Positions 1 to 64,000 of a stretch of DNA of 64,000 nt are shown piece by piece. The notes under the pieces are model-generated. The model saw only the letters and a list, made by a program, of their open reading frames with translations, did not search any database and had not been told where the DNA came from. Position 1 is the first letter of the stretch. Each line of letters begins with the position of its first letter. The DNA is from Litoditis marina. Taxonomy: Eukaryota > Nematoda > Chromadorea > Rhabditida > Rhabditidae. The DNA lies in the NCBI GenBank assembly GCA_964036275.1, contig OZ038436.1:8237864-8301863 (forward strand), given 5' to 3'. The position numbers were made by a program, and so were the translations under genes.

Positions 1-2
1 TG

Positions 3-23
3 CCCCCCCCCCCCCCCCCCCCC
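3..23. repeat. poly-C tract (21 C)
   Basis: An uninterrupted run of 21 C at the window edge is G-rich on the other strand and could form a G-quadruplex. Similar tracts occur at 41,866 and 44,406. Long mono-G/C tracts are known in Caenorhabditis genomes, where FANCJ/DOG-1 helicase protects them. Its exact length may be a sequencing artefact. Confidence 0.8.
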
Positions 24-393
24 TTTAAATGATAGAAGTATCACAAAATCAGTGAGTATCAAAAATCTATACTTGACACTAGGAGAATCGACACTAGAAG
101 TGGCATTCATTTCTCCGACAAACGAGATTTTATGTCTCTTTCCAAAATGGAGGCAGGGTTGATTCTGCTAAATTTCAAGAGAAACTGACTATATCAATTG
201 GTGAACTTTTGTATGCGAGTACATCAGATGCGTGATTGTTCCGGGTAACATGCGACACAGCTGAATAATAATAATAATAATTCATTATCCATGTAGAAAG
301 ACATCAACAACACTTAAATCAAAATTACGTACGTGATGAATGGATTTTAACAAAAAATACATGAAAAACCTATTCTTAAAATGGAACGATTGA

Positions 394-972
394 TTATGAG
401 CACCTAGGTCGTATTATTGTAGTGGGAAATGTGGGGTTAAACATGGTAACGGAAACCGTAAACATCAAAGTACGACTGAGATATGGCTTCAGCAATGGTT
501 GGTCAGTTGAACACACAGAGCGGAAATATTCATACCTATCTCTAATAGAGACACCATTCTCATACATCTCATTTAAAGCAACCACAGTATCCGGAATTTT
601 CCGGTTAAACACAAAGTCAGCTGGGACAATGAAACCGGCAGGTAGTTTTTAGCCACCAGGGAAAACAATTTCAGACTGAGAGGGTACAGATGAATCAATT
701 GTAGAGGAAGAAGGCACGGGCAAATCAGCAGGAGCAACCAAGTTAGGAGTTTCAAACGGAACGGTTTCAACAGGTTTCACGGTTGGAGATAACAAAGCAA
801 ATGACTCGGAAAATTCAAGAAGTGGAGACACATTAATAATTGGAGAAACGGGAACAATATTTCTAGGTTGTTCAAATACCTCCATTTCGGTTTGTAGGTT
901 GGCATCAGCGGGAATGGGAATTGTAGTTTGGTCGGTGACCTGGAACTTAAAAGAATTGAAAACCAATTCCAA
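394..972 (-). pseudogene. degraded coding remnant with one in-frame stop
   Basis: Two minus-strand frames, 972-649 and 651-394, are in the same register and separated only by a TAA at 651-649. The upstream part is Pro/Ser/Val-rich and low in complexity (runs such as PVPSSSTIDSS). The downstream part looks more globular (KIPDTVVALNEMYENG). Together they would give about 190 residues. No family was recognised. The Pro/Ser-rich linker followed by a compact block could be a transposon Gag-like protein or a fragment of a secreted protein. The single stop could also lie in an unrecognised intron, but I see no convincing splice sites around it. Confidence 0.35.
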
Positions 973-1059
973 AAAATTAATTGAACTGGTTTTCTGGTAG
1001 CCAGAATGAAAGTAGAATAGAAGTGAACTGGTTTTTTAATAATTGGCAAACCCCATTGG

Positions 1060-1497
1060 AGTTGGTCTGGAATTGGTTTGGAATCGAAACTTTCAAATTA
1101 TTAAAATTGTCAATGTTTTGTTATGTCCCAACTTGTTCCAGTGTATTTGTTGTAGAGTTTTACTAACTTTTCGAACAGAACAAAATAAATCGGAATAGAT
1201 TTGGTCCAGAATCGATCGGAAACGGTTTGAAATGGAATTGAATTGAATCGGGTTTTTAGAATTGGTCAACCACTCTGCACTACAGACAAGATAACCGCAA
1301 TCGTGTGTTGCAGTCTCTCTTTATAGCAGCGTTGGTCCTGGTGATTCTGATAACTTTCTTTTGTAATGAGCACATTATGCAAAAACGTTGTATAGCCACA
1401 GTGAAAAAAATGATACTGACAAGGATTCCACTTTGAAATACTAGACTTTAATTGTTACCTATAAGTTAGTTTTGTGTTACAGCGTTGGTCACAAATT
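1060..1497. repeat. segmental duplication block, left part (paralogous to 30,320-30,752)
   Basis: This stretch is nearly identical to 30,320-30,752. The similarity stops at AATT 1494-1497, where the DIRS element starts, and resumes at 7465 on its other side. The homology therefore defines the insertion boundaries. No gene is seen; there are GAATTG-rich runs and a motif GGTCAACCACTCTGCACTAC shared by both copies. Confidence 0.8.
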
Positions 1498-1756
1498 ATA
1501 ATGACTGCGAAATTACTATCATCAAGATGCTTTGTTCCGTGAAAGAAGCTTTGTTCTCACTTAAAAGAAAAAAGACTTAAACAAAAAAGGAGAAAGAACG
1601 AGTCTCGTTTTTTTACTTAAGTCGATTTTTTGAAAAATTCGAATACCCTACGCGGGCAATTGGACCTGCCGCGAACGCTCTGCGCATCAGGCTACCGTAA
1701 TCTCCCTGCGTCCAATCTCGAGTCAACGAAATTTTTCGAAAAAAACTTCAGATGTT
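1498..1756 (+). repeat. left inverted terminal repeat of DIRS element
   Basis: Reverse-complementary to 7166-7429, from ATAATGACTGCG at the outer edge to CTTCAGATGTT at the inner edge. The only clear difference is the length of an A-run before the inner edge. In DIRS elements the left repeat carries the promoter for the genomic RNA. A 5' leader of about 220 bp follows before the Gag start. Confidence 0.93.
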
Positions 1757-1979
1757 TCGTGAGCGCCGCTGGAGTCGGGCTCGTAGTTTTGGTTCTCATT
1801 TATTATTATTTAATTTTAGTTTTTGAGGGGTAATTCCTCAAAAAGGTTTTTCTTTACCGAGGTAGTATATACGTCGAGTAATAATTTAGAGGTGGTTAGA
1901 CCTCTAATTTTACCAGAAGTGGTAACTGTGTTACTTTTGTCAGTTTGGTTGAAGCTGCAAATTTTATTCTCGTTCTAGG

Positions 1980-3254
1980 ATGTCGGACTCAGACTCCTCG
2001 AATCGGGTCGACAGACGTTCGCGTTCTCCAGTGAACAGAAGAAGACGTTCGTATTCTCCTAGGGAGGATCGTCATAGAAGACACGCCAGCAGGGACAGAC
2101 GCCGTTCTAGGTAGGCTTCCGGTATATTGTCGTTAAGAATAATTTGAATATTCTTTTTTATCTTTCGATATTTGCAATGGTGTGGTATTTATCGGTATGG
2201 GCAACTTTTGCGATTCCGGTTGGCAACCTAGGCTCAAAAGTATCTGAAAAGGGTTAGACTTGGATAAAGGTTGTCTGTTGTTTGTAGATCTAGGTCACGA
2301 TCTTCGTCGCGTCGATCTTCCCGTCGCTCTTCTTCCTCTAGGGACCGATCTCGGTCTCGCTCAAGATCGCGGTCTCGCTCCAGGAGAAGAAGACGTCGGT
2401 TCCAGAGGGATCGTTCTCGATCGGCAGACGAGGTTCCACAGCCAGAGGGGGAAGAAGAAGAGATGGAAGAAGTTGAAGTTCCGAGGAGCCCCGGGTTGGA
2501 CAACTACGTTATTCCAAAGAAGTCGGATTTCGCAGCAGGTGAGATTCGTTTACACTCGAGATTTGGGGCTCTTGGAATTAGCTTTTGGAATCAAAAAGAT
2601 CCCGGAATATGACTAACGAAGGGAGTCATTGCTAACGATTGTTTCCTTCCCTCGCGCTCTGTTCTTTATACCGTCCCCTTAGTTGGGGTAGTTTATGTAC
2701 AGATGATGTATTTATTCGTATCATTAATTACAGCGGTCGGAGCAGTTCCGGCTCCCCCCAAGTTAACCAAGAAGGAAGTCCGGTCCAGAGTTGAAGTGGA
2801 CGAGGACGCCAAGAAGAGATTCCAAACCTGGGCAGGCGGGAAATTCATCCCGACCACGGATCGGAAGAAGATTCTAAAGGATCTACCACTGATAACGTGA
2901 GTTTCCTTGTTAGTTTGCCGACTCGGGGGTACATTATTATATTAAGGCGTCACGTAAAGATAGGTTTACCGTATCAGGCAGAGGGTACGGAAGGGCTACG
3001 AGTGGGTCTCATCAAAGCCAATCATATGATTGAGTGCTATATTAACTGGCGTTCATTTACAGATTGACGCTGGCACTGCCTCCTGTGCTGGATGAGGAAT
3101 TGAAAGGACAGATCAAGAAGAATATCGACTTGGTCATGACGGAAGCTGAGTTCGACTCAATCTACGATGGCCTGCTGACGGCTCTCAACGTTCTGGAACT
3201 CGTGAGAAAGGTTAGGCATTGTGTGTTCTATCTCTTCTCTTTATTTTATTAAAG

Positions 3255-3291
<37 letters not shown>

Positions 3292-6200
3292 GAAAGGTTA
3301 GGCATTGTGGTCATTGCAGTTGGGATCAGATGATAAAGGAGCCCCGTTCGGCGAGGATGTCACTGGGTATTTCAATGTGCTTGGAGAGATCTTGTCAGCT
3401 TCTCTCAAGGATGCACTAGTCGCCAAACGGTGCCAAACACTCAAGTAAGTTTTCATGTTCAGCCAATACGTACGTTAGCAGAACGGAGCGGCTATTCAGG
3501 CATTGGGTTATGTCCTCCGGACGACTTAGACCGGGTTAGGACGAGGTCATGGCCGGTTATAAAGTGTAAGGATCCTCATTGTTAGCGTTTTCAAACGTGT
3601 CTCTTTGCAGGGCTCTCGGAGTAGCGCCACAGCAAGCCATGCCAGGCTATAAGAAGCTGGGGCTGGATGCTGACTCCTTCGTGGGAGGCGAGAGAGACGA
3701 GGAGATTCGTCCAGCGCTCTTTGGCAAGGCTCTGTTGGAACAGCTGGGGGCAGAGGATTCGGCAACCCGAAAGGCCCTGGCAAAGCTCCGGAAACCGGCC
3801 ACATCGTTCCAGACTCCTCCAAAGTATAGGAGGCCGCCGCCTCCCAAGGCTCGAGCTTCCTATACCCCAAGAAGGTACGATGAAGTTTATGTTACTCCTT
3901 TGAAATGTTCGACTCGAATAGCAGGTCGCATTAGCGACTTTGCGGAAAGATGGGAGGCTCTGACCTCCGATCCTCTAATTTTAAAGTGGGTTAAAGGATA
4001 CACTTTGGGATTCGTTGGGGAACCCCCTATATTACAAAGGGTAACAACATTATCTGACACCCCTCGCAACCTTTTTGAGGAGCTGGAAAAGTTAGTACTC
4101 AAAGGGGTGATCGAGCGAGTCCCTTCGGACTCCAAGGTGTTTCTAGCGACCCTTTTTGGAATTCCAAAGAAAGATGGATCCACTTGATTGATATTCAATC
4201 TGAAACCGCTAAACACCTATTTGGACATTGAACATTTTAAAATGGAAGGGTTGCACCTAGTGCCTGACCTGGTGTTCAAACAAGACTTTTGCTGTAAGCT
4301 AGACATGTCTGATGCGTATTTCGCAGTGAATATTGATTTATCAGATAGATCCTACCTTTCTTTTTCCTGGAAACAAGAAATCTATAGATTCACTTGCCTT
4401 CCGTTTGGGTTAGCTACAGCGCCGTTTGTTTACACAAAACTCCTGACAGTACTGGCGGAGTTTCTAAGGAGTAAGGGCATAAGGCTTATTCATTACCTGG
4501 ATGATTGGGCGCTCTTTGCGACCACGCCAGAGATACTGAAGGAGCACATAGGTATGGCGCTCACTCTTTTTGCCGAGGTCGGACTACGCGTGAACATGGA
4601 AAAATCTGTCACGACACCTTCACAAGAAATGGAATTCTTGGGGCTAACATTGAACTCAGCCAAGGCTACTTTTGCAGTACCACACAAGAAGAAATTAGAC
4701 ATCAAGTCTCTAGCCACTACTCTACTAGCACAGAAAACGGTAGTAGCAAAGGACCTTGTCGCTTTTTTGGGCAAAACTAATTTCATTACCTTAGCGGTGC
4801 CGGAGGCACCGCTGAAACTTCGTTATCTTCAACGTGACTTGAACTTGGTAGTAGTACACGATATGCCAGATTCATACCAGCGTTGGTTGAGTCTAAGTGA
4901 CGCAGCCAGAGCTGAGATGGAGTGGTGGCGCGTTAACATTGAGCGTCTAGGAGAAACTGAGTGGGCTCGCTTTTCTCCCGACGTCATAATTACTTCTGAT
5001 GCTTCTAAGTTGGGTTGGGGAGCGGTCTGCTGTGGTAAGCGTATTGGTGGTCGCTGGACGTCAGCGGAATCAAGATTACATATCAACCTCTTAGAGTTGA
5101 TGGCTTCGTTTTTCGCTCTAAAAATTTTTGCGAGCAACTGGAAAAATCTGAATGTGTTGTTAGAGCTAGATAATACTTCAGCGGTAGCTTATATTCGTAA
5201 TATGGGAGGTACAAAATTGCCTTCCCTTTCGGATCTAGCGGCCGATCTTCATGACTGGGCAAGAGGGCGGTTCATCCGCGTGTTTGCTACTTATAGGCCG
5301 GGGGCCATCAACCAAATTGCAGATTGGGAATCGCGTAACACGATCAGGGAACGCGCTGAATTCAGTTTAGACACGGCCGTAGCAACCCGTACTTTTGATA
5401 TTTTCGGTAAGCCGGAAGTGGACCTGTTTGCTACTAGGCTTAACTGTAAGATTGCTAAATTTATCTCGTTTTTCCCAGATCCCGACTCCTGGAGGGTCGA
5501 CGCCTTCGCGCAAAATTGGTCGGGCCTCTACGGTTACGCATTTCCACCGTTCAATCAGATCACAAGAGTGATCCGAAAATCGGTGGAGGACGGGGCCACA
5601 GTGGTTCTAGTAACCCCAGCCTGGCCAACACAACCTTGGTTCCCTCTGGCTCTCCAATGGGCGGCCGAGCCTCCCAGAGTCCTGCCGCGGTTGAAGGACA
5701 TGGTAGTGGATCCGGAAGGCGTGCCGCATCCACTTCTGGCCCAGATAAATTTTCGGCTAATAGTATGGAAAATCTCACCGACATCTGGGAGGCCCAGGGC
5801 CTGTCACGGGATTCCATCGACACGCTCATGGCTAGCTGGGCTCCGTCCACTGTGAAACAACACAATTCGGTATTGAGAGCTTGGACGGCATTTGCACGTT
5901 CTCAAAAATTACCGCAAATTCCATCTTCGGTGTCGTTATGCAATTTCCTATCTCATTTAGGCCGCAAAGGGTTGTCCTATTCCTCGGTGGCCTCTCACAG
6001 GGCAGCGCTAGTTACTTTTTTCGAACAGGTGAGGCACGGCAGCCTCGGTTCAGAGGTTTTTGTGACCCGATTCATGAAGGGTCAGTTTCGAAAGAATCCA
6101 CCCAAACCAAAATATGCGGAAACATGGGATGTCAAAGTAGTTTTGGAGTACATTAAGGCGCAGGGTCAGAATAAGACCCTGTCCTTGCGTTCCCTGACAC

Positions 6201-7043
6201 TCAAACTTGTTTTTCTACTAGCAATTTGCTCACCAAAAAGGGTTTCGGAATTGGCTGCACTGTCAATCAATCATTTGCAACGTTCCTCCGAGAAGTGGAC
6301 CTTTTTTCTAAACTACAGGAACAAGAACCGGAGTGCAGGATCGGCACACACCGCGCAGTACGAGGCCTTCTTGGAAAACCCATTGCTATGTCCGGTTCTT
6401 ACTCTTTCGGATTATCTGAAAGCTACAGAAAAATTCCGAAACGGACAAGAAAAACTGTTGTTATCGTTTGCTAGGTTCTCTCCAGTTCAAGCCAGCACGG
6501 TAGCTCGCTGGATTAAGGAGATTCTGTCTGCGTCGGGAGTTGATGGGCATTTTAAAGCGCACTCTACGAGGTCGGCGAGTACTTCGAAAGCACTGAATTC
6601 GGGTGCTGCCATTACGGACATTTTGAGTGCGGCTTGTTGGTCTGAAAAAAGTGATACCTTTTTCAGATTTTATAATAAGGAGGTGGCAAAGCCTTCTTTC
6701 CAAGCACACGTCCTATCAAGGTGATTTAAATTAGCATCTTGATGATAGTAATTTCGCAGTCATTATAATTGAATATTATGCAATATTTATTGACGTATAA
6801 TATCTATTATAATGACTGCGAAATTACTATCATATCCCACCCGGACCCGCCTCTGTTTTTTCTGTCCTAGGAAAGATAGGCCTGGGTGTTCGCTCTTATT
6901 ATTCTTGTTTTTTTCACACTGCACGTTTCAGTTCGGACTCTGGTCGGGACCCTCGTTCGCAGAATTCGTCTTCCCGTGGCGGTCGTGGAGGTCACCCTCG
7001 TGGTCGAGGTCGCGGTGGCCAAGCTCGTGGCACCGGCAGATAG
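1980..7043 (+). CDS. gag: spliced DIRS Gag protein, RS-rich N-terminus and RGG C-terminus (397 aa)
   Basis: Seven exons join in phase: 1980-2110, 2288-2538, 2734-2896, 3063-3210, 3320-3444, 3611-3874 and 6932-7043. All introns are GT-AG, with phases 2, 1, 2, 0, 2, 2, and the sum is 1,194 nt including TAG. Exons 1-2 encode an Arg/Ser-dipeptide domain (roughly residues 13-92) like those of SR splicing factors, followed by an acidic run (EGEEEEMEE). The middle is a helical region, probably the capsid-like part. Exon 7 encodes an RGG/RG box ending in GTGR. The last intron (3875-6931) contains all of RT-RNase H, recombinase and internal region, so splicing would make Gag while retention lets exon 6 run into RT. 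CTCGTTCTAG just before the ATG may be a cis or trans splice acceptor. Role inferred: binding of element RNA. Exon joins are predictions. Confidence 0.82.
3205..3309 (+). repeat. 19-bp duplication flanking a TA microsatellite in Gag intron 4
   Basis: The 19 bases AGAAAGGTTAGGCATTGTG occur at 3205-3223 and again at 3291-3309, with a (TA)n run between them. The repeat spans the exon 4 donor. Without the inserted 86 bp the intron would be only 23 nt, below any usual minimum. Confidence 0.75.
3611..5855 (+). CDS. pol: DIRS Pol: reverse transcriptase, RNase H and C-terminal DIRS domain, with in-frame TGA
   Basis: Gag exon 6 stays open past its donor into the RT N-terminal region (AGRISDFAERWEALT) up to a TGA at 4185-4187, then continues in the same frame from 4188 to 5855 (555 codons). 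The TGA sits just after DGST and before LIFNLKPLN, where RT block 1 normally has a conserved Arg. A CGA-to-TGA change is the simplest explanation; readthrough is the alternative. Counting from 4188, the RT catalytic YLDD is at residues 103-106. RNase H acidic residues are D271, E303, D328 and D379 (SDAS, LLELM, ELDN, ADW). The C-terminal block has VDLFATR and FPPF (about 452), the region assigned in DIRS elements to a Dam-like methyltransferase domain; FPPF would stand for the DPPY motif. Reverse transcription would copy element RNA in this scheme. Confidence 0.88.
5657..6724 (+). CDS. DIRS tyrosine recombinase (YR, 355 aa from first ATG)
   Basis: This frame overlaps the end of pol by about 200 nt, in the -1 frame relative to it. 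It is open from 5516, but the first in-frame ATG is 5657; a second at 5764 (MENLTD) starts closer to the folded part. The catalytic set is complete: Arg in SPKRVSEL (codon at 6239), HSTR near the C-terminus, W in ACWSEK and a Tyr in FFRFYNKEV. The N-terminal half (TLMASWAPSTVKQHNSVL) has the SAM-like core-binding fold typical of phage-integrase relatives. Predicted role: integrate a circular double-stranded copy through the AATT overlap. It ends only 8 bp before the internal complementary region. How it is translated (own mRNA, frameshift or reinitiation) is not visible. Confidence 0.92.
   Translation: MGGRASQSPAAVEGHGSGSGRRAASTSGPDKFSANSMENLTDIWEAQGLSRDSIDTLMASWAPSTVKQHNSVLRAWTAFARSQKLPQIPSSVSLCNFLSHLGRKGLSYSSVASHRAALVTFFEQVRHGSLGSEVFVTRFMKGQFRKNPPKPKYAETWDVKVVLEYIKAQGQNKTLSLRSLTLKLVFLLAICSPKRVSELAALSINHLQRSSEKWTFFLNYRNKNRSAGSAHTAQYEAFLENPLLCPVLTLSDYLKATEKFRNGQEKLLLSFARFSPVQASTVARWIKEILSASGVDGHFKAHSTRSASTSKALNSGAAITDILSAACWSEKSDTFFRFYNKEVAKPSFQAHVLSR
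6733..6833. repeat. internal complementary region (ICR) of DIRS element
   Basis: 6733-6770 is the reverse complement of the left end, and 6767-6833 is the reverse complement of the right end including its extension. The two halves meet at a single AATT (6767-6770), the same four bases found at both element borders. In the DIRS-1 model this region templates completion and circular joining of the ends. Confidence 0.93.
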
Positions 7044-7115
7044 ATAGATCTTCAATCTCATGAAGGTTGTCGTTTCATTGCCCCGTTTTGGGCTCATTGT
7101 TGTTGTTTGTTGATT

Positions 7116-7121
7116 AATAAA
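7116..7121 (+). promoter_or_regulatory. candidate polyadenylation signal AATAAA
   Basis: AATAAA lies 73 nt after the Gag stop and before the right ITR, well placed to end the spliced Gag transcript. A full-length genomic RNA would have to extend past it into the right repeat. Confidence 0.5.
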
Positions 7122-7165
7122 TTTTCTTTCTACGTTCTCTCCTGCCAGCATTGGCGCTGGCACTC

Positions 7166-7464
7166 AACATCTGAAGTTTTTTTTTCGAAAAATTTCGTTG
7201 ACTCGAGATTGGACGCAGGGAGATTACGGTAGCCTGATGCGCAGGGCGTTCGCGGCAGGTCCAATTGCCCGCGTAGGGTATTCGAATTTTTCAAAAAATC
7301 GACTTAAGTAAAAAAACGAGACTCGTTCTTTCTCCTTTTTTGTTTAAGTCTTTTTTCTTTTAAGTGAGAACAAAGCTTCTTTCACGGAACAAAGCATCTT
7401 GATGATAGTAATTTCGCAGTCATTATAATAGATATTATACGTCAATAAATATTGCATAATATTC
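7166..7464 (+). repeat. right inverted terminal repeat plus 35-bp extension
   Basis: 7166-7429 mirrors the left repeat. 7430-7464 is extra sequence absent from the left repeat but present, inverted, in the internal region. A short right-hand extension is also a feature of Dictyostelium DIRS-1. Confidence 0.92.
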
Positions 7465-7756
7465 AATTGCCATGCAAAAGTGCACTGAAGAGGGTTTTGG
7501 GTCGAAATCATGGCCTACTTACAAGGTAGCATCGAAATAGACTACAAAGTACAAAACAGGTTCTAGACCAGCATGTTTCATTCACAAATAAAAATTAACG
7601 AGACACTTGGTTTTTAGTTGTTAACTCAGAACTTGTCATTTTCAGACAAAAGTGCTGCAAAGTGTACTTCTTTATTAACACAGCTGTAGGTTTCAGGGTT
7701 TTCATAAAACAGCTAGAGGCTGATATAGGTTGGTGCAAGCAGCATCAGAGAGTATT

Positions 7757-9500
7757 AGTAGAAAGTGGGGGAACCAACGAATGTGTGAGTTGTGTTTGGT
7801 TCGACCTCTATATCAGCAAAAAGTGAACAATACAAATTGATGTGATACTGTAGCGGAAGTATTTCGCAAAAATAGAACAATACAAATGTTGCACAATGGT
7901 TTACAACGCACGCATGTCGTCAAAGTACACATGAAATACCCTTCAGCAATTTCCGAAATATCATGCGTGCGTTGTGAACCATTGTGCAACATTTGTATTG
8001 TTCTATTTTTGCAGAATACTACAGTATCACAGCAATTTGTATTGTTCACTTATTGCTGATATCGAGGTCGAACCAAACACAACTCACACATTTGTTGGTT
8101 CCCCCACTTTTTACTAATTGTCCTTTTTTTGCTAGTTGTACTCCTACAACTTCCTGTTTCACCTATTCACCGAGTGGATCTTGTGAACTCATGAATAGAA
8201 ATCTCAGTTTTGTGTGTGCAAGAAGCCAAATGTAGACCTTAAAATTTAGGTTTTGGCGCAAATTGGAGCCCGCGCCTGGCGCCAACGCAAAATAATATTT
8301 TTTTACTCTCCAATTTACTCAACATGTGATAACCATTAACTGTACCAAATTTCGAACGATTACAGTGACGCTGTCGCGAGTTTAGGTTTTGGCGCCAATT
8401 GATGCCAATTGACCCCGCGCCCGACGCCAACGCAAAATAATCATTTTTTACTTATCAATTCACTCAAAATGTGATAAACATTAACTGTACCAAATTTTGA
8501 ACGATTACAGTGACGCTGTCGCGAGTTTAGGTTTTGGCGCCAATTGATGCCAATTGGCGCCCGCGCCTGGCGCCAACGCAGAAGAGTCATTTTTCACTTA
8601 TAGATTTACTCATCATGTAATAACCATAAACTGTACCAAATTTCGAACGATTCCAGTGACGCTGTCGCGAGTTTAGGTTTTGGCGCCAATTGGTGCAAAT
8701 TAGCGCCCGCGCCCGGCGCCAACGCAAAAAAAACGTTTTTTACCTATAAATTTACTCAGCATGTGATAACAATTAACTGTACCAAATTTCGAACGATTCC
8801 AGTGACGCTGTCGCGAGTTTAGGTTTTGGCGCCAATTGGTGCAAATTGGCGCCCGCGCCCGGCGCCAACGCAAAAAAATCACTGTTCTATATATAAATTT
8901 ACTCAGCATGTGATAACAGTTAACTGTACCAAATTTCAAACGATTCCAGTGACGCTGTCGCGAGTTTAGATTTTGTTCAGGGCGCCTATTGGCGGCCGCA
9001 CCGGGCGCCAATGACAATATATGGTTTTCATATTTGGCGCGACGAGCTAACTTTTGCCATAGAATAGATGTTTCAAATTTCAGCCAAATTGATTAAGTAG
9101 TTTTTACACTACGATGCGGACAGAATTCCGTGAGGGAGGAGGGAGGAGGGACGAGGGACGAATTACGGCGGAACTTTTCAACAACGACACGAAATCATAA
9201 CTCAGACGAAAATGGTCCGATTTGGTTGAAATTTTCACACAATGTTCAATTCGTGATTCTCTATAGTCGCCATTTTCTATTTGCCAGCGGTTGAGAGAGT
9301 GTGTAGGTCAATGGTACGCAGACTGGCTGGCCCCTCGCCAAACCTCGCCCCTTACAAAATCGATGGTACGGTGTCCACAACGGTTCGACAAATCCTATAC
9401 CGTTCTCTCTTTTTAGTTTTCGAAAAAAAGGAAAAAAAAATTGGTAATTAAAAGAAAAAAACGAGTCCGCAATGGCCAAACCAAAGACAACTCACGCGCG
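7757..9500 (+). mobile_element. composite non-autonomous element, copy 1 (palindromic head, GGCGCC body, hairpin tail)
   Basis: It begins AGTAAAAAGTGGGGGAACC (here with one change), has a 360-bp palindromic head (7757-8113) ending in the inverse CCCCCACTTTTTACT, then a GGCGCC-rich body, and ends ...CACGCGCG. ATT flanks both sides. Two more copies (31,327-33,144; 60,132-62,084) share the ends, and 18,634-18,636 is the empty site. No transposase frame is present; the short frames in the head are by-products of the palindrome. Confidence 0.7.
8236..8985. repeat. tandem GGCGCC minisatellite, unit about 146 bp
   Basis: The landmark GAGTTTAGGTTTTGGCGCC recurs with TTTAG at 8381, 8526, 8672, 8818 and 8965, giving periods of 145-147 bp. 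Each unit contains several palindromic GGCGCC sites and the phrase TGACGCTGTCGCGAG. It forms the body of composite element copy 1; copies 2 and 3 have more diverged units. Confidence 0.88.
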
Positions 9501-10022
9501 ATTATTGAACATTTGAATATATTCAGAGCAGTCACTCGAAAAAAAATTCACTCATCTCGAAAACTTATTTTCCAGAACTATTCATATATCAATTGTATGG
9601 GGGATACACACACTAACTTTCGTCATGTTGCTTTCATTAAACAACCTTTCTTAGGTTACTTTTGTATATACATTTAAATCTGTGTATAGAGTATTGGTAA
9701 CTCAATCAATTTCCTTGAAGAAAATCTTATTATTTTCACCTTAACAAAGTTATTCGGATTATAGCCATTGTTTCTTTGATGCAGTTGTGTGTCGCAGTTT
9801 TAGATTAAAGCCGCTGGTTTTCGAAATGTGGTTGATTTGCTCTCATCTTTACGATCAGCGGTAATTAATGTATATTTATCGAAGTGGGAGACTAACAATG
9901 GATTGATTTGTGAAAGCTAATAAATAACAATAAGCCGCTAAATATACAGACGAAACTAGGTGGACTCTTACAGTACACCTTTCGAATTCCCCATGAAAAA
10001 ATCCCTTTTTCTGGTTATGTTT

Positions 10023-10274
10023 CTAGTAGACAAATCCGATGACTTGAAAATACAGAAAACTAAATTCAAGTATACGGGAGGAGTCTACATTTGCAGATTG
10101 GACTAGTTTAGAATGAATGTACAAACCCGTTTTAGCTTCGAAGATAAACCACTGATTGTAGACGCTCGCTTTTCTGTCCTCATAAACGGTGTATAAAACA
10201 CTCAACCGCGGTTGAATCTCGTCAAGCGCAAAGTTTGTCATATTAACACTTATTGAATAACACAGATATAACAC
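10023..10274 (-). CDS. uncharacterised 83-codon frame
   Basis: The minus-strand frame from ATG 10274 has fairly balanced composition (IQPRLSVLYTVYEDRKAS, then NQWFIFEAKTGLYIH). The corresponding frame in the paralogous block near 33.7-33.9 kb is broken by indels. It overlaps, antisense, a member of the recurrent module described at 17.1 kb, so it may be a shadow. No family recognised. Confidence 0.25.
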   Translation of the reverse strand: MLYLCYSISVNMTNFALDEIQPRLSVLYTVYEDRKASVYNQWFIFEAKTGLYIHSKLVQSANVDSSRILEFSFLYFQVIGFVY

Positions 10275-10368
10275 CTATGCCATAAACACTGTTCTCACAT
10301 ATACACCAATCAAATAATCTAAAACATATGTTCTGTGAATATTTTGATTTTTTTCTCGAGTTCGGTAA

Positions 10369-10467
10369 CTGGATAATGATGCTGCTCTACAACGCCTTAA
10401 TCACTGGGACCAACGAAATCTTCCAAATAAACATATTAAAAGTTCAAAATTAATTGTGAAACTATAA
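10369..10467 (+). pseudogene. isolated copy of E3 exon (LQRL..W.QR motif)
   Basis: An open stretch of 33 codons encodes ALQRLNHWDQRNLP and ends in TAA. It matches the terminal exon at 18,031-18,143 and 23,600-23,712 at the peptide level. Another copy lies at about 34,000-34,080 and a deleted one, inverted, near 28,700. No intact upstream exons are seen here. Confidence 0.45.
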
Positions 10468-10699
10468 TTAAATATGTTAATACACTCGTTTATGCAAAAA
10501 TCAAGTCAATAGTCTAGTAAAGTTCCAGAAGAAATCAGTTCGATCAGGACATGTATATTTGAACGAGGGAAAGAAGGAGTGCTATTTACGCCGTGGTAGC
10601 TAAATAAACCGTAGCTTGTTAAAACAGACTAAAACATGTGCACACATTATCATAAGATAGGCATAAATTGCAAATGGATTAGGATATATCATTTTGGCT

Positions 10700-13690
10700 T
10701 AGGCAGCTCTTCGATCTTAAAGGGGGGCAGCAAGGAATGTTGAAATAATCGGCCAAATTGAGACAATTCGTTCTATACCAATATCAGTTTCACATGTTAA
10801 CTGTAAAGGCTCAATTTCCGAAATTATTTTTCATTTTGCCTAGGTCAGACACGCAGAGGGAGTTTTGGGGTGGCGCCAAAATAAGTGACGTTTGTAGTTT
10901 GGTTGTCACCAGCAAAGTCCAATCAAGATTTCATATAAGAATGTGATTATGATAGCGAAAATTATTCAACTTTCGAAAACAATATCCTTTGACATTTCAT
11001 CATGTCTAAATCAACACAACTAAGATTATTGTATGTGAACGAGAAAAAACTACATATCAGCTTCGTTTCGGAATGAAGTTTCTGATTTTTACTTCACAGA
11101 AGCGTACAATTGTCATGTTTTGAATATATTCCCATAATAATATATACAATATTTACAACTACTCATGACAAAATTGCAAAAATAGGAACACAGAGATATG
11201 CATACAAACATGAATGTGTGGCCAGATTCGTAAATATACTTACAAACACATAAAACCACACCAGAAAATCCTAAAATGAAAACAAAACGTTCACAATGAG
11301 ACTTATACTGACATCAATAACACTGAGTAACACATATAATACAAAGATCAAAGATAGATCAAATAAAAGGTAGAAGTTAGGGGATGAGTGAACTATCCAT
11401 TGAATCAGATGGGAAAACCCTGGAATACAATATACAAACACTTGTCACTTATTATTGGTGTTCATTCTAAACGGCGTGCAGTAGTATCACGCCATGCAAA
11501 AGACTACATACCCAGCCTTTGACTGATGTCAAACAGTTGCACTTAGTTTATGAGAAACGGTAGTGAAAAAAACGAGAAGGGAAACAGGAGAAATTCAGCG
11601 TTTGCTCGTTTGGCAGGAAGGGAGCCCGTATTTTTGCTGACTATTTGGATCTGCAGTGAGGTGAACATTACAGTAAGGCGCGACTATTATACAGAAAAGA
11701 ACACGTTTTCTTCCATAACGTGAAACTCCATACCTTTTATCCATTATTCAAGCGAACACGAAAAATAATGAGTAGTCTACTTCTATTGGAACTACAACAT
11801 CACAGTGGGAAGGCATCTGACTTCAAACCTGAAATGAATTTCTGACTGTAAACATTTGACTACAAGACACACAAGGTGTAACTATTCTTCACGAACAAGC
11901 TAACCCGTTTTTTGACGTTGTGATTTTTTGTCAATAGTGGTAATCAGAAAGCAGGGAACTTAGGCGTATTCGGCGTTAGGACTGTTAGACTGTTAGGAGA
12001 TTTTTATAAGGCGATCAAACTAGTCGGTAATACGTAATACATATACTACAAGATTCGATCTCTCACCGAAGCATAGATCAACAAAACCAGCCAAAGAAAA
12101 TGATTTCACCCCATCCAGAGGGTGGTCAAACACCAATAAGCTTTGACTATTTCACGAAAAGTAACCCGATACCCGATATTCAATGGAAACGTGAACATTT
12201 CCAACTTTGCAACAGAAATGAGTGAAATGTAAATGCCCCAATATTGCTATGAAAGGCCTTTTTATTGTCTGGCTATTCTTTCAACATTACTGGATCGCTT
12301 TTCTTAGCCGCTTCGGAGAGATTTGGTGAGAGATCAGTTCTCAAATAAAAATACAAAACACACAATAACATACTAATTTCTATTTATCAACAAATGAATA
12401 AAATATAATATAGAAACTAACCTGTTTGCAACGAGGATAAACTGAGGTCCTCCGAACACCGGCCGACCTAGTTAGCAGAACAGCTGACAGAGCGATATAC
12501 TATCATATGCATCCGATAAAAACAACCTGAAAAACACTTGAATCAGTAAGTTCATCAATAAAGTTACAGTCTACAAAATCACAACTCGTTGTTAACTTGA
12601 TAAAGCGAAAGTGCGAAAGAGTATGCGTGAACTCTCGAGAAGATAGAGAACCGGTTGAACTCAAGTAATAATTACAAAACCGAACATATATCTACCAGTT
12701 AGGTTCAACTATCGTTTAGACGGAAAGCAGTTAGTGCATAATTTGGCATGAAAACAGAGGATTGCACAAAAAGCTGAGCAAGTTTGTGAAAGCGTGAAGA
12801 CTATAATTGTGTTTTAGAGTATCCATTTGGGAGAAAAAGCACGTCACTGCGTGAGGTGAAACACATACCTTCATGTTTTCCGCCAGTCGACCAGAAGGGA
12901 AATTGCAGAATTACTGTGCAGAGATAAACAAACTTCAGCGATAAAAATAACGTCTGAAAAATATGGTATTACAACGAACAGTACTCCCAGTACGAGGATC
13001 GACAACGACCAATTCTTCATCACATAACGGGGTACTTGTGTACTTGACCGTTTTTTTTGATAACCTTAGCTTAGTTAGGGATTGGGTATCCCAAACTAAA
13101 ACCGATTACCATTTGCCTACCACATACACATTGATAAATATATTACTTTCACGACTTTTTAACAGTAGCTGTCCGAAAATCCCAAAACTTCGATAAAAAT
13201 GGGATACGTTCTGGCCAAAAACATGAACATTTGTGTATTCTTGATTAATTTTCACTATAAACGGACTCCTTGTTACAAAAGTCGGACCTTACCTGTGTAT
13301 AGTACCGTCACACATCTGCTTATGGGAATATTCTCAAAAATGCATACAATTTTTCTGAACTCTATTTGAGCCATAGATATCTATTGTGAAGTATGAAATT
13401 GGGTAAAAATTACAGTTGTAAATTGACTTACTCTTTACACAATACCCTATTTCTTTTCTTCCCTTCGTTCAGTAGCAACGTCCGAACACAAAAAATTTAG
13501 ATGGTGAAGGAATGTAACACCTGAATTGAGTAATAATTTGACATTCGTTACTGACAGATTCACCTACCACCACAGTTCCCAACTGAATAATGGTTCAGAA
13601 GTAAAAGAATAGTAATCAGCGCACTTCCCTAAGGTTTGATTATTGATTCGACCATTCTCCACAAAGAAACCAGTTTGAGCTGCTTGTTTT
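10700..13690. other. no recognisable gene
   Basis: AT-rich sequence without a convincing exon set. It holds short frames only (for example 62 codons at 10,758 and 77 codons at 12,963) and no clear inverted-repeat element. It may be intergenic or intronic. Confidence 0.5.
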
Positions 13691-13699
13691 GTTTTTGTT

Positions 13700-14014
13700 T
13701 TGTACCTCCAGAAAACTCAGACAATGGGTGAGACTGGTGAGTTGTTTCTATTTCTTAAAAAATATAAAAGCGTATTCTACGGTCAGTGTATATGGTCAGT
13801 ATGGATACTCTCTTGGAAAGGAAGGAGTAATGAAAAAGTCACATGTGAATTGAAAACTAACCTGAGCCAAAAAAGTGGAAGAAGAGTGGAGGTACGTGAA
13901 TCAGGAAATCACAAGCCAATCCAGAAATTGATGATCTTCCATGAGCAGAGACCTGAAAATAGCGCTAGAATCATTATTTTCAACGCTAATTTTGAGAGTA
14001 ATAGAACGCAGTGA
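13700..14014 (+). CDS. weak 104-codon frame
   Basis: The frame opens near a pyrimidine tract and CTCCAG acceptor-like site, and contains an ATG within CAGACAATGGGTGAGAC. The C-terminal half is polar (KSGRRVEVRESGNHK). No family recognised. Length alone is weak support in AT-rich DNA. Confidence 0.2.
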   Translation: MYLQKTQTMGETGELFLFLKKYKSVFYGQCIWSVWILSWKGRSNEKVTCELKTNLSQKSGRRVEVRESGNHKPIQKLMIFHEQRPENSARIIIFNANFESNRTQ

Positions 14015-14216
14015 ATTAACAGACAAACGAAAAACAAGTTAATGAATAAAGAATGAGAGAAGAGGCTAATGAATATAAAATTGACTATATATACGAGATC
14101 TCGACACAGACCGGTCGGTAGTTCATCACAAAACAAACATCTTGATTTACAAAAACACATTCTGTCCAACTCAAGTAGGCCAATTTATTATACCAAACGG
14201 GGAAAATCAGAAAAAA

Positions 14217-14540
14217 CTAGTTCGTAGAATTTCTTGGAACTTTTAAAAGTGAAAAATCAAAAATTCGACCGGTTTTCGTTTTAGACACCGGTTTTTCAAT
14301 GTGCACAACAAGGACAGTAACTAAGTTCTTTCCAACGTAAGCTAGAAATACAAAAACATGAACGGAACAGTAAATAACAATGAAATAATATAAAAAGAGA
14401 CGAAATTTAAACAATCGACGGAGATTTTCGAATTGCACACCGACTGCCAATATTATTGATTGCGCCGCAGCTCTGCCGCTTTTCGTCTGCTGCCTTTTAG
14501 TGGTCTGCATTGGAGCGCGTATTCTGTATTGAGCATTCAA
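14217..14540 (-). CDS. weak 107-codon frame with one hydrophobic segment
   Basis: Minus-strand frame starting at ATG 14540, with a basic N-terminus (MQTTKRQQTKSGRAAA) and one hydrophobic stretch (LFLYYFIVIYCSVHVFVFL) that could span a membrane. Its end overlaps an ACCGGTTTTCG-type palindromic stretch (14,262-14,295), which suggests a repeat. 14,540-15,840 shows no other gene. Confidence 0.25.
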   Translation of the reverse strand: MNAQYRIRAPMQTTKRQQTKSGRAAAQSIILAVGVQFENLRRLFKFRLFLYYFIVIYCSVHVFVFLAYVGKNLVTVLVVHIEKPVSKTKTGRIFDFSLLKVPRNSTN

Positions 14541-15839
14541 TGCAGCGCCCCTTTAAGTTTGCTATCTGTTGTCTTTAAACGCGTTTACAACCTACTTTAG
14601 CATATATGAATGTTCAATGATGTGATAAACAGGAAAGAGACCCAGTATCTTCGATACACTAAACATAACATGGCATAAAAATCAAAATGCAATCTCCACA
14701 CTTTCTACAGATCGCATTTGTTTCAGTATGTTTCTGCACGATTCACTATGAAAACATACTCATGATAATTGCCAAAAACACAAGACAGTTGGTGGATATA
14801 TTTTGAGTCAATGGAAAACTTCAAACATCTAAGTACGTATTCCGGCATTTTGAACCTGTTCTGCGTCTATCTTTTCGCACGCATCTCGCACGACTTGTAT
14901 CTCGATGAGAGCAAAGAAGAATTCCAAACTGAAAGAAACACCGGTTCATAATCCAGATAACGAGCTATGATGAGTAAAATACACTTTTTATAATTCTCAA
15001 CGTTTTAGCAGTAAATTGAGAAATGTGGCTGGAAGAATGAGTTTCACGTATGGTGGTCGGTTAGGCACGGCACTGATCTACTAAGAATGTAATGTTTTTT
15101 GTAGTTTGTAGCCACTGCTTTTCAGTTGCAACTAAATCAAAGTACAACTCAGAATGGGTCAGACAAATGAGAACGTATGATTTCCTATGACAAATTGAGG
15201 CGGGTAATGTTGAATGATGTGAGCAGATGATCTCTCGTTTCAATGAACTTTTCTCTTATATTCTACTTCAATTGCATTTGTTTCATGTTTCTTGTGGGTG
15301 AAAACCCTTTCATATAAGAACAAGGATGCACTTTTCCATTAGTTAAAGTGGCACACAGATAGATTGTGCGATAAAGGTATGTTTATAGTTGAATGTACTT
15401 TCATGTCGACTTCTACAATACACTCGCAGACTGTTGGGATTACACGCACGTTTAAAAAAACTCAGTGACTTTCGAATTCAAAATTTGTAAAAAAAAAAGT
15501 TGTAGTTAACTCCAGAAAACATGAAGAAAAATGCGAAAGTGAAATGTAACGTCAGTGGAAAATACATGCGCTGTACTTAGTCTATTTCCCTTCTATGTTG
15601 AGTCCCAGCACTTTGACATGACTGCTACGAATGTTGTTATAAGAGTTATAAGAGTTCAGAAACCTATGAGAAGTACCGAAGACTTTAATACACAGAAAAA
15701 CAGATGATGTTTTACTGTAGAAATGTACATAGAAAGTGTAGAACTGCATTAATCTTTTTATTTCTGAAATAATAATAATAGCTGAACACACTAGCACCGC
15801 TTGCTTAAAATATATTATTTCGATGATGAAGAGTGAAGA

Positions 15840-16048
15840 AGACTGAAGAATGACGCAACCTGGGCTTATAAGAAAGGCATGAAAAACTGAAGCGCGGTTG
15901 AGAACACTGGTAAAGAATTGACATATCGATATAGTGCGACTCCACCTATAGGTGATATAGGTGTATTGGAAAGAGAGAAAATATATATTATAGTATATTG
16001 AAAAATAAATTTTAGTTTCAAATAATTAAAGTTTATTCTTTTACACAA
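15840..16048. repeat. recurrent module copy (paralogous to 35,085-35,304)
   Basis: Contains CGCAACCTGGGCTTATAA, then TGAAAAACTGAAGCGCGG, then a stretch also found at 35,100-35,300. On the plus strand it has the shared TGA (15,880-15,882) described for the family at 17.1 kb. On the minus strand a 60-codon frame is open in both paralogues. Confidence 0.6.
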
Positions 16049-16319
16049 CGTTTAAAGTTTTTAGTGAAAAAATAAGTTTCAAATATTATAAAGGAATCAG
16101 TTTTTGGTTTTTATAAGTTGCATCGTTTTGTCTCTGAATCTCGACGATGTCTTATTCTAGTTAGAGGTTAAGACATCTTCAGGAGGTTCCTCTAACTAGA
16201 ATTTAAAAAAAAACAACGAAAAAGTGAAACGAAGTAGTTTTTCCCTGTAATGTGACAGAATGGAACATACTATAGATTAGCAATAAGTGGTTGTGTGTAT
16301 GTCAGTAGAGCCGTTGATA

Positions 16320-16370
16320 ATCTGCGTCTCTCTGACCTGCACACTCTCTCGTCGATTCCGCCACCAAAGT
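16320..16370. repeat. GAGAGACGCAG-type dispersed repeat
   Basis: CTGCGTCTCTCTGACCTGCA followed by ACTCTCTCG. Inverse or direct copies lie at 37,258-37,330 and 38,255-38,360, with shorter traces at 27,955 and 48,960. Such motifs are common in Caenorhabditis introns and intergenic DNA. Confidence 0.65.
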
Positions 16371-16462
16371 GGCTCGCTGATTGGCAAGAGTTGTATGAGA
16401 TCTGGCTACGTATGTTAAAGTATCTTGGACAGTTTGAGATATGAAAACGAAGATATACTAGA

Positions 16463-16578
16463 AGTAAATTAAATAGTCACGTGAAGTTAGCATTCTAATG
16501 AGGAATCGTGCACTCAGTAATTGCACGTTTCTGAGTTCTGCTGCGTTAAATAAGTTTCACGTGACTTTGCAAGTGTCT
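16463..16578 (+). mobile_element. MITE with CACGTG in its terminal repeats, copy A
   Basis: About 116 bp, starting AGTAAATT..AGTCACGTGAA and ending TTTCACGTGACT..GTCT. Each imperfect terminal repeat of about 23 bp holds a CACGTG. Related copies: 39,471-39,586, 40,965-41,080 and 43,214-43,324. Confidence 0.75.
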
Positions 16579-17106
16579 AACAGTATATTCTACCAACAGC
16601 CGTATGGCAAAATAGAAGGGATTTCCTTGGTTTTTTTCGATAAGAATTAATTTTATTGTCAATAGGTGACAATCACTTTCTGGAATATTTGTTATTTCGT
16701 TGACATTCACAGTCAATTATCAAAAACAAGCTTTAGAACGCGCAAAGAATGTTTAAATCGAACTATATACAATGCAATACAAGCTTTATTTTTCTCCCGT
16801 ATCACTGTGTGTTGTGTGAAGGTGTTATTGGCGTCAAAAGGGCGCTGGGAGTTGGAGAAAAAGAGTCTTCTAGGAAGACAACGGCTACCCTCCAAGAGGC
16901 TGTCTGTTAGAACATAGCCTCTAACTTTTTTCCATTTCAAAATTGGTGTGATTTTTCATTTCAAAAGTAACTCACTTTCTGAGGCAGTGTATGAGGTAGA
17001 GTTGATATTCAAAAGCGAATTTGATTTCTGAATGATTTAACTTTGAGCCTCGAAAGAAGTTCACAAAATTTCAGTTGATTCCGAGCTATATTTCCGTTAT
17101 TTTCAG

Positions 17107-18143
17107 GGCTGTTTGCGTAGAAAACTAATTTCTGCTGAAAATAAAAACGAACTTCTCTATTGGATCAAATCACAGAATAAAGAAACATGCGACAAAGGTG
17201 ATTAATCAATGGAATTTAGCCGTTTTTCATGTTATTTTGCTCCATATTCTAGTTCAATTCCATCTTCAGACAGATAACTTCTCTCACTGCACAAAACAAT
17301 CAATCCCGTGCTTATAAATCGTGTGTGAAATACTCGAACGCAGCAGAAATTTGCCGAAAACAGTATTTGTGAGCAAATCGCGGCAGAAATATAGTATGGA
17401 AGTGAATGTTATATATTGAGAACAGTTGATTCGTTATATTTAGAGAATATCATCAATGAATATTCCATACATAAAGAACATGCTATAGGAATGGCAAATT
17501 TCTTCCCGAACCGACTCTTCCCGAACCAAAACCGAACCGATTCTTCCCGAACAAGTTGGTTCGGTGAAAAACCGAACCGTTTGCGTAATCAAACGCACAT
17601 GAAACCGAACCAAACCCTAATAAACGTTACGTAATCGCATTAATTACTTGAATTGGTTTGGTTCCACCTTTGTTGGCCTAAATTTGGTTCGGTTCTAAAA
17701 CGAACCGAGTGGTTCGGAAAGAATCGGTTCGGTTTTGGTTCGGGAAGAGTCGGTTCGGGAAGAAGTTTACCTATAGGAATTAATATTATGTCCGGTTGTT
17801 GCAGTCGCACTAAGTAAATTCTCGCAACCTGTGCCTATAAAAGACGTGTGAAACACTGAAACGCGGTTACATCTGGCCAACAGAAACATTGGCAATAAAA
17901 TCTTTCGAAAAGTCAATGAAATGCAATTGAACATATTTAACACTGTCACTGTTGTATATACACTCGATACATTGTAAATAACGAAATTTATTACCTTTTC
18001 TTTATTTTCACCGAATTCGCATGTTTTCAGAATTGAAACTACACAATGATGTTTTACAACGCCTTGATCATTGGAATCAACGATCTCTTCTCAAAAAACA
18101 TTTATTGGAAAAGTCAGAAACTAAAATTCATGATGAGTTGTAA
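17107..18143 (+). pseudogene. degenerate member of a multi-exon coding family (E1-E2a-E2b-E3)
   Basis: Putative exons: E1 17107-17197 (TTTTCAG acceptor, GT donor; ENKNELLYWIKSQ), E2a about 17,300-17,400, E2b about 17,822-17,960, E3 18031-18143 (LQRLDHWNQRSLLKKHLLEK, then TAA). E1 and E3 match those at 22,105 and 23,600 in length and frame. E2a and E2b each carry a TGA (17326-17328, 17849-17851) where the 22.3 kb copy has CGA. A MULE-type MITE sits between E2a and E2b. Family not established. The order of LI..E..DEL..IK, P..IK....ETR.K and VLQRL weakly resembles segments of M3 oligopeptidases, an unverified inference from short peptides. Confidence 0.4.
17493..17771. mobile_element. Mutator-like MITE with 9-bp target duplication
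   Basis: 279 bp with terminal repeats of about 50 bp rich in TTCTTCCCGAACC and GGTTCGGGAAGAA. It is flanked by perfect 9-bp direct repeats TATAGGAAT at 17484-17492 and 17772-17780. A 9-bp duplication is typical of Mutator-like (MULE) insertions. No coding capacity; the many GAACC/GGTTC words could be binding sites. Confidence 0.88.
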
Positions 18144-18359
18144 AACACAGAATAAATGTTTTATCAATCTGTTCTGTAGAATCAGAAATAGCCACTAGCG
18201 GAGTAGACTTCAACTGCGTACTATTCACTTTCCGATAACAAAAACTACTAGACTTTGATAGTTGCCTATAAGTTATTAATCATCAAACATCAAACGAACA
18301 AATATTAGTAGATCTAACTACATGATCACAAATTGCCATCTCTCGAAGTCTATTCGGGA

Positions 18360-19030
18360 GTGTTTAGTTTCGAAATCCTCACCTACTTACAAGGGAGCAT
18401 CGAAATAGACTACGAAGTACAAAATAGGTTCTAGACCAGCATATCTCCGCCACAAATAAAAGTAAAAGAGAGACACTTGGTTTTTAGTTGTTAACTCAGA
18501 ACGTGTCATTTTCAAGTTTTTTATTACAAGACAACAATGCTGCAAAGTGTACGTTTCAGAGTTTTCATTGAAGAGCTGGGGTCAGATATGTTCTGTAGAA
18601 AACGTATAAGCGACACCAAATGAATCTAATTGTATTGAACATTTGAATATGCCAGTTACTTGGGAACGAGAGATACACTTATCTCAAAACGGTTTTCATG
18701 ATTTACACAAAAATTAAACATAATTATTATCCCGTGATACAATAAACAATTTTTTTTGGGTTACTCTTATGAATATCTTTCCCTGTACATTACCTCGTTC
18801 AGTGTTCAGTGTTAAGGGGAAACTTATCATTAACAAAGTGATCCAGATTATAGCCGTTGTTTCCTTAACGCAGTTGTGTGTCGCAGTTTTTGCGTCAAGC
18901 ATCTGGTTTTCGAAAAGCGGTTGATTCATCCACACTTTACACGCCGGCAAACAATGTATATTCATCAAAAGTGGGAGACTAACAATGGAGTGATTTGTGA
19001 AAGCTAATAAAGAACAGTAAAACAGCTAGG
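18360..19030. repeat. third copy of duplicated block, lacking the composite element
   Basis: Matches 7,500-7,760 plus 9,500-9,900 and 30,790-31,110 plus 33,160-33,540. At 18,634-18,636 a single ATT joins the two flanks that elsewhere surround the composite element, so it preserves the pre-insertion state. Confidence 0.75.
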
Positions 19031-19204
19031 AAGACCGTGAGAGAAGAAAATGTTGAGAGTATGAGTTTTGAAGTAATGACTCAGGAAAAATGAAACATAC
19101 TTTCTGGTAGATTGCAAATGTTTTTAACAGATCGTTTTCATTACATAATAAGTTATTATATCAGTTTGAACGCCCACACTACTGTATAAGTGGTTTAACG
19201 TACG

Positions 19205-19343
19205 TACGTTGTGAACCGTTGTGCAATCCTTTGTATTGTTCTATTTTTGTGGCATACACCTTACCTCGTATTGTTCACTTTTTGCTGAAAACGGTGAAAC
19301 CGAACAGAACTCACACACTTCCTGGTCCCCCACTTTTTACTAA
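19205..19343. mobile_element. partial palindromic MITE related to composite-element head
   Basis: Only the right half is present: GTTGTGAACCGTTGTGCAA, then GTTCTATTTTTG, then TCCCCCACTTTTTACTAAT. It diverges from the 8.0, 31.6 and 60.4 kb copies. A further decayed half lies at 55,080-55,200. Confidence 0.65.
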
Positions 19344-19384
19344 TAAGTTATTATAATAGGTTGACCGTACACGCACTGGAGATT

Positions 19385-21000
19385 GGCGCAACCTGTGCAT
19401 ATAAAGAACGAATGAAAAACTCAAGCGCGGTTGAAGTTTGCCTTAGAAAAGTTGGTGACATAAACACTCAACGTATCGAGGATATACATTAACTGTTAGT
19501 GTTAATCAATGTTTATATTTCTTATTACATCCATCACATAATAAACTCTTCCGTTTTGTTCTTTCTCATTAAACTTGAATCGAATCATGCTTTGTTCATT
19601 GGAGTTGACAAACTCTTATGTAGAAACAATTATTAGAAAAGTTGAAAACTGAAGTTTAACATAGAATTAAACCAACATTTGTATTCTTCGGGTATCAACC
19701 TATAGAACACAACATGTGGTTGTGTAAACTGTAACTGCTCACCGAAACTCAGAAATAAAGTCAACTTTTGTGATGAAAAATACAGAGATGAAGTTGATAT
19801 TTGAACGAATTTGTGTTTTTCGCTGTTCGGTACTTGGTGAAACTCTGTTGATGTTGTTTACTGTTGAATTAAAGTTTATTTTCATCCAAAGTTTTTTGAG
19901 GTTGATCGTTCCGTACAACTGTATAAGGAAAGAGACTACAAAATTCGTTTGACGACAGTGAAAAACTACTACATTAAATGTTCGATGTATCAAATTAAAC
20001 TCAATGGACCTTCATTATAATATTAAAACATTTCTAGGAATAATAACTTGAACAATCATAGTTATATAAGAAGGAGTCAAACTACCACTTTTATTGTTCA
20101 AAATGTTTCAGTGGAAAAATCAATACAAGCGTAAGACAGCATCGTCTTTTCTAGTTAGCATTACACGTATGGAATCTCACTCCTAGGTGGCTTTTCAATG
20201 TTCAGATTTTAGTAACCTTGGAGAAATTTTACTTCAAACTAACGAATGAAACAGTTCCTAGTAGATGAATAATCGTTGTAAACAGACACTTTGAACAAAA
20301 ACACACAGAAATACAATTAAAACACGCACAGAAAAAAAATAACCGTACACAATACCTTTCTAGTTTACTTTACTGAGTTGTTTCTGGTACCTAGGACACT
20401 TTCGACTTATTTTCCATCATTGTGCTCATGATCTTTCAGTTTATTCTTCACAAAATATGGGAGCACATTCGAAATACACGTACATATTTTCTCCCGAACA
20501 CGTGTTCTCACGTTTCACTGGACTTTCACGTGTATTTCACATCATTTTCACGTGACTTCCACGTGACTTCCCATTCAGGCGACAGGAGTGGCCGAATTCC
20601 CGTTGATATCGTTCATTTCCAGCTGGGGGCTCGGAAGTTGCTTGGTTTCGTTTTTGCTCGAATTTCGCATCGAGAGACCCAAATGCAGTTTTCGGCGGAA
20701 TTTCGGAGCTTTTGCTGGAAATACAAACGTTTTTAGAACTTGTTGAAATGTTATTCGAAGCCGAAATAATGAATTATTCATTAGAAAAAGCCTATAGAAT
20801 ATTTGACGGATTACTGTGGAAGGACATCGGTCGGTGAAAATGACTATACCTGCATCGCTTTCTGAGACGGTGATTGGGTTTTCGCTCCTGCTTCTTATCA
20901 AATTCGCCAGCGTTTTCATCACGGTTCCATTTGTCGTCAGAAAAAGCACTGAAAAGTATGTGTATTCTTTGAAAGCGCGAAACATGGAAGTGACTTAAAA
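19385..21000. repeat. duplication of chemoreceptor 3' region (paralogous to 36,180-37,690)
   Basis: Shared landmarks in order are AACTGTATAAGGAAAGAGA, a TTTTCTAGTTAG tract, CACGTGACTTCC, then AGGCGACAGGAGTGGCC and GCTGGGGGCTCGGAAGTTGC, and finally the chemoreceptor exon-7 homologue. This shows that a downstream-plus-last-exon fragment was copied about 16 kb away. Confidence 0.75.
20850..20948 (-). pseudogene. orphan copy of chemoreceptor C-terminal exon
   Basis: Preceded by a TTTTCAG acceptor and still open. It encodes LFLTTNGTVMKTLANLIRSR, nearly the same as exon 7 of the gene at 37.4-42.9 kb (37,620-37,522). The GCAG|GTATAG donor is kept, but the next acceptor has changed from TTTTTCAG to TTTTTCTA. 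None of the six upstream exons is present, so it cannot encode a receptor. Confidence 0.7.
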
Positions 21001-21560
21001 TTTCCACTCTATTATACTACATCTCGAGTTTTTTCCACTTCTATTATACTACATCTCAAGAGGCAAATCGAACTGATTTGGCATAGCAGGCAATCCCTTC
21101 AATAGAGTGCGTGAAACATTTAGGCGCGCTTCAAGATATTACCAAGAACCAATGAATTCTCGATATCCTATTTAGCTAGTCATCTTTCCATTGGTGAATA
21201 TGAAAATGTGCTAGAGATTGAGGAACAATGATCTATGTTTTATTTGGTTCACAATAACAACAACAATTTAGTAGAAAACAGAATATTATCGGTTTACATT
21301 GAAAAGTCGTCGCATTTTTTGACACCTCGGAAGATATTATATGTTCAAACGAGAGAAAAGTTTTCCAGTTACAAAAGGAACATATGAATGAGGGACTCCT
21401 GTTGTAATTGTTGTACGAACGTTTTTCGCTACCGTATGACATCATCTGAGTGTTCACTACTGAGAAAGACCGGTAGAGTTTTGGAAAATAAAAACCATAG
21501 CAAACACAATCACGCTCATTTTCCCTTATTTCATGTTCATCTCCGTTCTTCTCTAAAAAT

Positions 21561-21667
21561 GGACGAATATGTGGTCCAATCCCAACGCTTCGGTCCTTGA
21601 AACTTCAATACATATTTCAATTGCTTTTTAAAGGACCGATGACGCGGGATTGGTTCACATAATCATC
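21561..21667. mobile_element. palindromic MITE with GTGGTCCAATC ends, copy A
   Basis: Ends GGACGAATATGTGGTCCAATC and GATTGGTTCACATAATCATCC are inverted. A second full copy is at 47,405-47,517 and a left half at 34,680-34,745. Confidence 0.7.
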
Positions 21668-22569
21668 CGACTGAGGAGAACTTTAGCGCTGTATGATAAG
21701 AGGAAAGTCTGGCACTCGCCGTGAAACTTGATGAATATTAAAACAACAAAAAAGTAAAGAGCAGCAGGAAAAAGAGAGAGCTGCAAGCTATCTACTGCCT
21801 AGAATCATCAAGGGAGGGGGAGCCGGCTTTAGCCGGCGGCACCTTCCTTGTAGTCAACAATCAATATCAAGCTCTAGAACGCGCAAATATAGTTGTAATC
21901 GAACGTATGTGCCACGTTTTAATTGAAGAGTGACTCACTGTTTCACCATCTCCATATACAGAGTGGGCACTTTATGAGGCAGTGGAAGAAACAATTTCTT
22001 AGTCAATAGTGAGATTGATTTCTGAATTAGTTTGATTAACCTCATGAAAAGCCATGAGAGAATCACAAAAGTTCAGCTGATTTACTTTTTTTCGTGATTT
22101 TCAGGGTTGTTTGAGTAGAAAACTAATTTCCGCTGAGAACAAAGACGAACTTCTCCATTGGATCAAATCACAAAAAGAAGAAACATGCGACAAAGGTATT
22201 TAACCGATTCAGTCTAAATCTTGAATATTGTCATTCCTATTATTACTATTGAATAACAATTCAGTTCATAATATTAAATGTGAAAACAATTTTGAAGTCC
22301 CACTGAATAAAATAACGCATCCTCGGTTTATAAAACATGTGCGAAAGACTGAAACGCGGCAGAAATTTGCCGAAAACAGTATTTATGAACGAGCTGCGAC
22401 AGAAGTATAGTATAATGAAATTAATTTATCTCTTGAGAACATTTCATACTAGTAGTAGTTAGACAACGTGCAATCGTCTAAGTGGCGGTCGGTAAAAACC
22501 GCAGTCAGATGATTACCTAAGCTGAATCGTGCGTAGATAAAAGCACGAACATAATATCACTGGTGAATT

Positions 22570-22830
22570 CTATATCTAACCCGCTTTTAGGTAACCTGAC
22601 TCTTTTTTTGGTAACCTTTTTGAAGATTATTTTGGTGGTAACCGGAAAGTAACCCAAAACCAAGAACAGGTTACTCTCAAAGGCTTTAAAACTCGTTTTA
22701 CTGTTATTCTTGAAAGTAACCCGATTTTGGTATAAGGTTACTTAGAGAATACTTACTCAAGTAACCTAAAAAACGGTTACCAAAAAAGGGTTAGGTTACC
22801 TGAAAACCCGGTTAGTTGTAGAATTGGCCC
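22570..22830. mobile_element. palindromic element rich in GGTAACC
   Basis: Inverted ends TCTAACCCGCTTTTAGGTAACC and its near-inverse (GGTTACCTGAAAACCCGGTTAG). Internal words GGTAACC and GGTTAC are frequent. It is mirrored at 26,781-27,041 in the other arm. A decayed relative lies at 51,470-51,640. Confidence 0.65.
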
Positions 22831-22856
22831 ATAATTATTACGTTTTTAATACGTAG

Positions 22857-23363
22857 TAGGGTTGTTTGAATAGGAATTGAAAGAATTGCACACATCTTCC
22901 AAAAGAATTACAATACTTTTAAATGTCAAATAGTTTTGGAATTGCAATTACAATTTTTTTTCGATTCCAAAAAATATCTGGAATTGCAATTGCAATTCTT
23001 CCGTTTGGGAGAACAACTGGAATTGGAATTGTAATTGACTTGATTTCACCTCGGAATTTATTCAGATTCAATTTTCACCAAATTACTACTGTTTTTGATG
23101 TATCATGTTCAACGTAACAGAAAAGAACAGTTTTCGTTTGTTTCTCGGCGTTTTTTGAAAAAAAAAGACATGAAACTAACTAAATGACTTGGATTTGAAA
23201 TTCAAAATTTGAGATTTTCTGGAATTGATTTGAATTGGAATTGGAGTTGACTAACTTTTGAAAATCTAGAAAGAGTTGAAATTTGAATTGAGCGGTTTTT
23301 GGAAAATCCGAAAAGAATTGAAATTGGGATTGAACTAATTTTCGGAATTGATTAACAACCCTA
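22857..23363. mobile_element. GAATTG-rich element with TAGGGTTGTT inverted ends
   Basis: Starts TAGGGTTGTTTGAATAGGAA and ends GATTAACAACCCTA; inside are many AATTGGAATTG/CAATTCC words. Mirrored at 26,248-26,754. Similar GAATTG-rich DNA occurs at 1,060-1,260 and 30,430-30,500. Confidence 0.65.
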
Positions 23364-24704
23364 TTTTCTAGTACTATTGAGGATATTTCTGCAAGCTGTG
23401 GTTATAAAACATGCATGAAAAACTAAAACGCGGTTACATCTGGCCAACAGAAAAGTTGGCGATAAAATCTTTCGAAAAGTCAATGAAATGCAATTGAACG
23501 TATTTAACACTGTAACTGTTGTATTTACAGTCAATGCATTGTAAGTAACAAAATTTATTACCCATTCTTTCTATTTTCACCGAACTGGTATGTTTTCAGA
23601 ATTGAAACTGGACAGTGATGTTCTACAACGCCTTGACCTTTGGGATCAACGAACTCTTCTCCAGAAACATTTAGTGGAAAAGTCGGAAACAAAAATTCAT
23701 GATGAGTTGTAAAGTACAGAATGAACATTATGTTTTCCTATTCGATTTTATAGATACAGAAATATCCACTAGCGAAGTGTATAACCCACGTGCTTGCTAT
23801 TAACATTACAAAAACAATTGCAGAAAAGAATTCAGCATTTTTCTAAAGTAGTATTCGAAATAAAATGTATTTCATCAGGACTCGTGTATTGAGAGAAAGA
23901 AGACATGAAACATAAGTATGGTATCCCGTGATACATAAATAAAACACAGACTGAAACAGATGCATCGCATGCTATCAAGGTGAATCAATTCAAAATGAAA
24001 CCGGTTAGATCAGTTTGTTTTGGATAGCGCTTTAATATTAACTTTTCTCTTTGTTTGTGTCAAACGCGTTTGCAAGCTACTTTAGCGTAGTTGAATGTTT
24101 TACCTGATCTATTGAACAGGGAGATGACAGAGCATCCTTGATTCTTTGAGCGCATTCAATTAAAATCTAGAATCAACTCTACTCAGCTTGCAGATAAAAG
24201 TTTTCTTTGATATGTTTCTACACAAATTACTGGGATAAACGTCTAATAGACTTGGAGAGCATCGGTTGAGATATGCAGTAAACATCAGTTGAGATATGCC
24301 AGTCGAGATAATCAGCTATAGTAGTAGAAAACCATTTTGTGTGATTCTCCACGTTTTAGCAGCCTGTTAAGAAGTGTGGCTGGAAAAATGGGTTTTCACG
24401 TACACTAGTCGTAAAATTGTACTGTGTTTATAGTTTGTACCCACTTCTTTTCAGTAGCGATTTGCAATTGTTTCTGTGTGCTCAGATCAAAGTGAAAGTA
24501 AGATTGAGGCAGACCTTGAATTGAATTATGTTCGCATAGATATGAACAAATCAATTATCATTTATGAAACCTGGGATTCTCCGTAAATATCGGCATGTTC
24601 GAATGTTCTGAACAGAGCATTTTGTCGCGTTAGTCGTGATAATTCAATGTGCGAATAGTTTAAATTAACCAACTGTTTTTAGGGGTTAGTTTATAAAAAA
24701 AATA

Positions 24705-24906
24705 ATTTTCGATGAAAAACAAGGATTCGAAAGCTAGATTAGCTGTGTAGAAGTCCATATATGTTTTCCTGAATCTTTAGCAGCTAATCAACAATTGACC
24801 TCAGTTTTCTCCAATATGAGAGAAATAGACTGAATAACAGAACTCTATCGGATCTTTTGTCTCTTCGTACCTTCATAGAATGAGAAAGTTAGACCAAGTT
24901 CTCAGC
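24705..24906. other. spacer at centre of 5.5 kb palindrome
   Basis: 202 bp between the arms, without further inverted symmetry that I can see. It forms the loop of the palindrome. No gene. Confidence 0.85.
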
Positions 24907-27549
24907 TTATTTTTTTTATAAACTAACCCCTAAAAACAGTTGGTTAATTTAAACTATTCGCACATTGAATTATCACGACTAACGCGACAAAATGCTCTGT
25001 TCAGAACATTCGAACATGCCGATATTTACGGAGAATCCCAGGTTTCATAAATGATAATTGATTTGTTCATATCTATGCGAACATAATTCAATTCAAGGTC
25101 TGCCTCAATCTTACTTTCACTTTGATCTGAGCACACAGAAACAATTGCAAATCGCTACTGAAAAGAAGTGGGTACAAACTATAAACACAGTACAATTTTA
25201 CGACTAGTGTACGTGAAAACCCATTTTTCCAGCCACACTTCTTAACAGGCTGCTAAAACGTGGAGAATCACACAAAATGGTTTTCTACTACTATAGCTGA
25301 TTATCTCGACTGGCATATCTCAACTGATGTTTACTGCATATCTCAACCGATGCTCTCCAAGTCTATTAGACGTTTATCCCAGTAATTTGTGTAGAAACAT
25401 ATCAAAGAAAACTTTTATCTGCAAGCTGAGTAGAGTTGATTCTAGATTTTAATTGAATGCGCTCAAAGAATCAAGGATGCTCTGTCATCTCCCTGTTCAA
25501 TAGATCAGGTAAAACATTCAACTACGCTAAAGTAGCTTGCAAACGCGTTTGACACAAACAAAGAGAAAAGTTAATATTAAAGCGCTATCCAAAACAAACT
25601 GATCTAACCGGTTTCATTTTGAATTGATTCACCTTGATAGCATGCGATGCATCTGTTTCAGTCTGTGTTTTATTTATGTATCACGGGATACCATACTTAT
25701 GTTTCATGTCTTCTTTCTCTCAATACACGAGTCCTGATGAAATACATTTTATTTCGAATACTACTTTAGAAAAATGCTGAATTCTTTTCTGCAATTGTTT
25801 TTGTAATGTTAATAGCAAGCACGTGGGTTATACACTTCGCTAGTGGATATTTCTGTATCTATAAAATCGAATAGGAAAACATAATGTTCATTCTGTACTT
25901 TACAACTCATCATGAATTTTTGTTTCCGACTTTTCCACTAAATGTTTCTGGAGAAGAGTTCGTTGATCCCAAAGGTCAAGGCGTTGTAGAACATCACTGT
26001 CCAGTTTCAATTCTGAAAACATACCAGTTCGGTGAAAATAGAAAGAATGGGTAATAAATTTTGTTACTTACAATGCATTGACTGTAAATACAACAGTTAC
26101 AGTGTTAAATACGTTCAATTGCATTTCATTGACTTTTCGAAAGATTTTATCGCCAACTTTTCTGTTGGCCAGATGTAACCGCGTTTTAGTTTTTCATGCA
26201 TGTTTTATAACCACAGCTTGCAGAAATATCCTCAATAGTACTAGAAAATAGGGTTGTTAATCAATTCCGAAAATTAGTTCAATCCCAATTTCAATTCTTT
26301 TCGGATTTTCCAAAAACCGCTCAATTCAAATTTCAACTCTTTCTAGATTTTCAAAAGTTAGTCAACTCCAATTCCAATTCAAATCAATTCCAGAAAATCT
26401 CAAATTTTGAATTTCAAATCCAAGTCATTTAGTTAGTTTCATGTCTTTTTTTTTCAAAAAACGCCGAGAAACAAACGAAAACTGTTCTTTTCTGTTACGT
26501 TGAACATGATACATCAAAAACAGTAGTAATTTGGTGAAAATTGAATCTGAATAAATTCCGAGGTGAAATCAAGTCAATTACAATTCCAATTCCAGTTGTT
26601 CTCCCAAACGGAAGAATTGCAATTGCAATTCCAGATATTTTTTGGAATCGAAAAAAATTGTAATTGCAATTCCAAAACTATTTGACATTTAAAAGTATTG
26701 TAATTCTTTTGGAAGATGTGTGCAATTCTTTCAATTCCTATTCAAACAACCCTACTACGTATTAAAAACGTAATAATTATGGGCCAATTCTACAACTAAC
26801 CGGGTTTTCAGGTAACCTAACCCTTTTTTGGTAACCGTTTTTTAGGTTACTTGAGTAAGTATTCTCTAAGTAACCTTATACCAAAATCGGGTTACTTTCA
26901 AGAATAACAGTAAAACGAGTTTTAAAGCCTTTGAGAGTAACCTGTTCTTGGTTTTGGGTTACTTTCCGGTTACCACCAAAATAATCTTCAAAAAGGTTAC
27001 CAAAAAAAGAGTCAGGTTACCTAAAAGCGGGTTAGATATAGAATTCACCAGTGATATTATGTTCGTGCTTTTATCTACGCACGATTCAGCTTAGGTAATC
27101 ATCTGACTGCGGTTTTTACCGACCGCCACTTAGACGATTGCACGTTGTCTAACTACTACTAGTATGAAATGTTCTCAAGAGATAAATTAATTTCATTATA
27201 CTATACTTCTGTCGCAGCTCGTTCATAAATACTGTTTTCGGCAAATTTCTGCCGCGTTTCAGTCTTTCGCACATGTTTTATAAACCGAGGATGCGTTATT
27301 TTATTCAGTGGGACTTCAAAATTGTTTTCACATTTAATATTATGAACTGAATTGTTATTCAATAGTAATAATAGGAATGACAATATTCAAGATTTAGACT
27401 GAATCGGTTAAATACCTTTGTCGCATGTTTCTTCTTTTTGTGATTTGATCCAATGGAGAAGTTCGTCTTTGTTCTCAGCGGAAATTAGTTTTCTACTCAA
27501 ACAACCCTGAAAATCACGAAAAAAAGTAAATCAGCTGAACTTTTGTGAT
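24907..27549 (-). repeat. right arm of 5.5 kb palindrome
   Basis: Inverse of 22062-24704. It ends one base before the left arm of the next palindrome (27551). Arm-to-arm identity appears complete over the parts compared, which implies recent origin or gene conversion. Confidence 0.93.
25899..27506 (-). pseudogene. mirrored exon-family member
   Basis: Exact mirror of the family member at 22,105-23,712, with the same exon boundaries and CGA at the E2a position. Two equal copies in opposite orientation could form dsRNA if transcribed through. Confidence 0.45.
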
Positions 27550-27550
27550 T

Positions 27551-28223
27551 TAACTGGAAACACAGCAGAAAACTCCAGATATCATTATAGTGCGTGCTAA
27601 ATGTACAAAATGTCCGGCTCGTGTGAGACTCGAACCCAAAAGTGTGGGAGCGTGATCGCTAACCACTCTGCCAAATGCGCCTACAGCAACCTTTTATCAA
27701 TTGAACCTTCTCGACAATACGTATATATGTGTTCTCACACAGAATAAAGTGAGATATACAGTATACCGCGGCCTTTCTTCAAGCGACAGTTATTAGGCTG
27801 TTGCCTTTCTGAACAGGCTTGCGAAACGGTTATACACAAAAATGTACTTTACTCATCATAGCAGATTATCTTGACTTTCGTATCCCAACCTGTGTCTCTT
27901 CAAACACACACTATTTCTCTGCTCTATACAAGTTTCCGAGGTGCAAGTCTCGCGAGAGAGTGCGCAAAACGAGAGACGCAGAACGGCATACAGATACCGG
28001 GATACGTAATCAGATGTGCATCGTTTTGCAGTGACTAATATGTTCATTAAAAGATCTCACTTTGGGGGAATCCGGATGTATGACAGTCGAATATGTGTTT
28101 CTGTCAGTAAATTCGGACCTAACAAATTTATCCTGCGAAAATGTAGTTTTTTCTCGATTTCTGTAAAGAAAAAAGCTAAGGTAAACCGATCAAACATACC
28201 AGGTCACCTTCTTTGATGTATCA
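27551..28223 (+). repeat. left arm of second palindrome
   Basis: Inverse of 28844-29516 (paired coordinates sum to 57,067), 673 bp. It carries the tRNA-like sequence on its minus strand. Confidence 0.92.
27615..27681 (-). pseudogene. tRNA-like sequence (mirror copy)
   Basis: Mirror of 29386-29452; see that entry. Confidence 0.5.
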
Positions 28224-28843
28224 GTGAAACATTCAACAACGCTAAAATAAATTTCAAACGCGTTTAAAGACGACAGATAGCAACAGAATGATGGGTTAAC
28301 TCTATGAGAATGAACGTTATATTATTTGTTTTTGTGTGTCCTGTTCAACTCGGAATGCTTATCTTATAACAACGTGTGCACATGTTTTAGTCTGTTTTAA
28401 CAAGCTACGGTTCATTTAGCTACCACGGCGTAAATAGCACTCCTTCCTTCCCTCGATCAAATATACATGTCCTGATCGAACTGATTTCTTCTGGAACTTT
28501 ACTAGACTATTGACTTGATTTTTTCTCTTTTTTTTTACTAAAGGTGAGCAGGGAGTGGGCGGTTCAGAGATGTATTTTCAGTCTACTGTTTCATCGGCGT
28601 TTCTGTGTCTCCCAAAAAATAAAGTAAACGAGTGGTTGAACATATTTAATCAAAGTTTCACAATTAATGATGAACTTTTGAATATGTTTCTTTGGAAGAT
28701 TTCTTTGGTCCCAGTGATTATCCAGTTTCCAAACTCGAGAAAAAAACAAAATATTCACAGAATATATGTTTTTGATTATTTGATCGGTGTATATGTGAAA
28801 ACAATGTTTACGATCGGTGTATATGTGAAAACAATTAAAACAA
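28224..28843 (-). repeat. spacer of second palindrome, inverted copy of 33,950-34,500
   Basis: The 620-bp spacer is the reverse complement of sequence at 33,950-34,500 and also related to 10,290-10,690. It includes the TCTTCTGGAACTTTACTAGA and GTTTTAACAAGCTACGGTTC landmarks and a deleted E3-type exon. The spacer is thus itself a dispersed repeat. Confidence 0.75.
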
Positions 28844-29516
28844 TGATACATCAAAGAAGGTGACCTGGTATGTTTGATCGGTTTACCTTAGCTTTTTTCT
28901 TTACAGAAATCGAGAAAAAACTACATTTTCGCAGGATAAATTTGTTAGGTCCGAATTTACTGACAGAAACACATATTCGACTGTCATACATCCGGATTCC
29001 CCCAAAGTGAGATCTTTTAATGAACATATTAGTCACTGCAAAACGATGCACATCTGATTACGTATCCCGGTATCTGTATGCCGTTCTGCGTCTCTCGTTT
29101 TGCGCACTCTCTCGCGAGACTTGCACCTCGGAAACTTGTATAGAGCAGAGAAATAGTGTGTGTTTGAAGAGACACAGGTTGGGATACGAAAGTCAAGATA
29201 ATCTGCTATGATGAGTAAAGTACATTTTTGTGTATAACCGTTTCGCAAGCCTGTTCAGAAAGGCAACAGCCTAATAACTGTCGCTTGAAGAAAGGCCGCG
29301 GTATACTGTATATCTCACTTTATTCTGTGTGAGAACACATATATACGTATTGTCGAGAAGGTTCAATTGATAAAAGGTTGCTGTAGGCGCATTTGGCAGA
29401 GTGGTTAGCGATCACGCTCCCACACTTTTGGGTTCGAGTCTCACACGAGCCGGACATTTTGTACATTTAGCACGCACTATAATGATATCTGGAGTTTTCT
29501 GCTGTGTTTCCAGTTA
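28844..29516 (-). repeat. right arm of second palindrome
   Basis: Inverse of 27551-28223. Beyond 29516 the sequence resumes a separate duplicated context (TTTTCAGTTGCTATTTG). Confidence 0.92.
29386..29452 (+). pseudogene. tRNA-like sequence with A and B boxes
   Basis: An A-box-like TGGCAGAGTGG (29394-29404) and a B-box-like GGTTCGAGTCT (29431-29441) are spaced as in a tRNA gene. The T-arm pairs at four of five positions. The acceptor stem pairs at only about five of seven (GGCGCAT with ACGAGCC) and no clean anticodon stem forms, so I cannot assign an amino acid. Probably a tRNA pseudogene or a tRNA-derived SINE head that may keep Pol III promoter function. Confidence 0.5.
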
Positions 29517-30309
29517 GTATCCAAAGCTTTTCAGTTGCTATTTGTAATTGGTTCTGTGTAATTAGATCAAAGTACAACCCACAATAGGTCAGACCCTGTA
29601 GAACGGGTGAACCTCCGTAAAATGCGTGTTTGTTAATGCTCCGCGTGAAAAGTCTTTTTTTTTGAGTAACAACATAACTATTGAGAACAAGGATAAAATT
29701 TTTCATCAGTTCAAGTGACACACAGACAAACTGTGTACTAGAGGTATGTTTTATAGTCGACTTTTTTTCATCTCGACTCCTACAGTACACCTGCAGATCG
29801 TTGTAATTACATACACGTTTCCAGAAAGGTCAGAGCATCTTGAAATTTGTAGGTTGAAAGGTGAGATTTTTATCAGACAAAAAAATCCAGAAAACATTAT
29901 AAATTGCGAAAGTGTACTGTTGTCGCAGTGGAAAATATGTGCGCTGTATTTAGTCTATTTCTTTTCTATGTTGACTCCTACAGTATTTTCCAGCACATTG
30001 AGATAACTGTCGTGAGGGTTTCATAAAAGTACACAGACCAACAAGAAATACAGAAGACTTTAACATACAGAAAAACTATATTTCACTGTAGAAATTTGCA
30101 TAGGAAGTGTAGAACTATATGAATCCATTTTTTACTTCTGAAATTAGAATAATTCCTGACACTCGCACTACGTGCTTAAAATATATTATTTCGATGATGA
30201 AGAGTGAATACTGAAGAGTGACGCAACCTGTAAATATAAGGAACGCATGAAAAACGAAGCGCGGTTGAAAACACTGGTGAATTCTGTTTTTTTGTTATTG
30301 GCAAAAGTG

Positions 30310-33300
30310 ATCTTAACTGGTCTGGAAATGGTTTGGATTCGAAATTTTTCAAGTATTAAAATTGTCAATGTTTTCTTATGTCCCAACTTGTTCCAAAGTA
30401 TTTGTTGTAGAGTTTTACTAACTTTTCGAACAGAACAAAATAAATCGGAATAGATTTGGTCCAGAATCGATCGGAAACGGTTTGAATTGGAATTGAATTG
30501 AATCGGGTTTTTAGAATTGGTCAACCACTCTGCACTACAGACAAGATAACCAAAATTGTGTGTTGCAGTCTCTCTTTATAGCAGCGTTGGTCCTGGTGAT
30601 TCTGATAACTTCCTTTTGTAAAGAGCACATTATGCAAACACGTTGTATAGCCACAGTGAAAAAAGTAATACTGACAAGGATTCCACTTTGAAATACTAGA
30701 CTTCAATTGTTACCTATAAGTTAGTTTTGTGTTACAGCGTTGGTCACAAATTGCCATGGAAGAGTGCACTGAAGACGGTTTTGGGTCGAAATCATGCCCT
30801 ACTTACAAGGGATCATCAAAATAGACTACAAAGTACAAAACAGGTTCCAGACCAGCATGTATCAGACACAAAATGAAAGTAAACGAGACACCAGATCTTT
30901 TTCTCGGATTGAGTTGTTAACACAAAGCTCTTTATTACGAGACAAATAATATGCAAAGTTTACCGCTTTATTAATACACCTGTAAGTTTCAGAGTTTTCA
31001 TAAAATAGTTTGGGTCAGAAATGATATGTTATGTTTACCAACGAAAAAAATTATAAGCGACACCAAATAAATTTAGTTGTATTGAACATTTGAATATAGT
31101 AATATTCAAACGTAATAAATCATCGTCATGTATGAGTCACAAATAAAAGTAAACGAGACACTTGGTTTTTAGTTGTTAACTCAGATATTGTCATTCTTAG
31201 GCTTCTCATTACACGACAAAAGTACTGCGAAGTGTACTTCTTTGTTAACACAGCTGTAGGTTTCAGGGTTTTCATAAAAAAGCAAGGGGCTGATATAGGT
31301 TGGTACAAGCAATATTAGATTGTATTAGTAAAAAGTGGGGGAACCAACAAATGTGTGAGTTGTGTTTGGTTCGACCTCGATATCAGCAAAAAGTAAACGA
31401 TACGAATTGCTGTGATACTGTAGCAGAAGTATTCTGCAAAAATAGAACAATACAAATGTTGCACAATGGTTCACGAAGCCCGCATGATATTTCAGAAATT
31501 GCCGAAGGGTATTTCATGTGTGCTTTGACGACATGCGTGCGTTGTGAACCATTGTGCAACATTTGTATTGTTCTATTTTTGCAGAATACTTCTGCTACAG
31601 TATCACAGCAATTCGTATCGTTTACTTTTTGCTGATATCGAGGTCGAACCAAACACAACTCACACATTTGTTGGTTCCCCCACTTTTTACTAATTGTCCT
31701 TTTTTTGCTAGTTGTACTCCTACAACTTCATATGTTGCCTATTTACAGAGTGAATCTTGTGTTATTCATTATATTATTATGGAAATCTCAGTTTCGTGTG
31801 TGCACGAAGCCGAATGCAGACCATAAAATTGCTGATGTTGTAATATAACGCAGGTTACTGGCTCTGTGACTATCAACAACTGAACAAAAACGCTAAACGT
31901 TCCGATTGACATGTACACCGCTTTTAGCGGCGATAAGCGATGGGGATTGGCGCCATTGACAAATCTACAATTAGAGACACCAACTCACTTACAATATAGC
32001 CATTATTTCCAATACCACATCAAAAACCTTCGTTGATTTTTTTTTTCATTCCTGCGTCAATTGACACACGCGTCTGGCGCCAGAACGAAACGAAATTTTC
32101 TAGGTTTTTGAGCTACCAGTACACACTACATGTGTCAATTACTGATTGGAGCAATATTCAAACTATTCAATGTGTTTTTGTTTTGGCGCCATTTGGCGTC
32201 TGTTCCGAGCCAGACGATAAAATTCGATTTTGAATTTGTGGATCTTTATTTCACATTGGAATATTCATTATCTGTTAACTTGAAACAGTTTGATTGACGA
32301 TAACTGATATTTTTCCAACTTTGGCGCCAATTGGCGTCAGCGCACAATGCCAACAGAACTTTTTTTGATTTTCAGATTGAGCATCTTACTTGCCATGTGA
32401 TAGTTATTTAGTGTACCGAATTTCAGACGATTACATTGACGCTGTCGTGAGTTTGGGTTTTGGCGCCATCTGGCGCCTGGTTCGAGCGCCAGAAGAAAAA
32501 TTTCAGTTTTGGTAAAAGACTTTCACACTTTCCAACAAATTATTCAATTTCTATCAGTGTTCAACATTTTAGTTGATAATAAATAGTGTTTTGCCGTTTT
32601 TGGCGCCTATTGGCGCCAGCGCCGGGCGCCAATGGTGATGTATTCATCTCAGATTTGGCGCGACGGGCTAACTTTTGCATTATAACTCATGTTTCAAATT
32701 TCAGCTAAATCGGTTCGATAGTTTTTCCAATAGTCGTTTTTGGCGCCTATTGGCGCCCGCGCCCGGCGCCAGAGATTACATATACATTTCATACTTGGCG
32801 CGACGAGCTAACTTTTGCCATAGAATAGATGTTTCAAATTTCAGCCAAATTGGTTCAGTAGTTTTTCCACTACGATGCGGACAGAATTCCGTGAGGGACG
32901 AGGGAGGAGGGACGAGGGACGAGGGACGAGGGACGAATTACGGCGGAACTTTTCAACAACGACACGAAACCATAACTCAGGCGAAAATAATCCGATTTGG
33001 CTGAAACGTGATGCTCTAACGTTCTCTCCTTTTAGTTTTCAAAAAAAGAATATGTTTGAAGATTTTTGTTAATTAAAAGGAAAAAATGAGTCCGCAATGG
33101 CCAAACCAAAGACAACCCACGCAGAGCGCTTCGCGCTCCGCGCGATTGATGAACATTTGAATATATTTAGAGCAGTCACTTGAAAAAATATTCACTCATC
33201 TCTAAAACTTATTTTCCAGAACTATTCATATATCAATTGCATGGGGGATACACACACTAACTTTCGTCATGTTGTTTTCATTTCACAACCTTTCTTAGGT

Positions 33301-34500
33301 TACTTTTGTATATATCTTTAAATCTGTGTATTGGTATTCAATCAATTTCCTTGAAGAAAATCTTATTATTTTCACCTTAACAAAGTTATTCGGATTATAG
33401 CCATTATTTCTTTAATGCAGTTTTGTGTCGCAGTTTTAGATTAAAGCCGCTGGTTTTCGAAATGGGTTGATTTGCTCTCAACTTTACGATAAGCGGTAAT
33501 TAATGTATATTTATCAAAGTGGGAGACTAACAATGGATTGATTTGTGAAAGCTAATAAATAAGAATATGCCGCTGAAGATACAGACGAAACTAGGTGGTC
33601 TCTTACAGTATACACACCTTTCGAATTTCCGTTTCTCATGCAAAAATCCCTTTTTCTGGTTATGTTTCTAGTAGACAAATCCAATGACCTGAAAATACAG
33701 AAAACTGAATTCAAGTATACGGGAGGAGTCTACATTTGCTGATTGGACTAGTTTAGAATGTACAAACCCGTTTTAGCTTCGATGATAAAGCACTGATTGT
33801 AGACGCTTGCTTTTCTGTCCTCATAAACGGTGTATAAAACACTCAACCGCGGTTGAATCTCAAGCGCAAATTTTGTCATATTAACTCTTATTGAATAACG
33901 CAGATATAACACCTATGCCATAAACATTGTTTTCACATATACACGGATCAAATAATCTAAAACATATATTCTGTGAATATTTTGTTTTTTCTCGAGTTCG
34001 GGAACTGAATAATGATGCTCTACAACGCCTTAATCACTGGGACCAACGAAATCTTTCAAAGAAACGTTCGAAAGTTCAAAATTAATTGTGAAACTTTGAT
34101 TAAATACGTTCAACCACTCGTTTACTGTTTTTTTTGGGACACACATAAACGCCGATGAATTAGTAGACTGAAAATACATCTCTGAACCGCCCACTCCCTG
34201 CTCACCTTTAGTAAAAAAAGAGCAAAAATCAAGTCAATAGTCTAGTAAAGTTCCAGAAGAAATCAGTTCGATCAGGACATGTATATTTGATCGAGGGAAG
34301 GAAGGAGTGCTATTTACGCCGTGGTAGCTAAATGAACCGTAGCTCGTTAAAACAGACTAAAACATGTGCACACATTATTAAGATAGGCATAAATTTCAAA
34401 CGGATCAAGTTATATCATCTTGTTTTGGGCAGCCCTTTGTTCTCAACTTTCCTATCTATTGTCTTTAAACGCGTTTGCAACCTAGGTTAGCGTCGTTAAA
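30310..34500. repeat. segmental duplication block, DIRS-free copy
   Basis: Paralogous to 1,060-1,497 plus 7,465-10,700. At 30,749-30,752 one AATT marks the intact target of the DIRS insertion. The block contains composite element copy 2 and E-type module fragments. At its left edge a module copy has TGA at 30,248-30,250. Confidence 0.82.
31327..33144 (+). mobile_element. composite non-autonomous element, copy 2
   Basis: Same ends as copy 1, flanked by ATT (31324-31326 and 33145-33147). The head (31,327-31,690) is a near-perfect palindrome, so both strands show the same false frame. The body has diverged GGCGCC units and a GGACGAGGGACGA run; the tail is hairpin GAGCGCTTCGCGCTC then CGCGCG. 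Confidence 0.72.
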
Positions 34501-35084
34501 TGTTTCACTGATGTATTCTAAGTGAAAACATTTAATATGAGAACAAACATAAACTTTTTCATCAGTTCAACTGGCACACAGATAGATTGTGCGATAGAGG
34601 TTTGTTTTATTGTCGACTTTTTTTCCAATTCCCACTCCTACAGTACACCTGTAGACCGTTTTGGTTAAAAAAGAACTATTAGGTGGTCCAATCGCAACGT
34701 TTCAGTCCTTTATACCGCAAGATATTTTTCAATTGCAGTATGCATGTCCAAAAAACTGAGATAATCTCGCATTCGATTCCGTTTCAAATTTGTGAATGAA
34801 AAGTGAGATTTTTATCAGAAAAGTAACTACAGAAAACACTATAAAATGCGAAAGTGTACTGTAGTCTTGATGGAGAAGATGCACACTGTACTTATCTCTT
34901 TCTATTCTATGTTGACTCTTACAGTATCTCCCAGCATTTTGAGATGACTGATATAAATGTTGTCGTATTACAAAAACCCAGTACTTGAATTTAACATACA
35001 GGAAAATAAATGATATTTTACTGTAGAAATGTACATAGGAAGTGTAGAACTATATGAATCCATTTTATTTCTGAAATTAGAAGA

Positions 35085-35304
35085 ATACTGATTGTGACGC
35101 AACCTGTGCTTATAAGAAACATTTGAAAAACTGAAGCGCGGTTGAGAACAGTGGTAAAGAATTGACATATCGATCGAGTGCGACTCCACCTATAAGTGAC
35201 ATAAGTATATTGGAAAGAGAGAAAATATAGATATAGATTAAAGTATATAGAAAAATGAATCGTAGGTTTAAATCAATAAAGTTTACACAAAGTTCAAAGT
35301 TCAT
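35085..35304. repeat. recurrent module copy (paralogous to 15,840-16,048)
   Basis: CGCAACCTGTGCTTATAA, the shared TGA (35,124-35,126) and the downstream GCGCGGTTGAGAACA stretch are all present. A further copy of the module start occurs at 35,660-35,705. Confidence 0.6.
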
Positions 35305-35668
35305 AGTACAAAAAGATGTTTCAAATATAACAAAGAAATAAGTTTTCGGTTTTTATAAGTTGCAGTTTTTTTTCACTGAATTTCGAGTGTTGATATGGCC
35401 AGTTTTCGAGATTGCAGTATAAAAAGTTCATTTTTCTCAACTACCTTCACTCCATTGTTTCAAAGGTTCATTATATATACGCGTTTTCCGAGTCCTCAAT
35501 CTCTTCTTGTTAAACGTCGGCTTCCTATGAAATGAATAACCGTTTTGATGCTTACACTGACATCTTCTTTTCTATAACACAACTATCGTTGAAGAAATAT
35601 TATGAAATGGAATCATGTTTATAAGAGACGTATATTACTTTGCCGATGAAGTGCTTGCTGAAGAGTGA

Positions 35669-35953
35669 CGCAACCTGTGCTTATACAAAACGAATGAAAA
35701 ACTGAATTTAAAGTTAGAAGAGCCCGGAACACAACAGGAGAAGAGGTTTTGCTTCGGGCTGTTTTCAACTGTATTGAGATCAGAGAGCACAAATGACTCG
35801 TATATTAGTTTGATCAGTCCACGTGACATTCACATGACCATGCCGGGCGACACGCAACGCGTCGAATCGAAAGTAGAGGGAAAGAATACATATCTTTACG
35901 AGAAACCATGTTGCTCTCCGGTCTCCTTTAAGCCAAAGGCAGAGTTGGTATAA
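35669..35953 (+). CDS. candidate coding exon, 94 codons without a start
   Basis: An open stretch runs from just after TGA 35,666 to TAA 35,951-35,953. Its composition is mixed and soluble (EEPGTQQEKRFCFGLFS; later PGDTQRVESKVEGKNTYLYE; PCCSPVSFKPKAELV), better than its neighbours. It begins inside a recurrent module copy but most of it is unique. No obvious acceptor or donor pair was settled on, so it may be a last exon. No family recognised. Confidence 0.35.
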   Translation, partial: RNLCLYKTNEKLNLKLEEPGTQQEKRFCFGLFSTVLRSESTNDSYISLISPRDIHMTMPGDTQRVESKVEGKNTYLYEKPCCSPVSFKPKAELV

Positions 35954-36179
35954 ACTCTTGATGAATCGAAGATACACAACAGCGAGCGTGTTATTCCATG
36001 TCTATATCTTCAACTACATCCGTTGTATCATAAAATTATAAACTATTTGGTTTATTTTTTGTACGTCACTCGAATGCTATAAAATATTGACAACTGGCCG
36101 ATTCTTCCATTAGATTCAACTTTTGTGAAAAAAATTGCAGAAATTCTGTAAATATTTGACGGAAGTTCTGATTTCCGCG

Positions 36180-37411
36180 CTCTCATAGTTTTTGAACTTT
36201 TGTTGTTCATCCTGACCGTTCCGTATGGAAAACAGTTGTATAAAGAAAGAGAACCGAAAAATTCATTTGACGACGGTGAAAGACAACTACATTAATTATC
36301 ATATTAACTTCAATGAAGTTTTATTACAATATTAAAACATTTTAGAATTAATAACTGGCACAATCATAATTAGGGGTAGGGGTCAAACTACCATTCTACT
36401 TGCAAAAGTATTTCAATTGGAAAATCACTACATGCGTAAGACAACATTGTCTTTTCTAGTTAGAATTTTACGCATGGAAGCTTTAAAAAAATTTTTTTTT
36501 CAATAATCTTGGTGAAATTCAACTTCAAACTGACAAACGAAACAGTTCCTAGTAGAAAATAATTGTTGCAAACAGACACTTTGAACAAAAACACACGGAA
36601 ATACCATTAAAACACGCACAGAAAAATTAACCGTAGTACATACCTTTGGAGTTCACTTAACTAACTGCTCTCGATCCTAGGACAATTTCGACTTATTTTT
36701 CATCATTGTGATCGTGACTTTCCAGTCTCTTTTTCACAGAACATGTGAGCACATACATCTCATGACGTTTCAGTCTATTCTTTAAAATAAATGTGATTAC
36801 GTACATCTTTTCTCCCCAAACACGTGTTCTCACGTTTCATTGGACTTTCACGTAACCATCACGTGACTTTCACGTGACCTCCGCCCTCAGGCGACAGGAG
36901 TGGCCAAATTCCCGTTGATATCGTTCATTTCCAGCTGGGGGCTCGGAAGTTGCTGGGTTTCGTTTTTACTCGAATTTCGCATGGACAGACCCAAATGCAG
37001 TTTTCGGCGGAACTTCGGAGCTTTTGCTGGAATAAGAGGTTTTTGAAAAAAACTTCTAGTTTTTCTTTTGTTTTTCTATCAAATTTCCAGACTCAATTTC
37101 AATAGTAGGTGGGGTTCTCTACTGGGTTTGTAGTTTGATCCCCCTGCTTCGCAGTTCCGTCGGAAATTGTGTTTTTAACTTCTAAAAACACTTTCTATTC
37201 ATTTTCCTCAGATTTCAGACTCAGCCGATTGGCCAGCCACTTTCGTAGTGACCTCGGCGAGAGAGTGTTTAGGTCAGAGAGACGCAGGCTCCAGCCTCAA
37301 TAAACTCTATGCTCTCTCGCTTATGTAGCTGGCCAATTGCAGAAAATTGACGGTAATGATTGTGAGGACTTCAGACTTAAACTTGGTAATGTCCTCTGCA
37401 CCTTTACTATA
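36180..37411. repeat. 3' flank of chemoreceptor gene, duplicated at 19,400-20,840
   Basis: Holds no gene. It contains CACGTG words at 36,830-36,880, an AGGCGACAGGAGTGGCC block and a GAGAGACGCAG repeat (37,258-37,330). Confidence 0.65.
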
Positions 37412-40400
37412 TCAAACTCTATGAGTTCGGAACCAAAACAATGAATTATTCATCTGAAAAAGCCTCTTGAATCTTTGACGGATTACTGTAGAAGGACATC
37501 GGTTGGTGAAGATGGCCATACCTGCATCGCTTTCTGAGACCGTAATTGGGTTTCCGCTTCTGCATCTTATCAAATTTGCTAGCGTCTTCATTACAGTTCG
37601 ATTTGTCGTCAGAAAGAGCACTGAAAAGTATTTCTGTATCTTGATATCATGAAACATGGAAGTGACTTATGTTCACTTTAGTATACTACATCTCAAGTTT
37701 TCTAAAACGTAAAGAATCCATTATAGCTGCAGTTAGAAAGTCTACATGTTAGTTTCAACCTTTCCAATCAGTACCCTTTTACTTTCCGAGATAAGTCAAA
37801 TACGTTGGTTTTTGGATAAATGACCAATTATCTCCCCGCAGCTAGCTTGTTCTATATACTCTGTACGAAACATGAAGATGTAGAAATGCCACTGAATGGC
37901 TCATCAATGGAAAAAAATTTTCCTATCTTATTAGTGTATTGTTTCAGTCTGCACTATTTCACGGAACATTATTCATAAATAATCTATAATTGAAATAAAA
38001 TAAATACTTACTCGGATTGAGCATATTATTGAGTATAGAGGCAACCGAACGCGTTATGTTCAACACCCATCTGATCCAGGTTTTCGCGTCCAGAGCCGGA
38101 GCGATGTTGGCCAACATTCGAAACAACTGAAATGTTTCAGCTTGATTATATATAGAGGCGAAAACTAAAGAGGGTATTTTTACTGTACAGTTCCAATGAA
38201 CACTCCGATTGACCTCAGACAACTCCTTGCCAATTAACCAATTAACCACTTTTGTAGCGGCCTCGGCGAGAGAGTGTGCAGGTCAGAGAGACGCAGGCTG
38301 TCTCACCCTGTCTGCCGCCTCATTGACCTGCGTACTCTCTTGCGTTTGTAGCTTGGAAAAGTGGCGCAATTGTTTTTAAGACCCATTGACAGTCATTGAG
38401 GCATTTTGCCATTATTCGAAACAACTGAGATGTTTCAGCAAAGTTACATATAGTTGAAACATATGCGTGGATAGTCATTCTTCGTATTCCTTTTCAACGT
38501 GATAGAATACAGTTAATGTGGTATGCTTAATTAAGTAGTATTTCTAATCATTCTCGCTGAGAATTTTGAAGCCATGTTGGGTAAGATGCAAAACAACTGA
38601 AATGTTTCAGCTAGGTTAGATAGGGTTGCGAAATAAGAACTGCATAGTGATCTTTTTGCGTCCAAGAGGAAAGTTATAATACAGGTTTCGTCGGATAATT
38701 CGTTTTGGTTAGTACCGTTTTTTTTCTGAAATTGAGCGCATCCCAGAGTGAAATGAAAAAGAAAATTAGTTTTGTTTGGTTCTGGAGTTCACGTTTCTTA
38801 CCTAACCACTTTCTGGAGCATTTATTATTGATTAGCGTGTTGACTGGATTTTGTAGACTGGTTAAAACACGTGAATCTCGACTGTGAAGCACGTGACCCT
38901 TAATGGTGAAAGCACGTGATCCTACTATAATGTACGTGACCCATACTGTGAATCACGTGACCCTTTCCGTGAAAGCACGTGATTCCTACTGTAAACACGT
39001 GATCATTCTTCGTGAAAACACGTGACTTTACCCGTCAAGGCCTGTGACCCTTAACCTCGAAATCACCTGACCTCTCCCCGTAAAAGCACGTGAACTTACT
39101 GAAAAGCACGCGATCCTTGACCTTGGAAGCACGTAACCCTCAACCTTATAAGTACGTGACCCTTCTCCGTGGAAGAACGTGAACCCCACTGTACAGCACG
39201 TGACCCTAACTGTAAAGCACGTGACCCTAACTGTTGATTACGTGAACTGACCGCTAGTGAGAGTGCGATGAGCATTCCCTGTGTGAGTAGAATGTGTTCA
39301 GTGTTGTTCGAATCCACCGCACTACCAGATCGTTTGCTGCGGATTTTGATGTAAATCGTCACGTAGAACAACAGAACGACACCGGGCACAATGAAGTCAA
39401 TCCACGTGACCGCCTGAAAAACACGTGTGAAACGTGAAAACGTGTCGCTCCAAGAACTGTATACACTACAAGTAAATTGAGTAGTCACGTGAAGTTGATC
39501 TTCTAATGAGAAATCGTACACATTTTTGTTTCACGTTTTTGAGCTCTGCTTTGTTTGACATGTTTCACGTGACTGTGCAACTGACTAACAGCATAACTTG
39601 CGTTCGACAATCACTATACGTTCAGCACTGTGTATAACTTTTGTTAGATTAAAGGTGATTCACTGAACTTAAATCCTCTCGATGTTTCGACGTTACTATA
39701 TATCGGCAGCAAATTTTATCTATTGTTAGATGGTATATATGTTAAAGTTTGGAATATATATATTATAGTTAAACAACTTGATCAATTGCTATAATGTTAC
39801 TTCGCTCATTTTCAACCAATTTTGTGTTTATATAGTTCTACTGACCGTATAAATGATGCTGTTCGTTGGGAAGAACAGATCCTTCAATTCCCATTCGTCT
39901 TTCGAAAACTTCTGCTCGGGACCAAAATTGACTTTCAGTCCGGTCAGAATAATAATCAATATCCATGTTACGCATATGGGATAGCGGATGTTCTCTCTGG
40001 AACGAATCGAAAACACTGCTCGAAAACCAGTTTTCCGTTTTCATTCGAATGAGGTACTACACTCTTCGGAACCTCTTGCCGTTCAATGTGAAAAGAACAT
40101 TTTCCTCCATTCCACTTTTTTTACGAGTAAAGAAAATCTAGCAGTTTCTGGAATGACGGAAAGATCAGCAGATGACCAGCCTTAATTGATTATCATACCA
40201 ATTTCTAGAAAGATGTATGATCTTTTCATCTTTTTAACTTCAAATTAGAACGTACAAGAACGTTTTACTTCAGAAACTGGCTATTATCCGTGTAACCGCA
40301 GTTAATTTCCCCCTGGGATAGGTTCAGACCTGTACGTAGGTGTAATTAAGACATGACTTTTGAAGAAGTTCGTCGATATTAAATTTAATCCAAAGTACGC

Positions 40401-42914
40401 ACTGTCTGTCTTTTTTTAGTCGCCTATTTAGTAAGAAAAAGGTGTTGCAAGAGTTCAGAAAAAGTTCAAGTAATTTTTTTTTGGTTTTGAAGTTAGAGTT
40501 CATATAGGGTAGCATTTAGAGAGCATAAGCAAGCAATCAGCAGAAAATTCTTAAAATTTTTCTTAACCGCTTAGACAACATAACCCTTCACATTTTAAAG
40601 TGCTCAAGCGTTTCAGCCGGCAGTTGTTTAGTCAATGAACACTATGATCAAATTTCTTGATTTTCTTTCCACCAAGTAGTTTCTTTACATGCTAAAACAG
40701 GATAAACCCCTAAAAACTAGAAAAAAAACACACTCACTGATGTAAACCCACCGACCTGCTGAATGCACACAACATCTTCGGAAAAACAAAAACTCCAAAT
40801 CTGTTGATCGCCATGAGGAAAATGAACAAAGTACATCCGGCGTCCGTGAACAAAATCAATTTTCGACCGACGCTGTACCTAAACTATGAATATTGTTAAA
40901 ATGTAAGAAGTGTGTTCAACTTTGTGTGAATGAGCTCGGGAGTTACACTACAACATATATCGTTAGTCAATTGCACAGTCACGTGAAACATGTTAAACAC
41001 AGCAGAACTCAGAAACGTGCAATGACAAAGTGCACGATTCCTCTTTAGAGGGCTAACTTCACGTGACTATTCAATTTACTCCTAGTGTACTAGTTATTGA
41101 TGACCCTGGTTGTTACAATCATCCATTCAGTGGTACGCCTTGAGCAAATTCAGAAAGTTTCATTGAACAAATCGTGGTTGAAGGTAGAGATATTCAATTG
41201 AATCGAAAAATCTGCGTTTTTATAAATTCCCATATTCGTTTTTTCACTTATTGTGTCACAATGATGCTTTTCAGTTTTCGTAGGCTTGGTCTATAAACGT
41301 CCTCGATATATTGTGGAATCCCTGTTTACCAAGTAATTTTGTAAATTAAGAATTTTAGCAGCCCGACATTTTGTTTATCGAACCAAGTCCCATGACACTT
41401 CTAACGGTCATCCCTTCAGGTTAAACGAATCAAGCCGCCAATTATTTTTCCTACGAATAATCACAAGTTTGGACAGAAAAATTAATGACCGATTCGTAAT
41501 TGGCTACAATTTAATGGACATTTAGAGAAGCATTTTCGATTCATACTTTCGAATCTGCAAACTCTGCTGGAAATAGAAGAGACGATTTTTCAGAATATCA
41601 GGTTTCTAGAAAGGAGACATTTTTGAAGTGTATGCTTTTACGTACTTACATTTCCCAGTATTATGTGCCAATTGTCAGGCGTAGTTTCGAAATGTGATAT
41701 GTTAAAAATCATTTGAAATCTCAAAAGGTATATAGTTCCATACTCTCGTTACCGAAAACATCAAGACATAGGGCCTTAGGCCTTAGGCCAATTACGGGGC
41801 TAAATTGTGGCTACTACCGTTTTCTAGAAGAAACAGTTTTCTTTAAAAGCGGAAAATGTATGAGAGGGGGGGGGGGGGGGGTGAAACTTGCGGGTAAAAA
41901 GAAAGCTCACCCCTGAAAGTTGAACTGGAACGAAATATAAAGAATAAAGAGAAAGAATGAGTCTCACGTGTCGCCGCTACCCCATACGTTACTTCGAAAT
42001 CGAAATATCTTCCCAACAACCAATTATCTCAACTCAAAATTCTATCTCGAAATGAAAAAGTCGGAAATTTAGGTTACCACGTAGCCTGGGGCGTGTTGTC
42101 CTCAACCGAAATGAACATCAACGGGAAGATACACGAGGCCTGCGTGTACACGTGTATAAGATTGCACAACGTGAGCATCCAAACTAGGTCAAAGAAGGGG
42201 TACTGAAATGATTCTATAGTTATGAGGAAGAAAATATATACGAGACTAGATGGTTTATTATCGAATCAGAACTATTTCAAACCTGATTCAATATGTTCAG
42301 TATTGTTTTCAAAAATCTTTAAAGGAAAGAAGATTCATTACACAACATCTGAACGTTTCTCGAACTGCTTAGTTGGTGAAAATACTACAATTGTCAATAC
42401 AATTTGAGTTATATCTCTACACATACGGGTTCAAAGAATAGTGCATCCGACGGTTTCATCAAAATTATTTGGTGTTCCCTCAGGTCTCGACAGCTGGTGT
42501 GGTGACAGTTGCAAGATGACAACAAATATTTTCCAAGAAAGATATGTCACAAAGAAACAACTACAGTGACCTGTCTCACATTTTTGACTCGATTGACTAT
42601 ATTTATCAAAGTCTAACTTGAAACTCAGCTCGACTCGAAACACTGGACAGTTTACGAGTCGAGCACTTCAAACCCTTCTCCAGAACGCAAACGTACGGCA
42701 AACGAGGATTTGTCATTTTTAAAATCTGATTCTTGCAGTTTCGTTAACCAACCTCTTTGAATGTGTTGTATCCCTTAATTAACACAGCCAAGAATACTGT
42801 GACAGACAACACCCCGCATACGGTAATTGTACCATAGATAGCGCTGGCCAGATAGACGTAGTTGTAGTTTTTGTCGGTTATGTTCAAATCATTCAATGGG
42901 GCCTCGACATTCAT
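37412..42914 (-). CDS. serpentine (7TM) chemoreceptor, seven in-phase exons
   Basis: Exons on the minus strand: 42914-42753, 42202-42078, 40878-40756, 39996-39846, 39413-39252, 38126-38012 and 37620 onward. Every junction is GT-AG and keeps frame. The product has a short N-terminus with NIT, TM1 (LASAIYGTITVCG), TM2 (FFDLVWMLTLCN), TM3 with INRFGVFVFPK, TM4 (YPICVTWILIIILTG), TM5 (FIVPGVVLLFYVTIYI), TM6 (GMLIALSLALFRML) and TM7 (ILNNMLNPMLFL), about 350 residues in all. NPMLFL stands for the usual NPxxY. The 3' end can read through to TGA at 37,412 or splice at 37,522 to an acceptor at 37,454, giving an earlier stop. CTTCAG abuts the ATG, allowing SL1 trans-splicing. It resembles nematode SRG-superfamily receptors; the exact family is not resolved. 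Expected in sensory neuron membranes. Confidence 0.85.
38255..38360. repeat. GAGAGACGCAG repeat in chemoreceptor intron 5
   Basis: GGCGAGAGAGTGTGCAGGTC, AGAGAGACGCAGG, then CATTGACCTGCGTACTCTCT form a partial inverted repeat. Matches 37,258-37,330 and 16,320-16,370. Confidence 0.6.
38870..39248. repeat. CACGTG minisatellite in chemoreceptor intron 5
   Basis: About 17 degenerate units of 20-24 bp follow the pattern GTGAAAGCACGTGACCCTTACT, most containing the palindrome CACGTG (E-box) or a one-base variant. It ends only a few bases from the exon 5 donor. Confidence 0.85.
39471..39586 (+). mobile_element. CACGTG MITE, copy B (chemoreceptor intron 4)
   Basis: Same orientation as copy A at 16,463, with AGTAAATTGAGTAGTCACGT at one end and TTTCACGTGACTGTGCAACT at the other. 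Confidence 0.75.
40965..41080 (-). mobile_element. CACGTG MITE, copy C (chemoreceptor intron 2)
   Basis: Inverted relative to copy A; ends AGTCAATTGCACAGTCACGT and CACGTGACTATTCAATTTACT-like. Confidence 0.75.
41866..41881 (+). repeat. poly-G tract (16 G)
   Basis: Uninterrupted G16 inside chemoreceptor intron 2; G-quadruplex potential. Confidence 0.85.
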
Positions 42915-43213
42915 CTGAAGTAGAGTAAGAATGATCTATTGTTTATACATTGTAAAAGTTGCGTTCTTTTCATGTTCTGAAACAGAATGTGAATTGGAAA
43001 ACATAACGTGTTCTATATTAAGATTAGGAATAATACTTTTTGTTTTAGAAAAGGAAAAGAGCACTTCCGTAATTTCGAATCAACCAATGGTCGAACAAAT
43101 CAAGTGAATTAAATGGTACGCGGAAAGTCAAAGTCGAGAAGTTTCCAGGAAAAAGTGTTTGTGTCAAATAATAAGATTCAGCATTTCAGCATGATTGTAA
43201 GTAATATACTGCT

Positions 43214-43324
43214 AGTCAATTGCACAGTCACGTGAAACATGTTGAACACAGCAGAACTCAGGAGCGTGCAATGACAAAGTGGACGATTCCTCATTAGAAT
43301 GCTCAGTTTACTATGCAGTTTACT
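43214..43324 (-). mobile_element. CACGTG MITE, copy D (upstream of chemoreceptor)
   Basis: Close to copy C in the first 80 bp. The distal end has lost its CACGTG. It sits 300 bp upstream of the receptor start. Confidence 0.7.
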
Positions 43325-43559
43325 TCTATTATATGTGGCATTGAACTGGAATTTGCAGACAAACTACAAAACTGTGTGAAGAGAAACAAGCACAGTGAAT
43401 TGAATCACTCAAACAAATGGATTCGAGGCACTATCGTAACAAAATGAAATCTTCTGCCATTCAGAATAAGAACTCAGCGCTGAAGAAGAGCATATTCGAG
43501 ATTACTTTCACTCAAAAAGTGCCAGGAGTAGCTCGTACTGGCAAGATGAAACGCTTATC

Positions 43560-43731
43560 AGGCGGCGTACTCAACGTCATGTGAGGTTCATATGAGTTTC
43601 TCATGAGATACCTCTTGAGCTAATCTGAGCTCACACGTCATAGCTTAGCAGTCAATGAAATCTCATCAGAAGGTCATGAGATAACTCGTGAGGTATCTCA
43701 TGACTTTTTTGAGGAATTCGTACGCCGCCAG
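43560..43731. mobile_element. MITE with GGCGGCGTAC inverted ends
   Basis: Left end GGCGGCGTACTCAACGTCAT, right end GAATTCGTACGCCGCC; the interior repeats TCATGAGATA/TATCTCATGA. No target duplication is clear. Confidence 0.65.
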
Positions 43732-44405
43732 AGGTTTCTATCACGTAGCAAGTTAGGACGAGAGTTGCATGAACTCTGTTCATAGTGACAGAAAGGTTTC
43801 GCGACTTTATCGACTAAACGTGTACTCTCTTTTTTGATAGCAGTATGTATAAAAGTTTCGAGTTCGTCTGGAGTGCGTCAGAAAAAACGAACGTAGCAAT
43901 CATTGTAAATTATCCCCGAGTCACGTAAAACTGCTATCAAACTGGCAATAACTGTATTTTTATTCGTGTTTTAGAGATCACTCTACTGAGATTGGAAGTA
44001 AACTTTATTTAAAAGTGTTACTATGTTGAACCAGAAAAACTGAACGTAGCTTTGTTCAATGCAATTCGCACGCAAACTAGATAAGTCATCACCGCACACT
44101 TTTTGAACAGTGGTATTTATCTATTCTTGACTCGGAACACACAAAAATAGCTCATAGATGGAAATACATCATGAACAGTCATTTGTTAATGGCCAATGAA
44201 GAGTCCGATGTATATCAGATTCTCCGCGCGCGCCCCAATGTTTCAGTGTTGCTACTTAGTGAGATGATATTCATGGCTTTAATAGGCTGTACGTAATGGG
44301 AAATAAGATGATTTACACACCTTACATACACAGCAGAACCCCGGAATCATTCTTGTTGTTTCCAAATCTCCTCACCTAATCGCAATTTGTTTCTAGATTT
44401 CAGAA

Positions 44406-44420
44406 GGGGGGGAGGGGGGG
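44406..44420 (+). repeat. interrupted poly-G tract
   Basis: G7-A-G7. The surrounding 43.75-44.9 kb shows no gene. Confidence 0.75.
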
Positions 44421-44938
44421 TGACATTACAAAGACACTTGTAAAATTTCTGAAGGATGGGCAGGCAAAGTTGGTCTCAAATGGCGTGCAAAGCACATGAG
44501 ATGTGATAAGAGTTGAACCCTTCCTCCGCCCCTTTTAATTGAAGTAAATGGTTGGTGCTATTTCGTAAACATAATTGTGACTTTCATGAAATTAACTGAA
44601 AGTACGTTTGGACTCGAGAAAAACTCAATCGTTGAGTACATAGTTGTGAACTTTATGGTAGAGGGATCATTCACGTGAGCCTAACTCCAAAATTGCACGT
44701 TTTCCGTTTGTCTCTGCTTTACACACGTGATTACTAGTAGTATTTTCTGTTCCAACCTGAAAAAAATGGAAACGTGAAATAGGAGATGACTAAATTTTCC
44801 GGTTTTGCGTGAGAAATTCGCGGTTTCCTCGTGAACTATACCAACTTTTCAGTCGTAGGTTCGGCGAAAGTTACGTGTAGGGTTTTATAAACATGTGACG
44901 TGAAGGAGAGAAAACGTCCATTGTATACTAGTTTTTCA

Positions 44939-45061
44939 TTAACTAGTGTATCTTTCCGGAAATAGACCCGGAAACGCCAAAATGATTAGCTTCATTAATG
45001 TCCATCCAATGTTGTTCCATGAAACATCCAATTTCGGGAGATACGTCTTTGCGTGAGACAT
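44939..45061 (-). CDS. candidate short exon or 40-aa ORF
   Basis: ATG 45061 opens a frame with exon-like composition (SHAKTYLPKLDVSWNNIGW, then a hydrophobic LMKLIILAFPGLF). It could end at TAA 44,941-44,939, or splice at CCGG|GTCTATTT. It lies 2 kb upstream of the chemoreceptor on the same strand, so it might be an upstream exon or a separate small gene. No family recognised. Confidence 0.3.
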   Translation of the reverse strand: MSHAKTYLPKLDVSWNNIGWTLMKLIILAFPGLFPERYTS

Positions 45062-45913
45062 ATTGGAACATTAATGAGAAACAAGATGAGAACTTATATT
45101 ACGGCTAAAACATTGACTCGTGTGAAGAATAAACATGAACAGGGAAGAGTGCAATTAAGTTCTGGTGTTTTCGTAAGATAGAGACGATTCCGCAACGTTA
45201 GAATAGTTATTCGAATCAACCACACAAAGGATGAAGTTGTAAACATTTTGAGTGTAGAGTTATGTTGTTCGCTTCAATGTTACATTAGTGAGCTGTTCTA
45301 CAATCGCGTCAAAATCATTTTTGTATGGAGTTCAAAGGTCGAACTTGACAAAAGCGGGAACAAAAACACCTTATGAATGTAAACCTTGTACATAAGTCGA
45401 ATAATAAACTACCTCATTTCGAAATTAGGCCTCGGTCAGGCGCTCACAAATCATGCCTTTTTCCTAATTGAACAATTGGAAGTACGTCAAGGGAACTTAT
45501 AAATTATGAAATTCACATTTATGATTACAATTCAATAACAGGTCACGTGAGCTGTGTGAACGCGTGTTAAATAGACTCCTCAGGGGAATTACAGAGAAGA
45601 AGCTCACGTTCTCTACATTCTCACTGTAAGGCAACATTCATACTTTCTACGTCGATGTGAAACAATAAAAATAATAATTATTATTCATTATTCGTGTAGA
45701 ATTACATGAACAAACAATGAAGTCGAGATTAAATACGTTTTGAATGGATTTTATCAGAACAGTACTTGGAAAACCTATTGCGTTCCATGCGTATCGATTC
45801 AGGTCAGCGTGAACGCCCACTAAATCGATACGCATGTTTTTCGTACCATCGAAGCTGGCGTCAAACGTCGACGTGAAACGTATAAATGAGGCCCAAGTTG
45901 TTGTTATTTCAGA

Positions 45914-46087
45914 ATGAAATCAGTCAATTTCGAGAAAGGAACGATTGTGATGTCTATACTCACATTCATAACCGCAGTGAATCATTCAACCGCGCATAAA
46001 TTTATAGGGTGTAACGATCTTATGATAAAAATCAAAGTGAAAGTAAAAATGACCGAAATTAACCAAAAGAGAGAGAGAGAAACATGA
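45914..46087 (+). CDS. small ORF (57 aa) after a TTTCAG acceptor
   Basis: TTATTTCAG immediately precedes AATG, which would suit SL1 trans-splicing. The product starts MKSVNFEKGTIVMSILTFIT, has a weak hydrophobic segment, then a Lys-rich tail (IKIKVKVKMTEINQKRERET). A related, broken version lies inverted at 49,010-49,210. No family recognised. Confidence 0.3.
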   Translation: MKSVNFEKGTIVMSILTFITAVNHSTAHKFIGCNDLMIKIKVKVKMTEINQKRERET

Positions 46088-46400
46088 GATAAGAGTTAAA
46101 TAATATACCTAAAGAAGAGCTTGGAGAGGTGTAGGTAGTGTTGAGTCCGTAAACTGTTTGTTGAGTAATTAGAGGTAGAGTAACAAGCAATTATTTGTGA
46201 ATCATGCTCTCAATCCACCTGTTCTGTGTAGTATAAACAATTCGATTTAAAGGGAGTTTTTTCCTGAAGTTTTCATGAAACATTTCTGTGCATCTAACTT
46301 TGTTGTATTCTGTAATTACACACTGGAATCAGAGTTTTGCAAAACAGAAGCTCAGCAACGTTTAGCAGTTAGTAATAACTTAGCTAACTAGAGATGTTTG
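45950..46400. repeat. inverted paralogue of 48,480-49,210
   Basis: Shared landmarks in opposite orientation are ATGAGATAAGAGTT, CTTGGAGAGGTGT, a GCAAAACTCTGATT stretch and TGTAATTACAC. Divergence is moderate. Between the arms (46.4-48.4 kb) only short frames and MITE copy B are seen. Confidence 0.6.
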
Positions 46401-47404
46401 CCAATTGACCAAAATGGCGATATGGTCATCTAGTGTTATTTTTGACGTTGCATTCACTTTTTCGCCCGCTGAAACTCTTCAAAGCTAATTGGTCATATTC
46501 AATGTTGCAAAAACTATATCTTACGTAACTCTAATAGAAGTCTCAAACTACTTTTTTGATGTTCTTTGATGAAAAAGTTCAATGCACAAATATAATAGAA
46601 AAACTTGTTGTTGATAGTTCGTTAGTTTAATACTATTCGAAGTCAGCCAAGCATGCGCATCTATATCAACATTATTCATTTAATTACTGTAGCGAAGGCT
46701 GCAAATTATAAAAGTGGCCAGTGATCTATGAAATTTTAAACAAGATAGCATTTCCAATGAAAAAGCACAATTAGTCAAATGATCAAGAAGTGTTAGCGAT
46801 ATAATCAGTGTTCGAAAGATATAATTTTCTGAAAAGGTTGAATTACATAGTCTTCGAAAAAAGTTCATGTAATGGATAATCTATCACTCAATGAAAAGAA
46901 ATGATGTGTGCTTATTGGTGTTCAATGCAAGTTAAAAACTGATATTCAATCGTATACCACAGTATAATAAACCAACAATGAACCCAGTCCTGTGGAACAA
47001 CGTTGTTCAGCTAACAGCACTTGAGTGTTTCATCACTTGGAAGTAGTTTCAGAGTGCCTACGCTTCAATTCTATTGGGAAAAAGAAGGACATGTATCATG
47101 ATATTTCACTAATTAGGACTTATATTGTTATCAAAAATAGAACCATCATAGAGGAAGTAAACTTTAAAAGGTAGTGTCAGATTTATCCGGGATTCACTTG
47201 TTTTTCAAAGAGTTATGTTCATGTGTTTGATGTTCTTGTGATTTGTTGTGTTGGAGGATATTAAAAAAGACAGAAAGATAGGGTATGTACGAAAATCTTT
47301 TATTGTTTGCAAAGTTGAATTGCACAAATTCTACAGAGAAAAGTGGAAAACTTCGTAAATAACATTGAATTTCTAATTCTATGTGACCAATTCCGTGGGA
47401 GAAG

Positions 47405-47517
47405 AAGGACGATCATGTGGACCAATCTCATGTCAACGGTCTTTGAAACTGCAATTGAAAAATGTTTTGCAGTTTGAAGGACTGAAGCGTTGCGATTGGA
47501 CCACATAATCGTCCTAC
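47405..47517. mobile_element. palindromic MITE with GTGGTCCAATC ends, copy B
   Basis: AGGACGATCATGTGGACCAA at the left and TTGGACCACATAATCGTCCT at the right; the centre is also inverted (TTTGAAACTGCAATTG against CAGTTTGAAGG). Confidence 0.78.
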
Positions 47518-48218
47518 TTTAAACTTGCTACACTCCTTCATACATGTTTATGATGAAATGTTTGCCACTTTTCTCACACTTTTATCAACTGATTCAATAT
47601 GTAGATTCGTAGTTCTTAACTAATCTGAATGTTGATTTCGTGCAAAATCGACTACACTAAACAGTTTATCATACACTATCACGTTTTTCTACTTAGTTTT
47701 GTTGAGGTAGAGTTTTGAGTTGAAAGAAGAGGGAATTATAATTCCGCTTACTTTTAGGCGTAATCGAATACATGGAAAAATATGTAGTTCATCGTCAATA
47801 TGGTTTAGTATTTCAACAATCAACAGTATAAATTTCGACTTAATTCATACAAATGTGTTTTATTTTTGCCAATCGCGGTTCATCACTATTGAAATACGCA
47901 AAATACTACTTTTTCATTACGTGGCTCAGTTATCTATCTACAATGGTGCCGTTTGTCTGCTTACCAACAATCTTACTTTCTCACGGAAATCTCATTTTCT
48001 CACGAAAAATCTTTCTCTCTCATGAAAGTTCATGCGTTCATAAAAATACCTTACCTTCTCGAAACGGTCCAATTTTTCCAAATTTCAATTTCTAACCTCT
48101 TTTTTTCTCATTTTACATTCTCTTTTGAACTAAAATATTTCTTGGGAGTGGAGAAATTGAGTTGTCTTTGGTTTTTTATTTTTGTATCAGCAAATAGTGA
48201 TAAACAACAACAGTGTCT

Positions 48219-48275
48219 CATACTCTCTACTCTACTACTCTACTCTACTACTCTACTACATACTCCACTACTACA
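48219..48275. repeat. CTACT microsatellite
   Basis: Imperfect CTCTA/CTACT units. It abuts the 67-codon minus frame below. Confidence 0.8.
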
Positions 48276-48451
48276 AACTCTGGTAGTTTGAAAGCAAAAT
48301 TATGAACCGTTTGTTGAAAAGACTTTCTGAATACTTGACGGATTACTGCATCGAATGGTGGAACAGAGTTCACCGTCTCTTCTTGATCATTTATCGCATG
48401 AGAAAGCTCGAACTTTTTGGTGCCAAATGGAGAAATATAATTGGCAAACAT
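48248..48451 (-). pseudogene. fragment resembling the chemoreceptor 3' end
   Basis: Contains GATGCAGTAATCCGTCAAGT followed by an AGAAAGTCTTTT stretch, matching the receptor sequence at 37,460-37,525 (peptide VIRQ.F.+.FQ). The upstream part of this frame does not match any receptor exon. Probably a decayed copy of the receptor tail. Confidence 0.35.
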
Positions 48452-48479
48452 TTTCAGAATGTAAATGTTTTGTAAGTTA

Positions 48480-49210
48480 TTATTAACTGCTTGGAGTTTT
48501 TGAAGTTACGTTTTTTTCTTATTTGCAAAACTCTGATTCTAGTGTGTAATTGCAGAATACAACAAAATTAGATGCACACAATGTTTCAGAAAACTTCCTA
48601 TTCAATCAAGATGTTTATAATGTTACACCGAGCAGGTGAATTGCAAGCATGATTGCAATTGACTAATTGTTACTGTTGACAAACTGTTGACTAATTGTTA
48701 CTGTTGACAAACTGTTGACTAATTGTTACTCCACCTCTTATTACTCCACAAACAGTTTACCGACTTAACACTCATTTCATTTATGCATATTAGCGAAAAT
48801 CATCAGATTTGAACACGCAAATATCAGACAAAGTAGTGTAGACCTTGTTTTGATGTGCAGTCACTGTTACTTGTTCGAATTCGTGTTATTCTTGATCACT
48901 TTTTACTACATTTTCACTTTTACCTATGACATTTAATGTTATTGATATATGATTGTCGCGAAATAGTGCAGAAAACGAGAGACGCAGGACGGAAGAAGGT
49001 GCCGGGGTATTCTGGCATACGTACTCACGGTACCAACACCTCTCCAAGGTCTTCTTCAGGTCTATTTTTCAACTCTTATCTCATGTTTCTCTCTGATTTG
49101 GTTAATCTTGGTTACTTCACTGCATTTTAACTTTACTTTGATGTTCATCATAACATTGTTACACCCAATGAATTTACACGAGGTTGAATGATGCGCTGTA
49201 TTTATATATA
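48480..49210. repeat. inverted paralogue of 45,950-46,400
   Basis: See 45,950-46,400. Includes a 24-bp tandem TGTTGACAAACTGTTGACTA at about 48,670-48,725 and an AGAGACGCAGG trace at 48,980. 49,210-50,130 holds no recognisable gene. Confidence 0.55.
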
Positions 49211-50130
49211 ATAGCTGAGGTAAGACAGTTCAATGAATTGATACCATAATACAGAACAAGTTCTATAAAAGTATGTTACCCCGTTCGCTTCACGTGAATA
49301 TTTAGGTTTTCATTCTAGTTGCTGGTTGTGGGAACCTTCTAACTGTGATATGTTAAGTGGTATGTTTCACAACTTGCTTATGAGTTGGTCATTTGAGTTA
49401 GTCAATATAGTCAATCGCAAATATTCAATGCATTAGTCAACAAATATCGATTGAAGCGTAATTCACACATAACATTCAATTATAAGAAAAACTTGGAGAT
49501 TGAAATTACTATACAAAACCATGTTGCTTGTATAAACAAGCTTAATTATCTGTTAATATCGGGCTAATATCATGTCGTACCCTTTCATACCAAACACTGT
49601 ATACTGTTCGCGAAGACAGCAAAAAGCTCAAAACCAAATAAGTAAATGTTGTCAGTCAAAATTGAAGAAGAAAGTAGGATCAGCTTCTAAAGTCTGCTTC
49701 TAAAAAAATCAGAATCAGCTTTTTCTTTTTCTCGTGTACTGTGGTACAAAATTGTGCTGTGTGATTTCCTTCTAAAAACAGCATAAAAGCTTAAACAAGA
49801 AAAATCGTGACTATGGATATGGAGGATGTCGTCGATCAATACAAAATGGGGGTTAAATTCTAAAAATTGCAAAAAACCAGACTATTAGCAGTATTCTAAA
49901 AGGAAAATAAATACCACTAACTTGGACAAGCGAAACATGCGAGCACCGTATTGTCACTAACAGTCCTCTTATGGATTGTCCGTGAAACACACAACCGTGC
50001 TCTTGATGATCCATAAACTGGCAAACCTAATTTGATGTTCTCTCTTCATTTTCGCATTATTGAATCACGTTAAACGTTGGACTGTTATAGGAAACACACA
50101 TTAGTGCGTATTTTGAATGTTTCTCATTCT

Positions 50131-51181
50131 TTATCTGACCAATATATTTACTGCAACTGAATGTTTTGAAGCTTCCTCTGTCTTCAGAGTGAAACGGTAC
50201 TCAGTAACTTTGGTGGCCATTTTCCGAGCGGTTTCCGGGCAAATCGCGGACAACGTATCTGTCGAACTATAAATCGGAACATCGATTTTGATATGCAGGA
50301 AAATTATAATATTCAGAAGTCGGAGTTCAATTGTATAAGGCATCAATCATTATGAGCGCGTAACAGGGTAACAATACCCTTTTCTTCATCTAAATTTTCT
50401 TTCATTTCTCCAATCGGAGTGCCACATCCAACAATGTGAAAAGTCATGTGTTGAATGGCGAATAAATCAATTGTATAGTCTTGAAGATGAACGGAAGTTA
50501 GACTATTTCATCTGTGAATCGTCCCTCTTTAAACGGGCTATGCGACATTCTGGTGCGGTAAAACCACTTCCAACAGAAAACTCAAAGAAACGTGAATAGA
50601 GGATGAACGATTTTGAGTGAAGTAAACAACTTAAAATAACGACGGTGTTTTAAGATTTTCAGTCACATTTTTCTGTTTTTTTTTCGAGAAAAAAGGAAGT
50701 AAAAACCTACATGAGGTCCAAAAACCAGAATCGCGACCAAATAGTCAATAAATTGAGTTTCGGCCAAAGTTCGGTGAAGAGCATTGGCTCCCATTGTTCA
50801 ACCCCAGCTCCTTGAACTATGAAAAAGCAGGCTAACTTTAAATATCTGCAAATGGAAACTTTGGTGAACTTATCATTATCATACTCGTAAGTTTTGTGCG
50901 TAGTACAAAACTCAATCAAAACAGACGAAGGTGAAGGAAACATTTCTGCAACTTAGACGCTGTAGCCAATAAATCAAATAGGTTTACAGCTCGTAATATT
51001 CTAGATTTATGAATTTCATTTTAACTTGATTGTACTAATGAAACCCAGTTCGAATGTATCTCGTGAACCAAATATCATGTGCGGCTGGAACGATATCGCG
51101 TATTCTGATTGTTCTCAATTCAGATAGAGCCATTCGGTCGAAATATTCTGGAAAACACGAGTCAACAGGGTATGGAGGTCC
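50131..51181 (-). pseudogene. uncharacterised multi-exon gene or pseudogene
   Basis: Candidate minus-strand exons: 51181 to about 51,040 (acceptor CATTCAG; PPYPVDSCFPEYFDRM, IRDIVPAAHDIWFTRYI), 50,943-50,845 (SSVLIEFCTTHKTYEYDNDK), about 50,815-50,710 (VEQWEPMLFTELWPKLNLL), about 50,600-50,400 (LQDYTIDLF..HIVGCGTPIG) and 50,262-50,131 (DTLSAICPETARKMATKVT). A plus-strand paralogue at 55.67-56.31 kb keeps the same peptides in the same order, which supports coding origin. A one-base deletion near 50,570 and a TAG near 50,500 break this copy. No family recognised. Confidence 0.45.
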
Positions 51182-51898
51182 CTGAATGTCAAAAAATCTC
51201 GAATAATCAGGTGAAGAGGAACAAAAATATAATATAGTGACACCTTTCTACTACATAACTATTCAAAAAGTTATATCTTTAAGATAAGTGATATGGACAA
51301 ATATAGATGACATTCCTTTCCTATCAAAATAGTGCTGACGAAACGTATGTATAACAGTACATCACCATAATGTTAGTACCAATCATGTTCTAGAAATGTT
51401 TATATTCCCCAACTCCACCGTATATTCGTATATTCAAGTGCTCCAACCCATTTTTTGTTAGCCTATTTTCCAGGTTACCTATAAAGTAACGTGAAAGTAA
51501 CCTGAAACTAACACCCGGTTAGCGTTCAAACTAATGGTAAAAACCAAACTTTGCGTTAGAAAAACAGGTGACCGGTTTTCGTTTTAGATTACAAAAAAGG
51601 TCAATTACCTCAAGAGCCGGCTCAGTATTGAATTCAGCACGACTGTAGCTGTGCGAAACGCGCTCGTCGGTGTCACTGACCATTTGAGAGGGGGTCGTGT
51701 GGCGATTGGGATAGTACTTGATCGTGATCTACGTCATAATAAACATTACAATTAAGATACATTATTTGATCCACCATGTCGTGTTCAACCTTTTAGGTTT
51801 AGAACAATTGCAGAGCCTTAGAAAATCGTTCTTCACAAACGTACACTTTATACTGTCAAACAATCAATGCATTGTTTTAGAGAGTTCCCCTCACCAAA

Positions 51899-52130
51899 TT
51901 ACGAACGAAGTATCAGGCTAATTACGAATCTGAACATCTCGATTTGCAGGAATATTACTATATTCAGAAATATTGACAAACATTGAACCATTTCATCTGT
52001 GAATCGTTCCTCTTTGAATAGACTATGCGACATTATGGTGCGGTAAAACCACTTGCCAACAAAAAACTGAAAAGAGGATGAACCATTCAGAGTGAAGATT
52101 GGAAAAATGCCGCTGCGCGGCCAGGGAAAA
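51899..52130 (-). pseudogene. additional exon copy of the 50-51 kb gene
   Basis: The minus frame keeps VGKWFYRTIMSHSLFKEERF and FTDEMVQCL, which the 50.5 kb copy has only after a frameshift and the 55.9 kb copy has with a stop. It runs directly into the 202-bp satellite at 52,100. Confidence 0.45.
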
Positions 52131-53095
52131 TTGCCACTGTCCCCGAGGTGAAGTAGGGAACGGGCATCGCTGCGCGGCAAGATTGGAAAAGAGCCGCTGC
52201 GCGGCCAGGGAAAATTGTCACTGTCCCCGAAGTAAAGTAGGGAACGGCATCGCTGCGCGGCCATGGGTAATGTAAGGAATGGCATCGCTGCGCGGCAAGA
52301 TTGGAAAAATGCCGCTGCGCGGCCAGGGAAAATTGCCACTGTCCCCGAGGTGAAGTAGGGAACGGGCATCGCTGCGCGGCAAGATTGGAAAAGGGCCGCT
52401 GCGCGGCCAGGGAAAATTGTCACTGTCCCCGAAGTAAAGTAGGGAACGGCATCGCTGCGCGGCCATGGGTAATGTAAGGAATGGCATCGCTGCGCGGCAA
52501 GATTGGAAAAATGCCGCTGCGCGGCCAGGGAAAATTGCCACTGTCCCCGAGGTGAAGTAGGGAACGGGCATCGCTGCGCGGCAAGATTGGAAAAGAGCCG
52601 CTGCGCGGCCAGGGAAAATTGTCACTGTCCCCGAAGTAAAGTAGGGAACGGCATCGCTGCGCGGCCATGGGTAATGTAAGGAATGGCATCGCTGCGCGGC
52701 AAGATTGGAAAAATGCCGCTGCGCGGCCAGGGAAAATTGCCACTGTCCCCGAGGTGAAGTAGGGAACGGGCATCGCTGCGCGGCAAGATTGGAAAAGGGC
52801 CGCTGCGCGGCCAGGGAAAATTGTCACTGTCCCCGAAGTAAAGTAGGGAACGGCATCGCTGCGCGGCCATGGGTAATGTAAGGAATGGCATCGCTGCGCG
52901 GCAAGATTGGAAAAATGCCGCTGCGCGGCCAGGGAAAATTGCCACTGTCCCCGAGGTGAAGTAGGGAACGGGCATCGCTGCGCGGCAAGATTGGAAAAGG
53001 GCCGCTGCGCGGCCAGGGAAATTGCCACTGTCCCCGAAGTAAAGTAGGGAACGGGCATCGCTGCGCGGCAAGATTGGAAAAGGGCCGCGGCCATG
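52100..53095. repeat. GC-rich satellite, 202-bp unit, about five copies
   Basis: Identical landmarks recur every 202 bp (for example CATGGGTAATG at 52,262, 52,464, 52,666 and 52,868). Each unit contains several GCTGCGCGGC words separated by AAGATTGGAAAA and CACTGTCCCCGA. Copies are nearly identical. Long minus-strand frames exist only because the unit lacks stops; they switch frame from unit to unit (202 is not a multiple of 3). Confidence 0.93.
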
Positions 53096-53109
53096 GGTAA
53101 TGTATTTAT

Positions 53110-53350
53110 TGGCCCAGGATTATGTATAGCCTAAGCCTTGTTATCTGGTAAGCATACAGTGAACGAGCCAGCCATTGAAGTGGAACGAGCTCTTCTAAGA
53201 ATCATGGTTAGCCTAAGCCTAAGCCTTGTTATCTGGTAAAAATACAGTGAACGAGCCAGCCACTAAAGTGGAACGAGCCGAACCACTGAAGTGAAGCGAG
53301 CTTCTCTAGGAATGATGGCTAGCCTAAGCCCTTCAGGGCGCTTAGTAAAA
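53110..53350. repeat. two imperfect tandem units with GAACGAGCCAGCC
   Basis: Units of about 110 bp share AGCCTAAGCCTTGTTATCTG, ACAGTGAACGAGCCAGCC and GTGGAACGAGC. Sequence to 53,450 is still GC-rich and may be the edge of the same repeat cluster as the satellite. Confidence 0.65.
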
Positions 53351-53596
53351 ATGTTGCAAACGAGTCATTAGCACAAGTGAAATGCGCTTTTCTAGGATTT
53401 TTGCAAGTCTGCGCCCGAAGAAACGCGTCGCTGCGCGCCGCGCAAGAATATATCATGAAAAATCAAACATTTTCTGGTAGCCAAAAAATCCGTTGACAAC
53501 CACCCTCACAAGGTGCATCTAAAGGCAGTCATGTCAAAAAAACCAACGAAAACCCTTTACCAGCTTTATTGAGGAGAGAGCGCTTATCTTTCCCAT

Positions 53597-54049
53597 TTGA
53601 CACGTGTAAACTCAATTTTTTGGCTGTCTGATTTCGATATTCGGATTCTACGTAGTCGATTACACTTATTTATGATGTTTTGGGAAAAAATATTTTTTCC
53701 TATTTTCATCCCATTTCCCATACCACCATCAGAAAGTGAGAAAATCGATATTTTCGACTTGTATATCTCGACTAATTTTTGTGATTTGGCCTTAGTGTTC
53801 ACAGAGTACACTAGGATTATGCATGTCTCTGAGTATTGCAAGTTTCAGATCTTTCTGTTCATTTTGAAGCTCCCAACGAGATGCATAAAAATGACAAAAA
53901 TCCACATTTTGAGTTTCTCGGCTGAAATTGAGAAAAACGTGAAACACGTGCAAATTGTTCGATTGAACAACTATTCGTCTCAGAATTTGACGCTGATTCC
54001 GAAAAACCATATCTCGAATTCTGAAAATGATGTTCAGCTGGTCCGATAA
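53597..54049 (+). CDS. long but uncertain frame (150 codons)
   Basis: Open from a TTG to a TAA, the longest non-repeat frame in the 43-64 kb region. It contains no early ATG, is rich in Ile/Phe/Leu/Ser (ILRSRLHLFMMFWEKIFF), and both minus-strand frames beneath it are also partly open. It might be the remnant of a repeat with unusual stop avoidance. No family recognised. 54,060-55,070 holds no gene. Confidence 0.25.
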   Translation: MTRVNSIFWLSDFDIRILRSRLHLFMMFWEKIFFPIFIPFPIPPSESEKIDIFDLYISTNFCDLALVFTEYTRIMHVSEYCKFQIFLFILKLPTRCIKMTKIHILSFSAEIEKNVKHVQIVRLNNYSSQNLTLIPKNHISNSENDVQLVR

Positions 54050-55667
54050 CTGACACCTTCTACTTTAGTGCCACCCTTTAAGCCAGCCAGCCACGTTTAC
54101 GTGTAGTTGCAGCCACCCAGTAACATTCTAATGTTGATATTCAGATTCGCCATAGTTGAAAACCTTATTCTAGTAGTTTCCGCATCAAAACATTGTATTT
54201 CAATAGCTTTTCAAGTTTAGCCACCCCCAAAAATTACCAAAACCGTTGCTTAAAAACCACAGTTTTTTGGCAGGTTTGAAGATATCATCACAAAACTTCC
54301 AGAATATGTTCATAGATACTTCAGATACTAGGTTACCAAATTTAAGCACCCTGCCATCTATTTGAACTAGTTTACTAATTGACCCCGGCTCAAAATTTCG
54401 TCTTTACTGAATTTGACCCCGCCAACTTGGGTTTACAACTTTTTGTGAAAAATTGGGTAGACGAAATTTTTCACACAGTACATCATTAGAAAGCCCGTGA
54501 AGTTTTCTAGGAGGAGAGACAACTTTCATTCGCATATCCCCACCCATAAACTCACACGGCCGTTTACCACCAATGAAACTCCTAATTCGGGCTTCAAAAA
54601 TATGTCGGTTTCGGCCTACAAAAAAGCATATCACGCCTTAATATAGACCAATGTATTTTATTTTAGCTACTAGCGGTCCATCACTGATGAAATAAGCAAA
54701 ATATAACTTTTCATTGCGTAGCTCTGCAATTGCGTCAATGTCTGCCGATGAAATGTGCTAGTTATATAGAGTTCGTGAAACACACATCAGCGCTATAAAC
54801 TGCGATGGAGTTCAGCGTGCTAAACACGTGTTTTCTTCATTGAAATTAGCCTTATCTTGCACGTCGACCTTTATCGAGTAAATCCTTGAAAACTCGTAAA
54901 TTTAGAGAAAATAAAAACCAACCAGTTTTAAAGAAAGTAAGAAGGAGGCTTTGAACTCCAAGGTCTTAAAGAATGTGATTATTCAAACATTTAAAAGAAA
55001 ACAAGTTGGACATTGATGCATAAGTGTTGTGTAGAAAATTTAAGAAAACCGGTTAAGTTTGAAAAAGCTGTGCAAACAAATTTATTATTCTATTTTTGTT
55101 GCACACATTCGCAACTTCGTATTGTTCATTTTTGGCTAAAAACGGTGAAACCGAAGAGAACTCACAAACTTCCTCGTCCCCCACTTTCTATTAATTTTTG
55201 GCTGTTTTCTATATAGGTTAGCCACCGTTGGAGAACCAACGTGAAGAGTATATTATGGTTTTATTTAACATCTACATAAAACGGAGAGGTAACGCATGCC
55301 TACAATGGGTCGGTTCCATTTTGTGTTTTTGGATTACTTCTGCCACAGTTTGTGTTGTATTTTTGAAACATAAGGTGTAGTTGTGGAATAGAAACATTTC
55401 TAGAACATAAATGGTGGCGCATTAACTTTCCGGCCATACTTTTCACATACCAAATGTTGGATGGACGCTTTTTTGATAGGATAGAGATGTGATTCATCCT
55501 TTTCTTCATCACAAACGTTGACAAGTTAAATTTCTCAAATTGTAAGACACTATAAGTTACTTTATCTTGTTATAACTCCTTTTCACCTAATCATTTGAGA
55601 TTTATCGAATTTCAGGGACTTCCATATACCCGCTTACATATTGAATTGGCCCGATTTTTCTTGATTC

Positions 55668-56310
55668 AGGAAACGGCTCGAGCTGTGATTGAACAATGGG
55701 AGACAAGGCTTGTCTTCGAAATTCCGTGAAAAACTCAATTTATTGATTATTTTGTTCGCAATTCTGGCGAATTTTTGGACATCATGTGAGTTTTTTAAAC
55801 CTTTTTCTCGTAAAGACAGAAGAATGTAACTAAACCTCTTCAGATCGGGTTGTTGTCTGGAGTTGGTTACTTCATTCTGAATGATCCACCTTCTTTTCAG
55901 TTTTTGGTTGGTAAGTGGTTGTACCGCACTATGATGTCGCAAAGTCTATTTAAATAGAACGATTCACAGATGGAATGGTTTGCTCTTTGTTGAATCTTCA
56001 AGACTATACAATAGATTTATTCGTGATTCAGCCTTTCCACATTGTTGGATGTGGCACTCCGATTGGAGAAATTAAAAAAAATCCAGATGATAAAAGGGTA
56101 GTGTGACCCTGTTACGCGCTCATATTGATTGATGCCTTATACAATTAAACTCTGATTTCTAAATATAATAATTTTCCTGCATATCGAAATCGATGTTGCA
56201 TATTATAGCTTGGCAGATACCTTGTCCGCGATTTGCCCGGCAACTGCCCTTAAAATGGCAACCAAAGTTACTAGGGAAAGTTTCTTTCTAGAAACAGAGG
56301 AAGCTTAAAA
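55668..56310 (+). pseudogene. degenerate paralogue of the 50-51 kb gene
   Basis: Follows the same order on the opposite strand: IEQWE, WLYRTMMSQSLFK then a stop, LQDYTIDLFVIQPFHIVGCG, then DTLSAICPATALKMATKVTR. Stops occur after the first and second blocks. Identity with the minus-strand copy reaches into the spacers, so this is an inverted duplication of genomic DNA. Confidence 0.5.
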
Positions 56311-58218
56311 CATTCGGTTGCAGTAAATATATTGCAATATATTGGTCAGATAAATAATAAAAAAACATTCAAATTACGCAAAGGTAAAGTGTGTTTTTAT
56401 ACCATTCCAACGTTCAAAGTTGATTCAATAATGCGAAAATGAAGAGAGAACATTGAATTAGCTTCATTCGACTTTCAACATATATGTGAGTTCATTCAAC
56501 ATAAAACAGTCTTTGGCTCATTAACTCATGTGGTATTTTGCTAATGAATCGTTACGTGGAAACTTATTTTACCGCATTGGTGTATTGGTTTACACAGAGT
56601 TTTTTTCCATTTGTGGCCTCTGGTTCGAATTCCGTTCAACAATGTCATTTCCCTAGTTGAAAATTTCGCTGAAAGTGTATTGATCAGGCGATAGAACTTA
56701 TCAATTCAAGTTGGTTCCCATCCCCGTTTTTTTACCTTCATGTCGATTTTTAAAAAAACAACACAGCGCAATTCTGTGCCACAGTAGTGTGAAAATAGAT
56801 GCTAGAGGATACGATTTTACTCTATCACTTCGACGAAGAGCTTTCAATGATTTTCGTTTCATTGTATGGTTTTTTTACTGGTGTGAGCTTTTCACTTATT
56901 TTTGAACATCATGTTTTGGTGTGGAAATGTACAAAATTATATGAGTTATATGTGAGTTATGTACATTGTATTCAATTTTTGATTTACCAACGCATCTAAT
57001 TGGCAACATAACTTAGGGTTTTAATGAATTTCCCTCACGCATCTAGTCTATTGTTGTAAAGAACTTTGTTCTTTTGTAAACATATACCGATTTTCGACAA
57101 CATTTATAACTTTATGATTTGTACAGTTGAATGGTCCAAGGTGGATCGAAAATATTTATTCAAAACTCTATGATTTTAGAACTTATTCGCAATTCGCAAA
57201 CTTTGAAAGAGGTACTATGAACATTTCGAACGATCCAGTCATAGAATGTCGGTGAAACTTACAGCCGCGGTTCTCACAACTAAAGCCTTGGCACGAACAA
57301 AACTATAATGAACCAGAATAATCGCTTGAACTGAGAGCCACACAAAAAAAGATGATAGAACCACATTATCATTTCCCCATTGCCTGCTTTGTTCATTTTT
57401 GTGTGAAATGTTTTTATTGAGATTCAAGTTAATGTGCACAATTAGATAAAAGCCGTTCTGAAAAGTGTTTTATTGAAGGAACTAGATAGCAGTTTTCTTC
57501 TCTGATCCTTGAGGGTTTAGTGAATACTGAAAATTATTGAAAATCGGTAATGGAGCACCACTATGTGAAATTGCGATGTGACAAATATAACTCTGAAGAG
57601 AGACAGAAAGGAAAGTTAATATGAAAGAGCTGCTCAAGAGAAACCGATATATACACATTTTAGTTCAAATTTACGAATATAATCAGCATACGGTTCACAT
57701 GTTTTAGCCTGTTCTAGCGCGCAACGTTTTAGGTATCCCGCGGTACCTAAACTAGATTTCCTCTCTGCCCTCCTTCAAACTAAACTCTTATGAGGCCTCA
57801 AACACTGACCCTAAGACATCGTAAAGGTAGCGAAGCCAAAACTATGTGTTCTATTTCAAACTCTAATATGAACATAGATAGTGTTCATTATTTTTAGTTC
57901 ATTTGATCGTTAATGTATTAACTGTATCCAACTTTGCTGTAGTTAACTTGATTTCATTTAACCTGTTAATTTAGTTGATGATCGAACTGTTCTAAAGAAC
58001 TGATAGAATAGACCCGTAAACAACATAACAAAACCAACCGCAAATGAGCAAATACTTTGAAATGCCGATTTAACTCAGTTGTGTGTTTCGCACAACCTTC
58101 AATAGCCAATCTCACAGAGAGATTCGTTCGTGAGCATTTATTCTGTTGAATATGTTGGTTCAATGTTATATCCAACAAGTTGAAATTGAAACTGATTTGC
58201 GATTCTGAGAAGGTTTCT
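56310..58218. other. no recognisable gene
   Basis: Short frames only (64-66 codons near 56.7-57.0 kb; 66 codons minus at 57,239). No clear repeats besides AT-rich runs. Confidence 0.5.
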
Positions 58219-59281
58219 GTGGCCGTATGCACCAATATTTTTTTGCGCTCCCGGGAGCGTTTTTTCGTTCCCGGGAGCGCAAAATCGCTCCCAGTGGGAA
58301 CGTTCCCCAAAATCCGTATGCACCAATATTTTGGGAACGTTCCCAAGCCATTTTTGTTCCCACTGGGAACGATTATCGTTCCCAAGGGTAGAGGTGGGGA
58401 ACGATCCAATTTTTGGCTTCCCAAAGATAATAATTTATGTTTTTCTCCCTTTTTAGGCTTTTCATCACGCAAACTTTCATTCTAAGAACAATAACACATC
58501 CCTCATGGACTGATTATAGCTTTTATTTCACAACAATTGTACTTTTGTGAAGTTTGTACTTAAGCCCCCCCCCAATGTTAGAATTACCCTTCTTCTTATT
58601 CCCCCCCAGTGGTAGCTTGACTTGCCCCCAATGATGTGGGTAAAATGAATGTATAATAAGGGCACATTAAATTGACTTGCAATTCGCAACAATCTCCCAT
58701 CACCCTTTCATTTCCTAATTCTTAGTTGAAGATAGTGCTTGTTGTTTTACTCCACATAGTTTAGAAGAGCAGTGTACTACTACAGTTTGTGAATTTATGG
58801 AAATAGAGAGAGTTCACAAGTTATAGTTAGTTAGAGAAACGTATGATAATGAAAAAGGGTATAGTTTGGAGTCGATTGTCAAAATCGCTAAAAACCAAAG
58901 TATTGAAGAACGAACGTTGCTAATCGTATCTTGCTAAAAATTAATTATATTATCAATCATCCACCTTCAATTTTTGGTTCAAAACTCAAACTTTCAATAA
59001 AACATATTTTCTACCGAAAATTTGACACTGAATATCTTCATACCCCGCGTAAATAACGAAAATACTTCGTATGGAATTTCAAATTTTTGAATATTTCTGT
59101 TTCGCGCCATCATACACGAGAAATGCGCCAACAAATCGTTCCCAAAACTATGGGAACGTTCTCATCGCTTCGTGCATAACAAAGTGGCGGGAAGCGTTCC
59201 CACTGGGAACATTCCCATTTGGGAACGCTATTTCACGTTCCCATGGGAACGTTCCCAAAAAATATTGGTGCATACGGCCAC
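58219..59281. mobile_element. TIR element with GTTCCCA/TGGGAAC subterminal repeats
   Basis: About 1.06 kb bounded by perfect inverted ends GTGGCCGTATGCACCAATAT and its inverse. Within 150 bp of each end lie many copies of the palindrome GTTCCCANTGGGAAC and its halves. The interior (58.5-59.0 kb) is AT-rich with C9 and C7 tracts and has no transposase. CAGTGG-like ends hint at hAT, but no 8-bp target duplication is visible. The 168-codon minus frame crossing its edge is not a gene. Confidence 0.75.
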
Positions 59282-59358
59282 TGATGTTCTGAAAATGTTC
59301 AAACTCAGAAGATTGAACACGACATGTTGGATCAAATAATTTGTTTCAATTGTAAAGT

Positions 59359-59819
59359 TTAAAGAATCCGTCCCGCTCTAATTTTGACTTATGAGTTAAC
59401 AATCCGACCTTTTGGCAAATGCAAAAACCATTATCAAAAATTTATACTTTCGTATCCCTATCTTGCTTCCTTTTCTCAGAAAAGCGGTTTACGTAATGAC
59501 ACCGATAGGGGAGTTGCGTACGGGGTATGCTCAATATAGCCTATAGAAGTGTAAAAACGATTTTAAAACACTCTATCGCATACGAGTACACATTTAGAGA
59601 CTCCAAATTTGAATAAATCTGGATGTAAATGAACCAAGTCAAGTTGCGTCACAGTGAAAATGTTGATGTCCTCTTTTGTATTGCTCGATGTTATGCAAAT
59701 TTAACAAATTTTCAATCAGAAAGTTTTTTAATGGTCTATGGGAAGACATTGAGAAACTTTTTTGAGCTTTTTAAACTTTTCATGAAACTCAGAATATAGG
59801 AGCACGGTTTCTTTAATGT
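59359..59819 (-). repeat. left inverted arm of 4.6 kb unit
   Basis: Inverse of 63530-63988 with scattered differences. A more diverged third copy, in the orientation of the right arm, is at 62,360-62,770. All three contain CCAGATTTATT-like acceptors and a TCATTACGTAAG-like donor, so the arm probably derives from exon-containing DNA. Confidence 0.75.
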
Positions 59820-60093
59820 ACCAGTAAAAGCAAACTAACACTATTCTATTCGCCACATGAGCCCCTCTTAAATGGTCTGTGAAACCCACGAGCGCGCTTT
59901 GCTCAGCCACAGTCTTCCCACGATCAAAAACATAAATGAATAAGTTTAATATAAAACAAAACTCAATAGTTCGCATCGCATAGCCTTTTATTGGATAAAC
60001 TTTTTTTTCGAATAGACTGCTTTTGATGTTCCAACCTTTTCGTTTTTTCCAGCAACAACTAAAACAAAAAAAGTAAAAGTGATACATGGACAC
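59728..60093 (-). CDS. candidate 121-codon frame
   Basis: Minus frame ending IKETVLLYSEFHEKFKKLKK..QCLPIDH. The same terminal peptide (EFHEKFKKLKKV.QCLPIDH) is found, interrupted by a stop, in the right arm at about 63,535-63,620, suggesting real coding ancestry. Its first 45 residues may be intron, since TTTTGTTTTAG precedes TTGTTGCTGG. No family recognised. Confidence 0.35.
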   Translation of the reverse strand: MSMYHFYFFCFSCCWKKRKGWNIKSSLFEKKVYPIKGYAMRTIEFCFILNLFIYVFDRGKTVAEQSALVGFTDHLRGAHVANRIVLVCFYWYIKETVLLYSEFHEKFKKLKKVSQCLPIDH

Positions 60094-60131
60094 TCTATTT
60101 CTCGATTAGTTTCACAACAAACTCACAGATT

Positions 60132-62084
60132 AGTAAAAAGTGGGGGAACCAACAAATGTGTCAGTTGTGTTTGGTTCGACCTCGATATCAGCAAAAAGTG
60201 AACGATACGAATTTCTGTGATACTGTAGCAGAAGTATTCTGCAAAAATAGAACAATACAAATGTTGCACAATGGTTCACGAAGCCCGCATGATATTTCAG
60301 AAATTGCCGAAGGGTATTTCATGTGTACTTTGACAACATGCGTGCGTTGTGAACCATTGTGCAACATTTGAATTGTTCTATTTTTTCAGAATACTTCTGC
60401 TACAGTATCACAGCAATTCGTATCGTTCACTTTTTGCTGATATCGAGGTCGAACCAAACACAACTCACACATTTGTTGGTTCCCCCACTTTTTACTAATT
60501 GTCTTTTTTTTTCCTAGTTGTACTCCTACAACTTCATATGTTGCCTATTCGCAGAGTGGATCTTGTGAACTTATTATATTATTATGGAAATCTCAGTTTT
60601 GTGTGTGCACGAAGCCAAATGCAGACCATAAAATTGCTGGTGTTGTAATATAACGCAGGTTACTGGCTCTGTGACTATCAACACATGAACAAAAACGCTA
60701 AACGTTACGATTGACATGTACACCGCTTTTAGCGGCGATAAGCGATGGGGATTGGCGCCATTGACAAATCTACAATTAGAGACACCAACTCACTTACAAT
60801 ACAGCCATTATTTCCAATACCACATCAAAAACCTTCATTGAAACTTATTTTTTCATTCCTGCGTCAACTGACACACGCGTCTAGCGCCAGAACGAAACGA
60901 AATTTTCTAGGTTTCTGAGCTACCAGTACACACTACATGTGTCAATTACTGATTGGAGCAATATTCAAACTATTCAATTGTCAGTTTCGTGTGTTTTTGT
61001 TTTGGCGCCATTTGGCGTCTGTTCCGAGCCAGACGATAAAATTCGATTTTGAATCTGTGGATCTTTATTTCACATTGGAATATTCAATATCTGTTAACTC
61101 GAAACAGTTTGATTGACGATAACTGATATTTTTCCATCTTTGGCGCTAATTGGCGCCAGCGCACAGTGCCAACAGAACTTTTTTGATTTTTTAAGCATCT
61201 TACTTGCCATGTGATAGTTATTTAGTGTACCGAATTTCAGACGATTCCATTGACGCTGTCGTGAGTTTGGGTTTTGGCGCCATCTGGCGCCTGGTTCGAG
61301 CGCCAGAAAAAAATTTCAGTTTTGGAAAAAGACTTTCACACTTTCCACCAAATTATTCAATTTCTATTAGTGTTCAACATTTTAGTTGACGATAAATAGT
61401 GTTTTGCCGTTTTTGGCCAGCGCCGGGCGCCAATGATGATGTATTCATCTCATATTTGGCGCGACGGGCTAACTTTTGCATTATAACTCATGTTTCAAAT
61501 TTCAGCTAAATCGGTTCGGTAGTTTTTCCAATAGTGGTTTTTGGCGCCTATTGGCGCCCGCGCTCGGCGCCAATGAGGAGCTATACATCTCATATTTGGC
61601 GCGACGGGCTAAATTTTGCATTGGAACTCATGTTTCAAATTTCAGCTAAATCGGTTAGATTGTTTTTCCAATAGTCGTTTTTGGCGCCTATTGGCGCCCG
61701 CGCCCGGCGCCAGAGATTAAATATACATTTCATACTTGGCGCGACGAGCTAACTTTTGCCATAGAATAGATGTTTCAAATTTCAGCCAAATTGGTTCAGT
61801 AGTTTTTCCACTACGATGCGGACAGAATTCCGTGAGGGAGGAGGGACGAGGGACGAATTACGGCGGAACTTTTCAACAACGACACGAAACCATAACTCAG
61901 GCGAAAATAATCCGATTTGGCTGAAATTTTCACACAATGTTCAATTCGTGATTCTCTAACGTTCTCTCCTTTTAGTTTTCGAAAAAAGAATATGTTCGAA
62001 GATTTTTGTTAATTAAAAGGAAAAAACGAGTCCGCAATGGCCAAACCAAAGACAACTCACGCAGAGCGCTTCGCGCTCCACGCG
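60132..62084 (+). mobile_element. composite non-autonomous element, copy 3
   Basis: An independent insertion: the flanks differ from copies 1 and 2, but the termini are the same (AGTAAAAAGTGGGGG; hairpin GAGCGCTTCGCGCTC then CACGCG), with ATT at 60129-60131 and 62085-62087. The body holds diverged GGCGCC units, and GGCGCGACGAGCTAACTTTT recurs. Confidence 0.75.
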
Positions 62085-62359
62085 ATTAAATATACAATTT
62101 GGTAAATGAATCCAAAACGTCAAAAATCTCGAAGAATGCTTCAGTATTCCATGAAAAGCGCTCTTCGGGTTTTAGCTGTACCGATATTTTATCTAATATT
62201 CTGTTAGCTGTATTCTAGAATAAAAACACACTCTTTTGTGGTTGCTACTAAAAAAAGATATTATTTCCGATTACTGGTTGGTTTTTGAGCGTTACACCAG
62301 GATATCGCTCAGTTATGGAACCATTATGGTTTCTCGAAGATAGCGTTCCTCTCTAATCT

Positions 62360-62770
62360 GAAATTCATGAAAATTTCAAAAACTCTTCTAATGTGTTCCA
62401 ATAGACCATGAATAAATATGCAACATCAAATTTAGCAAAATTTGCATAATATCAAACTGTACATAAACATTATCACCGTGACGCAACCCTACTCAGTTCA
62501 ATCAGTTTCTCATCGATTTCGTTTTTACAGTCAGTATTTGATTTGGGTGGGTCCCACCGTAGAAAATTTTTTTATTTCGGTTCTCGTCCAGTACTTCTAT
62601 AAGTCTAGTAGCTTCGGTGTCATCACGTAAGTCGCGTTTTTGAGAAAACGAAGCGAGATAGAAGCATAAAGTGTATATTTTTTTAATGATTTTGATTCGC
62701 CATCGGTTTAGCATGATAATTCGAAAGTCAAAATTAAAGAGAAACGCAATCTTAAAGGATTGGTTGTCGT
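62360..62770 (+). repeat. diverged third copy of the 460-bp arm
   Basis: Parallel to 63,560-63,985. The stretch after TTTTTACAG is open here (QYLIWVGPTVENFFISVLVQ) and ends at a CACGTAAG donor, unlike the two arms. Confidence 0.6.
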
Positions 62771-63163
62771 TGCTGTTAAAATGTCAAACAACGGGGGTTT
62801 GTTATACATTTGTTAGTATTAGACGAACGAAATGTCAACTGACTTCGACTACCACGGTGAACCTATAAAGGTTGTGTAAAACACGCCACTGCTCTTTCTC
62901 TGCAAAACGCGCCGTTTCCAATCTAAAAGTCCTTATGACTCTTCATTCATAGCTCTAGCGTTGTGCGGCTTTAATAGTGAGGCTGTACTCCTATTATTTC
63001 TCTGACACTCAAAGGTGCCTAGTTCTATTTTATTTCACTCCTACTAAGACTTGGCGACGTGCCAATGAACTTTCAGGCCACTTTTCACCACTTTTTTGCT
63101 TTTCAAAAAACCGCAAATCTCTGCTAGTGGCTGTTCAGTTTCATAAGAGCACGTAAAAGAAAA

Positions 63164-63460
63164 ATGTCTTCAGATAATTTGTGGTTGCTCCAAGAAATAG
63201 GCCAGCGGGAACCTTGGCTTGATGCTAATTTTACTCAGACAGAACCTGGGGTAGTTAGAGGGGGACATAAGGGGGCGTGGCTTATTGGCTCAGACCTGGC
63301 TCGGAGAATCAATGCCACGCGCCAGTATTTGATCCTCGTGGGTCAGAACTTGATTCCTCCATATTGGTGTATGGCGTTCTTTAACCTGGAGTTCGTTGCC
63401 AAAAGACTTCGTACCAGATTTTCCACGGCTAGCTCTAATGAGATTTTCATAGGAGTGTGA
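63164..63460 (+). CDS. uncharacterised 98-aa protein
   Basis: A single-exon frame from ATG 63164 (AAAAATG context) to TGA. Composition looks like a genuine soluble protein: MSSDNLWLLQEIGQREPWL, then GGHKGAWLIGSDLARRIN, then a hydrophobic stretch IPPYWCMAFFNLEF and a basic end. It has more G+C than its surroundings. It sits between the third copy and the right arm of the 460-bp repeat, so it could belong to a mobile unit. No family recognised. Confidence 0.5.
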   Translation: MSSDNLWLLQEIGQREPWLDANFTQTEPGVVRGGHKGAWLIGSDLARRINATRQYLILVGQNLIPPYWCMAFFNLEFVAKRLRTRFSTASSNEIFIGV

Positions 63461-63529
63461 ACCAAACGAGCTATAACACAGTTGCTGTTTCCCAGAAACC
63501 TTAAAGGACGAAGTGATTTGTTCGTCATG

Positions 63530-63988
63530 TAATTAAAGAAACCGTTTCGCTATAATTTGAGTTTCACGAAAAATTTAAAAAGCTCAAAAAAGTTTTTCAA
63601 TGTCTTCCCATAGACCATGAAAAACCTTCTAATTGAAAATTTGTAAAATTTGCAAAACATCAAACAATGAAGGAAGGGACATGAACATTTTCACTGTGAC
63701 GCAACTTGACTTGGTTCATTTACATCCAGATTTATTCAAATTTGGAGTCTCTAAATGTGTACTCGTATGCGATAGCGTGTTTTAAAATCGTCTTTGCACT
63801 TCTATAGGCTATATTGAGCACACCCCGTACGCAATTCCCCTATCGGTGTCATTACGTAAGCCGCATTTATGAGAAAAGGAAGCAAGATAGGGATACGAAA
63901 GTATAAATTTTTGATAATGGTTTTTCATTTGCCATAGGGTGAGATTGTTAACTCAAAAGTCAAAATTAAAGCGGGAAGGATTCTTTAA
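63530..63988 (+). repeat. right inverted arm of 4.6 kb unit
   Basis: Inverse of 59359-59819. It starts 70 bp after the 98-aa ORF and ends almost at the window edge. Confidence 0.75.
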
Positions 63989-64000
63989 TGTCCGAAACGT

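Follow-up and report, generated by a model that had tools for sequence, protein, structure and literature searches.

A DIRS1-like retrotransposon of Litoditis marina with a seven-exon gag gene and a putative splicing switch between Gag, Gag-Pol and recombinase

The window, a stretch of 64,000 nucleotides of Litoditis marina DNA, contains a whole DIRS1-like element of 5974 bp on the forward (+) strand, from position 1495 to position 7468. It is framed by two inverted terminal repeats (ITRs) of 251 nt, the left one at 1495-1745 (+) and the right one at 7179-7429 (-), which are 100% complementary to each other. A right extension follows at 7430-7468 (+) and is complementary to the right part of an internal complementary region (ICR) located at 6733-6833 (+). 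Within the ICR, residues 6733-6770 pair with 1494-1531 and residues 6767-6833 with 7402-7468, the two complementary parts overlapping at 6767-6770 (the circular junction). An AATAAA at 7116-7121 (+), ahead of the right ITR, is a possible poly(A) signal.

Between the repeats lies a Pol reading, 3875-5855 (+; stop at 5856-5858), with a reverse transcriptase domain at 4284-4652 (PF00078, 79.1 bits for a cut-off of 29.6), a weak RNase H match below the cut-off (PF17917, E=0.11) and a candidate Dam-like methyltransferase at 5376-5669 (PF05869, E=1.1e-5, 25.6 bits, below the cut-off of 28.1). PF05869 is also precomputed for a hookworm relative, P0002. Further on, a tyrosine recombinase (YR) is recognised by PF00589 (30.8 bits for a cut-off of 27.1), its domain covering about 6188-6676. 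The ITRs, the ICR with overlapping parts, the reverse transcriptase and the tyrosine recombinase are those of DIRS1-like elements, while gag departs from the usual description, which is not a strict definition, of one separate ORF. Direct LTRs and a DDE integrase, the marks of Ty1/copia, are replaced here by inverted repeats and a tyrosine recombinase. The element is a DIRS1-like retrotransposon which resembles copia in the predicted splicing out of pol, yet it is no member of Ty1/copia.

The gag gene starts with the ATG at 1980 and is divided into seven exons, all on the + strand: exon 1 (1980-2110, RS-rich), exon 2 (2288-2538, RS-rich and acidic), exon 3 (2734-2896, 163 nt in five families of copies), exon 4 (3063-3210, 148 or 154 nt across the five families), exon 5 (3320-3444, 125 nt in five families), exon 6 (3611-3874) and exon 7 (6932-7043), which encodes an RGG-rich tail and the stop codon. 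The introns run from GT to AG and the exons sum to 1194 nt, that is 397 codons plus the stop, with incoming phases of 2, 1, 2, 0, 2 and 2 for exons 2 to 7. The initial annotation had proposed this in-frame 397-aa Gag, a phase-2 join 3874/6932 and an RGG exon placed past the recombinase and the ICR. All three proposals are borne out: the join restores the frame exactly, and exon 7 begins beyond both the end of the YR at 6720 and the ICR, which is part of the last Gag intron. The 5' splice site of exon 6, AAG|GTACGA, is the proposed switch; its AG|GT is kept in seven families (in family I as judged by eye).

The assembly searched comprises 522 contigs with a total of 261.8 Mb. Queried with recombinase DNA it yielded 19 places, and with recombinase protein 42 matches. 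We studied 23 loci (the window, L020-L037 and L042-L045), which fall into seven families: A (window, L020), B (L021, L022), D (L023-L031), F (L032, L033), G (L034-L037, L044), H (L042, L043) and I (L045). The possible poly(A) signal is AATAAA or a variant in A, D and H and a variant in B; the same search matched none in F and G. One representative was taken from each of A, B, D, F and G, and in all five a complete Gag is readable as seven exons, the start of the D family Gag being taken from L024 since the gag 5' end of L023 has been replaced. These five Gags are 41-68% identical. The incoming phases of exons 3 to 7 are the same in all of them, G deviating at exon 2, and the last intron measures 3057-3094 nt. 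For exons 3 to 6, pS is 0.70-0.80, near saturation, and pN 0.19-0.41. Since five families so diverged share the seven-exon layout though their synonymous sites are near saturation, the layout is not due to chance. A spliced alignment, for which only the protein match and GT-AG introns counted, recovered these seven exons with their phases in L021. It went wrong in L023 and L032, where small spurious exons were picked and the join of exons 6 and 7 was overlooked, and the 3' gene models of these two loci and of family H were set by hand. Family H, the sixth, has the terminal exon and, in the same phase, the last intron. Some of its gag introns lie elsewhere, the shared ones being the intron after TLR/TLK and that at the Gag/Pol boundary.

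Several copies have peculiarities of their own. A 19-bp direct repeat of the window (3205-3223 and 3291-3309) includes the exon-4 donor and surrounds an AT-rich stretch of intron 4; in L020, an insertion in the same intron has moved exons 4 and 5 about 5.4 kb apart. L045 (G000:C1:18398300-18404400) is a distant DIRS copy from which most of Pol is gone, though it still has the gag exons, the end of the YR and the region of the ICR, and is perhaps a non-autonomous form. The 33-kb contig G000:C378 carries two neighbouring elements from different families, L022 and L033, and the single-base deletions of L022 sit in short runs and may be assembly errors.

The check on the frame of exon 7 called for by the initial annotation has come out in favour of this exon. 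In 17 of the 18 copies whose stretch between the ICR and the right ITR was translated, the AG acceptor, the phase-2 reading and the RG/RGG tail are intact; with L042 and L043, exon 7 is open in 19 of the 23 loci. In L022 it is broken by small deletions, it is absent from L030 and degenerate in L045, and in L044 it is beyond the fetched stretch, a 97% match being found about 5 kb further on. Its pS (0.46-0.93) exceeds its pN (0.23-0.49) in 10 of 10 family pairs, although these pairs are not independent. The acceptor of exon 7 in the window ranks only 15th among the AGs of the last intron, and that of the YR 14th, when scored with a matrix derived from gag introns 1 to 5. Such weak acceptors are of the type that regulated splicing would use, which is no proof of it. 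The case for exon 7, as read from the DNA, is one of conservation and not of splice-site strength, and we have little doubt that it is the terminal exon of Gag.

If the last intron is kept, Gag runs in frame into Pol. The window copy cannot make a full Gag-Pol because of an in-frame TGA at 4185-4187, but the reading is in frame in six families and stays open for 1023, 995, 991 and 1097 aa in L021, L023, L032 and L034, respectively. A search with Pol returned 1577 proteins at E<=0.001, and the closest named ones among the 120 listed are nematode proteins. One of these relatives, Aduo_001434 (965 aa) from Ancylostoma duodenale, a hookworm which is also a member of Rhabditida, has an RS-rich start, the same Gag core and Pol in one annotated chain, with 44% identity to the family G Gag over 223 aa. 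In five named nematode proteins examined by eye, the Gag/Pol boundary consists of Arg followed by Tyr, Leu or Cys, as a phase-2 AG|GT donor would encode. No Gag-only homologue was detected at E<=0.001 with either residues 85-397 or the five-family core as a query (about 8000 candidates scored for each), a negative weakened by gag introns and by length limits, that of the core query having left out the 965-aa Gag-Pol itself. A Pfam scan of two Gags gave only sub-cut-off matches to unrelated families. We consider that Gag-Pol is very probably produced through retention of the last intron. The initial annotation had anticipated a choice made by splicing between Gag, with the intron removed, and Gag-Pol, with the intron kept; the comparison across families and the hookworm protein support it.

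Two rival accounts must be weighed against this arrangement. Exon 7 could be a chance reading in the spacer between the ICR and the right ITR, with Gag ending elsewhere; its acceptor is indeed weak in the window, its junctions are predicted from DNA and, between A and B, its identity of 67% exceeds that of the flanks (56% and 53%) by a modest difference only. A chance reading would hardly be open and in phase at 19 of 23 loci in six families, nor show pS above pN in every pair, and we have rejected it as highly improbable. The RGG stretch was likewise rejected as a free ORF, for in five of six families it has no upstream ATG in frame (B has one), which also argues against a chance reading. As for Pol, the usual description of DIRS elements has gag and pol as ORFs of their own (PMC3266345 and PMC9210276, in the parts consulted), so that Pol might be a protein of its own, started inside the intron and never fused to Gag. 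This is very unlikely, since the boundary is free of stops in six of six families, the first ATG in the Pol frame comes 48-156 codons in, and the hookworm model is a fusion.

The recombinase had been regarded as content of the intron. It does lie there, but it is probably an alternative exon rather than mere intron content. The candidate YR exon, 5479-6720 (+), is 1242 nt long and in phase 2 on both sides, with TTTTTCCCAG|ATCC as acceptor and AAG|GTGATT as donor; if this donor were unused, translation would stop at the YR's own TGA (6722-6724). In an alignment of the last introns of A, B, D, F and G, 15 AGs are common to all five families; the one with the top score is at 5478, and among the GTs the best conserved one, 6721, lies at the YR stop. 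The exon-7 acceptor is absent from the top alignment rows listed, which means that its positions in the five families were not aligned with each other. The YR segment of A, D, F, G and H measures 1242 or 1245 nt, has phases 2/2 and joins exons 6 and 7 in frame and without stops; in B the YR is frame-broken. Family I has TAA in place of TGA as its YR stop, and its site, AG|GTAATT, is still a donor.

The YR frame overlaps that of Pol. When Pol codons were shuffled synonymously, the acceptor score was reached at the site in 3 of 2000 shuffles and anywhere in 150 codons in 9 of 2000, or in 12 and 20 of 2000, respectively, with A standing for A and B together; these figures concern an acceptor that had been spotted before being tested. 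The donor score was reached by 0 of 4000 shuffles. However, the conserved donor block GTGATTT adjoins the conserved ICR, so that part of its conservation may serve the latter. In six of six families the YR frame has no stop over the 95 or 96 codons that separate the acceptor from a conserved Met, and it closes within 4-19 codons upstream of the acceptor. Given the Pol protein, such an open stretch has a chance of 0.003-0.025 per family; it is therefore probably translated, the route being less sure. Family H provided a fair test, as its sequences were obtained only once the idea existed; it has the acceptor, the donor, the phases and the open frame. A cis-spliced alternative exon seems to us the reasonably probable status of the YR, and there is an even chance that its donor is joined to exon 7.

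Two other routes to the recombinase may be considered. With Gag and Gag-Pol made as proposed, the ribosome might slip from Pol by -1 frameshifting near 5459-5478, giving Gag-Pol-YR: the YR is in the -1 frame of Pol, it opens just before the site, and slippery heptamers occur there in A, B and H. However, D and G have none in the stretch, and the sole heptamer of F lies about 270 nt further on, where A has a second one too. Nor would slipping need the conserved AG, whose A is the third position of a Pro or Ser codon and whose acceptor score is reached at the site by 3 of 2000 synonymous shuffles, and we judge frameshifting unlikely. A recombinase with its own mRNA has a small chance of being true. 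It could arise by SL trans-splicing at 5478 or by internal initiation, for instance at the ATG of a conserved Met-Glu-Asp/Asn-Leu. SL1 is present in the host genome, the Met is kept in six of six families, and the first ATG past 5478 is in the YR frame in five of six (F is the exception). Yet in B and H this first ATG appears only beyond some 95 codons over which the YR frame is nonetheless open, with chances of 0.003 and 0.005, respectively.

Trans-splicing may operate at the start of gag. The 22-nt SL1 leader has 765 exact copies in the genome, the reversed control giving 0, which identifies the host as a nematode. Eleven exact copies at G000:C1:64508-90920 are mostly 1367 nt apart and so form a tandem array. 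In the window, a TAG ends 1 nt ahead of the gag ATG at 1980 and could serve as an SL trans-splice acceptor. Families A, B, D and F have a YAG 1-2 nt ahead of this ATG, which makes SL trans-splicing plausible in them; it is missing in G. There is no intronless copy among the fetched loci. When joined exons 4 to 7 were compared with the genome, no match extended more than 8 nt across a junction (0 of 8 for family A, 0 of 23 for family G). Introns are present in all the genomic copies seen, so the RNA that is copied appears to be unspliced, as the position of the ICR inside the last intron also requires. The lack of intronless copies is neutral on splicing itself and supports an unspliced template.

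We propose that a single 5' splice site, the one that closes Gag exon 6 (3874), drives the alternative expression of the element. Splicing from 3874 to 6932 would take out about 3 kb and yield Gag with its RGG tail. If the last intron were kept, Gag would continue in frame into RT-RNase H-MT, giving a Gag-Pol devoid of the RGG tail. Splicing from 3874 to 5479 would add the recombinase as an exon, read either to its own stop or in phase onto exon 7, to give Gag-YR(-RGG). The protein-coding RNAs would be transcripts stripped of introns 1 to 5, and the unspliced transcript, with the ICR retained, would be the template for copying. As the copied RNA must escape all splicing, the export or packaging of unspliced RNA would have to be controlled.

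This alternative-splicing explanation, taken as a whole, is likely to be correct. It builds on direct observations, namely the exon and phase anatomy, its conservation, the in-frame readings and the lack of intronless copies; the use of each junction, their ratio and SL trans-splicing just before the ATG are what we infer from them. RGG tails often bind RNA, hence we would ascribe an RNA-binding, nucleocapsid-like role to the tail encoded by exon 7. The chances seem evenly divided for the fuller version, in which one 5' splice site acts as a three-way switch between Gag-RGG, Gag-Pol and Gag-YR-RGG, with SL trans-splicing at the ATG, a nucleocapsid-like RGG exon and feedback by the RS domain as further components. 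If true, SL trans-splicing at the ATG would set the mRNAs apart from genomic RNA that stays unspliced, Gag and recombinase would share the RGG exon as a nucleocapsid-like tail that Gag-Pol lacks, and the splicing of Gag might be subject to feedback by Gag's own RS domain.

DIRS1-like elements are described with three ORFs, gag being uninterrupted and separate, in the consulted part of PMC3266345; three ORFs are also given for DIRS in that of PMC9210276. The element shares with the DIRS-1 type of the former source the ITRs, the ICR with its short overlap, the RT, a YR frame overlapping Pol and, as far as the sub-cut-off match goes, the Dam-like MT. Unlike that type, it has a gag that is interrupted by introns, continues into Pol and terminates past both YR and ICR. 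Introns or splicing are not mentioned in PMC3266345, PMC3783388 and PMC2685390, nor introns in PMC4157794, nor exons or splicing in PMC9210276. The LAP2alpha domains of TMPO and ZNF451, which derive from ORF1 (gag) of DIRS1-like elements, are encoded by a single large exon according to the portion of PMC4495291 consulted; Pfam found no LAP2alpha match in the two Gags scanned here. The literature searched describes no spliced DIRS gag, but the main older DIRS papers and Repbase fell outside the search and priority is not certain. With the same reservation, the view of the initial annotation that the layout is not a standard one agrees with the DIRS papers searched.

The closest analogue is Drosophila copia, where a 2950-nt splice leaves a Gag-only RNA that has lost almost the whole of pol (PMC3735527, consulted in part). 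In both cases a splice of about 3 kb deletes pol with a Gag RNA as the result, though here this is predicted from DNA. The two differ in that copia is a Ty1/copia LTR element. In the present element the 3' exon encodes a conserved RGG tail, another five introns interrupt gag, and the enzyme for integration may itself be an exon. In the plant Ty1/copia elements BARE1 and EVADE, a spliced Gag RNA exists beside the unspliced Gag-Pol RNA; 104 nt are removed in BARE1, with a stop just after, and splicing is coupled to early polyadenylation in EVADE (PMC3735527 and PMC8892269, relevant parts). No downstream coding exon is described for either in these parts, in contrast to exon 7 of the present element. 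The element is thus a DIRS1-like one with a predicted copia-like splicing, a Gag exon past everything else and a YR that is probably an exon itself; the finding of the initial annotation is right and was understated. The DIRS papers searched, in the parts consulted, leave unexplained how the overlapping Pol and YR frames are expressed and how Gag and enzymes are balanced. The model offers a testable answer, the Pol and YR frames being alternative exons of one gene. If it is true, a tyrosine-recombinase retrotransposon has arrived at a copia-like removal of pol, with the DNA-integrating enzyme itself an exon.

Some observations concern other sequences. Five distant YR matches with 23-24% identity and open frames of 297-368 aa (G000:C2:10637959, C1:15230740, C4:36396551, C4:14888205 and C4:23822585) perhaps represent another family of recombinase elements. 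In the window, a fold-back (7754-8118) with 100-nt arms that are 95% complementary and an inner pair of 59-nt arms lies just past the element. Tandem repeats of about 146 nt with GGCGCCAATTG motifs occupy 8245-8975. On the minus strand, the region 51899-53130 has open frames of repeated peptide (NFPWPRSG, SCRAAMP and the like), this repeat being a minisatellite open in more than one frame.
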